DNA of 64,000 nucleotides from Olivibacter jilunii (GTDB lineage: Bacteria; Bacteroidota; Bacteroidia; Sphingobacteriales; Sphingobacteriaceae), in the NCBI RefSeq assembly GCF_900607235.1, contig NZ_LR027851.1:124001-188000 (forward strand), read 5' to 3'. The notes under the pieces are model-generated. The model had not been told where the DNA came from. It did not search any database and saw only the letters and a list, made by a program, of their open reading frames with translations. Position numbers and translations under genes: made by a program. Below, piece after piece: positions 1-64,000 of this stretch; the first letter of the stretch is position 1, and the number at the start of each line of letters is the position of its first letter.

Positions 1-36
1 AATTTGTTATCCCGCTCGTTACATTGAAGGTTGGCA

Positions 37-1434
37 TTAGTGGCCAGTGTCGTTATTATTAGTCATATCGTTTAGCATTTCCAAGATCCCTTCGTTTTTT
101 AAAAGCCAAGTGCCAATCCGGTCGCTTGTGATACCATCTAATAAGATATGGTTAAAGGTTGGTCCGTTTGTTCCGAATTGGGTTTGAAAATGCTTGAATT
201 GAATGGGAGTGATATCTTTTAAATTATGGGCAATTTCTACCAAATGACTTGAAATCACAAAGAGGCTGTTTGGGTGCTTCGAAAAAGCTTCAACTATTAA
301 CAATGAACATTCATAGGCATCTTTTACATTGGTACCCCTAAAGAGTTCGTCGAAGATAATAAGTAGATTTTTGCGCGTAGAAAGCTCTTGTGCAACGAAT
401 TTTACGCGTAAGACCTCGTTGTAAAAATGGCTGCGTCCCTGTGTTAGGTCGTCCGCAAGATTGATTGTTGTCAGTAAGCCGTTAAACAATCCAGTTGTCA
501 TCTTTTTTGCCGGTATAGGAAAACCAATATGAGCGAGATAGGTTGCGATGGCAATTGATTTCATTAATGTCGATTTTCCGGACATATTTACCCCCGTAAG
601 AAAGCATAGATGATTATTCGCTGTTAGGCTGAAGTCGTTAACAATGGGATTGTGTAAAAAGGGATGAAAAACTGCCTTCAGCTCGAGCTTGCTTTTGTCA
701 TGTTGGATATATTGGGGAAAAGAGAAGGAATGCTTTTTTGCCGCCAATGCAACGGAATAATAGGCATCTAATTGATAAACATAATTCAGTATGTCCCGAA
801 TTTCTTGTCTATAAATTTTCCTTATTAAATAGTCGCAACGTTCTAATCGAATTCCTTTTAACTTCCGGTAATTTTTTTCTAAGCAATTCCTTATGAACGC
901 ATCGGCATAGATTGTGTTTATCAATATGGATAAGTTCTTGATAAAAGAAACTTGGCCTTTTTTCTGTAATTCTTGACAAAGCTCGTTCAGGAAAGATATC
1001 GTATCCAGTATTTCGATTAAGCCACGCTGCTTATTATATTGTTCCTGTTTCTTTTTATATTGATATTGAATTGATTTTTTCAAGGCTCGAAAGAAGGAAT
1101 ATTTTTTTGGACTATCTGAATTCGCTAAATAAAATTCAATAAAGTCCGTCGGTTCTTTCTGAAAGGATATATTTTCGATTTCCTCGTAAAGAAATCTTAA
1201 ATCCTCAACCCGTGTTTGTAAGTCATATATGTTCCTGAGCGGCGTTTGAAAGAGTTCTTTTAGGCGTGTTTTACCGCCAAGGGTAGTTGTATAATCGAAG
1301 TAAGCATAAACGCTGCGATTGTATTTTGGACTTTCGAAAAGCTGTAAATCGTCTATAGTTTGATTATCAATCAAAAACGTATCATTCATGTTTAGGGTGT
1401 TAATCGGCCTTTTCGTTTTAACGTATAAAAACAT
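37..1434 (-). CDS. MutS-like ATPase lacking the mismatch-recognition domains
   Basis: This 465-residue protein carries the C-terminal half of a MutS-type ATPase. Seen: a Walker A motif GVNMSGKST near residue 281 and a Walker B segment IIFDELFRGT near residue 357, preceded by a long helical region like the MutS core/lever domain. The N-terminal mismatch-binding and connector domains of full-length MutS (about 850 residues) are absent. Such short MutS-related proteins are common in Bacteroidota; their role is not firmly known, and action on DNA or a branched intermediate is an inference. A second in-frame ATG 15 codons downstream (base 1389) is a possible start. It diverges from the helicase gene across a 128-base spacer, so the two may share control. 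Confidence 0.85.
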   Translation of the reverse strand: MFLYVKTKRPINTLNMNDTFLIDNQTIDDLQLFESPKYNRSVYAYFDYTTTLGGKTRLKELFQTPLRNIYDLQTRVEDLRFLYEEIENISFQKEPTDFIEFYLANSDSPKKYSFFRALKKSIQYQYKKKQEQYNKQRGLIEILDTISFLNELCQELQKKGQVSFIKNLSILINTIYADAFIRNCLEKNYRKLKGIRLERCDYLIRKIYRQEIRDILNYVYQLDAYYSVALAAKKHSFSFPQYIQHDKSKLELKAVFHPFLHNPIVNDFSLTANNHLCFLTGVNMSGKSTLMKSIAIATYLAHIGFPIPAKKMTTGLFNGLLTTINLADDLTQGRSHFYNEVLRVKFVAQELSTRKNLLIIFDELFRGTNVKDAYECSLLIVEAFSKHPNSLFVISSHLVEIAHNLKDITPIQFKHFQTQFGTNGPTFNHILLDGITSDRIGTWLLKNEGILEMLNDMTNNNDTGH

Positions 1435-1510
1435 AATTTGTTGTTCTACTGAAAAGTAGTCTAAATTTCAGAAAATGCGTAAAACAGGAAAAGGCATAAT
1501 ATGATTTTTC

Positions 1511-1518
1511 TACCTTTG
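1511..1518 (+). promoter_or_regulatory. -7 promoter element (TACCTTTG) for the helicase gene
   Basis: The octamer fits the Bacteroidota -7 consensus TAnnTTTG and lies 45 bases before the helicase ATG. No convincing TTTG is found at the -33 position. Confidence 0.5.
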
Positions 1519-1562
1519 CTGACGAGTCTTGCTACGAATTTCGCAGATACATCGTAAATTAT

Positions 1563-3668
1563 ATGAACTTAAATGTTATTCATAGGCGCGTTATCGATTT
1601 TTTAACAAAAACGGATAAGCCCGTTTTTTTAACAGGTAAAGCAGGAACGGGCAAGACTACCTTTCTTCACTATCTAAAAACTACTATAGCAAAGAACATC
1701 GCGATAGTAGCTCCCACCGCAATAGCTGCTTTAAATGCAGGTGGTGTTACTATCAATTCGCTTTTCCAAATACCTTTCGGTCCGCTGATTCCTCGAAAAG
1801 ATCTCGGTGATTTCAAAGATCATAAGGCGGTTCGCATGGCGCCCGACAAAGCAAAGATGCTCATCAGTCTACAGTTGCTCATTATTGATGAAATCAGTAT
1901 GGTTCGCGCAGATGTCATTGACAGAATTGATTTGATTTTGAGAAGTATTAAAGGTTCTGACAGGCCATTTGGCGGCGTTCAGTTACTCATGATTGGCGAT
2001 CTCTATCAACTACCTCCGGTTTATCAGAATGATTGGCCTATCTTAAAGCAGTATTATACCAGCCCCTATTTTTTCAGTAGTTGGATTTTTGCGTCTTTTC
2101 CGTTAGTCAGTTTCGAACTTACGGAAGTTTTTAGGCAGGCAGATCCCACTTTTATTAACATTCTAAACAGCATAAGGGATGGCAATGTCGATGAATCGCT
2201 TCTTTCTGTTTTGAATCGGCAATTTAAACCGGGAATGGCTGCTGCCGAGCTGACTGACTATATTACGCTTTCGACACATAATCGCTCTGTGGGAGAGATC
2301 AACGAGACCCGCTTAAGAGATTTGGAAGGAGAGATCATGGTTTATAAGGCGATTATTGCCGGCGATTTTCCTAAAGACGCCTATCCTGCTGAACCGGAAC
2401 TACGTCTTAAGGTGGGTGCGCAAGTTATTTTTATAAAAAACGATCCAAGTGGTAAGAAGCAATATTATAATGGGCGGACGGCTTGCGTTTTAAAGGCAAC
2501 ACACGACAGTATACAGGTCCGCTTTCTAGATGATGACTCTATATTTGACGTGATGCCGGAGACTTGGGAATACACCAAATATGCTCTCAATGAGTTGGAA
2601 GGGAAAATAGCGTCATCATCCAATGGTTCTTTTACGCAATATCCAATCAAACTGGCCTGGGCAATTACTATTCATAAGAGTCAAGGTTTGACATTTGATA
2701 AAGCGGTGATCGATGTGGAGGCTGCATTTGCACACGGCCAAACATATGTGGCGCTCAGCCGGTGTAGAAATTTGGAAGGATTGATATTAAAGGCACCCGT
2801 AAAAGCCGAGAATGTAATGACAGATGCACGCATAACTTCGTTTATGCATCAAAGTCGAATGCAAAGTGAAGAGGCTGACTTGCTAAGCCATGCGATGTTA
2901 GAACAGGAGTATAAGTTAATTGCGGATATCTTTGACTTTAAGAACATCGAAATTGAATGGAACCTCTTGAAGTCCATGTTACAATCTTCAGTCAATGAGG
3001 TTTCCGTTGCCACTCGTGTGAATGAGATTGAGCAGCTTTTAGTCGATCAGGTGAGAAAAGTGGCTGACAAATTCTTGAGGCGAGAATTGAATAATTTAGA
3101 TTACCGGCTTCCGTTGGCGCAAGGCAATTTTACACTTCGCTTAAAACAAGCGGTAACCTATTTCAAGCCCAAAGTCGAATTGCTATTGGATATGGTAAAA
3201 GAAATACTAACGTTACCAATAGAAGAGGGACTCGACCCTGAATTTTTTGAGATATACAATCAGTTTGTAATGCATCTGAAAGGGAAACTGGCCGTCTTAC
3301 AGATTGATCCGGTCCAAGTCGATAGCCAAAAATTATCATCAGTATCGATGGAGGCTGCCATAAATTACGTTCCGGTTTATCAAGTAGGAAAAAAAGGGAT
3401 GAACGAACCTAAAATTAGCGACTTGGTTAATCCCTTATTACTCGACGAAATTTTCGCTTGGCGAACGAAAAATAGCGAAAAGAGAGGGGTTGCAGACTAT
3501 CTCATTTTGAGTGAACAACTTTGTATCGCTATTGCAGCCAAATCACCAAAATCCTTGGGAGAGTTAGCTCAAATTAAAGGTATAGGGGTCGGAAAAGCCA
3601 AAGAATTGGGAGATGAATTTGTGAAGATTATTCGTCAGTTTTACGGAGAACGTGATCTGTTCGGTTAG
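1563..3668 (+). CDS. PIF1/RecD-like superfamily 1 helicase with C-terminal HRDC domain
   Basis: A 701-residue DNA helicase. Seen: Walker A GKAGTGKTT at residues 25-33, Walker B LLIIDEIS near 105, and a UvrD/RecD-type motif THKSQGLTFD near 370 followed by VALSRC. The region around residues 610-700 reads as an HRDC domain with a helix-hairpin-helix-like GIGVGKAKELG. The combination is a known Bacteroidota family related to PIF1 and TraA/RecD helicases; unwinding of DNA in repair or recombination is inferred from the family. The ATG is 45 bases downstream of a TAnnTTTG box. Its divergent neighbour is a MutS-like ATPase, consistent with a genome-maintenance pair. Confidence 0.9.
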   Translation: MNLNVIHRRVIDFLTKTDKPVFLTGKAGTGKTTFLHYLKTTIAKNIAIVAPTAIAALNAGGVTINSLFQIPFGPLIPRKDLGDFKDHKAVRMAPDKAKMLISLQLLIIDEISMVRADVIDRIDLILRSIKGSDRPFGGVQLLMIGDLYQLPPVYQNDWPILKQYYTSPYFFSSWIFASFPLVSFELTEVFRQADPTFINILNSIRDGNVDESLLSVLNRQFKPGMAAAELTDYITLSTHNRSVGEINETRLRDLEGEIMVYKAIIAGDFPKDAYPAEPELRLKVGAQVIFIKNDPSGKKQYYNGRTACVLKATHDSIQVRFLDDDSIFDVMPETWEYTKYALNELEGKIASSSNGSFTQYPIKLAWAITIHKSQGLTFDKAVIDVEAAFAHGQTYVALSRCRNLEGLILKAPVKAENVMTDARITSFMHQSRMQSEEADLLSHAMLEQEYKLIADIFDFKNIEIEWNLLKSMLQSSVNEVSVATRVNEIEQLLVDQVRKVADKFLRRELNNLDYRLPLAQGNFTLRLKQAVTYFKPKVELLLDMVKEILTLPIEEGLDPEFFEIYNQFVMHLKGKLAVLQIDPVQVDSQKLSSVSMEAAINYVPVYQVGKKGMNEPKISDLVNPLLLDEIFAWRTKNSEKRGVADYLILSEQLCIAIAAKSPKSLGELAQIKGIGVGKAKELGDEFVKIIRQFYGERDLFG

Positions 3669-3690
3669 CGATCCGGAAACTTTTTAATAA

Positions 3691-4191
3691 CTAAACCCTT
3701 TTAAGGATTCGTTCGTTAAAAACAAGCCAATTTGCTAGGAAGGGTAGTGGTAAGCCGATCATGCCTATCAAAATTAGGAGTTCTTTTATTGCATTACCTG
3801 CCTTAAACTCGCCCTTCGGAGTGCTGCTTAGCGGCACGATCAGGAAATTCATGATAACCCAAATCGAAAAGCCAAAAAAGATACCGGATAACACTTTATA
3901 TTTCGATATAATCGGAAGCCTATGGTATATTACACAAAAAACTATCGTAAATGAAAGCGCAATACCGTAGTGTAGAAATAATCCGAGGAGAATTGCCGGC
4001 ATTCCTGTTGAAAAAGCTTCTGAACCAAGTACCCCACTTGCAATATACTTGAAAATAAACAGCGGGTTCTTTCCCGTTTCTAAATAGTATTTTATGAAGG
4101 CTGCAGTTATATCCAACGTTCCTACAATTAACCCGACGATAAAAATTCGTACGACCACAGGTAATAACCGTAAATCAGATTGATTTTTCAT
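3691..4191 (-). CDS. Uncharacterised membrane protein (YagU/DUF1440-like)
   Basis: A 166-residue integral membrane protein with four predicted hydrophobic segments, near residues 13-35, 65-95, 100-125 and 135-155. The early GTLDITAAFIKY segment resembles inner-membrane proteins of the YagU/DUF1440 kind, but this is a recollection of family appearance, not a search result. It ends convergent with the helicase, 22 bases apart, and is followed upstream by about 400 bases with no convincing gene. Function unknown. Confidence 0.7.
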   Translation of the reverse strand: MKNQSDLRLLPVVVRIFIVGLIVGTLDITAAFIKYYLETGKNPLFIFKYIASGVLGSEAFSTGMPAILLGLFLHYGIALSFTIVFCVIYHRLPIISKYKVLSGIFFGFSIWVIMNFLIVPLSSTPKGEFKAGNAIKELLILIGMIGLPLPFLANWLVFNERILKRV

Positions 4192-4563
4192 TGCTATAAA
4201 TTTGTTTCAATGACCATAAAGGCTTGTCTATTACAAGCAGGCACCGGATTTATTGAGAGAACAGTTGACTTAAATAATATAATGATGATTTCATAACCGG
4301 TTATTAACGTAGTGCAAGTGGCAACATCTACACAAAAGAACAAAATTTTGTTTACATTTTGCATTTCCGCACCATTGTTATCGCATTCTATCAACCGAAA
4401 AAGAATACAAAACATAAGCGCAGAGATTACTTGGTGTTAAATTACTTTATGTTCTCCCATGGTAATTTGTCCTGGATAAAATAGCGTCATCTCCATTAAT
4501 AAATGCGCATTAATAAGCGTCCTCATTATTTCTATAAAATCTACGGAATATCAAAAGAATATC

Positions 4564-4571
4564 TATATTTG
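4564..4571 (+). promoter_or_regulatory. -7 promoter element (TATATTTG) that decides the receptor start
   Basis: A perfect TAnnTTTG lies 24 bases before the ATG at 4596 but downstream of the more distal in-frame ATG at 4503, so the latter would lie outside the transcript. The 4192-4563 stretch otherwise shows no supported gene. Confidence 0.55.
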
Positions 4572-4595
4572 TCTACTTATTCTATAGATTTTATT

Positions 4596-7163
4596 ATGTT
4601 TAAACAAAAGCTACTTTTCCTTTTTCTAATCACACTAATCTCGCAGTTTGTTTTTGCACAGCAAACGGTCACGGGAATTGTTAAAGATGCCAATGATGTG
4701 GCTATTCTTGGTGCAACAGTATTAATAAAGGGTACTAATTTAAAAGCTGTTACTGACGTTAATGGTGAATTCACCATTCAAGGGACAACAACTTTGCCGT
4801 TTACACTTTCTGTCAGTTCCGTAGGATTCAGAACAAAAGAAGTGCAGGTCCAACAGGCGAGTGGAAACAAGTTCAATATTGTATTACTTGCCGATGATTT
4901 CCAGCTTTCAGAAGTTGCCGTAACGGCTAGGCGTCGTACAGAACGTGTGCAAAATGTTCCCATTCCTATTTCTGTTGTCGGCGGAGCTCGTGTTGAAAAT
5001 GCAGGTGCATTCAATGTTAATCGTCTAAAAGAATTGGTGCCAGCGGTGCAATTATATTCATCTAATCCTAGAAATACGACTTTGAATATTAGGGGGTTAG
5101 GTTCGACGTTTGGACTTACGAATGATGGCATAGACCCCGGTGTAGGTTTTTACGTCGATGGCGTCTACTTTGCACGCCCAGCAGCAACTACACTCGATTT
5201 TATTGATGTTGAGCGAATAGAGGTGCTGCGAGGTCCCCAAGGTACGCTATTTGGAAAGAATACGACAGCAGGAGCTTTCAACATCACTACTCGTAAACCT
5301 AGCTTTACACCGGAGGTTAATTTCGAAGCGAGCTATGGAAATTTTGGTTATGTCCAGGCAAAAAGCTCCGTTACCGGTCCCCTGACGAAAAATTTGGCAG
5401 CCCGAGTTTCTTTTTCCGGTACGCAGCGCGATGGTGTATTATATAACGTCGCTACCGATCAAAACGTAAATGATCTTAATAATTTAGGCTTTCGAGGACA
5501 ATTACTTTATGCACCTTCCAATAACGTCAATATTCTATTTGCGGGTGATGTGTCAAGACAGCGTCCCAATGGTTATGCCCAAGTTGTCGCCGGGGTAGTT
5601 CCTACACAAAGAGCAGCTTATCGGCAATTTGAACAAATTATTGCCGATCTGGGATATAATCTACCAAGCCGTAATCCTTTTGATAGAAAAATAGACCACG
5701 ACACACCTTGGCGATCAGATAATGACTTAGGAGGTGTTTCTTTGAATGCAGATATTAAAATCGGATCAGGTACATTGACTTCAACGACCGCGTGGCGATA
5801 TTGGAACTGGAATCCCTCAAACGATCGCGATTTTACAGGGCTCCCAGTTTTATCGCTCTCACAAGCGCCTTCCAAACATCAACAATGGTCGCAGGAAATT
5901 CGCTATGCCGGTGATCTTTCATCCCGTCTAAGTGGAGTGTTTGGTGTTTATGCGATCGGACAACGATTGAAGACAGATCCATACCATACGGAGGAATCAG
6001 GTGCAGCGCAATGGCGGTTCTCGCAAAATTCAACGAGTGATTTATGGGCCACACCGGGATTGCTCGATGGATACGGTATTCGGACATATTCAAAGCTTAC
6101 GTCTTTTAGTGGGGCAGTATTTGGCCAGCTCGACTGGTCGATCACAGACCAAATGCATCTATTGCCAGGACTGAGGTTTAATTACGATGACAAAAAAGTA
6201 GATTTCAACCGCCAAACTTATGGAGGGCTTCAAACCGATGACCCAGCCCTTTTGGCAATTAAAAGAGCAGTTTATACGGATCAGGTATTTAACGCAAATA
6301 CCGATAATACGAATCTTTCCGGCCAACTAACCCTAGCGTATAAACCCAATGATCGTATCAATTCTTACGCTACTTTCTCAACTAACTACAAACCGGTAGG
6401 ACTTAACCTCGGGGGGTTACCTACTAATAACGGTGAGCCAATGCTGGAACTGGCAAAAATTAAACCGGAATATGTTACACATTACGAAATTGGGATAAAA
6501 ACTACTCCTTTGGACAATGCTACTTTAAATTTTTCTGTTTATAATACAGATATCAAAGATTTTCAAACGCAAGTGCAAACCGCGGAAGTAGGCGTAAATC
6601 GTGGTTATTTAGCAAACGCAGAAAAAGTGAGGGTACGCGGAGCAGAGCTTGATGGTAATGTGTTTATTGGCAACGTTTTTTCATTATATGGAGCGCTCTC
6701 GTATACCGACGGTAAGTACATTTCCTTTAAAAATGCACCTGTTCCGTTAGAAGAAACGGGCGGAGAGTCTGCCTTCAAGGATATTTCAGGCGGCAAGCTG
6801 CCTGGAATTTCAAAATGGGCGGGATCTTTAGGTGGACAAGTTGACATTCCGGGTAAATTCCTTACTTTAGGCGGGAGCTACTTTTTCGCGATTGATTCTT
6901 ATTTTCGTTCTTCATTTTCATCGAGCCCGTCTCCATCTCAATATTTAAATGTGGACGGTTATCTTTTACTGAACGCGCGACTCGGGTTTCAAGCGAGTCA
7001 AAGTGTATCGTTCTTTATCTGGAGTAGAAACTTGCTAGATAAAGATTACTTCGAGCAATTGCTTCCCGCTGCAGGCAATGCTGGTCACTATGCTGCTGTG
7101 CTGGGTGACCCACGTACATTTGGAGCGACTATTCGTTACAGTTTTGGTAGAACGGTACGATAG
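4596..7163 (+). CDS. TonB-dependent outer-membrane receptor with N-terminal carboxypeptidase-like domain
   Basis: An 855-residue receptor. The start at 4596 gives a signal peptide ending in SQFVFAQ; a longer frame from 4503 exists but would place about 30 non-signal residues ahead and lies upstream of the promoter box. Domains in order: a CarboxypepD_reg-like beta-sandwich (about 22-105), a plug with GFYVDGVYF and VEVLRGPQGTLFGKN-like residues (IEVLRGPQGTLFGKN), and a 22-strand-type barrel ending in a terminal aromatic-rich strand. No SusD-like gene follows, so it is not a classic glycan SusC; the plug resembles receptors for iron chelates or small organic ligands. Ligand unknown. A strong terminator follows 18 bases after the stop. 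Confidence 0.88.
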   Translation: MFKQKLLFLFLITLISQFVFAQQTVTGIVKDANDVAILGATVLIKGTNLKAVTDVNGEFTIQGTTTLPFTLSVSSVGFRTKEVQVQQASGNKFNIVLLADDFQLSEVAVTARRRTERVQNVPIPISVVGGARVENAGAFNVNRLKELVPAVQLYSSNPRNTTLNIRGLGSTFGLTNDGIDPGVGFYVDGVYFARPAATTLDFIDVERIEVLRGPQGTLFGKNTTAGAFNITTRKPSFTPEVNFEASYGNFGYVQAKSSVTGPLTKNLAARVSFSGTQRDGVLYNVATDQNVNDLNNLGFRGQLLYAPSNNVNILFAGDVSRQRPNGYAQVVAGVVPTQRAAYRQFEQIIADLGYNLPSRNPFDRKIDHDTPWRSDNDLGGVSLNADIKIGSGTLTSTTAWRYWNWNPSNDRDFTGLPVLSLSQAPSKHQQWSQEIRYAGDLSSRLSGVFGVYAIGQRLKTDPYHTEESGAAQWRFSQNSTSDLWATPGLLDGYGIRTYSKLTSFSGAVFGQLDWSITDQMHLLPGLRFNYDDKKVDFNRQTYGGLQTDDPALLAIKRAVYTDQVFNANTDNTNLSGQLTLAYKPNDRINSYATFSTNYKPVGLNLGGLPTNNGEPMLELAKIKPEYVTHYEIGIKTTPLDNATLNFSVYNTDIKDFQTQVQTAEVGVNRGYLANAEKVRVRGAELDGNVFIGNVFSLYGALSYTDGKYISFKNAPVPLEETGGESAFKDISGGKLPGISKWAGSLGGQVDIPGKFLTLGGSYFFAIDSYFRSSFSSSPSPSQYLNVDGYLLLNARLGFQASQSVSFFIWSRNLLDKDYFEQLLPAAGNAGHYAAVLGDPRTFGATIRYSFGRTVR

Positions 7164-7180
7164 GTTTACCGATCTGAAAT

Positions 7181-7220
7181 AAAAAGGGGCTTGATAGTTG
7201 ACTCAAGGCCCTTTTTTCTT
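7181..7220 (+). terminator. Intrinsic terminator after the TonB receptor
   Basis: Arms AAAAAGGGGCTTGA and TCAAGGCCCTTTTTT form a hairpin with a minor bulge, ending in a T-run. Placed 18 bases after the stop codon. Confidence 0.8.
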
Positions 7221-7465
7221 ATTGGGGGCTGATCGTCGCTAAAACCGATATGGTATCCGGTATCTGTTTCCGATAACCTACTACCAATTTAATTCGCATC
7301 TTTTGAAAAAAAACTCACTGTCTATAACTTGCTCATAGCCTTACTATAACGGAAAATTATCCGATATTTACATTTAGAATATACCAATATCTTGACTATG
7401 TTAATAAAAAAGTAAAACTTTCAAAAAAAAGATATTTTATTCGATGAGAATTTTAAACCATTGGC

Positions 7466-7473
7466 TACCTTTG
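7466..7473 (+). promoter_or_regulatory. -7 promoter element (TACCTTTG) with a long leader to ino1
   Basis: A perfect TAnnTTTG 114 bases before the inositol-phosphate synthase ATG implies a leader of about 105 bases. The rest of the 7221-7586 spacer is A/T-rich and shows no gene. Confidence 0.45.
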
Positions 7474-7586
7474 GAACCAATAATTTTAACCACAGGTAAT
7501 TTAGAGAAGCAGTAATAAGTTGTATCCGTCCGCAAACTTACTTTAAATACTTGTTTTACATGAAAAAAAATAATATATTTTAACTA

Positions 7587-8786
7587 ATGGAACATAAAAT
7601 AAAAGTCGCAATCCTGGGTGTAGGAAATTGCGCAAGCTCATTGGTACAAGGTGTTGAGTATTATACTAACCACCCCGATCAAAAATCTGGCTTAATGACA
7701 GATGACATTGGAGGATATCGTGCTGCTGACATTGAATTTGTTTGCGGATTTGATGTCGACGAGCGGAAAATCGGAAAAACTTTGAAAGATGCTATTTTTG
7801 AGAAACCAAATTGTACAATGGTTTTATATGATCAAATCAGCTCCAATGCACCCATATATCCATCCGTTGTTCTTGATGGTGTTTCACCAATGATGGCTTC
7901 CTACCCGGAGGCGCAAAGATTCAAAGTTGCGGAATCATTGAAAGCCACAGATATGCTCGATAGCTCAACATATGACAAAGGTCTTGTTGAAGTCTTCCGT
8001 GAGCAGATTATTAACCAGCTAAAGGCGCATCAGGTTGAGATTCTGATCAATTATCTACCTGTTGGTTCACAAATTGCCACGGAATTTTTTGCAGAAATTT
8101 GTTTAGAGCTAGGCATTTCACTTGTAAATTGTATTCCGGTATTTATTGCTTCTGATCCTGCCTGGGAGCAAAGATTTATTGATGCAGGCATTCCGATTAT
8201 TGGAGATGATATGAGAAGCCAATTCGGAGCGAGTATTTTATCGCAAATGCTGCAAGAACTTGCGTTTGCGCGCGGACATCACGTAAAAGCCCATATTCAA
8301 AGAAATATTGGAGGGAATACCGATTTTTTGAATATGGAAGACAAGAATCGCTTGAAATCGAAGAAGATTTCCAAAGAGAATGTTATTAGAGCACAAAACG
8401 ATATCAGGAACATATCTACTGAGAATAGCTTTTTGCACGCAGGGCCATCGGAGTATATTGCTTATTATGGAGACAACAAAGTGGCCAATTTTAGGTTGGA
8501 ACTCGAAGGGTTTATGGGGGCACCGGTGATATTAGACGCACAATTATCTGTTCAGGATTCTCCAAATTCCGCTGGCGTCGTAATTGATGCTATACGATAT
8601 GTATATGTAGCTAGGGAATTGGGAATCGTCGGAGCATTACGTGGGCCGTCTGCTGCAACTCAGAAAACTCCTCCTGAACAAATGATGTTCAGCCAAGCTT
8701 TGGAGGAATGTCATGCTTTAGCAAAACGCGAATTGACAACTTCTACAAGGAGTCAGCTTAAAAATACCCAATTGGTTACGGAGTAA
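7587..8786 (+). CDS. ino1: Inositol-3-phosphate (myo-inositol-1-phosphate) synthase
   Basis: A 399-residue cytosolic enzyme that converts glucose 6-phosphate to myo-inositol 3-phosphate with NAD+ as recycled cofactor. Seen: the NAD-binding start VAILGVGNCASSLVQG, FDVDERKIG, the core NYLPVGSQ, and the conserved DDMRSQFGASI and HVKAHIQRNIGGNTDFLNM blocks, all typical of the short bacterial/actinobacterial type rather than the 500-residue eukaryotic type. In Bacteroides the enzyme feeds inositol lipid synthesis; here no CDP-alcohol phosphotransferase or inositol phosphatase lies nearby, so the pathway partners must be elsewhere. It is monocistronic, with a long leader and its own terminator. Confidence 0.93.
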   Translation: MEHKIKVAILGVGNCASSLVQGVEYYTNHPDQKSGLMTDDIGGYRAADIEFVCGFDVDERKIGKTLKDAIFEKPNCTMVLYDQISSNAPIYPSVVLDGVSPMMASYPEAQRFKVAESLKATDMLDSSTYDKGLVEVFREQIINQLKAHQVEILINYLPVGSQIATEFFAEICLELGISLVNCIPVFIASDPAWEQRFIDAGIPIIGDDMRSQFGASILSQMLQELAFARGHHVKAHIQRNIGGNTDFLNMEDKNRLKSKKISKENVIRAQNDIRNISTENSFLHAGPSEYIAYYGDNKVANFRLELEGFMGAPVILDAQLSVQDSPNSAGVVIDAIRYVYVARELGIVGALRGPSAATQKTPPEQMMFSQALEECHALAKRELTTSTRSQLKNTQLVTE

Positions 8787-8806
8787 ATCTTTCGTAAACT
8801 AGACAG

Positions 8807-8847
8807 GAAACGGCAAGTGCATGAATAAGTACGTGCCGTTTTTTTAT
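8807..8847 (+). terminator. Intrinsic terminator after ino1
   Basis: Arms AAACGGCA and TGCCGTTT with a further partial inner stem, followed by a run of T. It lies about 20 bases after the stop. Confidence 0.8.
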
Positions 8848-8959
8848 AGGATTCTAGGATAATTCACGAAAGCTTCCTCTTTTCGCAATGCTACTTTCGG
8901 GAGGAAACACCATACTTCTAATAGATGTTGTTAAAATTGTTTTAAAGACGGTGAAATAG

Positions 8960-9571
8960 ATGTATATTCCGAAAAATTTTGTATTTAAACACCAAGATGA
9001 CTTACTGGAGTTTATAAAAGCGAACAGTTTTGGTCTTATCATAAATGGGAATGAGCAGATGGTTCCAGTGGCAACGCACTTACCCTTCGCCATTGAACAC
9101 CAAAACGGACAATTAATATTAAAGTCGCATTTTGCCAAAGCGAATACGCAATGGAAGTCGATAGAAGAAAAGAGTGTTTTAGTGGTGTTTTCGGGGCCGC
9201 ATGCTTATATTTCGCCTAAAAATTATGAAAAGATAGAAAGCGTCCCGACGTGGAATTATGTTGCGGTTCATGTTTATGGAACCGTTAGTTTAATATGGGA
9301 GCGGGAAGAAATATTACGGGTACTTAATGCTACTATCAATTTCTATGATAAGGACTATAATGAGCAATGGAAATCGTTGCCAAAGGAATATATCGACCGA
9401 ATGATTAAGGGCATTGTTGCGTTTAAATTAGAAGTATCGAATATTCAAGGAGTTAAAAAGCTAAGTCAGAATAAAACGCGTTTGGAACGGGAAAAAATCA
9501 TTAATGACTTACAGTCCCATAGCGATTTAAGTGATCAGCAGTTAGCAATGTATATGCGGAAGGAGTTGTAA
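8960..9571 (+). CDS. PaiB-family FMN-binding protein / putative negative transcriptional regulator
   Basis: A 203-residue protein matching the PaiB family from end to end: MYIPKNFVF at the start, the conserved ATHLPF, LKSHFAKANTQW, the FSGPHAYISPKNYE block, VPTWNYVAVHVYG in the middle, and a C-terminal KLSQNK motif. These are flavin-binding split-barrel residues. In Bacillus PaiB was described as a negative regulator of sporulation and protease genes, but many members are better seen as FMN-binding proteins of unknown substrate. No acetyltransferase PaiA partner lies nearby. It is a single gene on its own strand, convergent with the DinB-like gene. Confidence 0.9.
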   Translation: MYIPKNFVFKHQDDLLEFIKANSFGLIINGNEQMVPVATHLPFAIEHQNGQLILKSHFAKANTQWKSIEEKSVLVVFSGPHAYISPKNYEKIESVPTWNYVAVHVYGTVSLIWEREEILRVLNATINFYDKDYNEQWKSLPKEYIDRMIKGIVAFKLEVSNIQGVKKLSQNKTRLEREKIINDLQSHSDLSDQQLAMYMRKEL

Positions 9572-9604
9572 ATACGATTGATCTTATCTTAAATACATTC
9601 AGCA

Positions 9605-10093
9605 TTAATGCCACCATCCATTTACTTTTCTAATTAGGACGATTTGTCCGACATGATACGCATTGTGATCTAAAATCAACAAGGCCTCATTAAACACGCT
9701 TTGCCCCGTACCGTGATCAAAGCGTTTAAAAATTTCCATGCTTTCTCGTATTAATTCGATGAAGGCCTGATAATCTTCCCGAATTTTATCCTGCGTTTGC
9801 TTCCACTCCAAGCTGTTTTTTGGACTACTCTGTTTAGGCCAGTAACCTGAGGGCCAGTCAGGAGACCGGTAACTCGGATTGCGACAAAATTCCAATATAT
9901 CAAATTGAGAAATACGAATATGTTCTGTTAGCTGCCAAATATTATAAGGAAAAGTTTCGTTTTTTTGTCCGGCCTGCTCCCAAGAAAGCCCATGTATTGC
10001 GTCGAAGAGGTCAACATGTGCGCCACTCGTTACAAAACGATCTAATAACTGCTCTTTTACTTGCGCGACGATATTATTTGTTGAGATTTCCAT
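9605..10093 (-). CDS. DinB-family putative metal-binding four-helix protein
   Basis: From the ATG at 10093 this is a 162-residue DinB/YfiT-like four-helix protein. The candidate metal-binding histidines are in WQLTEHIR near residue 55 and in LDHNAYHVGQI near 145, the usual DinB H...H...H pattern. Related enzymes use the fold as mycothiol- or bacillithiol-dependent transferases, but no substrate can be named. The frame extends to a TTG at 10177; the extra 28 residues are not like the family, and ATG codons at 10099 or 10093 are preferred. Confidence 0.82.
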   Translation of the reverse strand: MEISTNNIVAQVKEQLLDRFVTSGAHVDLFDAIHGLSWEQAGQKNETFPYNIWQLTEHIRISQFDILEFCRNPSYRSPDWPSGYWPKQSSPKNSLEWKQTQDKIREDYQAFIELIRESMEIFKRFDHGTGQSVFNEALLILDHNAYHVGQIVLIRKVNGWWH

Positions 10094-10266
10094 GCACATA
10101 AAAGAATTTAGATGCCGATTTTGTTTTAAGGAATTGCAAAATGTTAAAACCTGCCACAAATTTTTGCCAGCAGGCAACTTGAAAAAGTAAGAAAGCGGCT
10201 TGCTTTCAGGCAGAACTAAGATACATGAGCAGCTCTACTCTTAACCTCGGGGAAAAAATGAATTGA

Positions 10267-10293
10267 TTTGTATGATTTTGTTTTTTATCTTTG
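10267..10293 (+). promoter_or_regulatory. Promoter of the marR operon (TTTG, 15 bases, TATCTTTG)
   Basis: TTTG at 10267-10270 and TATCTTTG at 10286-10293 match the Bacteroidota -33/-7 elements at a start-to-start distance of 19 bases, the same as at 17145 and 21912. The start of transcription should be close to 10300, inside the palindrome described next. Confidence 0.65.
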
Positions 10294-10313
10294 CAACTAA
10301 GATATTTAGTTGC
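10293..10313. promoter_or_regulatory. Perfect palindrome, probable MarR operator
   Basis: Arms GCAACTAA (10293-10300) and TTAGTTGC (10306-10313) are perfect inverted repeats around a 5-base centre, and begin on the last base of the -7 element. Size, symmetry and placement over the transcription start fit autorepression by the MarR protein encoded 15 bases downstream. That binding is an inference. Confidence 0.6.
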
Positions 10314-10327
10314 TAATATATTTTGAA

Positions 10328-10795
10328 ATGACCGATAGAACGAAAGAGCAGCAAGCTCAAAACTTTAGATCCCTCAGCAGGAAGTATTCAGACACCTCTA
10401 TATTAATGCACGAAGCGATTGCTCGTGAAATAGGATTATCGGGGACAGATCATAAATACTTAGGTTTTATAATACAAAATGGAGAAATGACTGCCGGTGA
10501 GCTTTCCAGATTAACAGGTCTGACAACAGGGGCTGTCACAGGCTTGGTAGATCGGCTGGAGAAAAAAAAATTAGTCAAAAGGAAGTTTGATAGCGAGGAT
10601 AGACGCAAAGTAATTATTGTGCCGAACACCAAAAATACCTTAAAGCTATTAAATCCCTTTTTTGATAAATTAAATGAAAAAACATCTAAGCTGGTGAATT
10701 CCTTTTCCGATCAAGAAATCACCGTACTTGAAAAGTATTTTACTTCTGCCATTGATATTATGAATGAAATGATTGAACAGTTAAGAAAACAATAA
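10328..10795 (+). CDS. MarR-family transcriptional regulator
   Basis: A 155-residue winged-helix regulator. Seen: the helix-turn-helix region around residues 50-80 with TGLTTGAVTGLVDRLE as the recognition helix, the wing DSEDRRKVII, and flanking helices for dimerisation. The start at ATG 10328 is preferred over the in-frame TTG at 10310, which lies inside the operator palindrome. It overlaps its neighbour's leader: only two bases separate its stop from the ATG of a membrane protein, so both are one transcript. Likely binds the palindrome at 10293-10313 and responds to a small ligand, which is not identifiable. Confidence 0.9.
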   Translation: MTDRTKEQQAQNFRSLSRKYSDTSILMHEAIAREIGLSGTDHKYLGFIIQNGEMTAGELSRLTGLTTGAVTGLVDRLEKKKLVKRKFDSEDRRKVIIVPNTKNTLKLLNPFFDKLNEKTSKLVNSFSDQEITVLEKYFTSAIDIMNEMIEQLRKQ

Positions 10796-10797
10796 AT

Positions 10798-11301
10798 ATG
10801 GAATACGGCGCAAATTATATTGTAAGGGCTGAGACATGGCTCTTCATTACGACACTTGTTTACTTTCTGATGAATGGGGCGCAAATTTTTGAAACTGCAG
10901 TGATTGTTCCTAAATGGACAGCTTCACCACCTGAATCCTTTCAGTTACTGGGAGGAAGGTATGGCCTAAACTTAAAGACTTTCTGGATTGTTGTCCATAC
11001 CATTCACGAGATCACCTTTGTAGTGGCACTCATTTTTTGTTGGAAAATAATGCCCATTAGAAATTGGTTGCTGCTTCTTTTCTTCTTGCATATGGCAGTC
11101 AGAGCTTGGACACTGATGTATTTTGCACCTAACATTATGACATTCCAAGATGTTGCCAATGGAGCTGCTTCAGAAACCGATTTGTTGGATAGGGCAAATC
11201 TTTGGCGAACACTTAACTATATTCGCGTAAGCATTTTTATTTTGATATCATGTGGTTTAATACCATTGTGTATATCCATTATAAATATGAAAACTCGATA
11301 A
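10798..11301 (+). CDS. Uncharacterised four-helix membrane protein, co-transcribed with marR
   Basis: A 167-residue protein with four hydrophobic segments (about residues 14-34, 62-84, 88-106 and 140-164). I do not recognise the family. Its ATG comes two bases after the marR stop, a spacing that implies translational coupling. The arrangement, a MarR repressor controlling a small membrane protein, is common for stress or export functions, but nothing in the sequence shows transport; no charged transmembrane residues or known motif stand out. It is convergent with the acyltransferase gene 12 bases beyond. Confidence 0.8.
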   Translation: MEYGANYIVRAETWLFITTLVYFLMNGAQIFETAVIVPKWTASPPESFQLLGGRYGLNLKTFWIVVHTIHEITFVVALIFCWKIMPIRNWLLLLFFLHMAVRAWTLMYFAPNIMTFQDVANGAASETDLLDRANLWRTLNYIRVSIFILISCGLIPLCISIINMKTR

Positions 11302-11312
11302 AGCGCTTTTTA

Positions 11313-12410
11313 TTATTTATCCCAATCTCTCTTGAATTTATTTTTGAGGTAGGTTCGTATTGGAAGATCCAGTACGCGAAAAACGAAATAGGCGAAAATG
11401 ATTATAGTGATGACTGCTAAAAGTACAATGATACGTAATTGAGACCAAGTTGGATGGAACTGTTCCACATAGCTCATAAATATCCAGATAAACGGATAAT
11501 GAATCATATAAAGCGGATAGGAAATATCTCCCAAAAATTTGCAGATATTATTGGAAGATGATGGAACATTAACTCCTACACCGAGCACAATTAAGAACGG
11601 AAAGTAGAAGATCACAATAAACGGATCTAACACCCAATTGATTTTTTCAGAAAAAGGAATAAAGAAAGTAATTGCGAGTAAGCTTCCAAGCAAGATAAAT
11701 CCTAATCTATTTTTGATGACCCAGTTAGAACGATAAACTAGCATGCCTACTAAGAAAGAGTAAGAGATACGGATACCGCCACCTCGAATATTGTCTGCTC
11801 CCCATCCCACACCCAAGTAGTTTGATCGATAGGCTTCGTAACATAGCGCAAGAGCTGCAATGCCGGTGAGACACCACAGTATCTTGTTACGGAATTTATA
11901 AAGGAATAAAGCGTAGGAAATATTCGCAATATATTCCCAAAATAATGACCAGGTGGGTGGGTTTAAATGAAATAAATTAAAGTATCTTTCCGGCACTGCA
12001 GGATATGGGATTAATAAGGAAGAGCTTGCAAACATGAGCGCAATCTGAATGGGGCTAAATTCTTTATACAGATCGCTGAAGGGATCATACAAAAAACCAA
12101 GTAAACCGATGATCGAGCCGATAATAACGAGCGGGTGCAAGCGTATGAGCCTTAGTTTAAGAAACGAAATAAAGCCGATGCTATCCATCTTATTATCGTA
12201 GGCGTATGCAATCACAAAGCCTGATAAACAAAAGAAGAAATCAACCGCTAAGTAGCTATGTGCTATAAAATTATCGTGATAGTCCGGAGTAGCTATTTCC
12301 ATGAAGTGAAATATGAGCACTGCTATTGCGGCGATTCCCCTTAATCCGTCCAGAATCTCAAAATGCTGCTTTGTCTTTAAAAGGCTAAAATTCGGTTTTG
12401 TTTTATACAT
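11313..12410 (-). CDS. Acyltransferase-3 family membrane protein (OafA/YrhL-like)
   Basis: A 365-residue multi-pass membrane protein of the acyltransferase-3 family, which moves acetyl or other acyl groups onto sugars of surface polysaccharides or similar acceptors. Seen: the hallmark start LDGLRGIAAIAVLIFHF with the catalytic-type His, the FFFCLSGFVIAYAY block, about ten hydrophobic segments, and the late YPLYMIHYPFIWI signature. There is no C-terminal SGNH domain. No glycan biosynthesis genes flank it, so the acceptor is unknown. Confidence 0.9.
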   Translation of the reverse strand: MYKTKPNFSLLKTKQHFEILDGLRGIAAIAVLIFHFMEIATPDYHDNFIAHSYLAVDFFFCLSGFVIAYAYDNKMDSIGFISFLKLRLIRLHPLVIIGSIIGLLGFLYDPFSDLYKEFSPIQIALMFASSSLLIPYPAVPERYFNLFHLNPPTWSLFWEYIANISYALFLYKFRNKILWCLTGIAALALCYEAYRSNYLGVGWGADNIRGGGIRISYSFLVGMLVYRSNWVIKNRLGFILLGSLLAITFFIPFSEKINWVLDPFIVIFYFPFLIVLGVGVNVPSSSNNICKFLGDISYPLYMIHYPFIWIFMSYVEQFHPTWSQLRIIVLLAVITIIIFAYFVFRVLDLPIRTYLKNKFKRDWDK

Positions 12411-12780
12411 GTTTAATCGGTGGAAACTCGCAGGACATTCAAAGAAATATCTTTCCTAAAGCATCTCACAAATAAAGTCAAAAAATGGATGACTATCGTG
12501 AACGTCTGTCTCAGTTTTTCTAAATTTCGTCTCATCCGATTTGCTTTTTCTAATTTGAAAATATATGGCTCTATCATCGATAGATTGTCTCTGAACTTAT
12601 TAGGCTAGTTGTTTTCTGAAGCGGAAATTATCATCTTTTTTATTCTTTAATTATATTTCTTTTTTATTAAAAATTGCCCAAAAAAGCGCCTTTTTTTGTA
12701 TCTTTATAAGATAAAATATAACCCCGGTATAACAAAAGAGAAGACGTTGTACAGAAGTTTTTTACCTTTTTTTAGTTTGA
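12411..12780. other. Intergenic region between acyltransferase and chromate transporter genes
   Basis: About 370 bases. A 62-codon frame (12420-12608) has no recognisable protein character and is not called. Near 12695 TTTG and TATCTTTA at 12699-12706 look like promoter elements but their spacing is wrong. Otherwise A/T-rich with no repeat seen. Confidence 0.4.
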
Positions 12781-13320
12781 ATGTTCTTTAAATTATTTGT
12801 CACTTTCACTAGAATCGGTTTGTTTACAATTGGTGGTGGATATGCAGTTATCCCGTTAATAGAACGGGATATTGTGTCCCGAGGTTGGCTGTCTAAGGAA
12901 GAATTTTATGAATTGCTATCCATTACGGAATCTTTACCAGGTGTTTTTGCTACTAACATTGCTGCACTTGTAGGCTATAAAATAAACGGGCTAAAGGGTG
13001 GTGCGATAGCCGCATTAGGAACTATTGTAGCGCCCTTTGCAATCATCATTATGATAGCTGCTTTTTTTAGTAGATTTCAGGAAAATATATGGGTCACAAA
13101 AGCATTCAAAGCCCTGCGTCCAGCGGTGGTCGCACTTATTGTGGCGCCTTGTTTCTCGGCGATAAAAGCTAATAAACTTACTTATAAGACAGCGATTATA
13201 CCTATTGTGGCATTACTCATAATGTGGCAAGGACATGTATCGCCAATTTTCATTGTTATTTTTGGCTGTATTGCCGGAATAATCTATAATATTTTCAAAG
13301 AAAAAAATAAGAGGAGATAG
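12781..13320 (+). CDS. chrA1: Chromate transporter, first half-size subunit
   Basis: A 179-residue membrane protein that equals one half of the two-domain ChrA (CHR family). Seen: the family start FTRIGLFTIGGGYAVIPLIERDIV, then SITESLPGVFATNIAALVGYKING, and five to six hydrophobic segments. CHR proteins export chromate, probably by proton-coupled antiport, in characterised cases; many homologues have other roles. Its partner half gene begins one base after its stop, so the pair should be co-translated and form a heterodimer replacing the fused protein. The gene symbol follows use for short-chain CHR pairs. Confidence 0.88.
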   Translation: MFFKLFVTFTRIGLFTIGGGYAVIPLIERDIVSRGWLSKEEFYELLSITESLPGVFATNIAALVGYKINGLKGGAIAALGTIVAPFAIIIMIAAFFSRFQENIWVTKAFKALRPAVVALIVAPCFSAIKANKLTYKTAIIPIVALLIMWQGHVSPIFIVIFGCIAGIIYNIFKEKNKRR

Positions 13321-13321
13321 G

Positions 13322-13870
13322 GTGATTTTTTTTAGACTATTTTGGGTGTTTACAAAGATTGGTGTTTTTGGCTTCGGAGGTGGTTATGCCATGCTCTCAT
13401 TGATTCAGGACGAAGTTGTGGAAAAAAACAATTGGATGACGAAACAGCAATTTACCGATCTAATAGCGGTATCTCAAATGACGCCCGGACCAATTGGGAT
13501 AAATACAGCGACCTATGCCGGATATACAGCCCTTGAAAATTCGGGAAGCTCTCCCTTTGTGTCTATTTTGGGGTCAGTCGTAGCCACCTTCTCTTTATGC
13601 TTACCTTCGTTTATTCTGATTATCTTAATATCTTACTTTTTTAGTCGTTTTCGAAGCAATAAATATTTTACCTGGGCCATGACTGGAGTTCGGTTATTAA
13701 GCGTTGCATTAATAGGACTTGCAGCGGTGTCTTTAATGAACCACGAAAACTTTATAGATTACTTCAGTCCTTTACTGTTTCTGGGGGCACTGTTCCTATC
13801 TGTTCGATATAAATTACATCCGGTTTTTGTAATAGCCGTTGCAGCGGTTATAGGAATCTTTATATATTAA
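13322..13870 (+). CDS. chrA2: Chromate transporter, second half-size subunit
   Basis: A 182-residue membrane protein of the CHR family starting with GTG one base after the preceding stop. Seen: FTKIGVFGFGGGYAMLSLIQDEVV and the conserved VSQMTPGPIGINTATYAGY block, which is the characteristic P-G-P-I/N-A-T motif of the other ChrA domain. Hydrophobic segments continue to the C-terminus. As with the first subunit, both halves have the same topology class but differ in sequence, consistent with an antiparallel pair. There is no ChrB regulator beside them. Confidence 0.88.
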   Translation: MIFFRLFWVFTKIGVFGFGGGYAMLSLIQDEVVEKNNWMTKQQFTDLIAVSQMTPGPIGINTATYAGYTALENSGSSPFVSILGSVVATFSLCLPSFILIILISYFFSRFRSNKYFTWAMTGVRLLSVALIGLAAVSLMNHENFIDYFSPLLFLGALFLSVRYKLHPVFVIAVAAVIGIFIY

Positions 13871-13993
13871 TCATTGAGGAAATACTTTGTGTTTTGGGCT
13901 TTAACTACGCTATCGCATCCACTTGCTGCATTAGATGAATTTATTAAAACCTTGCACATAAATTACTAATTTAGCATAGTTATATTTATAAAA

Positions 13994-14422
13994 ATGAAAC
14001 AGATATTTCAACATGGCCCGATAAGTCCATCATTCATCTCAGAAAGCATTGCCAAACATGCCACGAAAACAGAAATAGGGGCTCATAATATTTTTTTAGG
14101 TCAGGTACGAGCTGATTTAATTGATGGAAAGGAAGTTGTTGCCATAGCATATACTGCTTATGAAGAAATGGCATTGGAAAAAATGCACAATATCCGTGAA
14201 GAGATTTTCGACAAGTATGCGTTGACGTGTATGCACGTACACCATAGCTTAGGCGTTGTGAAGACGGGAGAAATTTGCCTTTTTGTATTCACTTCTTCAC
14301 AGCACCGTAAGGCAGCAATTGAAGCATGTACGGAAGTAGTTGAGAGAATCAAGATCGAATTACCCATTTGGGGTAAAGAACTGTTCGACGATCAGAAATA
14401 TCAGTGGAAGATAAACCAATAG
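13994..14422 (+). CDS. moaE: Molybdopterin synthase catalytic subunit
   Basis: A 142-residue protein of the MoaE family, which with the small sulfur carrier MoaD converts cyclic pyranopterin monophosphate to molybdopterin. Seen: GAHNIFLGQVRAD, the AYTAYEEMALEKM helix, VHHSLGVVKTGE, and the C-terminal PIWGKELF block. The family's active-site lysine, found directly after the Trp in the E. coli protein, is one residue later here (WGK), which I recall as usual for Bacteroidota. No other moa or moe gene is in the window, so the rest of the pathway must be elsewhere. Confidence 0.88.
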   Translation: MKQIFQHGPISPSFISESIAKHATKTEIGAHNIFLGQVRADLIDGKEVVAIAYTAYEEMALEKMHNIREEIFDKYALTCMHVHHSLGVVKTGEICLFVFTSSQHRKAAIEACTEVVERIKIELPIWGKELFDDQKYQWKINQ

Positions 14423-14475
14423 GCAGCGTAAATTCTATGTTTAGCTAATTCAAGTTTTTCAAGGTGCGTTTAGTG

Positions 14476-15240
14476 CTACCTATCAACTGTATCAGCTAAT
14501 AATAAGTCAATTTTCCGACTTGCACGTTTTACGATCCACATAGTATGTTTATTATTAGACGTTGCCCATCTTCTAAGTAAAGGCATGGTAGCATCCTTAT
14601 CTACTTTCAGCCAATCGGTTAGATGGTTAGCAACGGATTTTTTCACAAACAAGACAGGGTCTTCTTTTAATATTTCCAGAATTTTAAAAACTTTTTCAGG
14701 ACAATGATTAAAGGTGTCTAATCTTGTAGCCCACGGTAGTTTTGGGCGCAATCCTTCCGATGCCAAGCGCCGCAAGTGAAAATTGTCAGATTGCGCCCAC
14801 TTTTCCATTATTTGCAACGTATGTGCAGGGAAGTTTCTTATAAAGGGACGTATCGCATATTCCCCTGTGTTTCTTTTGGTTATCTCGGCAATTGCTCGCA
14901 TAGAAACATTGTAATCTGATAAGCCGTACTTTTCTACATATTTACCGATGGGTAAAACCCAGTAAAAATTGGTGAACATTCCCGTCTCCTTCGGATTTTC
15001 TTCTCCTAATATGGAAAGTAGTATATGAATAGCTTCTTTGTATGCAAACGGTAAATGAATATCTAACAAATCAGCAATCACCTCCACCCGTTGGGTATAA
15101 GTTTTGCCCTTTGTGCTGACAGCAACCTCTTTAATAAAAGCCGCTGAATGAAAGTCAGTATATCGTTTTACTATCTTTTCTGCTAGAAGACATGCTAAAT
15201 CTTCTCCAAATTTGTCTGTAATACTATAACTAGTTCCCAT
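14476..15240 (-). CDS. HEAT-repeat DNA alkylation repair glycosylase (AlkC/AlkD-like)
   Basis: A 254-residue all-helical HEAT-repeat protein of the AlkC/AlkD superfamily, DNA glycosylases that remove 3-methyladenine and other alkylated bases. Seen: the diagnostic LRRLASEGLRPKLPWA block near residue 160, then DPVLFVKKSVANHLTDW and MWIVKRASRK near the end. The ASEG-RP-LPWA block is closer to AlkC-type proteins. It stands alone, convergent with moaE. Substrate range is not readable from sequence. Confidence 0.87.
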   Translation of the reverse strand: MGTSYSITDKFGEDLACLLAEKIVKRYTDFHSAAFIKEVAVSTKGKTYTQRVEVIADLLDIHLPFAYKEAIHILLSILGEENPKETGMFTNFYWVLPIGKYVEKYGLSDYNVSMRAIAEITKRNTGEYAIRPFIRNFPAHTLQIMEKWAQSDNFHLRRLASEGLRPKLPWATRLDTFNHCPEKVFKILEILKEDPVLFVKKSVANHLTDWLKVDKDATMPLLRRWATSNNKHTMWIVKRASRKIDLLLADTVDR

Positions 15241-15380
15241 ATTGTCTAAAGTATTTCTTGTCTACCAAGGCGAAAACAACTGCTGTACAACTTTTCCGAC
15301 AGCTAAGTTAAGATAGCTCATGTGAATCTAATTGTAAAAATCGGACACTTGTTAGAAAACAAATTATTGCTTGGTTCTTT

Positions 15381-15388
15381 TAGATTTG
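15381..15388 (+). promoter_or_regulatory. -7 promoter element (TAGATTTG) of the oxidoreductase pseudogene
   Basis: Perfect TAnnTTTG 65 bases before the ATG at 15453. The promoter therefore seems intact although the gene is interrupted. Confidence 0.45.
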
Positions 15389-15452
15389 CTATCTTGTACG
15401 TACTTAGTCAGTTATATGCTAAATAAACCAGAACGCCTTTAAGTAAACCAAA

Positions 15453-16730
15453 ATGAAAAGAAAAGATTTTATTAAAAACACCCTAATCGGGGCGGTTGGT
15501 ATTACCATATTGCCGAGGCATGTATTGGGCGGTCAGGGCTTTTTAGCGCCCAGCGATCGGATCAATTTAGGTTATATAGGAACCGGAAAACAGAATAGTT
15601 ACTTACTTAAGGCTATCGCTAAATGTCCGGAGACTATGGTACTAGCCGCCAGCGATGTGGATAAGCAGAAGTTACAACGTTTTGTTCAAGCTGCTATTGT
15701 CGAAAATAAAAAGAAGGCAGCAGCAGAAGTAGCAGCCTACAGACAGTATCGCGAGCTGTTAGATAGGAAAGATATTGATGCGGTTGTGATTGCTTCTCCG
15801 GATCATTGGCACGCCCAAATGGTTGTAGATGCGGCAAAAGCCGGAAAAGATATTTATTGTGAAAAACCTCTTTCCTTAACCATTGCGGAAGGCAGAGCGA
15901 TGGTAGATGCCGTTGGTAAGTATAAAAGAGTTTTTCAAACCGGAAGTATGCAAAGATCTCAACAATATTTCAGAGATGCCGTGAATTTGGTAAGAAATGG
16001 CTATATCGGAGAGATTAAAGAGATCAACGTTTCGATTGGTGGACCTGTCAGGGCATGCGATTTACCAACTTTGCCGACACCGGATTATTTGGACTGGGAT
16101 AACTAGATTGGCCCTTCCCTGTATCGGGGGTACCATCCCACACTTTCGCCACCTTTAGGTGATGAAAGCTGGGCCGGCTGGCGAAATTACCACGGCTTTG
16201 GTGGCGGTTATGTAACGGATTGGGGCGCTCATATGTTCGATATTGTCCAGTGGGCTCTGGATATGGACCGATCGGGTCCTGTAGAGTTTGTGCCTCCACA
16301 ACAACCGCTCGCACAAGAGGGTTTGTATTTTAAATATGCGAACGGCATTCAGGTAAATCATAAAAGATGGATAGAAGGTAATGCAATACAATTCGTAGGT
16401 ACCAATGGGACGATTGAAGTGGCAAGAGAATTCCTTCGTTCAAAACCCGAGCCGCTAGCCAAAATCACACTTAAGGCGAGCGATAAGAAAGTATACCATA
16501 GTGAAAATCACTATCAAGATTGGATTAATGCTGTTAAGGCCAGAAAGCAACCTATTGTGGATGTAGAGACAGGGCATCGCACAGCAACAGTTTGCAATGC
16601 AGTGAATATTGCTTATGAATTACAGAAGTCTTTACAGTGGGATCCTAAGAAGGAAATATTTGATAATGTCTATGCAAATGGAATGTTGTCAAGACCATAT
16701 CGAGGAAACTGGGATTTTAACGATTTTTAA
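15453..16730 (+). pseudogene. Gfo/Idh/MocA-family oxidoreductase interrupted by an in-frame TAG
   Basis: Bases 15453-16730 form one frame of 425 codons broken only by TAG at 16104-16106. Seen before the stop: a Tat/export-like start MKRKDFIKNTLIGAVG, the Rossmann motif GYIGTGKQ and the family block CEKPLSLTIAEG. Seen after: IGPSLYRGYHP, GYVTDWGAHMFDIVQW and VDVETGHRTATV, all in the same frame. In relatives the stop position is normally Trp (WD-W-GP), so a single G-to-A change (TGG to TAG) explains it. The product would be a secreted NAD(P)-dependent sugar oxidoreductase. Sequencing error, a recent null mutation and readthrough are all possible. A restart at the ATG at 16233 would lack the cofactor domain. 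Confidence 0.88.
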
Positions 16731-16931
16731 CTGGAACATTAATCTGTTACGGGCTTCGGAAAAAGAACTTTGGCTCCACCATTTATGTCGTTCATATTAT
16801 AAGGTTTTAGGTATAAATTAAACTCATCGTAATTCATTGATTCGGAAATCACTATTCGTGTCAAAATATTGATAAAGAGAACAATAAGAAGAAAAATATG
16901 TTGCTGTGGATAGAAGTTGAAAAGAATCAAT

Positions 16932-17090
16932 ATGGAAACTAACATCATCATTATTACATTAGTAAGTATTGCTATAATAGCAATACTTATATGGTTCCTT
17001 CGGAAAAATCGAAGAGATCGGAAAGATATGGAGAGGACCATCCATTTACGAGACGTCAACCCTGAAAAACATAAAGATGAGCAGGTTTAG
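16932..17090 (+). CDS. Small single-pass membrane protein (52 residues)
   Basis: A short gene: METNIIII begins a hydrophobic helix of about 21 residues ending in ILIWFL, followed by a highly charged tail with RKNRRDRKD and EKHKDEQ. This layout (one N-terminal helix, KDR/KDxER tail) is a recurring small protein type in Sphingobacteriaceae; I have no function for it. An AAAAG-containing stretch lies just before the ATG. A frame on the other strand overlaps it and is judged to be a shadow. The neighbours are the interrupted oxidoreductase and a DoxX gene. Confidence 0.7.
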   Translation: METNIIIITLVSIAIIAILIWFLRKNRRDRKDMERTIHLRDVNPEKHKDEQV

Positions 17091-17144
17091 CAGCGTTCTT
17101 TTTTTGTCGTAGACGCCCCCTTCCTTTGCCGTAATCGCTACTGT

Positions 17145-17171
17145 TTTGTAACAGGTAATTTACTATTTTTG
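17145..17171 (+). promoter_or_regulatory. Promoter of the DoxX gene (TTTG, 15 bases, TATTTTTG)
   Basis: TTTG at 17145-17148 and TATTTTTG at 17164-17171 are exactly 19 bases apart start to start. Confidence 0.6.
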
Positions 17172-17254
17172 TTAAGCTTAATGGCAAATAAAATATGTCC
17201 GTGATTAAACGAATTAGAAGTGGACAAATGCCGATAAATTATAAATTAGTCAAT

Positions 17255-17629
17255 ATGAAAATTGTAAAAACTATTCTCTGCGTGTTATTTGGCTTGATGT
17301 TCATCAACGCCGGATTGGACAAATTTTTTCACTACATGCCCGTTCCGCCAATGGAAGGTGAGATGTTGAAGGTCGGACAGGCCTTTATGCAGATTAAGTG
17401 GTTATTCCCTTTAATAGGTGCCATAGAAGTAATAGGCGGATTGTTGTTTATCTTGCCCAGGACAAGAGCTCTTGGAGCCATTGTGATTCTTCCTGTTATG
17501 GTAGGTGTCATATTACACAATGCCGTCTATATGCCGTCCGGATTGGCGATTGCCGGTGTTATGTTTTTAATAAATCTTTGGGTGATTTTTGATAATTGGA
17601 AAAAATACCAGGTTCTTGTAAGTGAATAA
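17255..17629 (+). CDS. DoxX-family small membrane protein
   Basis: From the ATG at 17255 this is a 124-residue protein with four membrane helices. Seen: the family start with FGLMFINAGLDKF, then MQIKWLFPLIGAIEVIGGLLF and RTRALGAIVILPVMVGVILHN, which are the DoxX signatures. DoxX proteins are linked to thiosulfate:quinone oxidoreductase subunits in archaea and to oxidative-stress membrane complexes in mycobacteria; most bacterial members are not assigned. The frame extends upstream to an ATG at 17195 but the added 20 residues lack family character. A strong terminator follows. Confidence 0.85.
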   Translation: MKIVKTILCVLFGLMFINAGLDKFFHYMPVPPMEGEMLKVGQAFMQIKWLFPLIGAIEVIGGLLFILPRTRALGAIVILPVMVGVILHNAVYMPSGLAIAGVMFLINLWVIFDNWKKYQVLVSE

Positions 17630-17689
17630 CTTCAGATCAATAGCGAATTTTACTGATTATTATTCTAAGAAAAATTTTAGAAACAGATC

Positions 17690-17734
17690 AAACAGGTGGC
17701 ATTCCTTCAAATGAAGCCACTTGTTTATTTTTTC
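17690..17734 (+). terminator. Intrinsic terminator after doxX
   Basis: Arms AAACAGGTGGC and GCCACTTGTTT (one G-T pair) with an inner TTC/GAA, followed by ATTTTTTC. Confidence 0.8.
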
Positions 17735-17816
17735 TAAAGAGTAGCATTTACAAGACATTTTTCGTCATTCAGTAAACGGCAACCTAAAATATGATATTAA
17801 TAATTAGACCTTAATA

Positions 17817-18323
17817 ATGAAAACGAAAACCTATGCCTTATTTATGTTAATTTTATTAGTTACTTATTTGGGGTTTAGCTGCAAAAAAGCAGAAAGAAGC
17901 CCATGTGAAGGTTTGTTAAACGAATCACAGCCAAAACAAATTGGATTTGTGTTCGTTAACAAACAGACTGATGAAAACATTATTATAGCTAATAAGCTGG
18001 ATACCGCAGTTATTAAAATAAGATCTGCGAATATCGTAAAGTCATATCCCAAAATGATTATTAACAACGATAGAAATCCATTAAATGGTACACTTATATT
18101 GATTATTCCGGAGACAGGAGAAGGAGATTACCCATTTAGCATTGACGTAGCTAATTTCGGGAGGGTGGAATTGTCCTATTCTATTAACCAAATAAAAAGT
18201 AATGACATATGTAAGCCCTATTACTATTCCATGAGTAGTATTGAGGTTAAAAGTCACCCTTTTGAATATTTCGAAAACGAGCATATACTAGGTAGAAAAA
18301 ATCTGCTAAAAATACTATTGTAA
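17817..18323 (+). CDS. Hypothetical lipoprotein
   Basis: A 168-residue protein with a lipoprotein signal: a basic start MKTKTYALF, a hydrophobic core, and the lipobox LGFSC with Cys22 as the lipidation site, followed by KKAE. The mature part is rich in beta-type alternation and has no motif I recognise. It is probably anchored in the outer or inner membrane facing the periplasm. It stands alone between a terminator and a 420-base gap. Confidence 0.65.
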   Translation: MKTKTYALFMLILLVTYLGFSCKKAERSPCEGLLNESQPKQIGFVFVNKQTDENIIIANKLDTAVIKIRSANIVKSYPKMIINNDRNPLNGTLILIIPETGEGDYPFSIDVANFGRVELSYSINQIKSNDICKPYYYSMSSIEVKSHPFEYFENEHILGRKNLLKILL

Positions 18324-18743
18324 GATTTAGATGGTCTGTTGGTATTTCATTGTGCGTTAGGCTTATCTCACCACAAACAACTGGGTTGATGCCGAAAAAA
18401 ATTCTCTGTCCTGAATCATCGTTCCCGTATTGACCCTACCACTTTGGTTGGCGAATATGTCATTGAGATTGAAGAGGTGCGAGAATGGAAGTGTGTAAAT
18501 AGGAGGTGGTATATGACGCGGAACCTTTAAAAGTATGAAATTGTAGCTTGTTTAGAGTAATGGGCTGTTTTGAAGGTTGAATCCTGAAAAGAACAGTCTT
18601 TGTAAATATACTTTACAGAAATAAATCTCCTTTATAAGAGACCCCGTTGTCATTTCATATTTTTTCAATACTTTTATGCCGTTGACCTTGAGTCGAGAGC
18701 CAAAAAACGTTTACGGAAATATTCATTAACCATTTAAATATAT
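18324..18743. other. Intergenic region with a coding-like minus-strand stretch
   Basis: About 420 bases without an intact gene. On the minus strand, roughly 18500 to 18370, an open stretch reads LFNLNDIFANQ then TMIQDREFFFGIN, which looks like real protein, faintly like the last strands of an outer-membrane barrel, but it has no start and other frames also look coding-like. It may be a gene remnant. Confidence 0.25.
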
Positions 18744-19202
18744 ATGTTAGTAATCAATAATTTTGAGGAGTATCAATCGCATGTGGGAGAGGAACTTGGT
18801 GTTTCCGATTGGCATAAAATAGATCAATCGCAAATTGACAAATTCGCCGATGCGACATTAGATCATCAATGGATACATGTAGATAAGGAGCGAGCCGAAA
18901 GTGAGGGGCCGTTCAAAAGTACCATTGCTCATGGTTATTTAACACTGTCATTAATTCCATATTTATGGAAGCAGATTGCGGATGTACGGAATATTAAAAT
19001 GGAAATAAATTATGGTATAGAAAACCTGAAGTTTGGACAGCCAGTCTTAGTAGATAATGAAGTTCAGTTAAAAGCAAAACTTGTTTCCGCTGTTAACTTG
19101 AGAGGTGTTACCAAAGTTGTTATTGAAGCCACGCTCGCTATTAAAGATCAACCCAAGCCAGCATATACGGGTAATGTAGTATTCTTATACCATTTTATAT
19201 AG
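18744..19202 (+). CDS. MaoC-family (R)-specific enoyl-CoA hydratase
   Basis: A 152-residue hot-dog-fold protein of the MaoC family. Seen: the hydratase-2 motif FADATLDHQWIHVD with its catalytic Asp and His, followed by STIAHGYLTLSLIP, and NYGIENLKFGQPV. Enzymes of this class add water to 2-enoyl-CoA to give (R)-3-hydroxyacyl-CoA, in fatty-acid breakdown or as a branch to polyhydroxyalkanoate or modified lipids. No other fatty-acid gene is adjacent, so the pathway is open. Stands alone on the plus strand. Confidence 0.88.
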   Translation: MLVINNFEEYQSHVGEELGVSDWHKIDQSQIDKFADATLDHQWIHVDKERAESEGPFKSTIAHGYLTLSLIPYLWKQIADVRNIKMEINYGIENLKFGQPVLVDNEVQLKAKLVSAVNLRGVTKVVIEATLAIKDQPKPAYTGNVVFLYHFI

Positions 19203-19319
19203 CCCCTTGTGGTTGAGAGGACAAATGAAGATCGGCCTTACTTTACCGGAGGTCCGTTGTATCTATTAGTTGGCAGAAATTGTTGGTTTTTTGTCTTTTC
19301 TGACATGAATAAGGAATGG

Positions 19320-19327
19320 TAGCTTTG
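19320..19327 (+). promoter_or_regulatory. -7 promoter element (TAGCTTTG) of gap
   Basis: Perfect TAnnTTTG 18 bases before the GAPDH ATG, giving a leader of only about 10 bases. Confidence 0.5.
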
Positions 19328-19344
19328 TTTAAAAAGATAAAGTT

Positions 19345-20343
19345 ATGATTAAAGTTGCAATTAATGGGTTCGGTCGTATCGGTCGTTTAGCACTCCGTGA
19401 AATGGTGAATAATGATAAATTGGAAGTTGTTGCTATTAATGATTTAGCAGATCCTTCCATGTTATCTTACTTGCTGAAATACGATTCCATACATGGAAGG
19501 TTTGAAAAAGATGTTGATTACACTACAGATGCCCTTGTTGTTGATGGAAAGAAAATCACGGTGTACACAGAGCGTGAGCCATCAAAGCTGCCATGGAGAG
19601 ATGATAATATTGATGTGGTATTGGAATGCACAGGAATTTTCGAATCCAAAGAGAGAGCAAAGGCGCACTTGGAGGCGGGGGCTAAAAAAGTGATTATTTC
19701 CGCACCATCTGATAAAGAAGTTAAGACAATCGTCTATAATGTAAATCACCAGCTGCTTAACGCCAGCGACAAACTAATCAGTTGTGCTTCTTGTACAACG
19801 AATTGTTTGGCACCGATGGCTAAAGTACTGAATGATAATTTTAGCATTATTGCCGGCCAAATGACAACCATTCATGCTTATACCAACTCACAACCCTTAA
19901 TGGATACTCCGGATCTAAAAGGAAATTATCGTAAATCGAGAGCAGCGGGGGACAGTATCATTCCCTATACCACGGGAGCGGCAAAAGCGATAGGCCTAGT
20001 GATTCCTGAATTAGAGGGAAAACTTGATGGTTCGTCCCAACGGGTTCCTGTCCATGCAGGATCCCTTGTTGAATTGTTTACCGTACTTGAGAAAGAAACG
20101 AGTGCAAAAGAAATCAATACAACGATGCGAGCCGCAGCTAATGAATCATACGGATATACAGAAGATTTCATTGTCTCGGCAGATACATTAGGCATACGTT
20201 ATGGTTCGCTTTTCGATGCTACCCAAACAAAGATTGTAACGGTTGGCGACAAACAGTTAGTAAAAACTGTTTCTTGGTATGATAATGAAATGTCTTTTGT
20301 ATCGCAAATGGTTCGCACGGTGGCCTATTTCGGTTCCTTATAG
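19345..20343 (+). CDS. gap: Glyceraldehyde-3-phosphate dehydrogenase, type I
   Basis: A 332-residue glycolytic enzyme that oxidises and phosphorylates glyceraldehyde 3-phosphate with NAD+. Seen: [13 protein letters not shown], the Asp in AINDLADP that favours NAD over NADP, the catalytic SCTTNC with Cys150, the [10 protein letters not shown] block, and WYDNEMSF near the end. The length is normal. It is not in an operon with phosphoglycerate kinase. Many Bacteroidota carry two gap genes; which one this is cannot be told from the window. Confidence 0.95.
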
Positions 20344-20394
20344 AACTTTTGTGTCTCAGCGGGGACTGACTGTAAATTGTCGTTCTCGCTGATA

Positions 20395-21384
20395 TTAAGC
20401 GATTGCGGTAGTAAAGTTTCTGCGATAGTCACTAGGAGTTGTTTTCAAGTGACGTAAGAACAAGCGGCGTAGTCCCTCGGTGCTTCCGATTCCGCACTCA
20501 CAGCAGATTTCGTCCAATGTCAATTGGGTTTCCTCTAATCGCCGGCGTGCCATTTCAAGTCGTATTTTTTCAATATATTTTGCCGGGGTAATTCCGGTTT
20601 CTCGTAAAAAGACACGCGCGAAGTTTCTAGGACTCATAGAAACTTTCTCAGCCAAGAACGCTACGCTCAGCTCATCCTCCAAATGATCGATAATCCAATC
20701 TTGGGCAACTTTAATAGGTTCGTAATCCACCGTTTGATGCATGAGAATACTGCTAAATTGTGATTGATTTCCAGGGCGTTTTAGGTATAGGACCAATATT
20801 TTTGCTACCATAACGGCTATATCACGACCGAAGTCTTCTTCTACCATTGCAAGTGATAAATCCATACCGGTGGAGATACCTGCAGATGTATATATATTCC
20901 CATCCTTGACATAAATGGCGTCTTTTTCTACTTTTATTTCCGGATAGAGCGACGCCATTTTATCGCAAACCTGCCAATGTGAAGTCACTCGTTTGCCATT
21001 CAATAGGCCAGCTTCCGCCAAAATGAAAGCACCGGCACAAATGGATCCTATACGGCGTATTTTACTAATATTTTCTTTGAGCCAACTAGCGATTTTCTCG
21101 ATTATGGAACTACAGGCATTGCCTTTTCCGGCAAATAAGATGGTATCTATTTCGTAATCGATCGAGTCAATCCCTCCCTCGCAAACAATGGGCAAACCCG
21201 CCGATGTATTGACTACGAAGGATGAATCCGCCGAAAGGACGTGGGTAACATAGGCTCTCTTTATTTCGGGTTTATGCCCCCTGACGTAGTCGGCAGCTTT
21301 CGTAAAAACTTCCAAAGGACCTGCTATGTCTAAAATAGAAGTCATTGGAGGAACTATAATAACGATATGTTTCGTATTATCCAC
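20395..21384 (-). CDS. GlxA-type regulator: DJ-1/PfpI domain plus AraC helix-turn-helix
   Basis: A 329-residue transcription factor of the GlxA/FtrA type. The N-terminal part (about 1-185) is a DJ-1/PfpI fold with IVPPMTSILDIAGPLEVF and a nucleophile-elbow-like GSICAGAFILAEAG; the C-terminal 100 residues are an AraC DNA-binding domain with PRNFARVFLRETG and DEICCECGIGSTEGLRRLF. I chose the GTG at 21384 because the longer TTG start at 21432 lies upstream of a promoter-like TACCTATTTTCG. Relatives respond to nitrogen or amine compounds; the target here is unknown. It is not obviously tied to the glycan locus, which runs the other way. Confidence 0.88.
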   Translation of the reverse strand: MDNTKHIVIIVPPMTSILDIAGPLEVFTKAADYVRGHKPEIKRAYVTHVLSADSSFVVNTSAGLPIVCEGGIDSIDYEIDTILFAGKGNACSSIIEKIASWLKENISKIRRIGSICAGAFILAEAGLLNGKRVTSHWQVCDKMASLYPEIKVEKDAIYVKDGNIYTSAGISTGMDLSLAMVEEDFGRDIAVMVAKILVLYLKRPGNQSQFSSILMHQTVDYEPIKVAQDWIIDHLEDELSVAFLAEKVSMSPRNFARVFLRETGITPAKYIEKIRLEMARRRLEETQLTLDEICCECGIGSTEGLRRLFLRHLKTTPSDYRRNFTTAIA

Positions 21385-21491
21385 GCTTATTTTTAAGGAG
21401 AACGAAAATAGGTAAAATGGCAGAAAATACAAAAATCATGTTTTTCTGCCATTACTAATTAATTAAAGTTTCCTTATAAACTAAGAATAGC

Positions 21492-21840
21492 CTAGCTCGC
21501 CTGACGTTTGAATATCCACGTTGCAACAGGCATTGCTATAGCAATAATAGCGATGCACCAAATAAACGCCAACCAGGTCGAATTTCCAGATGGTTACTAC
21601 CAGCCAAGCACGCATGGCGTTGATAACGTGTGTGAGTGATTGATTTTCAGCGAAAAATCGTAGTGCCTTAGGCATGGTGTCAGTAGGGACGAAGGCACTA
21701 GAGGCAAATGTCAGTGGGAAAATTACGACAAACCCTGTCCATTGTGCTGCTTCCAAACTTTTAACGAATAAGCCTAAGATGGCCGATAACCAGGATATAG
21801 CCAAAGTAAACAGCAAAGCAAGAACAATGACCAGTCCCCA
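21492..21840 (-). pseudogene. Remnant of an ABC-2 type (DrrB-like) drug-export permease
   Basis: The minus strand encodes the last third of a DrrB/ABC-2 permease: WLSAILGLFVKSLEAAQ, then PLTFASSAFVPTDTMP and the LTHVINAMRAW helix, as in intact daunorubicin-type exporters. The first two thirds are missing, with a stop just upstream of the conserved part. After AWLVVT the frame slips by one base: the other frame continues with SGNSTWLAFIWC and ends in ATWIFKRQAS at 21492, the normal family end. No ATPase gene is present. A decayed gene with two lesions. Confidence 0.8.
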
Positions 21841-21911
21841 TCAATAGGAGTGGTCATCCCTTAAGTAGATCAAAAGAATATTTTCCATCTTTTACCCACA
21901 ATTGTCTATTT

Positions 21912-21938
21912 TTTGCGGATCGACGCAACGTAGTTTTG
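21912..21938 (+). promoter_or_regulatory. Promoter of the first polysaccharide locus (TTTG, 15 bases, TAGTTTTG)
   Basis: TTTG at 21912-21915 and TAGTTTTG at 21931-21938, 19 bases start to start, 41 bases before the SusC ATG. Confidence 0.6.
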
Positions 21939-21978
21939 CAATACCACGGGGCGATCATTTAACCAAAATAAATCTTTT

Positions 21979-24900
21979 ATGCTACCAATTAAATCAAGTC
22001 TCAATCAGAAGGGTGCACGGACTTTGTCCAGGACGATTCTTTGTATCCTTTGCTTTCTCATTCCACTTGCATCAAGTGCACAGGACGACGGAGAACAACA
22101 AATACGAGGGAAGATCACCGACCCTGTAGGACAAGCTATTCCTGGAGTTTCGATTACGGTTAAGGGAATGTCTGCCAAAGGGACGTCTTCCGACTCTGAA
22201 GGTAATTTTCAATTAAGTGCTAACTCACAAGATGTGCTGGTAATAAGCGCTATCGGTTATATTACCCAAGAAGTAAAAATAGGTGAGCAACAGGTTCTCC
22301 ATATTCAACTTGCAACCGATAATACAACGTTGGACGAAGTAGTAGTAGTTGGGTATGGTACACAAAAAAGATCAAATATAACTGGAGCAATTGCGTCTAT
22401 TTCGGCTGAAGATATTGTTTCTGAGGGTTTTAGTAATGTTGGGCAAGCCATTCAAGGTAAAGTAGCCGGTGTACAAATAGAATCAGGGGGTGGCAATCCG
22501 GGATCGGGTGTGCGCGTACTGATTCGCGGAACAGGATCGTTGAACAATAATAACCCACTTTACATTGTCGATGGTGTACAGGTTGATAACATCAATAACA
22601 TAGCACCTAATGATATCGCATCCATGGACGTGTTAAAAGACGCCTCTGCAGCCGCTATATACGGGTCGCGTGCAGCTAATGGCGTCGTATTGGTAACAAC
22701 CAAGTCAGGTAAAAAAGGAGATCATATTATTGCGCTTAATGCTTATTATGGCTTTCAAAAATTGGCCAAGAAGTTAGACGTCCTCAATGCGCAGGAATGG
22801 GCATCAGTAAGCAATGCAGCACACGATAATGCTGGTTTAGCACGTCTTGAAGTTGCGGAAAACTATGCACAGTTAGCAGATGTAGATTGGCAAGATGAAA
22901 TCTTCCACAAGTCGCCAATGCAAAATTACAATATGAATGCTGCCGGTGGGGGTGAAAATTATAACTATAGTATTTCGGGAGATTACCTTGGTCAAGAAGG
23001 GATCGTTCGTACCACTGGGTACGAACGATATAATCTGCGAATTAAATCAGATCTTACCAAAGGCCGTGTAAAGATTGGGGAAACTATTATTCTCTCGGAC
23101 GAAAAATGGCGAAACATGTCAGGAGGTTGGGGAGGCCAGGGTGGCGGTCCAGTTGGTGCAGCTCTTAAAATGATTCCTGTTTTCGATATATACAATCCAG
23201 ATGCCGTTGGAGGTTTTGGCGGAGCTTATGGTCCCGTGGTCAACGTAGCTAACCCTCTTGCTCAACTGCATTTGGATAGGCCGGAATACTCAGTGGCTAA
23301 TGCTCTTATCAACGCCTATGCGGAGGTCAGTATTATTGACGGATTAAAATATAAATATAATGCAGGATATACCCGAACCTATGGGAAGGATTTCGCTTAT
23401 CAGCATCCCTATGAAGTAGGTACCTTATTTATTAATCGAATGGCTAACCTCTATGAAAGACGTACGGAAAAACAAGTTATCTTGCAAGAGCACACGTTAA
23501 CGTACGATAAACAGTGGAACAAACATAGTTTACAGGGAATGGCAGGTTATACCTATCAGAATACAAGATATCGGGAGCTGAGCGGGCGTAAAAGTGGTAT
23601 GCCCCGAGGAATTGAGGTGCTTGATGCCGGAACCACTAATACTGTTACAGGCAGTAATGCGCTCGAGAACACCTTAATTTCGTATTTTGGAAGATTAATA
23701 TATACCTTTGATGACAAATACACGCTGACCGCAATTATCCGCAGAGATGGTTCCTCTCGCTTTGGTGAAGCCTATAAGTACGGTAATTTTCCTTCTTTAG
23801 CGGCCGCTTGGAATGTATCGAATGAGTCGTTTTTCAAAGATGCCGTTCCGGCAATCAGTTCCTTCAAGATTCGGGCAGGTTATGGCAAGCTAGGTAACCA
23901 GGAAATCTCAGATTATCAGTTCCTGGCCAATATAAACCCTAATATCAACTATGTCATTGGAGCAGATCAACATTTGATGCCAGGTGCAACACAGGTGGCT
24001 TTTGCTACACCGGATATACGATGGGAAAGCTCGGAAACGTACAATGCGGGTATAGACTTAGGGCTCTTCAATAACAAGCTATCGGTGATCGCTGATTATT
24101 TTGTGAAAAATAGCAATGATATACTTTTGCAGGTTCCCATACCCTTATCTACCGGAGCCAGCGCCGCCAGTCCGTTTATCAACGCAGGGAGCATACGTAA
24201 CAAAGGTTTTGAAGCAGATCTTTCCTTTGCCGATGAAAAAGGTGATTTTTCTTATGGCATTAATGCCACTTTTTCAACAATCTCGAATGAAGTGTTGGCA
24301 CTCGGCACCGGGTCTCAACAGATTTTTGGGGGGCAGCCAACTCATCACGGCGCTTCTGCAACGGTAACGCAAGCGGGTTGGCCAGTTGGAGCTTTCTACT
24401 TGATTCATGCAGATGGTATATTTCAATCAGAACAGGAAGTACAGCAGCATAGCTTAAATGGTCAACTGATTCAACCGAATGCTAAACCGGGAGATATCCG
24501 TTTCAGGGACGTTAATAACGATGGTAAAATCGATCAAAATGATCGGCAATATGCGGGGAGCCCGAATCCTAAATTCAGCTACGGATTTGGGGGGAATTTG
24601 CGCTGGAAGAATATCGACCTCAACTTGTTCTTTCAGGGTACTTACGGCAACAAAATCTATAATGGTTTACGCCAAGATTTAGAAGGCATGAACTTAGAGT
24701 TTAATTACCTGAAAACTACGCTAAACGCATGGACTCCACAGAACACGAATACAAATATGCCTCGGGCAGTGATAAATGACCCGAATCTTAATAGCCAAAC
24801 TAGCGACCGTTTTTTAGAAAGCGGATCCTACCTGCGACTTCGTACAGTACAGCTCGGCTATACACTTCCATCTGCCACATTGGAGCATTTGAAGATAAAC

Positions 24901-25071
24901 AATTGTAGATTCTACGTGAGTTTGGATAATGTTTTCACGATCTCAAAATATAAAGGCTATAACCCGGATTTGGGAAGGACGGGGAGCGTTTTAAATCGAG
25001 GAGTTGATTTTGGGCATATTGCTTATCCATTGGCACAAACTGCCATGCTAGGCGTACAGGTTTCTTTTTAA
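21979..25071 (+). CDS. SusC/RagA-family TonB-linked outer-membrane glycan transporter
   Basis: A 1030-residue outer-membrane protein that imports oligosaccharides together with its SusD lid, powered by TonB. Seen: a signal peptide ending near PLASSAQ, a CarboxypepD_reg domain (about 40-115), the SusC box LDEVVVVGYGTQKR, a plug with NPLYIVDGVQVD and the highly conserved DVLKDASAAAIYGSRAANG, and a barrel ending in VQVSF. The SusD partner starts 17 bases after its stop. Substrate is not readable from the sequence. Confidence 0.95.
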   Translation: MLPIKSSLNQKGARTLSRTILCILCFLIPLASSAQDDGEQQIRGKITDPVGQAIPGVSITVKGMSAKGTSSDSEGNFQLSANSQDVLVISAIGYITQEVKIGEQQVLHIQLATDNTTLDEVVVVGYGTQKRSNITGAIASISAEDIVSEGFSNVGQAIQGKVAGVQIESGGGNPGSGVRVLIRGTGSLNNNNPLYIVDGVQVDNINNIAPNDIASMDVLKDASAAAIYGSRAANGVVLVTTKSGKKGDHIIALNAYYGFQKLAKKLDVLNAQEWASVSNAAHDNAGLARLEVAENYAQLADVDWQDEIFHKSPMQNYNMNAAGGGENYNYSISGDYLGQEGIVRTTGYERYNLRIKSDLTKGRVKIGETIILSDEKWRNMSGGWGGQGGGPVGAALKMIPVFDIYNPDAVGGFGGAYGPVVNVANPLAQLHLDRPEYSVANALINAYAEVSIIDGLKYKYNAGYTRTYGKDFAYQHPYEVGTLFINRMANLYERRTEKQVILQEHTLTYDKQWNKHSLQGMAGYTYQNTRYRELSGRKSGMPRGIEVLDAGTTNTVTGSNALENTLISYFGRLIYTFDDKYTLTAIIRRDGSSRFGEAYKYGNFPSLAAAWNVSNESFFKDAVPAISSFKIRAGYGKLGNQEISDYQFLANINPNINYVIGADQHLMPGATQVAFATPDIRWESSETYNAGIDLGLFNNKLSVIADYFVKNSNDILLQVPIPLSTGASAASPFINAGSIRNKGFEADLSFADEKGDFSYGINATFSTISNEVLALGTGSQQIFGGQPTHHGASATVTQAGWPVGAFYLIHADGIFQSEQEVQQHSLNGQLIQPNAKPGDIRFRDVNNDGKIDQNDRQYAGSPNPKFSYGFGGNLRWKNIDLNLFFQGTYGNKIYNGLRQDLEGMNLEFNYLKTTLNAWTPQNTNTNMPRAVINDPNLNSQTSDRFLESGSYLRLRTVQLGYTLPSATLEHLKINNCRFYVSLDNVFTISKYKGYNPDLGRTGSVLNRGVDFGHIAYPLAQTAMLGVQVSF

Positions 25072-25088
25072 AAGCTAAATCTAAGAAA

Positions 25089-26621
25089 ATGAATATTGAA
25101 TATATATCACAAGTAAAGCGTGTAATTACCGCTGTGTTGATCGTCAGTGTGATGATATTTGCAGTAGGCTGCACGGATAAACTGTCGTTGGAAAATCCAA
25201 ATACACAGACGGATGCTAATTTTTGGAAAAATGAAGAAGACGTATTAAGCGGCCTTGCCGCTACCTATAAAGTGCTAAAAGATATTAATCGCGGATATTT
25301 CGGAGTAAGAGGGGTGGAGCTGTCAAATGGGAGAGGCGACGATTTTTTTATCAGAAATGATGTGCAGTCTCTTTATCAGTTATCTACTTTTACTAATAAT
25401 CCTACTACTACAACCCCCAGAGATATTTATGACGGTTTCTTTAGGGGAATCTTTAGGGCAAATCAAGTGATCGAAAATACGCCTAATGCATCGATTGATG
25501 AAGCAAAAAAAGCAGAGCTAATAGCAGAAGCGAAGTTTCTCCGTGCTTTGAACTACTTTTATCTGATTATCAATTTTGGAGACGTACCGCTTATTTCTTC
25601 AGTACCGAAGGAGCGCGAACAATATTTTGCGCCCCCTGCCAATCAGACAGACCTTTGGAATTTTATAATTGCGGATCTTACAGAAGCGAAGAATACGTTG
25701 CCGCTCAACTATTCGGATGTTTACATTGGTAGAGCAACCAACGGAGCTGCCATTGCGCAGTTAGGGAAAGTTTATTTATATATGGAACGTTGGGAAGATG
25801 CAGCAAATGAGTTGGACATTATAACGAAAGCTCCTTATGATTATACCCTGCTGGATGATTACGAGCATAATTTTATGGCCGCCTATGATAACAACAAAGA
25901 ATCCCTGTTTGAGGTTCAAATGCAAAATGTGGGCGGACCGCAACCTTGGGCAGGAGAGAATGCTAATGAGTCGCAGGGCACCACGGTGGCACAGGAATTC
26001 GCACCGGCCGAAGTTGCCGGTTGGTTTGAAGCTTTTCCTACCAACAAGATATTCCAGGCTTTCCAACAGGAAAAAACAGTGGATGGTGATTTCGACGCAC
26101 GTATGTATGCGTCGTTGGTATGGGACTACCCAGGGGCCTTGTATTACAATCGTCCTTTTTCAACAATTAAGAAACAATTCGGCTTCAATGCCATGATTCG
26201 TAAATACCAAAATTGGAGAAATAATGATGAAGGAATTTTTATTTCCGAGAATAATGAAAAAGTCATTCGCTTTGCAGACGTTTTGTTAATGCGGGCTGAG
26301 GCTTTGGTGCAATTGGGGCGGATAGAAGAAGCATATCCGCTTATAGACAGAATAAGAACGCGTGCTAAACTCGCTCCGCTTGCGGCGGGGAAAAACCAGC
26401 AGGCTATGATGATAGAGATTATGCATCAGCGCATGCTCGAGTTTTTTAGAGAAGGATTGCGATTTTATGATTTAAGGCGTTGGGGTAAACTAGCGGATGA
26501 AATAGCGGCAAGTGATAAAGAGGGCCGACAGTTTTTAACGCTTCCACGCCATGAACTGTTTCCAATTCCACAAGATGAGTTGAATACAAATCCAAATATG
26601 GTTCAAAATCCCAATTGGTAA
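25089..26621 (+). CDS. SusD/RagB-family starch-binding-type lipoprotein
   Basis: A 510-residue surface lipoprotein that binds glycan over the SusC barrel. Seen: a signal with lipobox AVGC (Cys28), the N-terminal SusD-like part with NFWKNEEDVLSGLAA and AEAKFLRALNYFYL, and the C-terminal block GLRFYDLRRWGK with RHELFPIPQDELNTNP, the standard family end. It lies 17 bases after susC and 36 bases ahead of a glycosidase lipoprotein, in one operon. Confidence 0.95.
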   Translation: MNIEYISQVKRVITAVLIVSVMIFAVGCTDKLSLENPNTQTDANFWKNEEDVLSGLAATYKVLKDINRGYFGVRGVELSNGRGDDFFIRNDVQSLYQLSTFTNNPTTTTPRDIYDGFFRGIFRANQVIENTPNASIDEAKKAELIAEAKFLRALNYFYLIINFGDVPLISSVPKEREQYFAPPANQTDLWNFIIADLTEAKNTLPLNYSDVYIGRATNGAAIAQLGKVYLYMERWEDAANELDIITKAPYDYTLLDDYEHNFMAAYDNNKESLFEVQMQNVGGPQPWAGENANESQGTTVAQEFAPAEVAGWFEAFPTNKIFQAFQQEKTVDGDFDARMYASLVWDYPGALYYNRPFSTIKKQFGFNAMIRKYQNWRNNDEGIFISENNEKVIRFADVLLMRAEALVQLGRIEEAYPLIDRIRTRAKLAPLAAGKNQQAMMIEIMHQRMLEFFREGLRFYDLRRWGKLADEIAASDKEGRQFLTLPRHELFPIPQDELNTNPNMVQNPNW

Positions 26622-26657
26622 TGACCAAATGAATACGAAAATTTAAAAACGATTATA

Positions 26658-29501
26658 ATGACCATGAATAAATTGCTCTTACTTTCTTGTTTTGCGTTGT
26701 TCGCAGCTTGTAAGGTAGACAAGTCGACGCAGAGCCATCTTGATCTGACAGGTGAATGGACTTTTTCATTGGATACAGCGGATATTGGCGAAAGGGAAAA
26801 ATGGTTTACAAGGCGTCTAAAGGAAAAAGTGAAGCTGCCAGGCTCAACCACTACAAATGGTAAAGGCTTCGATATAGATGTCCATACGCCTTGGACGGGG
26901 GGCATTGTTGATTCTTCTTACTTTACGGATACAGCGTATGCTCGCTATCGTAAGGCAGGGAATATAAAAGTACCGTTTTGGTTGCAACCAGTGAAATATT
27001 ATAAAGGGGCTGCTTGGTATCAAAAGGAGATTCAAATACCTGATAGTGCCTATCAGGAGGGTGCAGAGCTTGTCATCGAGCGGGTCCATTGGGAAAGTTC
27101 GGTTTGGTTAGACAGCGTAAAGCTGGGAACTGAAAATAGCTTAAGCACGCCGCACCGCTTTTTGTTTAAAGGGAGTCTCAAGCCTGGAAAGCACTTGCTC
27201 ACTATTCGTATTGACAATAGGGTTAAAACCATCGATGTTGGTCCCAATGCACATAGTATTACTGATCATACCCAAACCAACTGGAATGGAATGATCGGAA
27301 AGATGACCTTGAAGCCATTGGAAAGACTGCGTGTAGAGAGCTTACAGGTTTTTCCTGATCTATCAAAGAAAACAGTGGCTGTCCGTGCACGTATTGTAAA
27401 TATAAGTCGGCCGGTAAACGCTTCTTTGACACTTTATGCAACAGAGAAAGCGGGCGAGAGATTGAAAGACGTGCAACAAACATTAGTTCTCACAGGTGGT
27501 GTTAATGAAATAAAAATAGACTATCCGATGGGAAATGCCGTTAAGACCTGGGACGAATTTAACCCCAATTTATATACCATGATAGCTAGTTTAGTGGTAG
27601 AAGGGAAGTCCTTTGGGTATCAAACAGACTTTGGGATGCGTGAGATAGCCCTTAAGGGAAAGGAAATCACTTTAAACGGACGGCCTGTTTTTTTACGTGG
27701 TACACTGGAAAGTGCCATTTTTCCACTTACAGGATATCCGGCAACGGACGTTGCATCGTGGGCGAAGATTATCAAAACCTGTAAGGCCTACGGGTTAAAC
27801 CACCTTCGTTTTCATTCTTGGTGCCCTCCGGAAGCAGCTTTCAGAGCCGCCGATAGCCTTGGGATGTATCTTCAAATAGAATGTGCATCATGGGCAAATC
27901 AGGGTGCTACGATCGGAGATGGCAAACCCCTGGATGATTATATCTATCGTGAAAGCGAGCGGATCGTGACACAGTATGGAAATCACCCCTCATTTTTAAT
28001 GATGGCGTACGGAAATGAACCTAGCGGAAAAAATCATGTTGCGTATCTTCGAAAATTTGTGGAGACGTGGAAAGCCAAAGATGGGAGGCGTTTATATACT
28101 ACCGCGGCGGGTTGGCCTGCCATCGCAGAAAATGACTACAACAACATACCGGAACCGCGAATACAATCCTGGGGTGAAGGATTGAACTCGATCATTAATA
28201 AGCAAAAACCGAGAAGTGATTACGATTGGCACGAGCGTATTGCTCAATTCGACATTCCTACGATCAGTCATGAAATTGGCCAATGGTGTGTGTATCCGGA
28301 TTTTAAAGAAATAAGCGCCTATACAGGCGTAATGAAAGCAAGAAACTTAGAGATTTTCCGCGATCGCTTACGCGAAACCGGAATGGACACTTTAGCTGAT
28401 CAGTTTTTGCAAGCATCAGGTAAGTTGCAGACATTATGTTATAAGGCCGATATTGAAGCGGCTCTGCGAACACCTGGTTTTGCGGGCTTTCAACTATTAG
28501 ATCTGCACGATTTTCCCGGTCAAGGTACGGCTTTGGTAGGTGTGTTAAATGCGTTTTGGAAGGATAAGGGCTATGTAGATGGTAAAACTTATAGGCAATT
28601 TTGTAATAGTACCGTACCACTGGCACGTTTTCCCAATTTTATATATACCAACGATCAATTATTAAAAGTCCCCATAGAAATTGCTCATTATGGGGCAGAA
28701 GAAAAAAGCAATGTGAGCGTAAAATGGCAAATTATTGATGAGGCAAAGCATGTTTATGGTACCGGAAGTCTTTTGATCAATACGCTGCGGATCGGAAACA
28801 ACCAACAAGCCGGTGCCGTCACTATGAATTTGAATGAGATAAAAGAAGCGAAGAAACTCACGCTTATAGTGACCTTAGGCCAATACGCGAATCAGTGGGA
28901 TTTTTTCGTTTTTCCAAAAACGCTGCCAAATGTAAATAGCGAAGTGTATGTGACGGCTAGCTTTGATCAAAAGGCAAGGGAGCTACTGGCAAGCGGAGGT
29001 AAAGTGCTGTACACTTTAAGAAAAGGTGTTCTTAAGAAAGATAAGGGAGGCGATATCGCTTTAGGCTTTTCAAGCATTTTTTGGAATACAGCTTGGACGC
29101 GTGGGCAGGCGCCTGTTACGCTTGGCCTCCTCTGCGACCCCCAACATCCGGCATTTCAACATTTTCCAACGGATTTCCATTCCAACTGGCAGTGGTGGGA
29201 TGCAATTACTCATGCCGATGCTATGCGGCTCGATAGAATCAATCCAACGTTAAAGCCTATTGTTCGCGTAATTGACGATTGGTTTACGGCAAGACCGTTA
29301 GGATTAGTTTTTGAGGCCAACATAGGAAAGGGTAAACTGATCGTGTCTGCAATCGATTTATTGACGGACCGTCAAAACAGGCCGGAGGCTCGTCAATTAT
29401 TATATAGCCTTAGTGCCTACATGCAGTCATCTTCCTTCGCTCCTAAGACAACATTGCAGGAAAATGAGATTGCTCAGTTGGCACATAATAATAAATTTTA
29501 G
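26658..29501 (+). CDS. Glycoside hydrolase family 2 lipoprotein
   Basis: A 947-residue GH2-type enzyme. Seen: a lipoprotein signal with lipobox FAAC (Cys18), a jelly-roll sugar-binding domain (about 30-230), an immunoglobulin-like domain, and a TIM barrel that begins with NGRPVFLRGTLE and KIIKTCKAYGLNHLRFHSW. The acid/base glutamate is in YGNEPSG (near residue 454) and the likely nucleophile in SHEIGQW (near 539). GH2 includes beta-galactosidases, beta-glucuronidases and beta-mannosidases; the poor match of the sugar-site residues to the classic groups prevents naming one. It is probably surface or periplasmic and acts on oligosaccharides brought by the SusCD pair ahead. Confidence 0.9.
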   Translation: MTMNKLLLLSCFALFAACKVDKSTQSHLDLTGEWTFSLDTADIGEREKWFTRRLKEKVKLPGSTTTNGKGFDIDVHTPWTGGIVDSSYFTDTAYARYRKAGNIKVPFWLQPVKYYKGAAWYQKEIQIPDSAYQEGAELVIERVHWESSVWLDSVKLGTENSLSTPHRFLFKGSLKPGKHLLTIRIDNRVKTIDVGPNAHSITDHTQTNWNGMIGKMTLKPLERLRVESLQVFPDLSKKTVAVRARIVNISRPVNASLTLYATEKAGERLKDVQQTLVLTGGVNEIKIDYPMGNAVKTWDEFNPNLYTMIASLVVEGKSFGYQTDFGMREIALKGKEITLNGRPVFLRGTLESAIFPLTGYPATDVASWAKIIKTCKAYGLNHLRFHSWCPPEAAFRAADSLGMYLQIECASWANQGATIGDGKPLDDYIYRESERIVTQYGNHPSFLMMAYGNEPSGKNHVAYLRKFVETWKAKDGRRLYTTAAGWPAIAENDYNNIPEPRIQSWGEGLNSIINKQKPRSDYDWHERIAQFDIPTISHEIGQWCVYPDFKEISAYTGVMKARNLEIFRDRLRETGMDTLADQFLQASGKLQTLCYKADIEAALRTPGFAGFQLLDLHDFPGQGTALVGVLNAFWKDKGYVDGKTYRQFCNSTVPLARFPNFIYTNDQLLKVPIEIAHYGAEEKSNVSVKWQIIDEAKHVYGTGSLLINTLRIGNNQQAGAVTMNLNEIKEAKKLTLIVTLGQYANQWDFFVFPKTLPNVNSEVYVTASFDQKARELLASGGKVLYTLRKGVLKKDKGGDIALGFSSIFWNTAWTRGQAPVTLGLLCDPQHPAFQHFPTDFHSNWQWWDAITHADAMRLDRINPTLKPIVRVIDDWFTARPLGLVFEANIGKGKLIVSAIDLLTDRQNRPEARQLLYSLSAYMQSSSFAPKTTLQENEIAQLAHNNKF

Positions 29502-29536
29502 ATGTACCACCTACCAATATGTGGGGGTACATTTTC
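29502..29536 (+). terminator. Possible terminator after the GH2 gene
   Basis: Arms ATGTACC and GGTACAT flank an 17-base interior and are followed by TTTTCC; the T-run is weak. Confidence 0.4.
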
Positions 29537-29733
29537 CAGGACACTTAGGCCTAATTGATGTTAGCTTTTAACACGTTAGCCACTTCCTTTTGTGAGGTCA
29601 TTCCAGGTACAATATGGACATGATGCTCATTTTCTTGAAAAGTTAATTGAAAAAGTATACCTTGAGATGATCTATTGAATAAATGAGAAATAGGGCACTT
29701 CGTTCTTTTGTTATAATATGTATTTTTAGCACC

Positions 29734-29741
29734 TACGTTTG
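29734..29741 (+). promoter_or_regulatory. -7 promoter element (TACGTTTG) of the GH43 gene
   Basis: Perfect TAnnTTTG 28 bases before the ATG at 29762, which suggests the GH43 gene has its own promoter. The 29537-29733 spacer holds a 65-codon minus-strand frame without family character. Confidence 0.5.
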
Positions 29742-29761
29742 CAGGCAAAATAACATGTCAG

Positions 29762-31285
29762 ATGTCTAAGATAATGAAGCTCGACTTTAATAAGATTACC
29801 CCGTTTTTTGTCGTATATTTAGGAATGTGCCAAATTCTTTTGGCTCAACATACAAATGCCGTGATCCCTGGTGATTTTGCAGACCCATCCATTATAAGAC
29901 AAGAGAATACCTATTATGCGATCGGTACATCGAGTGAGTGGGGACCGCATTTTCCGATTTTTAAATCTACTGACTTGAACAACTGGCAGCAAGTTGGTTT
30001 TTTGTTTGAAGACGCTCCAAAGTGGACCAAAGGATCATTTTGGGCTCCCGAGTACTATTTCCATAAGGGAACCTATTATGTTTATTATACAGCTCGAAGA
30101 AAGAGCGATGGTGTTTCCTGTATTGGCGTGGCAACTTCCAGATTCCCCGACCGCGGCTTTAAGGATCAAGGTGTTTTAATAGAATATGGAAAGGAAGCAA
30201 TTGATGCTTTTGTTGTGAACGACAATGGACAGTTATATATCACGTGGAAAGCATACGGTTTGGACAAAAGACCAATTGAAATTTTAGGGTGTCAACTGTC
30301 AGACGATGGACTTTCTTTAATGGGGAAGCCCTTTACCATGCTAAAGGATACAAGAGGCGCAGGAATTGAGGGGCAAAGTATTTTAAAGAAGGATCGCTAT
30401 TACTACTTGTTTTATTCTGCCGGTGCCTGTTGTGGTCTCGAATGCACCTATAATGTACGAGTGGCACGTGCAGAAGCAATCGAAGGGCCTTATGAAGAAT
30501 ATGATAGTAATCCTATTTTAAGTGATTTGGACGGTTGGAAATGTCCCGGACATGGCACTTTTGTTGAAGATAAGGACGGAAAATCCTTTTATATATATCA
30601 TGCTTATAATAAGAAGAGCCACGTTTTCACAGGAAGGGAAGGGCATATTTCCGAATTAGCATGGAAGGGTGAATGGCCAGTCTTTGGTAAGGCCATTTCA
30701 GCCAAACTTGCCTATAATGATAGCCATCATGATTTTAGAAAAAACGAAGAGCAGGCCTACTGGCAATGGGATTTTCGAAATATGCAACCACAGATTCAAA
30801 GGCAAAATGGGCAATTACTTCTTTCAGGGAAGTATGATGTAGCAAGCAGCGCCGGAATAGCGCTAACTTTAAGACCGTATAGCGTTGCTTATGAAATCAG
30901 TACACTCGTTCTAAACAATAATGAAGCAATCAAAGGATTGGTTGTTTACGGTGATGAAAATACGTCAATTGGAGTTGCGAGCGAGGGTGACGAGGTGGTT
31001 TTCTGGGTAATAAAGGACGGAAAGCGAGAGGTGCTCGATAGGCAACCTTTATCAAAAAAGCAGTACCCGGTTTATTTAAAGATGCGAATATCTCCTGATT
31101 TTACCTGTAGTGCATATTGGAAGCAGTCTAACGAATGGCAAGAATTAGTTGTCAAAAATTACAAATATGCAATTGATTTTTTGCCACCTTGGGATCGTAG
31201 TCCCCGGCCCGGATTAAATTTTAAAGGACCGCAGGGTAACGAGGCGGCATTTCAATTCTTTAACCTGGACTATCTAGAACCGTAA
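29762..31285 (+). CDS. Secreted glycoside hydrolase family 43 enzyme
   Basis: A 507-residue protein with a signal peptide ending near ILLAQ. Residues 35-330 form a five-bladed propeller of GH43; the catalytic triad is readable as Asp41 in ADPSI (base), Asp148 in IDAFV (pKa modulator) and Glu203 in GIEGQS (acid). Residues 340-505 look like a beta-sandwich accessory domain, as in the XynB/arabinofuranosidase group. Family activities are alpha-L-arabinofuranosidase, beta-xylosidase and some galactosidases. Part of the first glycan locus but behind its own promoter. Confidence 0.9.
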   Translation: MSKIMKLDFNKITPFFVVYLGMCQILLAQHTNAVIPGDFADPSIIRQENTYYAIGTSSEWGPHFPIFKSTDLNNWQQVGFLFEDAPKWTKGSFWAPEYYFHKGTYYVYYTARRKSDGVSCIGVATSRFPDRGFKDQGVLIEYGKEAIDAFVVNDNGQLYITWKAYGLDKRPIEILGCQLSDDGLSLMGKPFTMLKDTRGAGIEGQSILKKDRYYYLFYSAGACCGLECTYNVRVARAEAIEGPYEEYDSNPILSDLDGWKCPGHGTFVEDKDGKSFYIYHAYNKKSHVFTGREGHISELAWKGEWPVFGKAISAKLAYNDSHHDFRKNEEQAYWQWDFRNMQPQIQRQNGQLLLSGKYDVASSAGIALTLRPYSVAYEISTLVLNNNEAIKGLVVYGDENTSIGVASEGDEVVFWVIKDGKREVLDRQPLSKKQYPVYLKMRISPDFTCSAYWKQSNEWQELVVKNYKYAIDFLPPWDRSPRPGLNFKGPQGNEAAFQFFNLDYLEP

Positions 31286-31488
31286 GGTGCGATTGGTTTT
31301 TATAAATATAGTCATCTTCATGTTTATTACATAAAACCACTGTTTCGTTACAATGTTCTGTTTTTGGCTTTTGCGGTGATAATAAAGTGTTTATATTTGA
31401 AATGGACGCCGAAGCGAAATTATGTTGATTTATTTCAGATAGCTGAATCGTAATATAAAATCACTCATCGAAAATTTAATCGCAAGCT

Positions 31489-31707
31489 ATGGAAACGTTG
31501 AAATTTATGACAGACATCAATTCACCTATGGAAATGGGCCGTATTAAGTCTATTCTTGATAAGTTTTCTGAAATCCGAGAATGGAAAATTGATTTTGACT
31601 CTATTTATAACCTATTGATAGTCCAGGCAATTAACTTAAAGGGTGCCGTGTTGGCTGAAGCGCTTCACCGAATGGGCTATAATGCCACTTTGCTATATGA
31701 GGAATAG
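31489..31707 (+). CDS. Heavy-metal-associated (HMA)-like small protein without the metal-binding cysteines
   Basis: A 72-residue protein that reads as a ferredoxin-like HMA fold: FMTDINSPMEMGRIKSILDK for the first strand and helix, EIREWKIDFDSIYNLLIVQ for the second and third strands, then ALHRMGYNATLLYEE as the terminal helix and strand, the usual HMA ending. The Cys-x-x-Cys loop that binds copper or zinc in true metallochaperones is replaced by NSPMEM, so it cannot bind metal in the usual way. Such Cys-free copies occur in Bacteroidota; their role is unknown. It stands alone within the glycan locus. Confidence 0.65.
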   Translation: METLKFMTDINSPMEMGRIKSILDKFSEIREWKIDFDSIYNLLIVQAINLKGAVLAEALHRMGYNATLLYEE

Positions 31708-31871
31708 CTTTTGTAAAGCTATTCCCGGCGTCTAGCTAAGCACAAATTTTTTATCCTTTGTTGCATTAATAACGGAAACCCCCAGCTATTTTATTGTAAA
31801 TGATCGGTTGAGCGTGCTTGTATATTAGGCCATTATTGTAGCTCTAATGAGAAAAGCCGATTGATCGTGTT

Positions 31872-32099
31872 TTATAATCGATCCTTCATTATCAGTTTAT
31901 CAATGTTAAGCTCGCTTATATGGAGTTTGCCGATTTTTCCGGTTTTAATTCGCAACAGGCCTATAGCTATTGCTCCTATTGCAAGCGCCCCAATAGCCAT
32001 TGCCCCGATAGCGATTGCGTCAAGGGCAACACGACTAGCCGCAGCCTGTCCAACGATATTGTTTTTAGCGGTGTTTTCCAAAAAAAGTTTCCTTTTCAT
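31872..32099 (-). CDS. Small AxG-repeat protein of unknown function
   Basis: A 75-residue protein made of short repeats: after MKRKLFLENTAKNN come tandem A-I-G units (AIGAMAIGALAIGAIAIG) and then a run of I/L-every-five residues (RIKTGKIGKLHISELNIDKL). This pattern is a recognisable small family found in many bacteria, related in style to pentapeptide or beta-helix repeats. Its ATG follows ACGAGG, a reasonable ribosome site. A frame on the opposite strand over the same bases arises from the repeat and is rejected. Function unknown. Confidence 0.6.
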   Translation of the reverse strand: MKRKLFLENTAKNNIVGQAAASRVALDAIAIGAMAIGALAIGAIAIGLLRIKTGKIGKLHISELNIDKLIMKDRL

Positions 32100-32335
32100 C
32101 CTCGTACTTTCTTTTGATTTATTGATTTTTTCTATCTCCTTGATCTAGCAACAACATTTTAAAGAAAGATAAGTTTAACAGGTTTTGTATTAAGCAAATT
32201 TGTGCGTTTCACTTGGGATTAACTTATCAAATGAGTCAAATCGCAGTTATTTTGATACATTATAGTTGTTTTAAACTCCATAAAATTTTGTTATTTAGCT
32301 TTCGATGCTAATCATAGATCATTCAGACCACTAAT

Positions 32336-33322
32336 ATGAGACAGGAAATGCGCTTACCCCTTATCGTTACAGGCTTCTTCTTTATCCTTCTTTGGTTCGG
32401 AAACTTATATGCTCAGGAGAAGCCCGAAATGTACTTTACTGATCGATCGTCGGGAAAACCCATTGCTAAAGATCCTAAAGTAATATATTTTAATGATGCA
32501 TATTGGATGTATTATTCCATTCCTGGCAAAGAGGGGAAGGGTTGGCATATTGGTATTGCAAAAAGCAATAATTTGATCGATTGGGAGAAAGTTGGAACAT
32601 TGAATAAAATGTCGACTTATGAGCAAAATGGCTTATGTGCTCCCGGTGCCTTGGTACGTGGTGACACCATTCACCTTTTTTATCAAACATATGGCAATGG
32701 TCCTAAAGACGCCATCTGCCACGCCTATTCCACTGACGGAATTCATTTTACTAGAAATAACAGTAATCCAATTTTTAGACCTACAGGTGATTGGAATAAT
32801 GGTCGCGCAATCGATGCAGAAGTTTGTTTTTTTCAAGAGCAATATTTTCTCTTTTTTGCTACACGAGACCCTAAAGGTGAAATACAGATGCAGGGAGTTG
32901 CTGTTGCTCCTAAGGGCACTGATTTCAGCAAAGCGCATTGGAAACTAGCTCATGATGGTCCTATTTTAAAGCCCGAGCTGCCTTGGGAAGGTAGCTGTAT
33001 TGAAGCTGCTTCTGTGATCGAAAAGGACAATACCTTATATATGTTCTATGCAGGAAGTTATAACAATGATCCACAACAAATTGGATTGGCAAAAAGTGAA
33101 GATGGAGTCCATTGGAAACGTGTAGTACAGGAACCTTTTTTGGCAAATGGCAAGGCCGGAACCTGGAATCAAAGTGAGTCCGGCCACCCGGATATCTTTA
33201 AAACAAAAAATGGAAAATACTATTTGTTTTTTCAAGGAAATAACACCGGAGATGGGCTGTCCTGGTATCTTTCGAACATACAATTAAAATGGACGGAGGC
33301 ATTGCCGAAAATTCATAATTAA
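32336..33322 (+). CDS. Secreted five-bladed propeller glycosidase (GH43/GH117-like)
   Basis: A 328-residue protein with a signal peptide ending near NLYAQ. The rest is one five-bladed beta-propeller with a triad readable as Asp46 in AKDPKV, Asp160 in AIDAEV and Glu223 in CIEAAS, matching clan GH-F enzymes. Repeated YYMY/FYAGSYNND-type blade motifs are clear. It is closer in style to the short GH43-like and GH117 (neoagaro-oligosaccharide hydrolase) proteins than to the 500-residue GH43 upstream. It probably removes a terminal sugar from the oligosaccharide handled by the first locus. Confidence 0.8.
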   Translation: MRQEMRLPLIVTGFFFILLWFGNLYAQEKPEMYFTDRSSGKPIAKDPKVIYFNDAYWMYYSIPGKEGKGWHIGIAKSNNLIDWEKVGTLNKMSTYEQNGLCAPGALVRGDTIHLFYQTYGNGPKDAICHAYSTDGIHFTRNNSNPIFRPTGDWNNGRAIDAEVCFFQEQYFLFFATRDPKGEIQMQGVAVAPKGTDFSKAHWKLAHDGPILKPELPWEGSCIEAASVIEKDNTLYMFYAGSYNNDPQQIGLAKSEDGVHWKRVVQEPFLANGKAGTWNQSESGHPDIFKTKNGKYYLFFQGNNTGDGLSWYLSNIQLKWTEALPKIHN

Positions 33323-33693
33323 ACCACACAGCAGGTTCCAACCATTCAATAGGCAGATGGCTCTTTAGAGATATATTACGCCTCGTCCAAAATAAGGCGA
33401 TGTCCTTTCGGATGTGAAACTATCGAACGACCATAGGGGTAACGAACTTCTTTGTGCTCATTTTCTATTTGTTTTTAAATGATTGTACAAAGGTGGTTGG
33501 TTAGGATTGATACATTTAGCTCAATTAACGATAGTTGTAGGTAAACGGAGAATCTTTCTTTGTTAAGTGGTGGGTTAGTCGTTGAGCTCGTTCATCAGTA
33601 TGTTTTTTAATAGAATGGATTGAACAATCCATATATGAAAGTAGCTTGAAGCTAATAAGCTCCAAGCTAATCTTCTGCAAAAAGAAAAATCGT
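33323..33693. other. Intergenic region with an inverted repeat and a possible gene remnant
   Basis: About 370 bases. TGGATTG and CAATCCA (33617-33632) form a perfect short palindrome. On the minus strand from about 33470 to the TAA at 33376 an open stretch reads EVRYPYGRSIVSHPKGHRL, which looks like the end of a lost gene. AGCTTGAAGC and GCTCCAAGCT near 33650-33675 may terminate the lmo0937-like gene. Confidence 0.3.
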
Positions 33694-33846
33694 TTATGCA
33701 GCGCCTCTTATTACTCTCAGTAGTACAGCAATAATAGCAATAACCAACAATACGTGAATAATTCCTCCCTGAGCGTAACCGCCAAAAAAGCTAATTGCCC
33801 AAATAATAACGAGCACAACGGCTACAATATAAAGTAAATTTCCCAT
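33694..33846 (-). CDS. lmo0937-family small membrane protein
   Basis: A 50-residue hydrophobic peptide starting MGNLLYIVAVVLVIIWAISF and ending HVLLVIAIIAVLLRVIRG, two membrane helices with a glycine-rich turn GGYAQGG between them. This matches the widespread lmo0937 family from end to end. Family members are often induced by general stress; its location beside ferritin-like and catalase genes fits that. It is transcribed away from the 34044 gene across about 200 bases. Confidence 0.85.
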   Translation of the reverse strand: MGNLLYIVAVVLVIIWAISFFGGYAQGGIIHVLLVIAIIAVLLRVIRGAA

Positions 33847-34043
33847 AGGTTTTTAATTTTAATTTAAATAAGATGTTATCTAATAAATAAGCAATTGGCC
33901 AAAATTGTTTTAAAAAAAATAGAAATGTATTCTTGCAGGGCGTACTTGAATGATTAGGCGATGCCGCTATCAGCCAAGCTTCCGAAATCGCACTTCGCTA
34001 AACACTTTAACTCCCTAATTGTTAGCAAAGAAAAGAACTTATT

Positions 34044-34367
34044 ATGGCTGATAATAAAAACGAGTCATACCTTCCTGTGCCTTGGGAATATCGCGAGGTA
34101 GTAGAAGAAGAGATCAGTAAAAGAAGTAGGGGTAAAATTTTCTTTTTCGACGCAAACAATCAAGTTGCTGAAGCAAAGGGGAGTGTCACTCGCATAGAAG
34201 AGAAGAAAAGCGAAGGCGTTTTTGTGGTTTTGGATACAGGGAGTGAAATACGCATAGATAGAATAATAACGCTGTTTGGTAAAATCGGGGCTGCTTACAA
34301 TGAATATGATGCATATGCCAATGCCTGCCTGGATTGTTTGGGTGGATATGAAAAGGAAGATCTATAG
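34044..34367 (+). CDS. Hypothetical cytosolic protein in the catalase cluster
   Basis: A 107-residue soluble protein that I do not recognise. Seen: a start with LPVPWEYREVVEEEI, an acidic composition, a beta-rich middle with KIFFFDANNQV and VFVVLDTGSEIRIDRIITLFG, and a C-terminal ACLDCLGGYEKEDL with two cysteines. It sits between a stress-type membrane peptide and a ferritin-like gene, so a stress role is likely by context only. About 255 bases separate it from the next gene, which may therefore have its own promoter. Confidence 0.7.
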   Translation: MADNKNESYLPVPWEYREVVEEEISKRSRGKIFFFDANNQVAEAKGSVTRIEEKKSEGVFVVLDTGSEIRIDRIITLFGKIGAAYNEYDAYANACLDCLGGYEKEDL

Positions 34368-34624
34368 AAGAGGATAGACTATCGTCAAAGACTTGCTCCT
34401 GAAAATGGAGAGAAAATTTAGACAGTGCTATGTGAGGAAGGTATAAACGGATCAACGATGTTCTCCGTTTAAGTAATCCATTTGAATTAAGTCAAACTTC
34501 AATCTGACGCAGACTTATTAATTGTTACAAACAATTCGCGTAAAGACGAAGTTTTATAATAGATCCAGATAACGAGTAAATCTATCTACAGCAACAGTAA
34601 AAATAAACCAATAAAATCATCACT

Positions 34625-35176
34625 ATGAAAAATGAAACAGGCACAGAGCCTAAATTTAAAACAAAAACTTCTGTAACAGCAGAGCCCGCGTTAAGGGCCT
34701 TGTTCCTGGACGGTATCATGGATATCTACTGGGCAGAGAACCATTTGGTCAAAAATCTTCCTAAAATGGTTAAGGAGGCTACTTCTCCAAAACTTGCTAC
34801 GGCAATTCAAAATCACTTAAAAGAGACGATAGGACACGTCGCTAGGCTCGAGCAGGTGTTTAGTTTACTTGGCGAAAAAGCAATTGCTAAAAAATGTGAT
34901 GCTATGGAAGGGTTAACCAAGGAAGGAGAAAGCATTATCGAAAGCACCGAGGCACAAACCGCGACGCGAGATGTAGGCATCATTTTGGCCGCACAAAAAG
35001 TCGAGCACTACGAAATTGCCAGCTACGGGGGGCTTCAGCAGCTCGCTGTTACTTTGGGTTTAAATGAAGTTGCAAATCTCTTAGAGCAAACCCTCATCGA
35101 AGAAAAGACTGCTGATCAATTATTAACTGACGTGGCTGAAAATGATATAAATTATCAAGCCGCGGAGGAAGCTTAA
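34625..35176 (+). CDS. DUF892 (YciE/YciF-type) ferritin-like protein
   Basis: A 183-residue four-helix protein of the YciE/YciF/DUF892 family. Seen: LFLDGIMDIYWAENHLVKNLPKMVKEATSP-type first helix (key words LDGIMDIYWAE), the HVARLEQVFSLLGEKA block, and QKVEHYEIASYGGL with the Glu/His pair typical of a ferritin-like di-iron site. Proteins of this family appear in stress responses; the cargo or reaction is unknown. It ends 12 bases before the catalase start, so both are likely one operon. Confidence 0.9.
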   Translation: MKNETGTEPKFKTKTSVTAEPALRALFLDGIMDIYWAENHLVKNLPKMVKEATSPKLATAIQNHLKETIGHVARLEQVFSLLGEKAIAKKCDAMEGLTKEGESIIESTEAQTATRDVGIILAAQKVEHYEIASYGGLQQLAVTLGLNEVANLLEQTLIEEKTADQLLTDVAENDINYQAAEEA

Positions 35177-35188
35177 AGAACAAAACAA

Positions 35189-37375
35189 ATGGCTAAACAA
35201 AAAATAAAACAATCAAAAGATCAACCTGTGAATAAGAAGATCGAGGAATTAGAGCCAGATAAGGAACAGAGTACCGGTCAATTCCTGACTACTAATCAGG
35301 GTGTAAAAGTTAATGATGATCAAAATTCGCTGAAGGGAGGTGAACGCGGTGCGACACTTTTGGAGGATTTTATACTACGCGAAAAGATCACGCATTTTGA
35401 CCATGAGCGCATACCCGAACGTATTGTGCACGCCCGTGGTTCCGGTGCTCATGGAGTATTTAAACTATATGAGCCCTTGAATAAATACACCAAGGCACAT
35501 TTTTTAAATGATATGACAGCAGAGACACCTGTATTTGTCCGTTTTTCAACAGTGGCAGGGTCTAGGGGATCAACAGACTTAGCTAGGGATGTCCGAGGAT
35601 TCGCTGTAAAATTTTATACACAAGAGGGAATTTTCGACTTGGTCGGCAATAATATGCCCGTGTTCTTTATACAGGATGCTATTAAGTTCCCTGATCTAGT
35701 TCATGCCGTAAAACCGGAGCCGGATAATGAGATTCCACAGGCGGCTTCTGCACATGACACGTTCTGGGATTTTATCTCCCTAATGCCTGAATCGGCCCAT
35801 ATGATTATGTGGCTCATGAGCGACCGGGCGATTCCGCGCAGCTATCGGATGATGGAAGGTTTCGGTGTTCATACCTTCCGTTTTATAAACGAAAAGGGAG
35901 AGGCCAGCTTTGTAAAGTTTCACTGGAAACCATTGTTAGGAGTCCATTCAGTGGCATGGGATGAAGCACAGAATATTTCGGGTAAAGATCCTGATTTTCA
36001 TAGACGGGATTTATGGGAAGCGATAGAAAGTGGGGCCTTCCCCGAATGGGAACTGGGCGTACAAATTGTGCCGGAGGCAGACGAATTCAAGTTCGATTTT
36101 GATCTTTTAGATGCTACCAAGATTATTCCGGAGGAGTTGGTGCCTGTAAAGCGTATTGGAAAGATGACATTGAACCGTAATCCGGATAATTTTTTTGCCG
36201 AAACGGAGCAAGCTGCTTTTCATGTAGGTCATATTGTACCTGGGATTGATTTTACTAATGATCCTTTACTCCAAGGACGATTGTTCTCTTACACAGATAC
36301 ACAATTGATTCGTTTAGGTGGTCCCAATTTTCATGAAATTCCCATCAATAGATCGATCGTACCTATCCATAACAACCAGCGGGATGGTTATATGCGACAG
36401 CAGATAAACAAAGGCAAATCCAGTTATAATCCGAATTCATTAGGTAACGGAGATCCTATACAAGCGAAAGCTTCTGAAGGCGGGTTTGCAAGTTATCAGG
36501 AACGTATTGATGCAAAAAAAGTACGTGCACGGAGCAAGAGTTTTTTCGATCATTTTAGTCAGGCGCGTTTGTTTTTTAATAGCCAGTCCGACCCGGAGAA
36601 AAATCACCTGATTGATGCTTTCTCCTTCGAACTTGGTAAAGTCAAAACCGTTGCCGTAAGGCAACGGATGATTGGTATTTTGTCCCTAATCGATAAAGGG
36701 CTTGCTTCAGAAGTGGCCTACGCGCTTGGCTTAAAAGTACCTCAAAAGCCAGAGCAACCTATCAATCATAGTATTCCTGCCGATGGTAACGCCGCTGATT
36801 ATCAACCGACGCAGGTAGAATCTTCACTGGCTCGTTCAGAAGCGTTGAGTATGAAAAATACAGTTAAAGATCGCATTATTTCAAGGAAGATCGCTTTTCT
36901 AGTAGCTGATGGAGTAAATGCGCAATCTGTAAACAACATGAAAACTGCTCTAGTCTCTGAAGGAGCTGTAGTGCATATCATTGCGCCGAGACTTAATGCA
37001 GTCGTCAGTATGGACGGAGAGGAGGTGCCAGTTGATGAAAGCTTTTTAACAGCAGCCTCTGTTTTGTATGATGCCGTTTATGTGCCTGGAGGTACAAACA
37101 GCGTTGCAACGCTTGAAGCCGAGGCAAATGCCGTTCACTTTTTAAATGAAGCCTTCAAACATTGCAAAGCCATTGCGGCTGATGAACAAGCTATACAGGT
37201 GCTCGAAGCAACCTACTTTGCGAATAAATTACCCGCTGATTTTTCTGAAGAGACGATATTGGCCGAAGGTGTTGCAGTAAGCTCCGACCAGAAAAAATTA
37301 GCGCGGCTGTTTATAAAGGCCATTGCTTTACATCGATTTTGGGAACGGGAGAAACCACGGCAGGTGCCTGCGTAA
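35189..37375 (+). CDS. katE: Large-subunit catalase with C-terminal DJ-1/GATase-like domain
   Basis: A 728-residue HPII-type haem catalase that breaks down hydrogen peroxide. Seen: a basic N-terminal extension, the active-site RIVHARGSGAHG with His81, the FSTVAGSRGSTDLARDVRG-type block (key FSTVAGSRGS), the haem-tyrosine motif RLFSYTDTQ with Tyr368, and a C-terminal flavodoxin/DJ-1-like domain from about 560 with IAFLVADGVN. The length marks the clade 2 large-subunit form. It follows the DUF892 gene closely and converges on an ankyrin gene through a shared terminator. Regulation by stress is inferred. Confidence 0.95.
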   Translation: MAKQKIKQSKDQPVNKKIEELEPDKEQSTGQFLTTNQGVKVNDDQNSLKGGERGATLLEDFILREKITHFDHERIPERIVHARGSGAHGVFKLYEPLNKYTKAHFLNDMTAETPVFVRFSTVAGSRGSTDLARDVRGFAVKFYTQEGIFDLVGNNMPVFFIQDAIKFPDLVHAVKPEPDNEIPQAASAHDTFWDFISLMPESAHMIMWLMSDRAIPRSYRMMEGFGVHTFRFINEKGEASFVKFHWKPLLGVHSVAWDEAQNISGKDPDFHRRDLWEAIESGAFPEWELGVQIVPEADEFKFDFDLLDATKIIPEELVPVKRIGKMTLNRNPDNFFAETEQAAFHVGHIVPGIDFTNDPLLQGRLFSYTDTQLIRLGGPNFHEIPINRSIVPIHNNQRDGYMRQQINKGKSSYNPNSLGNGDPIQAKASEGGFASYQERIDAKKVRARSKSFFDHFSQARLFFNSQSDPEKNHLIDAFSFELGKVKTVAVRQRMIGILSLIDKGLASEVAYALGLKVPQKPEQPINHSIPADGNAADYQPTQVESSLARSEALSMKNTVKDRIISRKIAFLVADGVNAQSVNNMKTALVSEGAVVHIIAPRLNAVVSMDGEEVPVDESFLTAASVLYDAVYVPGGTNSVATLEAEANAVHFLNEAFKHCKAIAADEQAIQVLEATYFANKLPADFSEETILAEGVAVSSDQKKLARLFIKAIALHRFWEREKPRQVPA

Positions 37376-37380
37376 GATAG

Positions 37381-37411
37381 ATAAAGCCATCTTATAGGGA
37401 TGGCTTTATTC
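37381..37411. terminator. Shared bidirectional terminator between katE and the ankyrin gene
   Basis: Perfect 11-base arms ATAAAGCCATC and GATGGCTTTAT around a 7-base loop. The right arm contains the stop codon of the ankyrin gene. Confidence 0.8.
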
Positions 37412-37894
37412 AGTAATATATTTTTCAATTATTGTAATGGCCTCTTCGTTGCCCTGTTGAGCAGCTAGATCAAGTACGGTTAATCCTCTTTTTTCGAGAA
37501 TCGTCACGTCGGCCCCATGATTAAGTAATAATTCAACCAAATTATTTCTCCCGAATAGGGCAGCAAACATGATAGCCGTCCCACCATTTCCATGTTGTAT
37601 GTTTAAATCTGCGCCATGGCTAATTAAGAGCTCGGCAATATCGGGATACCCTTTAAAAGCAACGCCCATCAGAGCGGTATTGCCACCAAAATCTTGGGCG
37701 TTAACGTCTACACCTGCTTCAAGTAGCAGCTTTGCAGCCGCATATCGGTTATTATAACATGCAATAATGAGTGGTGTGTAACCTCTTTCGTCCCGCTCAT
37801 CCAGGTTTGCTCTCTCGGTGATATATGCTTGTAGCTGCTGTAAGTCGCCTATTCTTGCTGCGTTGATTAGGCTATTTATTTCCTCCTTGTTCAT
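37406..37894 (-). CDS. Ankyrin-repeat protein beside catalase
   Basis: A 162-residue protein of four to five ankyrin repeats: RGYTPLIIACYNNRYAAAKLL, GGNTALMGVAFKGYPDIAEL, NGGTAIMFAALFGRNNLVEL and GLTVLDLAAQQGNEEAI (each a helix-turn-helix unit). No signal peptide is seen. In Pseudomonas aeruginosa an ankyrin protein (AnkB) encoded next to katB is needed for full catalase activity; here the ankyrin gene is convergent with the catalase rather than downstream, so the link is suggestive only. Confidence 0.88.
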   Translation of the reverse strand: MNKEEINSLINAARIGDLQQLQAYITERANLDERDERGYTPLIIACYNNRYAAAKLLLEAGVDVNAQDFGGNTALMGVAFKGYPDIAELLISHGADLNIQHGNGGTAIMFAALFGRNNLVELLLNHGADVTILEKRGLTVLDLAAQQGNEEAITIIEKYITE

Positions 37895-37990
37895 GAATTA
37901 ACCAATTGATTTAATACTTGCACGATTGAGTGGTAAACCGTCGACCTTACAGTGGATAACGCATACTTTGCTGAAATGTTTGGTATCACG

Positions 37991-38203
37991 TTATTTGTTA
38001 ATCGCCTGCTCAAGTACCTTATTAATTGTTTCTGAAATTCTCGTGAACCTCAAATCTGTTAAATGTTGTACCATCATTGTTGCTTCGTGATCGTTACCGA
38101 TTAACTGCTTAGCTGTTATAAAAAAAATGTCTTTATTTTTTTCGTTTTTTAAAGCTGATAAATTCGAAATACTTTCATTTTGCCGTGTTACATTATTGCC
38201 CAC
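37991..38203 (-). CDS. Possible small protein of unknown family
   Basis: A 70-residue frame starting with GTG. The second half, IGNDHEATMMVQHLTDLRFTRISET, is helix-like and coding-like, and a conserved-looking DLRF tail suggests a real small soluble protein. No motif is recognised, the start is not supported by a promoter box, and it could be a chance frame. Confidence 0.35.
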   Translation of the reverse strand: MGNNVTRQNESISNLSALKNEKNKDIFFITAKQLIGNDHEATMMVQHLTDLRFTRISETINKVLEQAINK

Positions 38204-38397
38204 CTGCCCAAAATACCCGTTTTCCCTAATTATACTTTAGATCAGCACACCACCCATTTATTCAAATCAATACCGGGCTTCTTCTTTCATAGTTTTAAAA
38301 AATCAACACCTTTTGACAAAACAGAAAAAGATATCAGTCACATAAATATACATTTTTCTGTGATTGTTTTGTGTCGAGTAAAGATGACAGACATTAC

Positions 38398-38405
38398 TAA
38401 ATTTG
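38398..38405 (+). promoter_or_regulatory. -7 promoter element (TAAATTTG) of the tRNA-like gene
   Basis: Perfect TAnnTTTG that ends 13 bases before the tRNA-like gene, where transcription would be expected to begin. Confidence 0.5.
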
Positions 38406-38417
38406 TTCTATAAACAA

Positions 38418-38488
38418 GGTCGGATGGCCGAGCGGTTAGGCAGAGCTCCGCAAGAGATCCCAGAGTGGTTCGAATCCACTTCCGACCT
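38418..38488 (+). tRNA. tRNA-Cys(GCA)-like gene with abnormal anticodon arm
   Basis: A 71-base cloverleaf: 7-base acceptor stem GGTCGGA/TCCGACC, D arm GCC/GGC, T arm AGTGG-TTCGAAT-CCACT and a discriminator T, the Cys identity base. The anticodon is GCA (38450-38452). The anticodon arm is odd: position 33 is C instead of the near-universal T, position 38 is G, and the stem GAGCT/AGATC has one mismatched pair. CCA is not encoded. It may be a diverged second tRNA-Cys or a pseudo-tRNA that can still fold; a normal copy is expected elsewhere. Confidence 0.72.
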
Positions 38489-38550
38489 CAAGTCAGAAAA
38501 ATACTTCTATGTACTTTCTCTACTAGTTGGAGTTCACCTGAATTAATTAA

Positions 38551-38586
38551 ACCGCCCTTGATCACATCATAAAGGACGGTTTTTTT
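38551..38586 (+). terminator. Hairpin 1 downstream of the tRNA-like gene
   Basis: Arms ACCGCCCTT and AAGGACGGT (one mismatch) followed by seven T. First of four similar hairpins between 38551 and 38909. Confidence 0.75.
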
Positions 38587-38621
38587 ACATCGATTCTTAT
38601 GGCAATTTAATATGTGAAGGC

Positions 38622-38710
38622 TAGCTTTGATATTCCACGTGTTCAGTGGTACAGGTAAATTTTTTTCATTCTGTTTGGCCGTCCTTTTTTGAGATTTAAG
38701 GACGGCTTTT
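38622..38710 (+). ncRNA. Possible small RNA unit (promoter box TAGCTTTG to hairpin 2)
   Basis: A perfect TAnnTTTG at 38622-38629 is followed after 48 bases by hairpin 2 (arms GCCGTCCTT and AAGGACGGC, 38678-38706) and a T-run. A transcript from about 38636 would be near 75 bases with no protein frame. There is no -33 TTTG, so the promoter is weak evidence. Confidence 0.25.
38678..38710 (+). terminator. Hairpin 2 of the array
   Basis: Perfect 9-base arms GCCGTCCTT/AAGGACGGC around an 11-base loop, then TTTT. The arm core GTCCTT/AAGGAC nearly repeats that of hairpin 1. Confidence 0.75.
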
Positions 38711-38772
38711 CTTATTTCACCCTAATCTGTCACAACGATATTTGAAGAACAATTCATTATAAGTTCATTTGA

Positions 38773-38809
38773 GCTGCCTCTTTATTTTTTGAAGAGGTGG
38801 CTTTTTTTT
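38773..38809 (+). terminator. Hairpin 3 of the array
   Basis: Arms GCTGCCTCTT and AAGAGGTGGC (two G-T pairs) followed by eight T. Confidence 0.75.
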
Positions 38810-38880
38810 CTTATACGGTATTAATTTCAGAAGCCTACCTTTATCGGTAGCAAGTAATATGATAATTAATGTGTTAGACT

Positions 38881-38909
38881 ACCGCTCAAATTTTGAGCGG
38901 TGGTTTTTT
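38881..38909. terminator. Hairpin 4, shared with the convergent DUF2200 gene
   Basis: Perfect 10-base arms ACCGCTCAAA/TTTGAGCGGT, then GGTTTTTT. Lies 3 bases beyond the DUF2200 stop on the other strand, so it can serve both directions. Confidence 0.75.
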
Positions 38910-38911
38910 CT

Positions 38912-39262
38912 TTATTTTCTTAAAATCTTTTCCATCGTCTTGCCTTTAGCCAGTTCATCCACCAATTTATCCAAATAGCGAATCTTCTGCATGAGTTTGT
39001 CTTCAATTTCTTCCACGCGATATCCACAGATAACACCTGTGATTTTTGAAACGTTCGGATTTATTTGTGGCGCTTGAGCAAAAAAAGTTTCAAAATTTGT
39101 TTTATCGTCGAGGTGTTGTTGCAGCGCGTCTTCATCATATCCGGTCAGCCAGTATATTATTTCGTCAACTTCCGCTTTCGTACGGCCCTTTTTTTCCGCC
39201 TTTTGTATATAATGGGGATATACGCCGGCAAAAGACATTTTGTAAACTCTTGTATTATCCAT
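38912..39262 (-). CDS. DUF2200-family protein
   Basis: A 116-residue soluble protein of the DUF2200 family. Seen: the family start with [37 protein letters not shown], and [26 protein letters not shown]. The start MDNTRV at 39262 is preferred; the frame runs to 39289 but then overlaps the preceding gene by 17 bases. It follows the DHFR-like gene closely on the same strand, so both should be one transcript. Biochemical role unknown. Confidence 0.85.
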
Positions 39263-39272
39263 TTTTTTCAAG

Positions 39273-39830
39273 TTATTGCTCAGGGGCACTTGTGTACTTT
39301 AATACTACACCGCCCGTCAAGAGCTGTTGTGTTGAAACGAGCGATAAATTTTTTGACGAAATTCCTTGTTTGAAAAGAGGTCTTCCGCTTCCTAAAATTA
39401 TAGGTGCAATACCAATACGGTATTCGTCAAATAAATTGTCATTTATAAAAGTTTCTGAGAGATTAGCGCTACCAAATACATATAGATCCTTAGCACTTTG
39501 CGTTTTGAGTTTGCTAATTTCTGCCGAAGCATTACCGCTGATTAATTTGGAGTTATTCCATGTTGCCGTTTTCAATGTTGTCGAGAAAACAATCTTCGGT
39601 ATACTGTTCATAAGGTCGGCAATTTCCCCTTTAGCTTTCGTCCAGTGAGCGGCCATACCCTCATATGTTATCCGCCCAAAAATAAGATAATCCGCTGCGC
39701 GCAACTGTTCGAGGCTTAATTTTTCAAGTTCTTGCCCCCATACACTGTTATGAAAACTTAGGTCCCAATGTTGGCTACCTTCAAAGTAACCGTCGAGGGT
39801 GATGATGTTCCACATTATTAACTTGGTCAT
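39273..39830 (-). CDS. Dihydrofolate-reductase-like (RibD C-terminal) reductase
   Basis: A 185-residue NADPH-dependent reductase-like protein of the RibD C-terminal/YyaP-YwjB group. Seen: [13 protein letters not shown] at the start, the [16 protein letters not shown] block, the [10 protein letters not shown] phosphate-binding loop and the end LGSGRPLF with LTGGVVLKY. This group is widespread and rarely assigned a substrate; it is distinct from FolA. Operon with the DUF2200 gene, 10 bases apart. Confidence 0.88.
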
Positions 39831-39882
39831 TTTTTTATTTTTTAGATCAAAATTGGTTCTGCTTATTGTGTTTTTACAGTGA

Positions 39883-40044
39883 TTTACTTACTTCAAATAT
39901 ACAGAACAGCAAAATGGATACAAAGATAGGAGTATAACTTATTCACATGCATTACACGTTTTAAAGAAAGGTGAAATGCAAGAAGCAGATTTGAATAAGC
40001 TTGTGGAAGTAAAAGTAGGTGAAATAAATATGATAAATCTATAA
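39883..40044 (+). pseudogene. Possible plus-strand gene remnant (no start codon)
   Basis: An open stretch of about 53 codons between two minus-strand genes, ending in TAA at 40042. It reads YKDRSITYSHALHVLKKGE, then MQEADLNKLVEVKVGEINM, a composition much like real protein. There is no ATG before the middle and a stop just upstream. I do not recognise the family. It may be the end of a decayed gene. Confidence 0.25.
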
Positions 40045-40061
40045 ATATAAAGCAATTAACC

Positions 40062-40646
40062 TTATCGGACTTTGACAGCATGATAGTAATGATTTTCACC
40101 ATCGTCTTCAAATTCTTCTATCAAGGACAATCCAACAGCCGATAGTATTTCTTTGTATTTTTTCGTGCCAAGCGATCTTGATTGTTGTCCGGTAAGGATA
40201 TCCGTCCATTCGCTTATTGAAGATGGGGCCGTGAATAACAATTTACCGCCAATCCGCAGTACTTCGGCCATCTTCCGTATCACCATGGCTTGGTTATCCT
40301 TGGGTAATAAAAATAATAACCCCCATGCGATAATGGCATCGAAACTACGGTTAAAGAATAATGAATCTTCTACCTGTTCACAGGCAATAGGGCAATGTGG
40401 GAAGTTTTTCCGAAAAGCTTGAGCTAATGTAGGTGATGCGTCCACTCCGTAAACCGACATGCCTTCATCTATCAAAACTTTCGTAATCGGAATGCCCGTT
40501 CCACAACCGAGATCTAATATAACTGTACCTTTAGGAAGTGTTTGTGCCCACATGCTGACGGAAGATGCACCGATTCCGTCAACAATTTGCCCACGAACTT
40601 CACTAAAGGTCTTCGCAACTTTTTCATAACCATTTGATTTGTCCAT
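40062..40646 (-). CDS. Class I SAM-dependent methyltransferase
   Basis: A 194-residue Rossmann-type methyltransferase. Seen: motif I VILDLGCGTGIPITKVL, motif II VYGVDASPTLAQAF, then DAIIAWGLLFLL and VLRIGGKLLFTAP. These bind S-adenosylmethionine. There is no motif for a particular substrate; the size and short C-terminus suit a small-molecule methyltransferase. It stands alone on the minus strand. Confidence 0.9.
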   Translation of the reverse strand: MDKSNGYEKVAKTFSEVRGQIVDGIGASSVSMWAQTLPKGTVILDLGCGTGIPITKVLIDEGMSVYGVDASPTLAQAFRKNFPHCPIACEQVEDSLFFNRSFDAIIAWGLLFLLPKDNQAMVIRKMAEVLRIGGKLLFTAPSSISEWTDILTGQQSRSLGTKKYKEILSAVGLSLIEEFEDDGENHYYHAVKVR

Positions 40647-40875
40647 TTTTATTTCTTGGGTGTGAAGTTATGCCATTTATAGCCCTGTAATAAAAATAAA
40701 GAAAATATCAATCAAATTGAGCAATGAAACATCCTTTTAAATTAGCGCTTTTAAAAGAATAGCCAGATCATTGTTCATAAATCTTAACGGGTTGGGCAAT
40801 CTTAATTAAGCCAATGGGCAATAATATCATGTCATTACGTTATAATAATAAGTACATCTATTAAAATACAAAAAA

Positions 40876-41412
40876 ATGAAAGCATTTAACAGAATTAGAA
40901 GAAGGTATAATACAGCTTTGGGTGCATTTGCATTGCTATTAATTGTTTTGAGCAGTTCAGTCGTATATGGTCAAGCACCCGTCCAAACGCAAACACCACA
41001 GGTAAAAGAAGATTTTAATGAGCAGGAGTTGGATCGTTTCCTCAATGCCAATCAAAAGATAACCGCGATTCAGACAGAAGCACAAGGCGAGATGGTGAAA
41101 ATTATAGAGAAGGAAGGAATGTCGGTAGATAAATTCAATGCCATGGCAGAAGCGCAACAAAAGCAGGACAGCACCGCTGCGAAGCAAGATCCGAAGGATC
41201 TGGCTGTATTCCAAAAGGCGGCAGAACAAATAAATGGCATGCAGCAGGGGTTGGAAGGAAAGATGACCAAGGCGGTCGAAGAAGAAGGCTTAAAGGTCGA
41301 GACCTATTTGCAGATTGCACAAGCCTATCAACAAAGTGAGAAAGTCAGGGGGATATTAGATAAGAAGATGAAAGAAAAACAGAACTCCGTACCCAGAGCG
41401 GAGCAGAAATGA
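40876..41412 (+). CDS. DUF4168 secreted protein
   Basis: A 178-residue exported protein with a signal peptide ending near SVVYGQ. The mature part is helical and Gln/Glu/Lys-rich and has the repeated DUF4168 pattern: FNEQELDRFLNANQKITAIQ, then ATM-like MVKIIEKEGMSVDKFNAMAEAQQ and, about 70 residues on, MTKAVEEEGLKVETYLQIAQAYQQ. Such proteins are periplasmic or surface helical proteins of unknown role. It has its own strong terminator. Confidence 0.85.
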   Translation: MKAFNRIRRRYNTALGAFALLLIVLSSSVVYGQAPVQTQTPQVKEDFNEQELDRFLNANQKITAIQTEAQGEMVKIIEKEGMSVDKFNAMAEAQQKQDSTAAKQDPKDLAVFQKAAEQINGMQQGLEGKMTKAVEEEGLKVETYLQIAQAYQQSEKVRGILDKKMKEKQNSVPRAEQK

Positions 41413-41460
41413 GAAATCTGCCACCTTATAAGATAGAACGATTTATCTTATTTGAAGAAA

Positions 41461-41501
41461 ATGTAAAAAGGCTTGTGTTCAACAAGCCTTTTTACATTTT
41501 T
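41461..41501 (+). terminator. Strong terminator after the DUF4168 gene
   Basis: Perfect 16-base arms (41461-41476 and 41482-41497) with core AAAAAGGCTTGT, 5-base loop and T-run. Confidence 0.85.
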
Positions 41502-41813
41502 ACCTATTTGTCTAACAAATTAAAAGCCTCAGTGTGATCTCTTCGCTTACCTTCTTGTTCCGGTAGTGTAGAAACTGCCTTAGTTAAGTACCAAGGTATT
41601 TGGTGTCAATACCGCCTTTCTGTACAGCCTTTTAAACCTTCACATCCTCGATGCCATTTAGCTGTACTGTATCAGTGCAAGGCGTGAATTCAGATCGGTT
41701 AAGTTTTCCTAATGCAATCCATCGTAAAGCGTAAAGAAACGGTGTCAAAATAATTTGTGGGAGTCAGAATTAATCTATTCTTTTGTATTTGGAATTAATC
41801 TAAATAAACAGTA
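41502..41813. other. Intergenic region ahead of the siderophore-type receptor
   Basis: About 310 bases. On the minus strand 41513-41610 an open stretch reads VSTLPEQEGKRRDHTEAF and ends in DK-stop; it looks like the tail of a lost gene. No clean promoter element is seen, though TTTTGTATTTGG near 41780 is promoter-like. Confidence 0.3.
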
Positions 41814-44276
41814 ATGAAAATAACACTACACGTTCAGTTATTCGTAACCCTTATACTGACAAGTCTGGCTGTCTTTGCGCAGCAAAACGGCGTTGTTCGC
41901 GGAACAGTTTTAACATCAGACGGAAATCCGGCACCGTATGTATCTGTTGTATTAACTGGTACTGGCCAAGGGGCCGTAACCAATACCGGGGGAGAATATA
42001 AAATCAGTAATGTAAAACCGGGAAATTATATCCTGAAAGCCACCGCAGTTGGAGCAAATAGTGAAACACAATCCGTTGCGGTGAAGCTGGGAGAGACCGT
42101 TACCGCCAACTTTAATATTACTTATAATTCAGCACAACTACAGGAGGTTAATATAAAAGCAGGTCATACCAATAAGTTTGCTGTTAAAAAGACAGATGCG
42201 TCAGCAAAAATGCCGCTGCGAAATCTGGAAAATCCACAGAATATTTCCATTATTTCAGGGGATTTACTTGCCGAACAACAACTATTTAGGGTGGAGGACG
42301 CCCTAAAAAATGCCCCCGGCGTCCATAAAATGTGGGATGCAGTAGGGCGAGCCGGAATTGGAGGTCCAATTTTTAGCCAACGAGGATTCATAACGAATAT
42401 AAAAGCTCGCAATGGCATATCGGGAAATGTTGCTTCAAGCATTGATGCGGTGAATATCGAACGCATCGAAGTCATCAAAGGCCCATCAGCCACCTTATTT
42501 GGTAATACAATTACTTCTTATGGCGGATTGATTAACAGAGTCATGAAAACACCGTATGATAGTTTGGGAGGCAGGATAGATTACAGTACAGGAAGCTTCG
42601 GGCTCAATAGAATATCCGCAGATGTCAATACCCCCTTGAATGCCGATAAATCTGTATTGGTTAGGGTAAATTCAGCTTATACAACACAACATTCTTTCCG
42701 TGATGCAGGCTTTAGTAAAAGCTTTGCTTTCGCTCCTAGTTTAAGTTATAAGGTAAACGATAAGCTGAACTTTAATTTAGACGCAGAAATCTTTTCAGGG
42801 AAAGCCAACGACTTTATGGGCGTTTTTTTCTATGGCAATACCGTGGCTAACTTAGGTACGGACCGGATCGATGAGATTAACATCGATTATGACAAAGCAT
42901 TTATCAATAATAGTTTATATAACAAATCCGAAAATATCAATTTATTCGGTGCGATGAACTATCAAATCAATAACGACTGGAAATTACAAACAAATGTATC
43001 GGTAACCAACAGCTCTTCGGAGGGTCGAACACCTTATTTAATGCTCGTTCCTAACGCTTTGTTGGGGATCGCTACTCCTGGAGCGGACAACCTGGCACGA
43101 ATGGTGTGGTCGCCGAATGGAAGCGATCATGCAATAGAAATACAGCCTTTGTTGCAAGGTGATTTCAAAATAGGGGGGATGAGAAATAGGCTGACTGTGG
43201 GACTGGATTATTTTAAGTATAAGAGTAATATTTCTTATGAGCGTTTTATCAATGTATTCGGCGGTCAACAGACACCTGATTTCTTTGATCTCGTGCCTGC
43301 TACAGGACCGGCACCAAACTACAACGACTTTAACGAGGATAAAGTTTCAACCTTATACGGAACTAAACCTTTATTAAACTACGAACCAAACTCAAACACC
43401 AATACCTACAGTGCCTTTATGTTTGATGCACTCAATATTACGGACAAACTGATTGCATTAGCAGGAATCAGGATTGACCGTTTCTTTAATAGGGGCATTT
43501 ATAATGCGACCACTGATATCACTTCTGATAATTACGCTCAAACGGCATTCTCGCCAAAGTTCGGTTTGATTTATCAGGTTGTAAAAGATCAAGTATCGGT
43601 TTTCGGTAATTACCAGAACGGTTTTACAAATAAAACGGGCGTTGACTATGAAGGTAAAAGCTTTAAGCCGGAAGAGGCCAATCAGCTAGAGGGTGGCGTA
43701 AAACTGGACGCATTTGGTGGAAAATTATCAGGTACTTTTAGCTATTACAATATCAAAGTGAAGGATATCGTTCGCCCCTACGCGCAAATACCAAATCAAA
43801 ACATTCAGGATGGCACCCAATTAAGTAAGGGTTTTGAAGCCGAGATTGTAGCCAATCCAATTAACGGACTTAATATTATCGCCGGTTATGCCTATAACGA
43901 CAGTAAATATGAAAAAATTGATGCAGATGGTGCCAGTGGCGGCTTAAACGGTCTGCGACCCGAAACTTCAGGCCCCACCCACTTAAGTAATCTATATATA
44001 AGTTACCGTATTCCTTTCGGGTTAGCAGAAGGGTTGGGCATTAGCTTTGGTGGTAACTACGCCAGTAAAAACTACTTGGTCAATTCAGTTGCAGCTGGAA
44101 AAATCTATGCACCCGCTTACATTGTTATCAATTCATCCATATTTTACGACCTAAAGAAATTTAGAATTACCTTCTCAGCCAACAATATTGGAAATGAGAA
44201 ATATTGGACAGGTTATTCCACATTCAATTCACAAGCACCGCGTAACTTCATTGTGGGCGCCGGGTTAAAATTTTAA
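41814..44276 (+). CDS. TonB-dependent siderophore-type receptor
   Basis: An 820-residue outer-membrane receptor. Seen: a signal peptide ending AVFAQ, a CarboxypepD_reg domain (about 24-105) with TSDGNPAPYVSVVLTG, a plug from about 125 with PQNISIISGDLLAEQ, VEDALKNAPGVHKMWD and IERIEVIKGPSATLFGN, and a barrel ending in ANNIGNEKYWTGY and VGAGLKF. Plug and barrel follow the FhuA/FpvA group for ferric siderophores; the ligand is inferred only. It is followed three bases later by a small membrane protein, so both share one transcript. No Fur box was identified by eye. Confidence 0.88.
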   Translation: MKITLHVQLFVTLILTSLAVFAQQNGVVRGTVLTSDGNPAPYVSVVLTGTGQGAVTNTGGEYKISNVKPGNYILKATAVGANSETQSVAVKLGETVTANFNITYNSAQLQEVNIKAGHTNKFAVKKTDASAKMPLRNLENPQNISIISGDLLAEQQLFRVEDALKNAPGVHKMWDAVGRAGIGGPIFSQRGFITNIKARNGISGNVASSIDAVNIERIEVIKGPSATLFGNTITSYGGLINRVMKTPYDSLGGRIDYSTGSFGLNRISADVNTPLNADKSVLVRVNSAYTTQHSFRDAGFSKSFAFAPSLSYKVNDKLNFNLDAEIFSGKANDFMGVFFYGNTVANLGTDRIDEINIDYDKAFINNSLYNKSENINLFGAMNYQINNDWKLQTNVSVTNSSSEGRTPYLMLVPNALLGIATPGADNLARMVWSPNGSDHAIEIQPLLQGDFKIGGMRNRLTVGLDYFKYKSNISYERFINVFGGQQTPDFFDLVPATGPAPNYNDFNEDKVSTLYGTKPLLNYEPNSNTNTYSAFMFDALNITDKLIALAGIRIDRFFNRGIYNATTDITSDNYAQTAFSPKFGLIYQVVKDQVSVFGNYQNGFTNKTGVDYEGKSFKPEEANQLEGGVKLDAFGGKLSGTFSYYNIKVKDIVRPYAQIPNQNIQDGTQLSKGFEAEIVANPINGLNIIAGYAYNDSKYEKIDADGASGGLNGLRPETSGPTHLSNLYISYRIPFGLAEGLGISFGGNYASKNYLVNSVAAGKIYAPAYIVINSSIFYDLKKFRITFSANNIGNEKYWTGYSTFNSQAPRNFIVGAGLKF

Positions 44277-44279
44277 AAA

Positions 44280-44687
44280 ATGGAAATTATGAACATCCAG
44301 CATAGAATCGCCTTTATCTGGCTTATGATCGCACTTTGTTATCTGTTTCACAGCAGTTACCACTTTAGCCAGGCCGTATTTGGTATGGACATAAAAATAC
44401 CTGGCGCTACGGGTAAAGTTCCGGTAAGTATGCACCTGATGCGATTTGTACTTGAAGTGTTCAGTATGTTGTTAGCCTTATTAACACTCTATATTAAAAA
44501 GAAAGGTTTCATATTGTTCCTTTTTACCTGGGCGATTATGCTACTCCTTTTAAATGTGTTTCATTTAGGAGAAACAATCTACAAAGAATCAGATAATATC
44601 TCACAAGTCGGTTTGCTCAGTTTTGTAGTTGTAGCTAATTTCTTTTTAGTGCTTGACGTTAGAAAGTGGAAGGCAGTGATGTCTTAA
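44280..44687 (+). CDS. Small four-helix membrane protein coupled to the receptor
   Basis: A 135-residue inner-membrane protein with four hydrophobic segments (near residues 8-25, 50-68, 75-97 and 108-125). It starts three bases after the receptor stop, so it is translationally linked. I do not recognise the family. It contains several His (HSSYHF, MHLMRF, VFHLGE) in or near membrane segments, which might bind metal or haem, a weak inference. A role with the receptor, for example in iron or haem handling, fits context but is not shown. Confidence 0.75.
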   Translation: MEIMNIQHRIAFIWLMIALCYLFHSSYHFSQAVFGMDIKIPGATGKVPVSMHLMRFVLEVFSMLLALLTLYIKKKGFILFLFTWAIMLLLLNVFHLGETIYKESDNISQVGLLSFVVVANFFLVLDVRKWKAVMS

Positions 44688-44768
44688 ATGTTCCTATTGT
44701 GGAGTGAATAAGATCCGTTTTCGAAAGTGACTTGTTACGATTGTAAACCCTATTAAAATAGGCCCCTA

Positions 44769-44810
44769 AAAGAAGATATCTCTTGCAATTACATAGGAGA
44801 TATCTTCTTT
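44769..44810 (+). terminator. Terminator after the receptor operon
   Basis: Perfect 14-base arms AAAGAAGATATCTC and GAGATATCTTCTTT around a 14-base loop; no long T-run beyond the arm. It may also act for the convergent minus-strand gene. Confidence 0.65.
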
Positions 44811-44865
44811 ACAACGCTTATTTGCTTTTCTATAAATCAAAAAAATCAGTTAGATTAATGTTAAA

Positions 44866-45591
44866 TTATTTACTTTTCTTAAAGTCCTCATACGACTGTT
44901 TGATGTAATCGTACAGTTCGTAATTCGTCCATTTTTTAATGTCCTCTATAGTTGGTCTGTACGCAGCTTTAAATGCGTTGATTTCGTAATCGTTAATGGC
45001 GACTACCTGCTTGATCGTCTGTGTATTGAATTTAGCATCAACTTCCTCAAGTTCAATCTGTTGGTTAATATATTTATTGAATCTCCTCACTTTTTCGCCG
45101 TCCTTACCGAGTAGCTCACGAAAAAAAGTTATTGGACTCCCTCCAAAAGGTGATAGCAACGTTATCGGCGGTTTTCCGCCGAAGTAAATGTTGTTTTGTT
45201 TGTTGTAATCAACTGCAGTCTTTTTCAAAAAGGTTTTATTGTTAATAGCTGCGTTTATATCAACTTCTTCCAAAAGAATAGTATTGTCTAAATACACGGT
45301 CATATGATCATGACTACTTATTATGACATACTTTTTGGAAAAGCCTCGGAGGTATACTTCCAACGAGTCGCCAATCTGGGCATCGATATAAAAATTGCCC
45401 AGATTATCAGGTCTAGTAGAAATCTTTTTCTTCATGTTCCTTATATCCGCTTCTGTTACTTTTATCTGATAACCACTGCTCTTGACCCCATTTATCACAA
45501 TCGTACCACTTATTTTTTGCATCTGACCATACAGACCACCTGCCGTCAAAGATAGAATTATAAGAATTAGAAAGGACCGATAACTAGTCAT
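44866..45591 (-). CDS. Exported protein with carboxypeptidase-like regulatory domain
   Basis: From the ATG at 45591 this is a 241-residue exported protein. A signal peptide ends near GGLYGQ; residues about 22-110 are a CarboxypepD_reg-like beta-sandwich (ISGTIVINGVKSSGYQIKV, then DNLGNFYIDAQIGD, DSLEVYLRGF, and an ending LLEEVDINA). The rest, FRELLGKDGEKVRRFNKYINQQIE to the Lys-rich end, is helical. The same domain begins many TonB receptors, but no plug or barrel follows. A 17-residue longer frame to 45642 is less likely. Role unknown; it lies 79 bases beyond the regulator gene. Confidence 0.75.
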   Translation of the reverse strand: MTSYRSFLILIILSLTAGGLYGQMQKISGTIVINGVKSSGYQIKVTEADIRNMKKKISTRPDNLGNFYIDAQIGDSLEVYLRGFSKKYVIISSHDHMTVYLDNTILLEEVDINAAINNKTFLKKTAVDYNKQNNIYFGGKPPITLLSPFGGSPITFFRELLGKDGEKVRRFNKYINQQIELEEVDAKFNTQTIKQVVAINDYEINAFKAAYRPTIEDIKKWTNYELYDYIKQSYEDFKKSK

Positions 45592-45721
45592 AGGCTCTAA
45601 ATTAGCAATAAAGAAGCTTGTAGTCGAAAGGCTTAACATCATTTAACGAAATCAGAGTATAAATCGGTTCTTACAAGGCCAAAAATATTGTATAGCATTA
45701 TAAGCAAATGTTACTATATCA

Positions 45722-48700
45722 CTAATCTTTACTTTTATCAAAATGCACCTCTTTGTATTTCTGAGGAGAAAGCTGATAGTGCTTTTTAAAGACCCTACTA
45801 AAGTAATTCGGTTCGCGATAGCCGCAATGGTAAGAGATCTCGTTAACGGGGACATCCTTTTCCAACATCATCAATGCTTTTTTTAGGCGATATTCATTCA
45901 GTAATTCTGTGGCGTTTTTTTGCAGAATACGCTTAAGATTGAGATGTAAAGAGGTTCGGCTTGTATTCAGTTCATTCGCTAAATCTTCTACGGATAGGTC
46001 CGGGTTTTTATAATGCCGCTCCAAAGCGCTACTTAATTTGGTAAGAAAGTCCTGATCCCGGTTATTGCCAACAACAGGGTTATCAATAAAAGCGCCTAGT
46101 CCTATTACATGTTCCCGTAAACTAATTCTTGATTTGACCATATTGGCTACTACCAACTCCAGTTCATTTAAGTTAAACGGTTTACCGATATAGGCATCGG
46201 CGCCTACATCCAATCCGTTTACCCTGATCTGTTCATCCTGATTGTCAGACAAAAGGATAAACGGAATATGATCAAACTGTTTATTTTGTTTTATCCTTAA
46301 ACATAGGTCCAGCCCAGTGGTTTTAGGCATCTTAACATCACTGATAATAATGTCAGGAGATGTTTTACAGATCTTTTTCCATGCTATATCTCCGTTTGAG
46401 GCAGTTATTACCGAGTACGTCTTCTGAAAATGTTGTGCCAGAAATTTCAATAATTCTTTATTATCTTCTACTAAAAGTAGCGTATAATGCCGGTCTAGTC
46501 GTTGCTCTTTTTTTTCAATAGGCGGGGAGATGACATCCATATTGACGTCAGTTTCCGATGGATTTTGTTGTTCGCTTTGTTGTTCAGTTAATTGTTCGTA
46601 TACTGGAAGACTGAAAAAAATCGTCGTACCGTTGCCAAGTGTGCTGGAAGCTTCAATGCTGCCTTCAAGGCTTTTAACCAAGTGGTGCACTAAGGCCATA
46701 CCGATTCCCGAACCTGAGATGTCAGTCTGGGAGGGCGAGCGATAAAAAGGGTCAAATAGGTGTTTCAAATCGGTCGTAGACATGCCTGTTCCGGTATCAC
46801 TGATGACAAAATCTGCTCTATTCTGTCCGTCTTGAAGAGTTGTTCGCATAGATACCGAAACACTACCCGCTTGGGTGTGTTTCAAAGCATTTGACAAGAT
46901 GTTCGATATTATTTTTTCCAGTTTATCGCTATCAAAAAAAACATTAAGTCCGTCTATCTCCGTCTCAAAAGAAATAGCAATATCTTTTTCCTTTGCCAAG
47001 GGCTCAAAAGCGTTAACGATTTGCCGTACAAAAGCGGTCATATCCAATCGATTAAAATGCACAGACAGGTCGTCTCCCTCTACCTTTCTGAATTCCGCTA
47101 GCTGGTGAATGAGCTTAAATAATTTGGATGCATTCTTTTTGATATGTGATAGCTCCACATGTTGCTTGAGATCGATATTCTTCTCATTTATAAATTTGTC
47201 GATGGATGCAAGAATAAGTGTTAAGGGCGTTTTAAATTCATGGGATATAAAAGTGAAGAAGTTAATTCGATGTTGTGTAAGTGCTTTTGTTTTATCCTTC
47301 TCCATATGCGCGAGTTGAATCTCCAAACGCTTTTCATGAATAAAGCGTACAAAACGGGTATATATATAAATACATAGGCATAAGAGAAATGCATAAAAGA
47401 GGTAGGCCAGGTTGGTGCGGTAAAAAGGAGGAGCCACATGGATACTAATACTTTGTTGCTGGCCGGTAAAACCGCCTGCGTCATCTAGGGTTTTGACATG
47501 CAGTGTATAGCGGCCTGGTGACAAGTTGGTATAGGTTGCGCTCGTTTTATCACCAACATAATTCCATCGATCCTCAAATCCCTCTAAATAGTAAGCGTAG
47601 TTGGTGCTTGTTGGGTTTGCATAGTTGATGGTGATATAATTTATGGTAAATACATTCTGATCATAAGATAAACTAATTTGACGGGCGTAACCGAGCTGAT
47701 GCTTCAAAACTGTAGAATCGGAATCCGGGTGTACTTCCTTATTGAATAACTGAAAGGTTGTAAAAACCAGGGGATAGGATTGCCTGTCTACCTGCATCTT
47801 CAATGGATTAAAATAGCATAAGCCATTAATGCTGCCGAAATAAAAAGTGCCGTCGCTGCCTCGCAAGAAAGATTTAAAGTTAAATTGATTCGTACTCAAG
47901 CCATGCCTATTATCATAGTTTATAAATCTTTTCGTGTTTGGATTCCACCTGGAAATACCTAAGTTGGTACTGAGCCAAATAAAACCGGCATCGTCCTCCA
48001 GTATGCCATAGACATTGTTATTAGCCAAGCCGGTAATTGTGGTATAATGTTGAAAAGCATCTGTTTCAGCATGATAAACACATACGCCGCCGTCTAACGT
48101 ACCGAACCATAAACGCTGGTGACGATCTTTATACACACTGATTAGCTGATTGCTTAATAAAGGCGCATTTTTACCCGTGTTAGTATAGTGTTTCATGGTT
48201 TTAGATATCGGGTTGTATCGGTAAATGCCATCCTGTCTGGTACAGATCCATAAATCACCATTTTTGTCTTCGGTGAGATCATATATGAATTTATCGCCTA
48301 AAATTTCCGGAGCAAGTAAAGTGAACTTGCCTGTTATATAGTTAAATTGATTCAAGCCCTGTTGAGTACCCACCCAGAGTATGCCGCGACTATCCTGATA
48401 TATCGCATATACTTGATTGTTGGAAAGTGAGTTGCGATCGGCCGGATTCTTCGCATAAATAGTGGTCGTTCGCTTATTAAGGTCAAAGCGGTGCAAGCCT
48501 CCAAAAAAGGTTCCAGCCCATACATTTCCATAAGAATCTGTATGGAGTGCATGGACATTGTTGGTATTGAGATAAAAGGGGGCGGTGTTTTTATTAATTC
48601 GACTAAAAGCTGCGGTAGATGGATCGTAGATAGAAATACCACCATCTTCGGTTGCAATCCATAATCGGTGCAAGCTGTCTTCCATTAATTGACTGACAGC

Positions 48701-49729
48701 TTTTCCTCCCAAACCATTATTTTTATCGGTTGGTAGCATGCTCTGAAAACCATCACTTCCTACCGGGATGTAGTTGACTCCGCCAAAATAAGTGCCTATC
48801 CAAACTGTACCCTCTTTACCGATAAAGGTAGAATAGATAGCTTTATCATTTAGCTTTTTAGGCTCGTTATTGAAGGATTGCGAATGATTCTCCGTTCGGC
48901 CTGTTTTAATATCATATATATAAAGGCCATTTTCGGTGCCTATATATAAAAGTTCATCTTTGTCTGCTGTGATTGATCGAACGGTACTGTTCTCGGTGTT
49001 TTCTTCATTCGTAAAGGGCAGTGAAGTAAATTGTCGCTTTTCATCGTTATAAAGATAAAGTCCACGCGATGTAGCCAGCCAAATACGATTTTTCAAATCG
49101 CGATGCATTTGGAAGATGGTAAAATTGGAGAATGATAGCGGAGGAAAAGAGCTCGTAGTGAAGGTATGCTCAATATCACCTGCCTCATTGATAAGAAGAA
49201 TACGCCGGTCGATAGCAATCAACAATCTGTTTGTAGATAGAGGGCAAATGGCTCTCGCGAATCCCTTAAGCAGTAGACTCGTTCTACCGTTTTTGATTTG
49301 AAATAAGCCTCTAGATGTACCTATATAAAGCACGCTTTGTTCTTCCGATATGAAAATTACAGCGGGCCTTTCCGAATTTAAAGGGTGGGCTATCAATCGA
49401 TCTTGACGTAGATCGTAGCGGTAAAGTCCGTGATTGGTACCCACATATATGTTTTTTTGATGGCTCAGTAAAGCATTAATCTGATTGGTTGACGTTCCAG
49501 GTGGTGCAGCATCAATATAATAACTTCTAACATGACGACAATCGAATCGATTTAGGCCTTCTCGGGTGCCGAACCACATAAAGCCCTGTTCGTCTTGGGT
49601 GATAGCATAAACCGTATTGTGCGACAAACCTTGGCTTGAGGTTATTTTACGGAAGCGTATATCGCTACCTTTCGTTGCCTGTATCAGCAACAATAAAAAG
49701 AAAACGCAGGTGTAGAATTGCTTACGCAT
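45722..49729 (-). CDS. Hybrid two-component system regulator (propeller sensor, kinase, receiver, AraC)
   Basis: A 1335-residue one-protein signalling system. In order: signal peptide (1-22); two seven-bladed propellers of Reg_prop repeats (about 25-720, with repeated WFGTxxGL words such as MWFGTREGLNRF); a Y_Y_Y domain (about 730-790); a membrane helix near 800; a HisKA domain with SHEFKTPL (His near 830); an ATPase domain with NILSNALKHT and DTGTGMS; a receiver domain with SDVKMP (Asp near 1130); and an AraC helix-turn-helix at the end with CGYREPNYFSRVFKKH. Such proteins bind a glycan fragment in the periplasm and switch on the adjacent locus. It diverges from the sulfatase gene across 165 bases. 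Confidence 0.95.
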   Translation of the reverse strand: MRKQFYTCVFFLLLLIQATKGSDIRFRKITSSQGLSHNTVYAITQDEQGFMWFGTREGLNRFDCRHVRSYYIDAAPPGTSTNQINALLSHQKNIYVGTNHGLYRYDLRQDRLIAHPLNSERPAVIFISEEQSVLYIGTSRGLFQIKNGRTSLLLKGFARAICPLSTNRLLIAIDRRILLINEAGDIEHTFTTSSFPPLSFSNFTIFQMHRDLKNRIWLATSRGLYLYNDEKRQFTSLPFTNEENTENSTVRSITADKDELLYIGTENGLYIYDIKTGRTENHSQSFNNEPKKLNDKAIYSTFIGKEGTVWIGTYFGGVNYIPVGSDGFQSMLPTDKNNGLGGKAVSQLMEDSLHRLWIATEDGGISIYDPSTAAFSRINKNTAPFYLNTNNVHALHTDSYGNVWAGTFFGGLHRFDLNKRTTTIYAKNPADRNSLSNNQVYAIYQDSRGILWVGTQQGLNQFNYITGKFTLLAPEILGDKFIYDLTEDKNGDLWICTRQDGIYRYNPISKTMKHYTNTGKNAPLLSNQLISVYKDRHQRLWFGTLDGGVCVYHAETDAFQHYTTITGLANNNVYGILEDDAGFIWLSTNLGISRWNPNTKRFINYDNRHGLSTNQFNFKSFLRGSDGTFYFGSINGLCYFNPLKMQVDRQSYPLVFTTFQLFNKEVHPDSDSTVLKHQLGYARQISLSYDQNVFTINYITINYANPTSTNYAYYLEGFEDRWNYVGDKTSATYTNLSPGRYTLHVKTLDDAGGFTGQQQSISIHVAPPFYRTNLAYLFYAFLLCLCIYIYTRFVRFIHEKRLEIQLAHMEKDKTKALTQHRINFFTFISHEFKTPLTLILASIDKFINEKNIDLKQHVELSHIKKNASKLFKLIHQLAEFRKVEGDDLSVHFNRLDMTAFVRQIVNAFEPLAKEKDIAISFETEIDGLNVFFDSDKLEKIISNILSNALKHTQAGSVSVSMRTTLQDGQNRADFVISDTGTGMSTTDLKHLFDPFYRSPSQTDISGSGIGMALVHHLVKSLEGSIEASSTLGNGTTIFFSLPVYEQLTEQQSEQQNPSETDVNMDVISPPIEKKEQRLDRHYTLLLVEDNKELLKFLAQHFQKTYSVITASNGDIAWKKICKTSPDIIISDVKMPKTTGLDLCLRIKQNKQFDHIPFILLSDNQDEQIRVNGLDVGADAYIGKPFNLNELELVVANMVKSRISLREHVIGLGAFIDNPVVGNNRDQDFLTKLSSALERHYKNPDLSVEDLANELNTSRTSLHLNLKRILQKNATELLNEYRLKKALMMLEKDVPVNEISYHCGYREPNYFSRVFKKHYQLSPQKYKEVHFDKSKD

Positions 49730-49894
49730 TGATTAGTCTATCGAGATCCGACGAAATTCCTAAAAAAATAGAAAATCGCTTTAAATGGGTTTAAGATACG
49801 GTTTTTGAACGAATGTCCTATAAAATTTAACATGTGTGCTACTGATGATAGCGTTTTTCGTCTAACATTGCTCTTGTAAACCAATCATACACTT

Positions 49895-51565
49895 ATGGCT
49901 TTTTTTCGACACGCAAAAATTCTATGCTTATTGTTTATTTGGTTAATTTATGCAGCCGGGGTCTCGGCGCAAAATAAACCTAATATCATTATTGTAATGG
50001 CAGATGATTTGGGTTTCTCAGACATAGGCTGTTATGGAGGAGAAATTAAGACGCCTAATTTGGATCGACTCGCTTCACACGGTTTACGAATGACGAGTTT
50101 TTATAATGCCAGTCGATGTTGCCCAACACGGGCCTCCCTACTAACCGGGCAATATCCACATACAGCTGGTATCGGGAATATGACAAGCGATCAAGGGCAA
50201 CCTGGATACAGAGGTTTTTTACAACCCAATGTAGTCACAATCGCTCAGGTATTAAAAGGAGCCGGCTACCAAACAGGAATGGTAGGTAAATGGCATGTTT
50301 CTGAAACAGAACCCTTACCAACTAAAGAGGAACAATTGGCTTGGCTCGATCATCAGATCACTAATCGCGACTTTTCAGATACTTTGTCATATCCTGTACA
50401 TAAAGGTTTTGATAAATATTATGGTAATATTTGGGGCGTAGTAGACTATTTCGACCCATTTTCCTTGGTGAATGGCACGCGGCCGATTCAGTCAGTTCCC
50501 AAAGATTTCTATTACACTAATGCTATTGGGGATAGTACGGCCTCTTATATAAGGCAATTCGCACAAAAAGAGGTGCCGTTTTTTATGTATGTCGCCTTTA
50601 CGGCGCCCCATTGGCCACTACAAGCATTGGAAAGTGATATCCGCAAATACGAAAATACATATAAAAAGGGCTGGAACTACATTCGTGAAAAACGTTATCA
50701 AAAAATGCTGAAGTTGGGACTGATTAAGCCTAATCAAGTAAAGCTTTCGAGATTTATGACACCAGAAAGGGGCTGGGAGAAAAACGCTGACAGTCTTTGG
50801 GATGCGCGTGCAATGGCGGTTCATGCGGCAATGGTAGCCCGTCTGGATCAAAATATTGGCAAGATGATGGATGCGCTTCAGAAATCGGGCCAGCTTGACA
50901 ATACGCTTATTGTTTTCCTTTCAGATAATGGCGCTAGCCCCGAGCAACCCGCTAAATTTGGCCCAGGTTTCGATCGCTCAGGAACGACGCGAGATAGTAG
51001 GAAGATCAGTTTTTCTGTCAACAAGGATGTAATGCCTGGCCCGCAAACAACACACTTCGGCATCGGACCAGAGTGGGCAAACGTATCCTGTACACCCTTT
51101 CGTTATTGGAAATCTAAAGAACATGAGGGAGGAATCGCCACGCCATTTATCGCTTATTGGCCAAATAAGATAAAGGCACAAAATAAAATCAGCGACGAAC
51201 CCGCACATATTATTGATTTGATGTCCACTTGTACCGATATCGCGGGGGCAATATACCCTGAGACCTTTGAAGGACATCGTATCACACCTACACCGGGAAA
51301 AAGCCTATTGCCTCTGTGGACCGGTAAGCAGAAAGCACATCTTCATGACGAATTGTTCTGGGAACACAACGGTGCTGCTGCCCTGCGACAGAGCGATTGG
51401 AAAATTGTTCGGGTAGATATCAATGCGCCATGGGAACTTTATGACTTAGCGAAAGATCGTTCAGAAACCCAAAACCTGTCGGCTACTTATCCTCAAAGAA
51501 TGGAAGCTATGAAGAAAAAATGGGAAGAATTAGCCAACCGGTACAGCGTTTTTCCGAAACCTTAA
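49895..51565 (+). CDS. Secreted type I sulfatase (arylsulfatase-like)
   Basis: A 556-residue sulfatase that hydrolyses sulfate esters. Seen: a signal peptide ending AGVSAQ, the metal-binding start NIIIVMADDLGFSDIG, the formylglycine motif CCPTR with Cys75 as the modified residue in the first position of C-x-P-x-R, GKWHVSE, and DNGASPE for the second metal site. It starts the second glycan locus, divergent from the hybrid regulator, which likely controls it. The substrate position on the glycan is not readable. It needs a separate maturation enzyme, which is not in the window. Confidence 0.93.
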   Translation: MAFFRHAKILCLLFIWLIYAAGVSAQNKPNIIIVMADDLGFSDIGCYGGEIKTPNLDRLASHGLRMTSFYNASRCCPTRASLLTGQYPHTAGIGNMTSDQGQPGYRGFLQPNVVTIAQVLKGAGYQTGMVGKWHVSETEPLPTKEEQLAWLDHQITNRDFSDTLSYPVHKGFDKYYGNIWGVVDYFDPFSLVNGTRPIQSVPKDFYYTNAIGDSTASYIRQFAQKEVPFFMYVAFTAPHWPLQALESDIRKYENTYKKGWNYIREKRYQKMLKLGLIKPNQVKLSRFMTPERGWEKNADSLWDARAMAVHAAMVARLDQNIGKMMDALQKSGQLDNTLIVFLSDNGASPEQPAKFGPGFDRSGTTRDSRKISFSVNKDVMPGPQTTHFGIGPEWANVSCTPFRYWKSKEHEGGIATPFIAYWPNKIKAQNKISDEPAHIIDLMSTCTDIAGAIYPETFEGHRITPTPGKSLLPLWTGKQKAHLHDELFWEHNGAAALRQSDWKIVRVDINAPWELYDLAKDRSETQNLSATYPQRMEAMKKKWEELANRYSVFPKP

Positions 51566-51709
51566 GACGCATGATGCCATCTAGATAGCGAGTCATCATT
51601 GTATCGGGTGAAATATAATGGAATCCCACCTTATCGGTGGGTAGGAAGGCATTTATTCTGACTAAAATGACGAGAGTATAAATACTTTGATAATACCTAA
51701 CCAATAATT

Positions 51710-54700
51710 ATGGATCGATTAAAAATAGAAAAGCTTACCAATAGGCTAAAGCACTTCCTATGGATAAGCCTGATGCTAGTACATATGCATCAACTTGCAG
51801 CTCAACAGACAAGCGTTAACGGAAAAGTGACTGATCAAGTAGGACAGGCACTGTCCGGTGTAAGTGTATCCGTTAAAGGGGCATCTTTGGCAACGATGAC
51901 GGACGAAAAGGGCCGGTTTGCATTGAATGGCGTCCAAACAAACGCAACCTTAAAATTCACGTATGTAGGTTACAAAACACAAGAACTAGGCTTAAACGGG
52001 AGACATAACCTGTCAGTAACCCTGATAGCTGAAAGTACCGCTTTAGACGAGATTGTTGTTATAGGTTACGGAGCGGTGGCAAAAAGTGATCTCACCGGTT
52101 CTGTGTCTTCCGTAAAGGCAGAAGATTTGACAAAAGGTGTAAATGTTAATATGCAGCAAGCTTTACAGGGAAGAACGCCAGGCGTGCAGATCTACCAAAA
52201 AAGTGGCGAGCCTGGTGCAGCAATGAGTGTACAAATCCGTGGTATCACTTCCATCACCGGAAATAACGCTCCCTTATATGTGATTGACGGAATGCCCGTG
52301 AATGATGCAGCTGCTATTGGCACAGCCGGTGTAGGAGGAGCGACGAACAATCCGAATAACCGTACACCACTAAACGCTCTTAACCCGGCAGACATCGCCT
52401 CGATCGAAATATTAAAGGACGCTTCTGCAACAGCTATCTATGGCTCACGTGGAGCTAATGGCGTCGTGTTAATTACCACCAAAAAGGGGAAAGCAGGGAA
52501 AATTGCGGTTACTTATGACGCGAGTTACGGACAACAGCAGGTTGCCAAAACACAACGCTATATGACTGCTGAAGAATATACCTCTGCCGTTAATGGCATC
52601 ATTCAAGAAGGACAGTTGAACGGCAGCGTATATCAACCCGTAGAGGCGAGCACTTACAATACCGATTGGCAGGACCTCTTATTGAAAAACGCACCCATAC
52701 AAAGTCATGATGTGTCTTTTAGCGGTGGAAATGAGCTTACCAAGTTTCACATTTCGGCAGGCTATTTTGATCAAGAAGGGGTAATGTTGAACTCATCTAC
52801 CAAGCGTTATAATGCGCGAGTTAATCTGGAAACGGGTGTGGCATCGAAGTATAACGTAGGCATTAACCTCGCCACGGCCTATATCAAAGACCACTACAAT
52901 GCAAACGGAACCGGATTAAATGATAATGCCAGTGCGCTTTATATGGCACAGAATTATGATCCAACAGTACCTCCTTACAATTCGGATGGGTCCTATTATC
53001 GTTCCCCTTTAATGGCGCCAATGGATAATCCGTTAGCCGTAATTAATGGGCAATATTCAGTAGGAGATACCTATCGTACCTTTGGAAACCTTTATGCTGA
53101 ATATTTTATTCTTCCATCCTTATCAGCAAAGGCAAGATTAGGAGCCGATATCAATATTTCACAGCGTAATTTCTGGATTGATCCTTCTACTCTAACCGGC
53201 GCTTCCTATAATGGTTATGCTGATGCCCGTGATGGAAAACGAACTTATTATTTAGTGGAGGGTACGTTGAACTACAATAAAACTTTCGGAAAGCATAATT
53301 TGTCTGCAGTGGTCGGTTCAACTTACGAACGTTATACTTCTAGCTCACTCATCGCCAATTCACGGGATTTTGCTTTACCGGATTTAACCTATTTCGGTAT
53401 CGGATCAGGAGATGCAATGCTGAATGGGGTGGGGAACGGAGCGCAGGAAAATATTTTATTGTCCTACCTCGGACGGGTAAACTACTCCTATGCCGGTAAA
53501 TATTTGTTCACCGGATCGATACGTGCCGACGGCTCGGCTCGGTTCGGTCCGGAGCATCGCTTCGGGTATTTCCCTTCTGCGGCAATTGCTTGGAAAATGA
53601 AGCAAGAAGATTTTTTGAAGAACATGAACCTTATAGATGACTTGAAGTTTAGAGCTAGTTATGGCGCTACCGGCAACCAACCTAATGTAAATTACCTTTA
53701 TTATTCAACCTATGCTGCAGGAAGAGTTGCCGTTTTTGATGGAGAGAAAGTAACCAGTATCGCCCCTACGAGAAGCTCAAATCCGTACTTAAGATGGGAA
53801 TCTGCCCATCAGGTCGACATTGGGTTGGATTTTGCCTTTTTCAGTTCTAAACTTTCTGGAAGCATCGACTATTATAACCGAAAAACTTCCAACCTTCTGT
53901 ATAACGTTCCTCAACCTTTAAGTTCAGGTTTCGCTGGTCGGACAGAAAATGTGGGTAGTATGCGCAATACAGGAATGGAGTTTTCGGTTAATGGTGTAAT
54001 TGTTGAAAGCGAGGATTTAAAGGTAGATGCCAATTTTAATATTACAACGTTAAAAAATAGGGTGTTGAGCTTAGGAAATGTCGAACAATTTATCGGCTCA
54101 GGTCCTGGAAATATCGGTCAGTATAGCATATTAAAACCGGGAGAGTCAATGGGCTCGTTTTATGGTTACATCGTGGATGGCGTTTGGCAAGAAGGGGACG
54201 ATTTTTCGCTAGCTCAACCGGGTGTTAGACCCGGTGATCTGAAATACAGGGACTTCGATAACAACAAAATCATCAATGCAGATGATCGCGTCATCTTAGG
54301 TAAATCGTTGCCAGACTTCTTTTATGGTTTTAACGCCAACATGCGCTACAAAAAACTAGCTTTATCTATTTTTTTAGAAGGCTCAAAAGGAGCTAAGATG
54401 CTCAATAGTAGTCTGGTAGATTCTTATTATGCTGTTGATTTTCGCCGTAATAAACTGGCTGAGCTATATCTTAACCGATGGACAGCAGCCAATCCAAGTA
54501 ACGAGTATCCCTCTTTTATTCCGGGTGATGTACAGGGTGCCAGACAAATAACGAATAAAACCGTAGAAGACGCATCTTATCTACGTATACAATCCGTTCG
54601 CTTATCTTATCAGATCCCTTTACCTGAAAAACTATTTATTCGCAAGGCAACGGTATTTGTTAACGGACAGAACTTATACACGTTTACCAGCTATTCAGGA

Positions 54701-54805
54701 GTAGACCCTGCGGTTAATGCAATCGGAGATGATATCCTGCGGGTAGATTATAATTCATACCCACTTACAAGGACATTTACGGCGGGGATTAATGTGCAGT
54801 TTTAG
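51710..54805 (+). CDS. SusC/RagA-family TonB-linked glycan transporter (second locus)
   Basis: A 1031-residue outer-membrane transporter. Seen: a signal peptide ending LAAQ, a CarboxypepD_reg domain (about 35-110), LDEIVVIGYGAVAKS, a plug with APLYVIDGMPVNDA and IEILKDASATAIYGSRGANG, and a barrel ending in INVQF. It differs clearly from the first locus's SusC, so a different ligand is likely. SusD follows after about 40 bases, and a short CCCACC/GGTGGG hairpin lies ahead of it after the sulfatase gene. Confidence 0.95.
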   Translation: MDRLKIEKLTNRLKHFLWISLMLVHMHQLAAQQTSVNGKVTDQVGQALSGVSVSVKGASLATMTDEKGRFALNGVQTNATLKFTYVGYKTQELGLNGRHNLSVTLIAESTALDEIVVIGYGAVAKSDLTGSVSSVKAEDLTKGVNVNMQQALQGRTPGVQIYQKSGEPGAAMSVQIRGITSITGNNAPLYVIDGMPVNDAAAIGTAGVGGATNNPNNRTPLNALNPADIASIEILKDASATAIYGSRGANGVVLITTKKGKAGKIAVTYDASYGQQQVAKTQRYMTAEEYTSAVNGIIQEGQLNGSVYQPVEASTYNTDWQDLLLKNAPIQSHDVSFSGGNELTKFHISAGYFDQEGVMLNSSTKRYNARVNLETGVASKYNVGINLATAYIKDHYNANGTGLNDNASALYMAQNYDPTVPPYNSDGSYYRSPLMAPMDNPLAVINGQYSVGDTYRTFGNLYAEYFILPSLSAKARLGADINISQRNFWIDPSTLTGASYNGYADARDGKRTYYLVEGTLNYNKTFGKHNLSAVVGSTYERYTSSSLIANSRDFALPDLTYFGIGSGDAMLNGVGNGAQENILLSYLGRVNYSYAGKYLFTGSIRADGSARFGPEHRFGYFPSAAIAWKMKQEDFLKNMNLIDDLKFRASYGATGNQPNVNYLYYSTYAAGRVAVFDGEKVTSIAPTRSSNPYLRWESAHQVDIGLDFAFFSSKLSGSIDYYNRKTSNLLYNVPQPLSSGFAGRTENVGSMRNTGMEFSVNGVIVESEDLKVDANFNITTLKNRVLSLGNVEQFIGSGPGNIGQYSILKPGESMGSFYGYIVDGVWQEGDDFSLAQPGVRPGDLKYRDFDNNKIINADDRVILGKSLPDFFYGFNANMRYKKLALSIFLEGSKGAKMLNSSLVDSYYAVDFRRNKLAELYLNRWTAANPSNEYPSFIPGDVQGARQITNKTVEDASYLRIQSVRLSYQIPLPEKLFIRKATVFVNGQNLYTFTSYSGVDPAVNAIGDDILRVDYNSYPLTRTFTAGINVQF

Positions 54806-54844
54806 TTTGGTAAGTATGTAAATATATTTTTTATAGAAAAATTT

Positions 54845-56323
54845 ATGCAGATGAAAAAAATCACTCAATATATTACATTGTTGCTTTTGGGAAGCCTTTC
54901 GTCCTGTAGCGATGTATTAGATGTAACGCCGAATTCTGAATTTGCACCAGGCAACGTGCTCACAACAGAAGCTGGTATCAAGTCACTTTTATTTTCCGCC
55001 TATGCGCAACAACAAACGCAGCAGAATTCGCGCTTTATTATTAACGATTCGGAGGTATGCACTGATATGGCTTTCAATTCGGGCGGAGCAGAAAACGGAC
55101 AATTATTACACTTAATTAATTTTAGCTGGGAGCCTACTTTAGGTACTTTTGAAGGTGATATGTGGGCACCGAATTACCGCTGTATCCGCGACGCTAATGG
55201 AGTAATTGAAAATATAGAGGGGGTAAATGCTTCGGAAGAAAGTAAGAAATTGATTCTAGCGGAAGCGCGCGCACTGCGTGCACAGGCTTTTGCTATTTTA
55301 TATAATTTCTTTGGGCCGGTACCTCTTCGCCTTTCCACTGAACAAACAGGCGATTTAGCAAGAGCAACTGAGGAAGAAATAAAAAACTTCATCGAATCAG
55401 AATTTCTTGCAGCGATCCCCGATCTACCGGATCCAGGACAGGAGGAAGCCTTTGGTCGCTTCAATAAAGGAAACGCAAGCGGTATTTTGGCAAAGTTTTA
55501 CTTAAATACTAAGCAATGGCAAAAAGCGGCAGATGCTTGTAAAACCATTATTGATTTTAATTACTATAGCATCGGTCAATATGCCTTTAAAGATCTTTTT
55601 CGAGTAGAAAACGAAGGAATGAACAACCGCGAAATGCTATTAGTATTACCTTGTCGTAATGAAGTAGATTTCGGAAACTGGTTTATGGCCGGAGCCCTTC
55701 CGCCAAATTTTAAAAGCACAGCTCAACTTCCTGAGTTTGTTTACCAGGCATCTATGTCTAACTTCGCAACCCAATACCGTTTAAGGACCGCCTTTGTAAA
55801 TAGTATGGCGGAAAACGACCAGCGGCGTACGTTGATCTGTACCAGTTATGTAAATAATAACAACGTAACAGTAAATATACTCAATGACGACAATGCCCGA
55901 AGCTTTAAATATTGGGATAACAGCACCATCGGAAATAACAGCGGAAACGACGTGCCTGTATTGCGCTACGCAGATATTTTATTATCGCGTGCAGAAGCGT
56001 TGAATGAGCTATCCGGGCCCTCGGAAGAAGCATTTGCACTTATTAATCAGATACGTAAAAGAGCCGGTTTGCCCGATTTAACACTTACCGAAGCAGGGAC
56101 GAAAGAACTTTTCAGAGAAGCTCTGTTTAAAGAGAGAGGCTGGGAATTTATCTCTGAAGGTAAAAGGAGGGAAGATTTAATCAGACAAGGAACCTTCTTG
56201 TCGTCGGCAATAGCAAGAGGGGTGTCAGCTACTTTAGCAACGCCAGATAAACTTCTATTCCCCATTCCACAATCCGAAATCCAAGCGAATAAACTTTGCG
56301 TACAGAACAAGGGGTATAATTAG
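54845..56323 (+). CDS. SusD/RagB-family lipoprotein (second locus)
   Basis: A 492-residue surface glycan-binding lipoprotein. Seen: a lipoprotein signal with lipobox SLSSC (Cys21), the SusD block AEARALRAQAFAILYNFFG, RYADILLSRAEALNEL, and the end GWEFISEGKRREDLIRQG followed by LLFPIPQSEI. A second ATG two codons in (base 54851) is equally likely as the start. It pairs with the SusC upstream. Confidence 0.94.
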   Translation: MQMKKITQYITLLLLGSLSSCSDVLDVTPNSEFAPGNVLTTEAGIKSLLFSAYAQQQTQQNSRFIINDSEVCTDMAFNSGGAENGQLLHLINFSWEPTLGTFEGDMWAPNYRCIRDANGVIENIEGVNASEESKKLILAEARALRAQAFAILYNFFGPVPLRLSTEQTGDLARATEEEIKNFIESEFLAAIPDLPDPGQEEAFGRFNKGNASGILAKFYLNTKQWQKAADACKTIIDFNYYSIGQYAFKDLFRVENEGMNNREMLLVLPCRNEVDFGNWFMAGALPPNFKSTAQLPEFVYQASMSNFATQYRLRTAFVNSMAENDQRRTLICTSYVNNNNVTVNILNDDNARSFKYWDNSTIGNNSGNDVPVLRYADILLSRAEALNELSGPSEEAFALINQIRKRAGLPDLTLTEAGTKELFREALFKERGWEFISEGKRREDLIRQGTFLSSAIARGVSATLATPDKLLFPIPQSEIQANKLCVQNKGYN

Positions 56324-56350
56324 AGATTTTATTAACACACTAAGACGGCT

Positions 56351-57508
56351 ATGTTAACCAAACGGATAAAATTCATACTCCTTATATTATGTTTAAGCTA
56401 TTGCATTGGTCACGCTCAAAACCGGAGCAAGCGTCAATCTTTCAGTAATCCTTGCGCACCCGTGGGAGATCCATTGCTTACAGTTCCTCCAACCGTAAAA
56501 CCATTGTTAGACGTATGGATGCGTGATACTTATGTGATGCTCGGACCTGACGGGAATTATTATTTAACCGGAACAACCGCCTCCCCGGGGAGGCGGTTTG
56601 CCGGACAAGTGCATTGCTGGGACTATAATGATGGTCTATATTTATGGCGTTCACCAGACCTTAAGAACTGGGAATCAATGGGTAGAATTTGGTCGTTCGA
56701 CGAGAATGCCGCTACCTGGCAGAGGGTTGGTAAACCCATCAAAAAGGGATCAGTATCCCTAAACGGCGATCCCCTTGATTCAATGTATCGAGCCGTATGG
56801 GCGCCTGAATTACACTATATAAAAAGCAAGAAGAAATGGTTGCTCATTGCCTGTTTAAATGGTAATCAGGGATCTTTCGTTTTAGAGAGTATTTCAGGAA
56901 AACCGGAAGGGCCTTATCGCAATATCAAAGGAAATGAACAGCATGCTATTTTCGATAACATTGACCTCAGCGCCTTCGAAGATGAGGACGGTGAGGTTTA
57001 TCTCGTCGGTCATGATCATTATATCGCTCGTATGAAGAATGATCTGAGTGATATCGCGGAGCCTTTTAAGCAACTTAAAGAAACACCTTATGCTAAAGAA
57101 CCTTATATCGAAGGCGTGTGGTTGACCAAGCATCATGGCAAATACCAGTTATTACAAACGGTATGGTCTGTACCGCTTTCCAATGGTCGCTATACATATT
57201 TAAGAAAGGAAACACCCGGTGAACAATTACATAGCTATGATGTGGTCGTGGCAGAATCGGATTATATTTACGGACCTTACGGACCGCGATACCCCGCTAT
57301 TTTGGAAGGAGGACATAATAATCTGTTTCAGGATAAAAGCGGCCATTGGTGGTCAACCATCTTTTTTAATCCACGCGGCGCTATGGGTAAGAAATTCTCC
57401 CAAACCTGCCGCCCCGCTCTTGTGCCTGTAAAGTGGGAAGACAATCGACTAAAACCTGATATTAAAGCCGCAGCCGATTTCTATTCAACCGTTAATTCAG
57501 AGAAATGA
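56351..57508 (+). CDS. Secreted glycoside hydrolase family 43-type enzyme (second locus)
   Basis: A 385-residue exported propeller enzyme. Signal peptide ends near IGHAQ. The GH43-type triad is readable as Asp59 in MRDTYVMLG, Asp205 in NIDLSAFEDEDG and Glu254 in YIEGVWL. No accessory domain follows. It begins 27 bases after susD and is followed by a sulfatase about 107 bases on, so it likely acts on a desulfated or sulfated oligosaccharide. Family activities vary (arabinosidase, xylosidase, galactosidase). Confidence 0.85.
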   Translation: MLTKRIKFILLILCLSYCIGHAQNRSKRQSFSNPCAPVGDPLLTVPPTVKPLLDVWMRDTYVMLGPDGNYYLTGTTASPGRRFAGQVHCWDYNDGLYLWRSPDLKNWESMGRIWSFDENAATWQRVGKPIKKGSVSLNGDPLDSMYRAVWAPELHYIKSKKKWLLIACLNGNQGSFVLESISGKPEGPYRNIKGNEQHAIFDNIDLSAFEDEDGEVYLVGHDHYIARMKNDLSDIAEPFKQLKETPYAKEPYIEGVWLTKHHGKYQLLQTVWSVPLSNGRYTYLRKETPGEQLHSYDVVVAESDYIYGPYGPRYPAILEGGHNNLFQDKSGHWWSTIFFNPRGAMGKKFSQTCRPALVPVKWEDNRLKPDIKAAADFYSTVNSEK

Positions 57509-57615
57509 TGAACAGCAAGGATGCTTATTTGTTTCTGCTAAAAGCAGGCTTGGTTTAAAGATAACCTGGAGAATATGAATTTTTACTATTAGGCATTGAT
57601 TTTCATTCAAAGAAG

Positions 57616-59136
57616 ATGATAAAAAATATCTTTTACACCCTTGTCATCCCGATTGTATTCAGCTCTTGCCAGCAAAAGAACACTTCGCCGGTAAAAAAGC
57701 CCAATATCATTATTATTTATGCAGACGATCTTGGCTATGGTGATTTAAGTTGCTATGGAGCAAGCGCAGTGCAAACAACCCATATAGATAGACTGGCAGC
57801 GGAAGGCTTACGTTTCACCAATGCCTATTCCGAGGCTTCAACCTGTACACCGTCACGTTATGCGATGCTGACGGGAAGATATGCTTTTCGAAACGACGCG
57901 GCCATTTTGCCCGGTGATGCACCTCTGATTATTGAACCCGATCGTGAAACCTTGGCGTCGATGTTGAAGAAGGCTGGCTATACTGCAGGCGTAGTTGGTA
58001 AGTGGCACTTAGGTTTGGGCAACGGAAGTCCGGATTGGAATGCGGACATAAAGCCTGGGCCCTTGGAGATAGGTTTTGATTATAGTTTTTTATTACCAGC
58101 CACGGCTGATCGTGTGCCTACGGTATATGTAGAAAATAGTCGTGTTGTTGATTTAGACCATCGAGATCCGATCCAGGTGGATTATAATAAAAAAATAGGA
58201 AAAGATCCAATTGGTCTCGAACATCCCAAAATGCTGAAGATGGCGGCTGACACCCAGCACAGCGGAACTATTGTTAACGGAGTCAGCCGTATAGGTTATA
58301 TGACGGGCGGGCATCAAGCTTATTGGAAAGATGAAGATTTTGCTGACGTATTTACGGATAAGGCGAAAGCGTTTATCCATCAACATCAGAATGAGCCCTT
58401 TTTTCTCTATTATGCACTGCCACATATTCATGTGCCACGTATGCCGAATAATAAATACGTGGGCACTACCAACATGGGACCTAGGGGAGACCTCATTGTT
58501 GAAATGGATGCCATGGTGGGGGAGATTATGAAAACGCTGAAAGATTTAAATCTCGATAAAAACACATTCGTCATTTTCAGTAGCGATAATGGGCCGGTAC
58601 TTGACGATGGTTATGGCGATCATGCAGAAGAATTGATTGGCAACCATAAGCCGGCCGGTATATACCGAGGAGGGAAGTACAGCGCCTTCGAAGGCGGATT
58701 GCGGATGCCGATGATTGTTCGTTGGCCAAATGAGATACAGCCCGGAATTAGCGATGCGGTCATTAATCAGATCGATTTTTTTGCTTCCTTGGCAAACCTT
58801 ACCGGAGTTAAAATCGATCGAGAGACAATCGCACCTGATAGCGAAAACTTACTTGATGCATTAACGGGAAAGTCAAAGGAAGGGCGTCGCGTTATGTTAC
58901 AGGAATCGTTTACGATGGCTATTCGAAAGGAGAACTGGAAGTATATTGAACCGGTCTCCAAAAAAACACCCGATTGGTTGGATAATAAAACGGTTGAAAC
59001 GGGTCTGCAACAAGAGCCGCAGTTATATGATTTAAAGCACGATCCCCGGGAACAACGAAATTTAGCCGGCAAATATCCTGATAAAGTGGCTGAACTGGCT
59101 GGTAAGTTAAAAGAGATTATGGAAAAAAAGAATTAG
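57616..59136 (+). CDS. Lipoprotein type I sulfatase (second locus)
   Basis: A 506-residue sulfatase with a lipoprotein signal (lipobox FSSC, Cys18). Seen: NIIIIYADDLGYGDLSCYG for the metal site, the formylglycine motif CTPSR with Cys77, GKWHLGLGN, and SSDNGPVLDDGYGDHAEEL, the second metal site, followed by GIYRGGKYSAFEGG. It differs in subfamily look from the first sulfatase, so two sulfate positions may be removed. It is the last plus-strand gene of the locus. Confidence 0.93.
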   Translation: MIKNIFYTLVIPIVFSSCQQKNTSPVKKPNIIIIYADDLGYGDLSCYGASAVQTTHIDRLAAEGLRFTNAYSEASTCTPSRYAMLTGRYAFRNDAAILPGDAPLIIEPDRETLASMLKKAGYTAGVVGKWHLGLGNGSPDWNADIKPGPLEIGFDYSFLLPATADRVPTVYVENSRVVDLDHRDPIQVDYNKKIGKDPIGLEHPKMLKMAADTQHSGTIVNGVSRIGYMTGGHQAYWKDEDFADVFTDKAKAFIHQHQNEPFFLYYALPHIHVPRMPNNKYVGTTNMGPRGDLIVEMDAMVGEIMKTLKDLNLDKNTFVIFSSDNGPVLDDGYGDHAEELIGNHKPAGIYRGGKYSAFEGGLRMPMIVRWPNEIQPGISDAVINQIDFFASLANLTGVKIDRETIAPDSENLLDALTGKSKEGRRVMLQESFTMAIRKENWKYIEPVSKKTPDWLDNKTVETGLQQEPQLYDLKHDPREQRNLAGKYPDKVAELAGKLKEIMEKKN

Positions 59137-59167
59137 CATCACGGCTGTTTTTGATTTATTCGCCGAA

Positions 59168-60085
59168 TCAAAATAGCAGCAAGCACAATATAGGAACCAA
59201 AACAAGTGAAATGATAGAAGAAATCCCAACCAATAGGGCTGAATTCTTTTTTTCAGTTTCCAGAAAGGACGCGAAGACCACAAGGTTTGCAGCAATAGGA
59301 AAACTAGCAATCAGCCCCATTAATTTCGATTTATCATCGTCAAGTATTTGCATAAATTGTTTTTCAAGACATAACAACAGGACCAGAAGTACCGCGCCCG
59401 AGATGTAGCGCAAGCCTAATATTTTGGCAAAATTCCATAATCGTATCTGTTGGAAATTGATGTCCGCCAGCGTGAGGCCAATGATGAACATTCCGGAAGC
59501 CGAAACTGTCCAGCCTACCACATCGCCAATAAGTTCAGCTCTTTGAGGTAAGTTCACGCTAAACAAGTTCAATAGCACCGCGATAATACAGGCATACAGA
59601 GCAGGTATGCGAAAAACGTTTTTCGCAGCCTCTTTCACAGGAAGACCTTTCGTGCGCGATATCAGATAATAACCTATGGTGTCACCGTAAAATACATTGC
59701 CTACATACGCGCTGATAATTAATGGCATTTGTTCATTACCAAAAAGAGCCATTACAACCGGGATCCCAAACCATCCAATGTTATAGTAGGAAAAGCTACC
59801 TTTCAAAAGACTACCATTAAAATCTTTTGCTACAAAACGTTTACAGATAATAGCAGGTATATTCATTGCCAAGGCAAGAACAAAGATTATAGATCCAACC
59901 ACAGCGCTTTCCGATAGCTCGGCCTGGAGCATATTTTCAATGATAAGTAAGGGAATTAAAAGGTATAAAAGAATTTTTGAAATCCATTTACTGCCCAACT
60001 GCCATCTTTTTTTAGCAAAGAACCCAATAAGAATGAAGCCGTAGAGAGGTAGTACCTTGTTAAGAAGTTCTTGCAATAACTCCAT
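59168..60085 (-). CDS. AEC-family transporter (auxin efflux carrier type)
   Basis: A 305-residue membrane protein with about ten hydrophobic segments in two five-helix halves. Seen: LLNKVLPLYGFILIGFFAKK at the start, the first-half block SYYNIGWFGIPVVMALFG with the conserved N-x-G-F/Y-x-G-x-P pattern, and ASFPIAANLVVFASFLE in the second half. AEC proteins export or exchange organic anions such as malate, malonate or auxin. Its start codon overlaps the stop of the FAD protein by one base (base 60085), so the two are one translation-coupled unit. Confidence 0.9.
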   Translation of the reverse strand: MELLQELLNKVLPLYGFILIGFFAKKRWQLGSKWISKILLYLLIPLLIIENMLQAELSESAVVGSIIFVLALAMNIPAIICKRFVAKDFNGSLLKGSFSYYNIGWFGIPVVMALFGNEQMPLIISAYVGNVFYGDTIGYYLISRTKGLPVKEAAKNVFRIPALYACIIAVLLNLFSVNLPQRAELIGDVVGWTVSASGMFIIGLTLADINFQQIRLWNFAKILGLRYISGAVLLVLLLCLEKQFMQILDDDKSKLMGLIASFPIAANLVVFASFLETEKKNSALLVGISSIISLVLVPILCLLLF

Positions 60086-61608
60086 TATTGAAATTGACGA
60101 ATGAGATCATCCGTCAGGAGATCTGCTTGTTCCACATTAAACCATAACGAATTTACATCCAATTGCAATCCCGTAATCAGATGCCCAAGCGCGTAGAACG
60201 GCGTCCTTTCCTCTGATGAAACGTCTTTGACCCGCAGCGTATTCAGATCCACTATCAGTCCACCGGCGCCATACTCTTGAATATACTTTTTGCTTAATAA
60301 AGCTTGTAACAACTTTTGATCTTCCATCTTATGAATGACGCTCGCCGGTCCGGAGGCATTGATGACAAAGTCCGCTTTGTAGACTTGGCCGTCCTCCGTC
60401 TTCAATACAAATTTATTTCCTTTCCATTTGATGTCCTCGCTATTGCCGATAACCTCCAACTGATTTGATTTCAATAGGTTCATTATCTTAATGCCATTCT
60501 CCATGGGTACCGCATGCCGGTTAATGTCAAAATAGGGCTTTATCCATTTAACGAACAAAATTTTCTGATCAACGGGTAATAATTTCCATATAGCGTAAGT
60601 CTCTTCCCGTAAAGAATACAGAATATTTTGAAACAAACTGTCACCATTCATAGCTTGTCTTATGTCTTCTTCTAATAATTGAAGATGATTTTTATTGACT
60701 CGTTCTTCGGTCGCCCAGTCCAGCTTACGTTCAAGATAACCTTCTACTTCACTCCGAAATAGGCGTATTAAATCCTTAACTCGCAATGACCGGCGATTCT
60801 CGCGGATCAGGGTCTTGATAGTAGATAGCGTTAATACTTTTCGCTGAAATGGTTTTTCCGATGCCGATTGAACCCGCGGCAAAAGCCCTCTCAATGAAAA
60901 AAACGTAATCGGACCTTTATGCCCGTTTGCAACCAAAGTAATCAAAGCATCAATGGCTGTCAAACTACTACCCACAATACTTATCTTCGCATATTTATCC
61001 TTAATGGTTTGTATAATTCTTTTTGATGGCCAAGGTGAATCGATATACCTTTCCGAGCTCTTTAGGTTCTCAAACGTTGCTGCTTCAGGCGTGCCTGTCG
61101 CCAATATAACATAATCTACAGGGTAGCTATGATCAGAGGCCGATCTCAATATAACACGCTTATCTTTCTGCACTTCGGCATCAACGATTTCTACTTGCTG
61201 TTTACTCACCTCAATGCCCTTTTGCCGGGCTAGCTGCCAATACTCGTCCAGCATGGCCTGAACATACTTACCGTAAAGCATTCTCGGCGGGTAGGCATCG
61301 GGATGAGGACTTACTTGAGGGAATTCCTGCTCAATCCTGTCTTTATGATCATGCATCCATCGTACAAAATGCAATCGTTCTTGCGGAAACAATCCCATTA
61401 AACCAGCCTTTGTGTTTAATAAATGTCCTTCTTGTCCGGTTCCATAGGCCAAACCAGTGCCAAATTCACCTTTCTTTTCGAATAGTATAATCGAAAGTAT
61501 CTTGGACGGCTTGGTTATTATATATTTTAATACAAGTTGTATAAAGCAGGTAACACCACTGGCACCCGATCCGACAATGGCAACTGTCATTTTAAGCTTA
61601 TGATCCAT
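60085..61608 (-). CDS. FAD/NAD(P)-binding protein, oxidoreductase-like
   Basis: A 507-residue flavoprotein. Seen: the dinucleotide fold MTVAIVGSGASGVTCF, EFGTGLAYGTGQEGHLLNTKAG, an inner VGSSLTAIDALI second nucleotide fold, and VINASGPASVIHKM near the end. This matches the FAD-NAD(P)-binding domain family seen beside lysine/ornithine N-hydroxylase-like proteins and in amino acid metabolism; the reaction is unknown. The start at M1 or at the ATG six codons in are both possible. It is encoded directly ahead of the AEC transporter, so its product or substrate may be the anion exported. Confidence 0.83.
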   Translation of the reverse strand: MDHKLKMTVAIVGSGASGVTCFIQLVLKYIITKPSKILSIILFEKKGEFGTGLAYGTGQEGHLLNTKAGLMGLFPQERLHFVRWMHDHKDRIEQEFPQVSPHPDAYPPRMLYGKYVQAMLDEYWQLARQKGIEVSKQQVEIVDAEVQKDKRVILRSASDHSYPVDYVILATGTPEAATFENLKSSERYIDSPWPSKRIIQTIKDKYAKISIVGSSLTAIDALITLVANGHKGPITFFSLRGLLPRVQSASEKPFQRKVLTLSTIKTLIRENRRSLRVKDLIRLFRSEVEGYLERKLDWATEERVNKNHLQLLEEDIRQAMNGDSLFQNILYSLREETYAIWKLLPVDQKILFVKWIKPYFDINRHAVPMENGIKIMNLLKSNQLEVIGNSEDIKWKGNKFVLKTEDGQVYKADFVINASGPASVIHKMEDQKLLQALLSKKYIQEYGAGGLIVDLNTLRVKDVSSEERTPFYALGHLITGLQLDVNSLWFNVEQADLLTDDLIRQFQ

Positions 61609-61786
61609 ATGACTTAATAAACGTCGTCCAATCCATATTGTTTAGCACTTCAAGGTAAGCCTTCATATGCGTGTCGAACAACAGAGTTGGCAAGGGACAG
61701 CAACTAAAGACGTTTTTATCCAGCATAGATCATAACATAAACATCTTTGCCCGATACTTGTTGATTGAGTATCATGTTTATATCAA

Positions 61787-62209
61787 ATGACCAAAGAAAA
61801 ATTGTCCGTAAAAGAAAAGATGACGAAAGCCCGCGAATTAGAGCGTGAAGGAGATATGTCAGCCGCTGTCAAGATATATAAGGGCATCATACAAACCGAT
61901 CCACTACACTCGGCAGCATACAATCGCCTGATGATTATCTATCGAAGACAGAAGCAATATCGGGATGAACTCGTTGTTATCAAGCAGGGCATTGATGCCT
62001 ATGAAAAAGATCTATGGGATGATCAGATGGCTTGGAAGAAAGCGAATCGCCGCTCTGCTACCGTTAGCCGAAGCCTTGCTAAATCACTTGGCCTCTTGGA
62101 TGACAAAGGAAGGCCTACCTATGAAGATCCGCATATTAACACTTGGAGAAAAAGAGAAGCGGTGGCTCGCAGAAAACTCGACACCGAAAAAAAAAAGCGA
62201 AGTGAATAG
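61787..62209 (+). CDS. Short tetratricopeptide-repeat protein
   Basis: A 140-residue soluble protein. Seen: one to two TPR units (KMTKARELEREGDMSAAVKI, then SAAYNRLMIIYRRQKQYRDEL), then a charged linker and a basic tail RKREAVARRKLDTEKKKR. It is likely a protein-protein adaptor. Its stop is 17 bases ahead of the next gene, so both are one operon. No further function visible. Confidence 0.75.
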   Translation: MTKEKLSVKEKMTKARELEREGDMSAAVKIYKGIIQTDPLHSAAYNRLMIIYRRQKQYRDELVVIKQGIDAYEKDLWDDQMAWKKANRRSATVSRSLAKSLGLLDDKGRPTYEDPHINTWRKREAVARRKLDTEKKKRSE

Positions 62210-62226
62210 ACTTATTACCGAATAAA

Positions 62227-62946
62227 ATGATTGTAACTTATACCGATAGGGGATTCGAAATTGTACTCCAAAGGCATCACGGGCGATTAGCAGCGGCCAT
62301 TTTAAATCAGCTTAAATGGTTAGAAGCAGATCCTTTCAAACTGGATGTGCTGTTTGCGACGGGAATACACGACGACACCTATAATGAATTCGAGGTTGAA
62401 GGGATTATCAACCGGTTTAAAGGGCCAAAAGATTTCAAAATGGAGTCCTTCAACCTTCAGCGTTGTGAGGCTTTATTGAAGAAAGGTCTTACCCGAAGTC
62501 TATACGTTGCGCTCTTGTTATCTTTTCATATTCAATTCTTGTATGCAACTGAATCCGATGAATCGGCGCAATATTGTAAAAGTTTACAATCGTTGCAGCA
62601 TAAATGGATGGCGGAGCTTGGGATCGATAGGGATACAGTACAAGCCCATTATGCGATTTTGCAATGGTGCGATGCGCTATCACTGATCCTTTGCCAAGAT
62701 CAGATTCCCCCCGAAGGGAGAAAGTTGGAAGTCAGTCAGGGGCCGGAAGCCCGCAGTTATTATGTTTTTGACAAAAGCGGTAGTATATTAAGTGTTGATC
62801 CCTGGCCTTTTACGGATAACGAATTTGAGCTTACCCTTGAATACAGAATCCTTCCTCGTCTCGAATATCAAAATGATGCTGTCTTTAAAGAGTCACTTTG
62901 GGAGAGCACCGTTCACTTTAGAAAGATTAATTTTGCTAAAATCTAA
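62227..62946 (+). CDS. DUF3891-like protein
   Basis: A 239-residue soluble protein that resembles DUF3891: QRHHGRLAAAILNQLKW with the His pair near the start, a GIHDDTYNEF block with His-Asp, and later SFHIQFLYA and LQWCDALSLILCQDQIP. The HD-like His/Asp residues hint at a metal-dependent hydrolase fold, but that is an inference. It follows the TPR gene and is followed by a luciferase-like gene 120 bases on. Confidence 0.7.
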   Translation: MIVTYTDRGFEIVLQRHHGRLAAAILNQLKWLEADPFKLDVLFATGIHDDTYNEFEVEGIINRFKGPKDFKMESFNLQRCEALLKKGLTRSLYVALLLSFHIQFLYATESDESAQYCKSLQSLQHKWMAELGIDRDTVQAHYAILQWCDALSLILCQDQIPPEGRKLEVSQGPEARSYYVFDKSGSILSVDPWPFTDNEFELTLEYRILPRLEYQNDAVFKESLWESTVHFRKINFAKI

Positions 62947-63066
62947 CGAGCGTATTTTTGTAAAGGAAATGTCTCGTTTAACAAAGCGAGCTTGCGGTAG
63001 CAAGCAGTATTTGAGTATATTTGGCAGTAACGAAAATAATTGAGATCGTTTTTACTATAGTTACTT

Positions 63067-64000
63067 ATGAAAAAAATAGGATTTTTATCCTTCGGGCACT
63101 GGTCTAATCATCCGGCATATAGCACTCGCACAGCTAGTGACACCCTGCTTCAATCCATCGATCTGGCTGTAGCTGCGGAAGAGATTGGCCTGGATGGAGC
63201 CTATTTCCGTGTGCATCATTTTGCTGCTCAATTAGCATCGCCCTTTCCATTGCTATCAGCCATTGGTGCTAAAACAAAAAAAATAGAGATCGGCACCGGT
63301 GTGATCGATATGCGTTACGAAAACCCATCGTATATGGTGGAAGATGCGGGTGCTGCCGACCTTATTTCAGGTGGCCGGTTGCAATTGGGAATCAGTAGGG
63401 GGTCGCCGGAACAAGTAATCGACGGCTGGCGCTATTTCGGTTATGAATTGATAGAAGGAGAAACTGATGCGGATATGGGACGCCGTAAAGCGCTGGAATT
63501 TTTGAAAAGGCTAGACGGTGTCGGTTTTGCACAACCCAATCCATATCCTATGTTTCCGAACCCACCGGGACTGTTACGCTTGGAACCACATGCTAAAGGT
63601 TTACGAGAGCGGATCTGGTGGGGCGCTGCATCCAACAGTACAGCCGTTTGGGCCGCCGAAAATGGTATGAACCTGCAAAGCTCTACCTTGAAATACGACG
63701 AAAGTGGGAAACCCTTTCATGTTCAGCAAGCAGAACAGATTCGGTTGTACAAAGAAGCTTGGAAAAAGGCGGGTCACCAACGCGAACCAAGGGTGTCTGT
63801 TAGCCGATCAATATTTGCCTTAATGAACGATCAAGATCGCTACTACTTCGGACAGGAAGTTAGTCGTGACGATAAAATTGGAATGATTGAAAAAGATAAA
63901 CGTGCAATTTTCGGGCGAAGTTATGCAGCCGAACCTGATAAACTCATCAAGGAATTGGAGCAGGACGAAGCTATCCAAGAAGCGGATACACTTCTTCTAA
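63067..64000 (+). CDS. LLM-class flavin-dependent oxidoreductase (partial, runs off the window)
   Basis: At least 311 residues of a luciferase-like (bacterial alkanal monooxygenase-type) TIM-barrel flavoprotein; the 3' end is beyond base 64000. Seen: MKKIGFLSFGHW at the start, a DGAYFRVHHFA block, TKKIEIGTGVIDMRYENP, and LISGGRLQLGISRGSPEQV, all typical of the group that use reduced FMN with oxygen. Substrate unknown. It lies about 120 bases after the DUF3891-like gene and no terminator is seen between them. Confidence 0.88.
   Translation, partial: MKKIGFLSFGHWSNHPAYSTRTASDTLLQSIDLAVAAEEIGLDGAYFRVHHFAAQLASPFPLLSAIGAKTKKIEIGTGVIDMRYENPSYMVEDAGAADLISGGRLQLGISRGSPEQVIDGWRYFGYELIEGETDADMGRRKALEFLKRLDGVGFAQPNPYPMFPNPPGLLRLEPHAKGLRERIWWGAASNSTAVWAAENGMNLQSSTLKYDESGKPFHVQQAEQIRLYKEAWKKAGHQREPRVSVSRSIFALMNDQDRYYFGQEVSRDDKIGMIEKDKRAIFGRSYAAEPDKLIKELEQDEAIQEADTLLL

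Follow-up and report, generated by a model that had tools for sequence, protein, structure and literature searches.

An extra tRNA-Cys gene with a rebuilt anticodon arm in Olivibacter jilunii: a candidate auxiliary tRNA with relatives across the Sphingobacteriaceae

Introduction

A 64-kb stretch of the Olivibacter jilunii genome (G000:C4:124001-188000; hereafter the window) holds a gene that resembles tRNA-Cys in most of its parts and departs from it in the anticodon arm. A preliminary description, made from the sequence, read it as a pseudo-tRNA or as a tRNA-like RNA with another use. The locus therefore raises the question of whether this gene is decaying, serves as an ordinary tRNA-Cys, or makes an RNA that has at least partly left translation.

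There are precedents for the last of these. Staphylococcus aureus has extra tRNA-Gly isoacceptors beside its normal ones, and these are thought to escape translation (PMC4052509). The Bacillus cereus RNA tRNA-Other is likewise said not to function in translation, and is linked to oxidative stress genes (PMC3399842). A literature search among open-licence papers found no cysteine counterpart of these translation-escaping extra tRNAs.

Results

The window copy is a complete cloverleaf with a changed anticodon arm

Read directly, positions 38418-38488 of the forward strand form a complete, stand-alone tRNA-Cys(GCA)-like gene (tRNA positions 1-73), which could be aligned with 27 relatives. ARAGORN calls tRNA-Cys(gca) at 38418-38489, the sole tRNA that it finds in the window, in agreement with the cysteine identity first proposed. 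All seven acceptor pairs are present (GGTCGGA/TCCGACC), as are the three pairs of the D stem (GCC/GGC) and the five of the T stem (AGTGG/CCACT). The anticodon GCA lies at 38450-38452 and the discriminator T73 at 38488; U73, G34, C35 and A36 are named among the identity elements of bacterial tRNA-Cys in PMC9976931. The gene thus shares its cloverleaf, GCA and U73 with the canonical bacterial elongator tRNA-Cys(GCA), and its acceptor stem is identical to that of the canonical copy of the same genome.

The window copy differs from the canonical elongator in the variable region, in the sequence upstream and in the anticodon arm (38443-38459). Position 33, which is U in an elongator tRNA-Cys, is C (38449), and the anticodon stem, GAGCT (38443-38447) with AGATC (38455-38459), is not fully paired, with a mismatch at G38445·A38457 (29·41). 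The loop reads CCGCAAG, with G38 at 38454; C32 and G38 could pair, which would leave a five-base loop, CGCAA. The perfect acceptor, D and T stems with T73, and the C33, G38 and single stem mismatch, had all been listed in the preliminary description and were confirmed by direct reading. Single-sequence folding of the window copy did not return the cloverleaf.

The source genome has a canonical tRNA-Cys and several further copies

The preliminary description had allowed that the gene might be the working copy of a genome with no other tRNA-Cys, or that its unusual bases were misread. The first does not apply: the genome has one canonical tRNA-Cys (C6:380410, loop CUGCAAA), so the window copy is an extra gene. 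The anticodon arm GAGCTCCGCAAGAGATC is found at three separate sites of the genome (the window, C2:1003286 and C3:374980) and at two places in another species, which makes a misread base very unlikely. An exact search for this arm in named genomes gave nine stretches, two of them from Olivibacter sp. XZL3; the other seven, from unrelated taxa or without a name, are probably due to chance. A further Cys-like gene of the source genome (C13:134497, loop CUGCACG) is more divergent.

The scores of these genes were compared, as had been proposed with the first description. With the Rfam tRNA model, the canonical copy (L004) scored 57.4 bits and the C3 sister (L003) 41.3 bits. Three genes, namely the window copy (L001), its C2 sister (L002) and the divergent copy on C13 (L005), were not reported even at E 0.1, an outcome that may stem from the model or its filters. 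At the gathering threshold, Rfam gave no match in the window, and the window copy was absent from the 46 matches listed by a whole-genome search with the tRNA model (150 of 387 candidates scored). A permissive Rfam search of the five loci gave three matches to other families, far below the gathering scores of those families, and these are taken as chance.

C33 is also found outside tRNA-Cys. Among the 30 distinct tRNAs in the 30 best-scoring loci of the source genome, 29 have U33; the exception is tRNA-Val(GAC) (C5:200534-200608; L025 1501-1576), which has C33 in the loop TCGACAA and is otherwise perfect. Its 17-base arm is also present in three other genomes (G438, G442 and G480; arm match only), and similar arms elsewhere have T at this position. 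Because a tRNA-Val of the same genome has it, C33 alone is no proof of exclusion from translation. In yeast, mutation of U33 is reported to impair translation markedly, and U33C and U33A in a tRNA-Gln lead to a starvation-type growth form while U33G has no effect on this phenotype (PMC3664417), suggesting that a tRNA altered at position 33 can serve as a nutrient signal.

Many sampled Sphingobacteriaceae genomes have extra tRNA-Cys genes

A DNA search of 100 relatives gave matches in 90, mostly one per genome and several with more. A tRNA-Cys pattern matched 291 of 301 Sphingobacteriaceae genomes, many with two to six copies among the matches listed. When a base other than U33 was demanded, 44 copies were found in 29 of 399 family genomes (9 of 25 genera); of 395 genomes drawn from the class, two matched, one being the source genome, although different D arms may account in part for the few matches outside the family. 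In these patterns the spacing, the motif TTCRA and parts of the D arm are fixed, and they miss copies with other spacing, such as the canonical copy of G059 and a G004 copy with a shorter D loop (L083), the latter lying outside the anticodon-blind search, acceptor count and alignment described below.

Since patterns that require GCA cannot show that GCA is conserved, an anticodon-blind search was run for that purpose in 34 genomes, mostly picked for having extra copies. GCA was present in 108 of 108 matches. At least one extra was found in 33 of these genomes, with G142 having the canonical copy only, and exactly one canonical copy in 32, where canonical is defined by the loop CUGCAAA and the canonical loop is therefore uniform by definition. 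The canonical copy of G059 has one extra D-loop base, and no canonical copy was found in G195, which is 68% complete. The 76 extras vary in the loop: position 33 is U in 37, C in 36, A in two and G in one (non-U in 39 of 76); position 37 is A in 71, U in four and C in one, and thus a pyrimidine in five; and position 38 is A in 36, G in 27, U in 11 and C in two, so that 40 are without A38.

We divided the extras roughly, by loop string. Class A, to which the window copy belongs, has the loops CCGCAAG, ACGCAAT, CTGCAAG, TCGCAAG or TCGCAAA, and class B comprises all other extras. Species differ in how many class-A copies they have, from none to three. Class-A genes occur as dispersed single genes and, in G008, G032 and G048, as tandem arrays with three or five members spaced 89-94 bp. 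The arrays of tRNA-Cys-like genes in three species, with three (L109 8999-9257), five (L110 9000-9436) and five (L111 8814-9259) members, occupy the same place, downstream of a gene that looks by eye like SPT. A near-identical tRNA-Cys-like gene with the loop ACGCAAT is part of cargo shared by three genera (L112 8000-8071, L113 10466-10537 and L114 10990-11061), where it lies just before, or overlaps, a YggS-like ORF; L112 also has an integrase-like ORF and L114 a relaxase-like one (all by eye). This type has therefore probably moved. No integrase- or relaxase-like gene was seen by eye near the window copy.

The acceptor end and the discriminator were surveyed in 127 fetched copies, of which 14 are canonical, 32 belong to class A and 81 to class B. 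All 14 canonical copies have a perfect acceptor, as do 30 of 32 class-A copies and 17 of 81 class-B copies. Among the class-B acceptors, 31 fail solely at 1·72, 28 need one bulged base, which in 24 of them is an A at one common site, and five fail in other ways. T73 is nonetheless kept in 32 of 32 class-A copies and in 78 of 79 readable class-B copies, or 110 of 111 readable fetched extras overall. Non-U33, pyrimidine 37, the 1·72 mismatch and the bulge are all absent from canonical copies, as seen in 14 acceptors and, for the loop, by definition. We infer that most extras carry a change expected to hurt their use by EF-Tu or the ribosome; a count by eye gave 11 of the 81 class-B copies with both acceptor and loop free of defects.

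Class-A genes show covariation and are conserved against diverged flanks

In an alignment of 28 class-A rows, which are related sequences rather than independent events, the named cloverleaf is paired in 96.6% of cells, and support for the cloverleaf rests on this named-structure pair count. The covariation score was 0.447, compared with at most 0.144 for slid structures, and none of 500 shuffles scored as high; two of the five covariation measures were weak, with 34 and 112 of the 500 shuffles reaching the same level. RNAalifold returned the acceptor and anticodon helices from this alignment but paired the D arm with the T arm, and so gave no cloverleaf. One row (L085) is shifted by one base, so that its pair 1-72, a T·C mismatch, is counted as a gap. 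G18 and G19 are invariant. Positions 32-38 are CG in 20 rows, AU in six, UA in one and UG in one, a distribution that is partly circular because rows were chosen by loop string; such pairing would add a sixth pair to the anticodon stem, and the remaining loop would be of the CGCAA type. Among class-A rows, only the five dispersed copies of G195 (L122-L126) lack both of the T-stem pairs 50-64 and 51-63.

The C2 copy of the source genome (L085) and a copy in another species of the genus (G003:C94, L079) are syntenic, each lying between a gene of 1219 aa, purL-like by eye, and a TonB-type receptor, also named by eye. The two tRNAs are identical at 69 of 71 bases. The long flanking blocks are 71-79% identical, with one 48-bp block at 98%. 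In the 160 bp next to the tRNA, identity is 54% on one side and 51% on the other, and shuffled sequences give 51%. If divergence is 21%, the chance of seeing no more than two changes in 71 bases is about 1e-5. The window copy differs at one of 71 bases from a second G003 copy (G003:C100, L078); the two have about 75 bp upstream in common and are 82% identical over 147 bp including the tRNA. A related glycosidase-type gene lies some way off in both loci, but L132 has one too, and the other neighbours of the two loci differ, so orthology of the window copy and L078 is a possibility only. The conservation of the syntenic pair indicates purifying selection.

The window copy has a promoter-like box, and no neighbour common to class A was seen

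The putative promoter element TAAATTTG (38398-38405, forward strand) ends 12 bases before the tRNA, in line with the TAnnTTTG box of the preliminary description. It fits TAnnTTTG, which we take to be the Bacteroidota-type promoter consensus. By eye, such a box ends 12-15 bases before the tRNA in seven of seven Olivibacter class-A copies, and five of these also carry TTGTG farther from the gene on that side, an arrangement that differs from the four canonical copies shown. A sigma-70 scan gave one promoter-like site in this region, at 38584-38613, and none at the tRNA.

Upstream of the window copy lies a divergent ankyrin-type ORF, and downstream lie four hairpins and a convergent ORF; there is no close same-strand gene. 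The hairpins are all on the forward strand, roughly 100 bp apart between 38544 and 38912, and could end several small RNAs. The first, terminator-like and with a T run (38544-38587), and the second, followed by a T-rich stretch (38678-38712), were found as inverted repeats and are not listed by the terminator scan. The terminator-like third (38771-38811) and fourth (38876-38912) were found by both methods.

Here each ORF is the longest one called, and genes lacking a Pfam match were named by eye. On this basis, no neighbour common to class A as a whole was seen among 45 recurrent-neighbour clusters and the nearest genes, and no sulfur gene was seen by eye among the nearest ORFs of class-A copies, including the window copy. 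At L078, an RtcB-like RNA ligase gene (5185-6615, by eye) lies on the opposite strand, 112 bp from the tRNA-Cys-like copy.

Two candidate partners were considered and rejected. The source genome has two CysRS matches and only one is over the cut-off, which speaks against a second CysRS as partner. Peptide aminoacyl-tRNA ligases (PEARL, LanB-type) would need a Cys-tRNA donor. All five Olivibacter genomes have their family PF04738, although two of them (G001 and G002) are without class A. The family is absent from G008, G032 and G029, all of which have class A, and therefore does not track class A in the genomes searched (G048, G059 and G195 were outside this search).

Many class-B copies lie behind thiol and sulfur genes

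Class-B surroundings were surveyed for 42 copies in 40 loci, which were chosen from the listed matches of the tRNA-Cys pattern in the 301 family genomes after the trend had been noticed in other loci (the listed copies G029:C24, G034:C12 and G044:C10 were left out). A same-strand ORF ends 7-47 bp upstream of 26 of the 42 copies; on the downstream side, one begins within 50 bp in only five. Among 32 distinct same-strand genes within 150 bp upstream, 16 matched AhpC-TSA, six Aminotran_5 (of the cysteine-desulfurase type by eye), three Peptidase_S10 and one FGE-sulfatase, and nine had a 1-Cys peroxiredoxin C-terminal domain. Neither AhpC-TSA nor Aminotran_5 was among the best 25 of 60 families for 40 far genes of the same loci, where at most one of each could be hidden; FGE-sulfatase occurs once there.

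Other class-B flanks include DUF4395, an ABC ATPase with a NIL domain (MetN type), a Cys/Met PLP enzyme and a sulfatase, and an NlpA lipoprotein gene lies 450 bp from the C13 copy of the source genome. PhyH, PBP_like_2, SusD, peptidase S51, carbonic anhydrase and one protein without a family are found as well. Many class-B copies thus look like the cotranscribed tails of thiol and sulfur genes. Since no sulfur gene was seen by eye beside class-A copies, the sulfur link reaches the window copy by kinship only. Inverted repeats such as TCTACT-N5-AGTAGA, possible operators by eye, precede class-B tRNA genes at L131 and L134.

Discussion

Judged by its sequence, the window copy is a real and conserved gene and not a dying pseudogene. 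Of the two options first put forward for it, an RNA with another use fits the data; a decaying copy does not, given the conserved body, the promoter-like box and the covariation. Our preferred reading, which we hold tentatively and a little short of calling it probable, is that the window copy is a functional auxiliary tRNA-Cys, charged by CysRS and partly withdrawn from elongation, with a role in cysteine and sulfur homeostasis.

The gene would have its own promoter, and the RNA made from it would be processed in the manner of a tRNA. As GCA and U73 are kept, it would be expected to be loaded with cysteine by the single CysRS. The rebuilt loop, with C33, a G38 that can pair with C32, a mismatched stem and loss of the A36-A37-A38 run, would make it a poor partner for the ribosome, and a pool of Cys-tRNA would thus stand partly apart from elongation. 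Other lesions, namely the 1·72 mismatch or the acceptor-stem bulge, seem to have much the same outcome in relatives. Because many of them look like tails of thiol and sulfur genes, a role in cysteine and sulfur homeostasis is likely under this model, and such a pool could be used as a read-out or reserve of cysteine status or as a dedicated cysteine donor.

The main rival is a plain extra tRNA-Cys that still decodes UGC and UGU, perhaps slowly, and supplies more Cys-tRNA for cysteine-rich or thiol proteins. Two facts that count against an auxiliary role speak for it: U33 is kept in 37 of the 76 extras, and the same genome has a tRNA-Val(GAC) with C33 whose arm recurs in three other genomes of the class. 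The class-B copies without a defect and the unchanged phenotype of U33G in yeast also count against an auxiliary role. The complete cloverleaf with GCA and the apparent cotranscription of many class-B copies with thiol genes would suit it as well. However, copies that only raised the dosage should have retained the canonical sequence, and the extras carry lesions not seen in the canonical copies (14 acceptors, with the loop fixed by definition). We therefore consider this explanation unlikely, while still giving it real weight.

Could the RNA rather be a decoy, which an anticodon nuclease, toxin or phage factor would cut or bind instead of the true tRNA-Cys? Class-A changes do sit in the anticodon stem-loop, there are several copies as well as tandem arrays, and an RNA ligase-like gene lies on the other strand close to the possibly orthologous G003 copy. 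Yet class B mostly alters the acceptor and not the loop, and no recurring nuclease, toxin or phage gene was seen by eye in the 45 neighbour clusters and nearest genes, so that a decoy seems improbable.

There is similarly little to recommend a cis-acting or RNA-level regulator, in which the fold would mark or stabilise an RNA end or serve as a source of fragments, and cysteine loading would be incidental. The short distance between class-B copies and the ORFs before them and the four hairpins behind the window tRNA would be consistent with it, as is the B. cereus pseudo-tRNA, thought to work inside a larger regulatory RNA (PMC3399842). It would leave unexplained why every extra in the blind search has GCA and nearly all have U73, and no same-strand gene lies near the window copy. 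A decaying pseudogene or dispersed repeat without function, as the stem mismatch, the silence of the Rfam tRNA model and the varying number of class-A copies might suggest, is highly improbable, since the genes have not drifted freely with their flanks, covary, and keep GCA, T73 and the promoter-like box.

An auxiliary tRNA-Cys would resemble the non-proteinogenic tRNA-Gly of S. aureus in being an extra isoacceptor beside a normal copy. The two differ in the amino acid, cysteine here and glycine there, and in the means: in S. aureus the EF-Tu contact pairs and G18G19 are changed (PMC4052509), whereas the tRNA-Cys extras keep G18 and G19 and are altered in the anticodon arm (class A) or mostly at the acceptor end (class B). 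The B. cereus tRNA-Other is one gene at the flank of an island and part of a larger RNA (PMC3399842); here there are several copies, with cysteine identity intact.

For the family as a whole, a broader proposal is possible, and we put it forward with more doubt than confidence. The Sphingobacteriaceae may have evolved, by several separate routes (a changed loop, a 1·72 mismatch or a bulged acceptor), a second, non-elongator class of tRNA-Cys that kept charging and shed use by the ribosome, with many members wired to genes for peroxiredoxin, thioredoxin, cysteine desulfurase, methionine uptake and sulfatase, as a system for sensing cysteine status or delivering cysteine. A genetically tractable branch has been reported for the relative Pedobacter (PMC12181424). 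If the proposal is true, annotation programs would count such genes as ordinary tRNA-Cys, as ARAGORN does, and in a bacterial family the supply of cysteine would be linked to thiol metabolism through tRNA.
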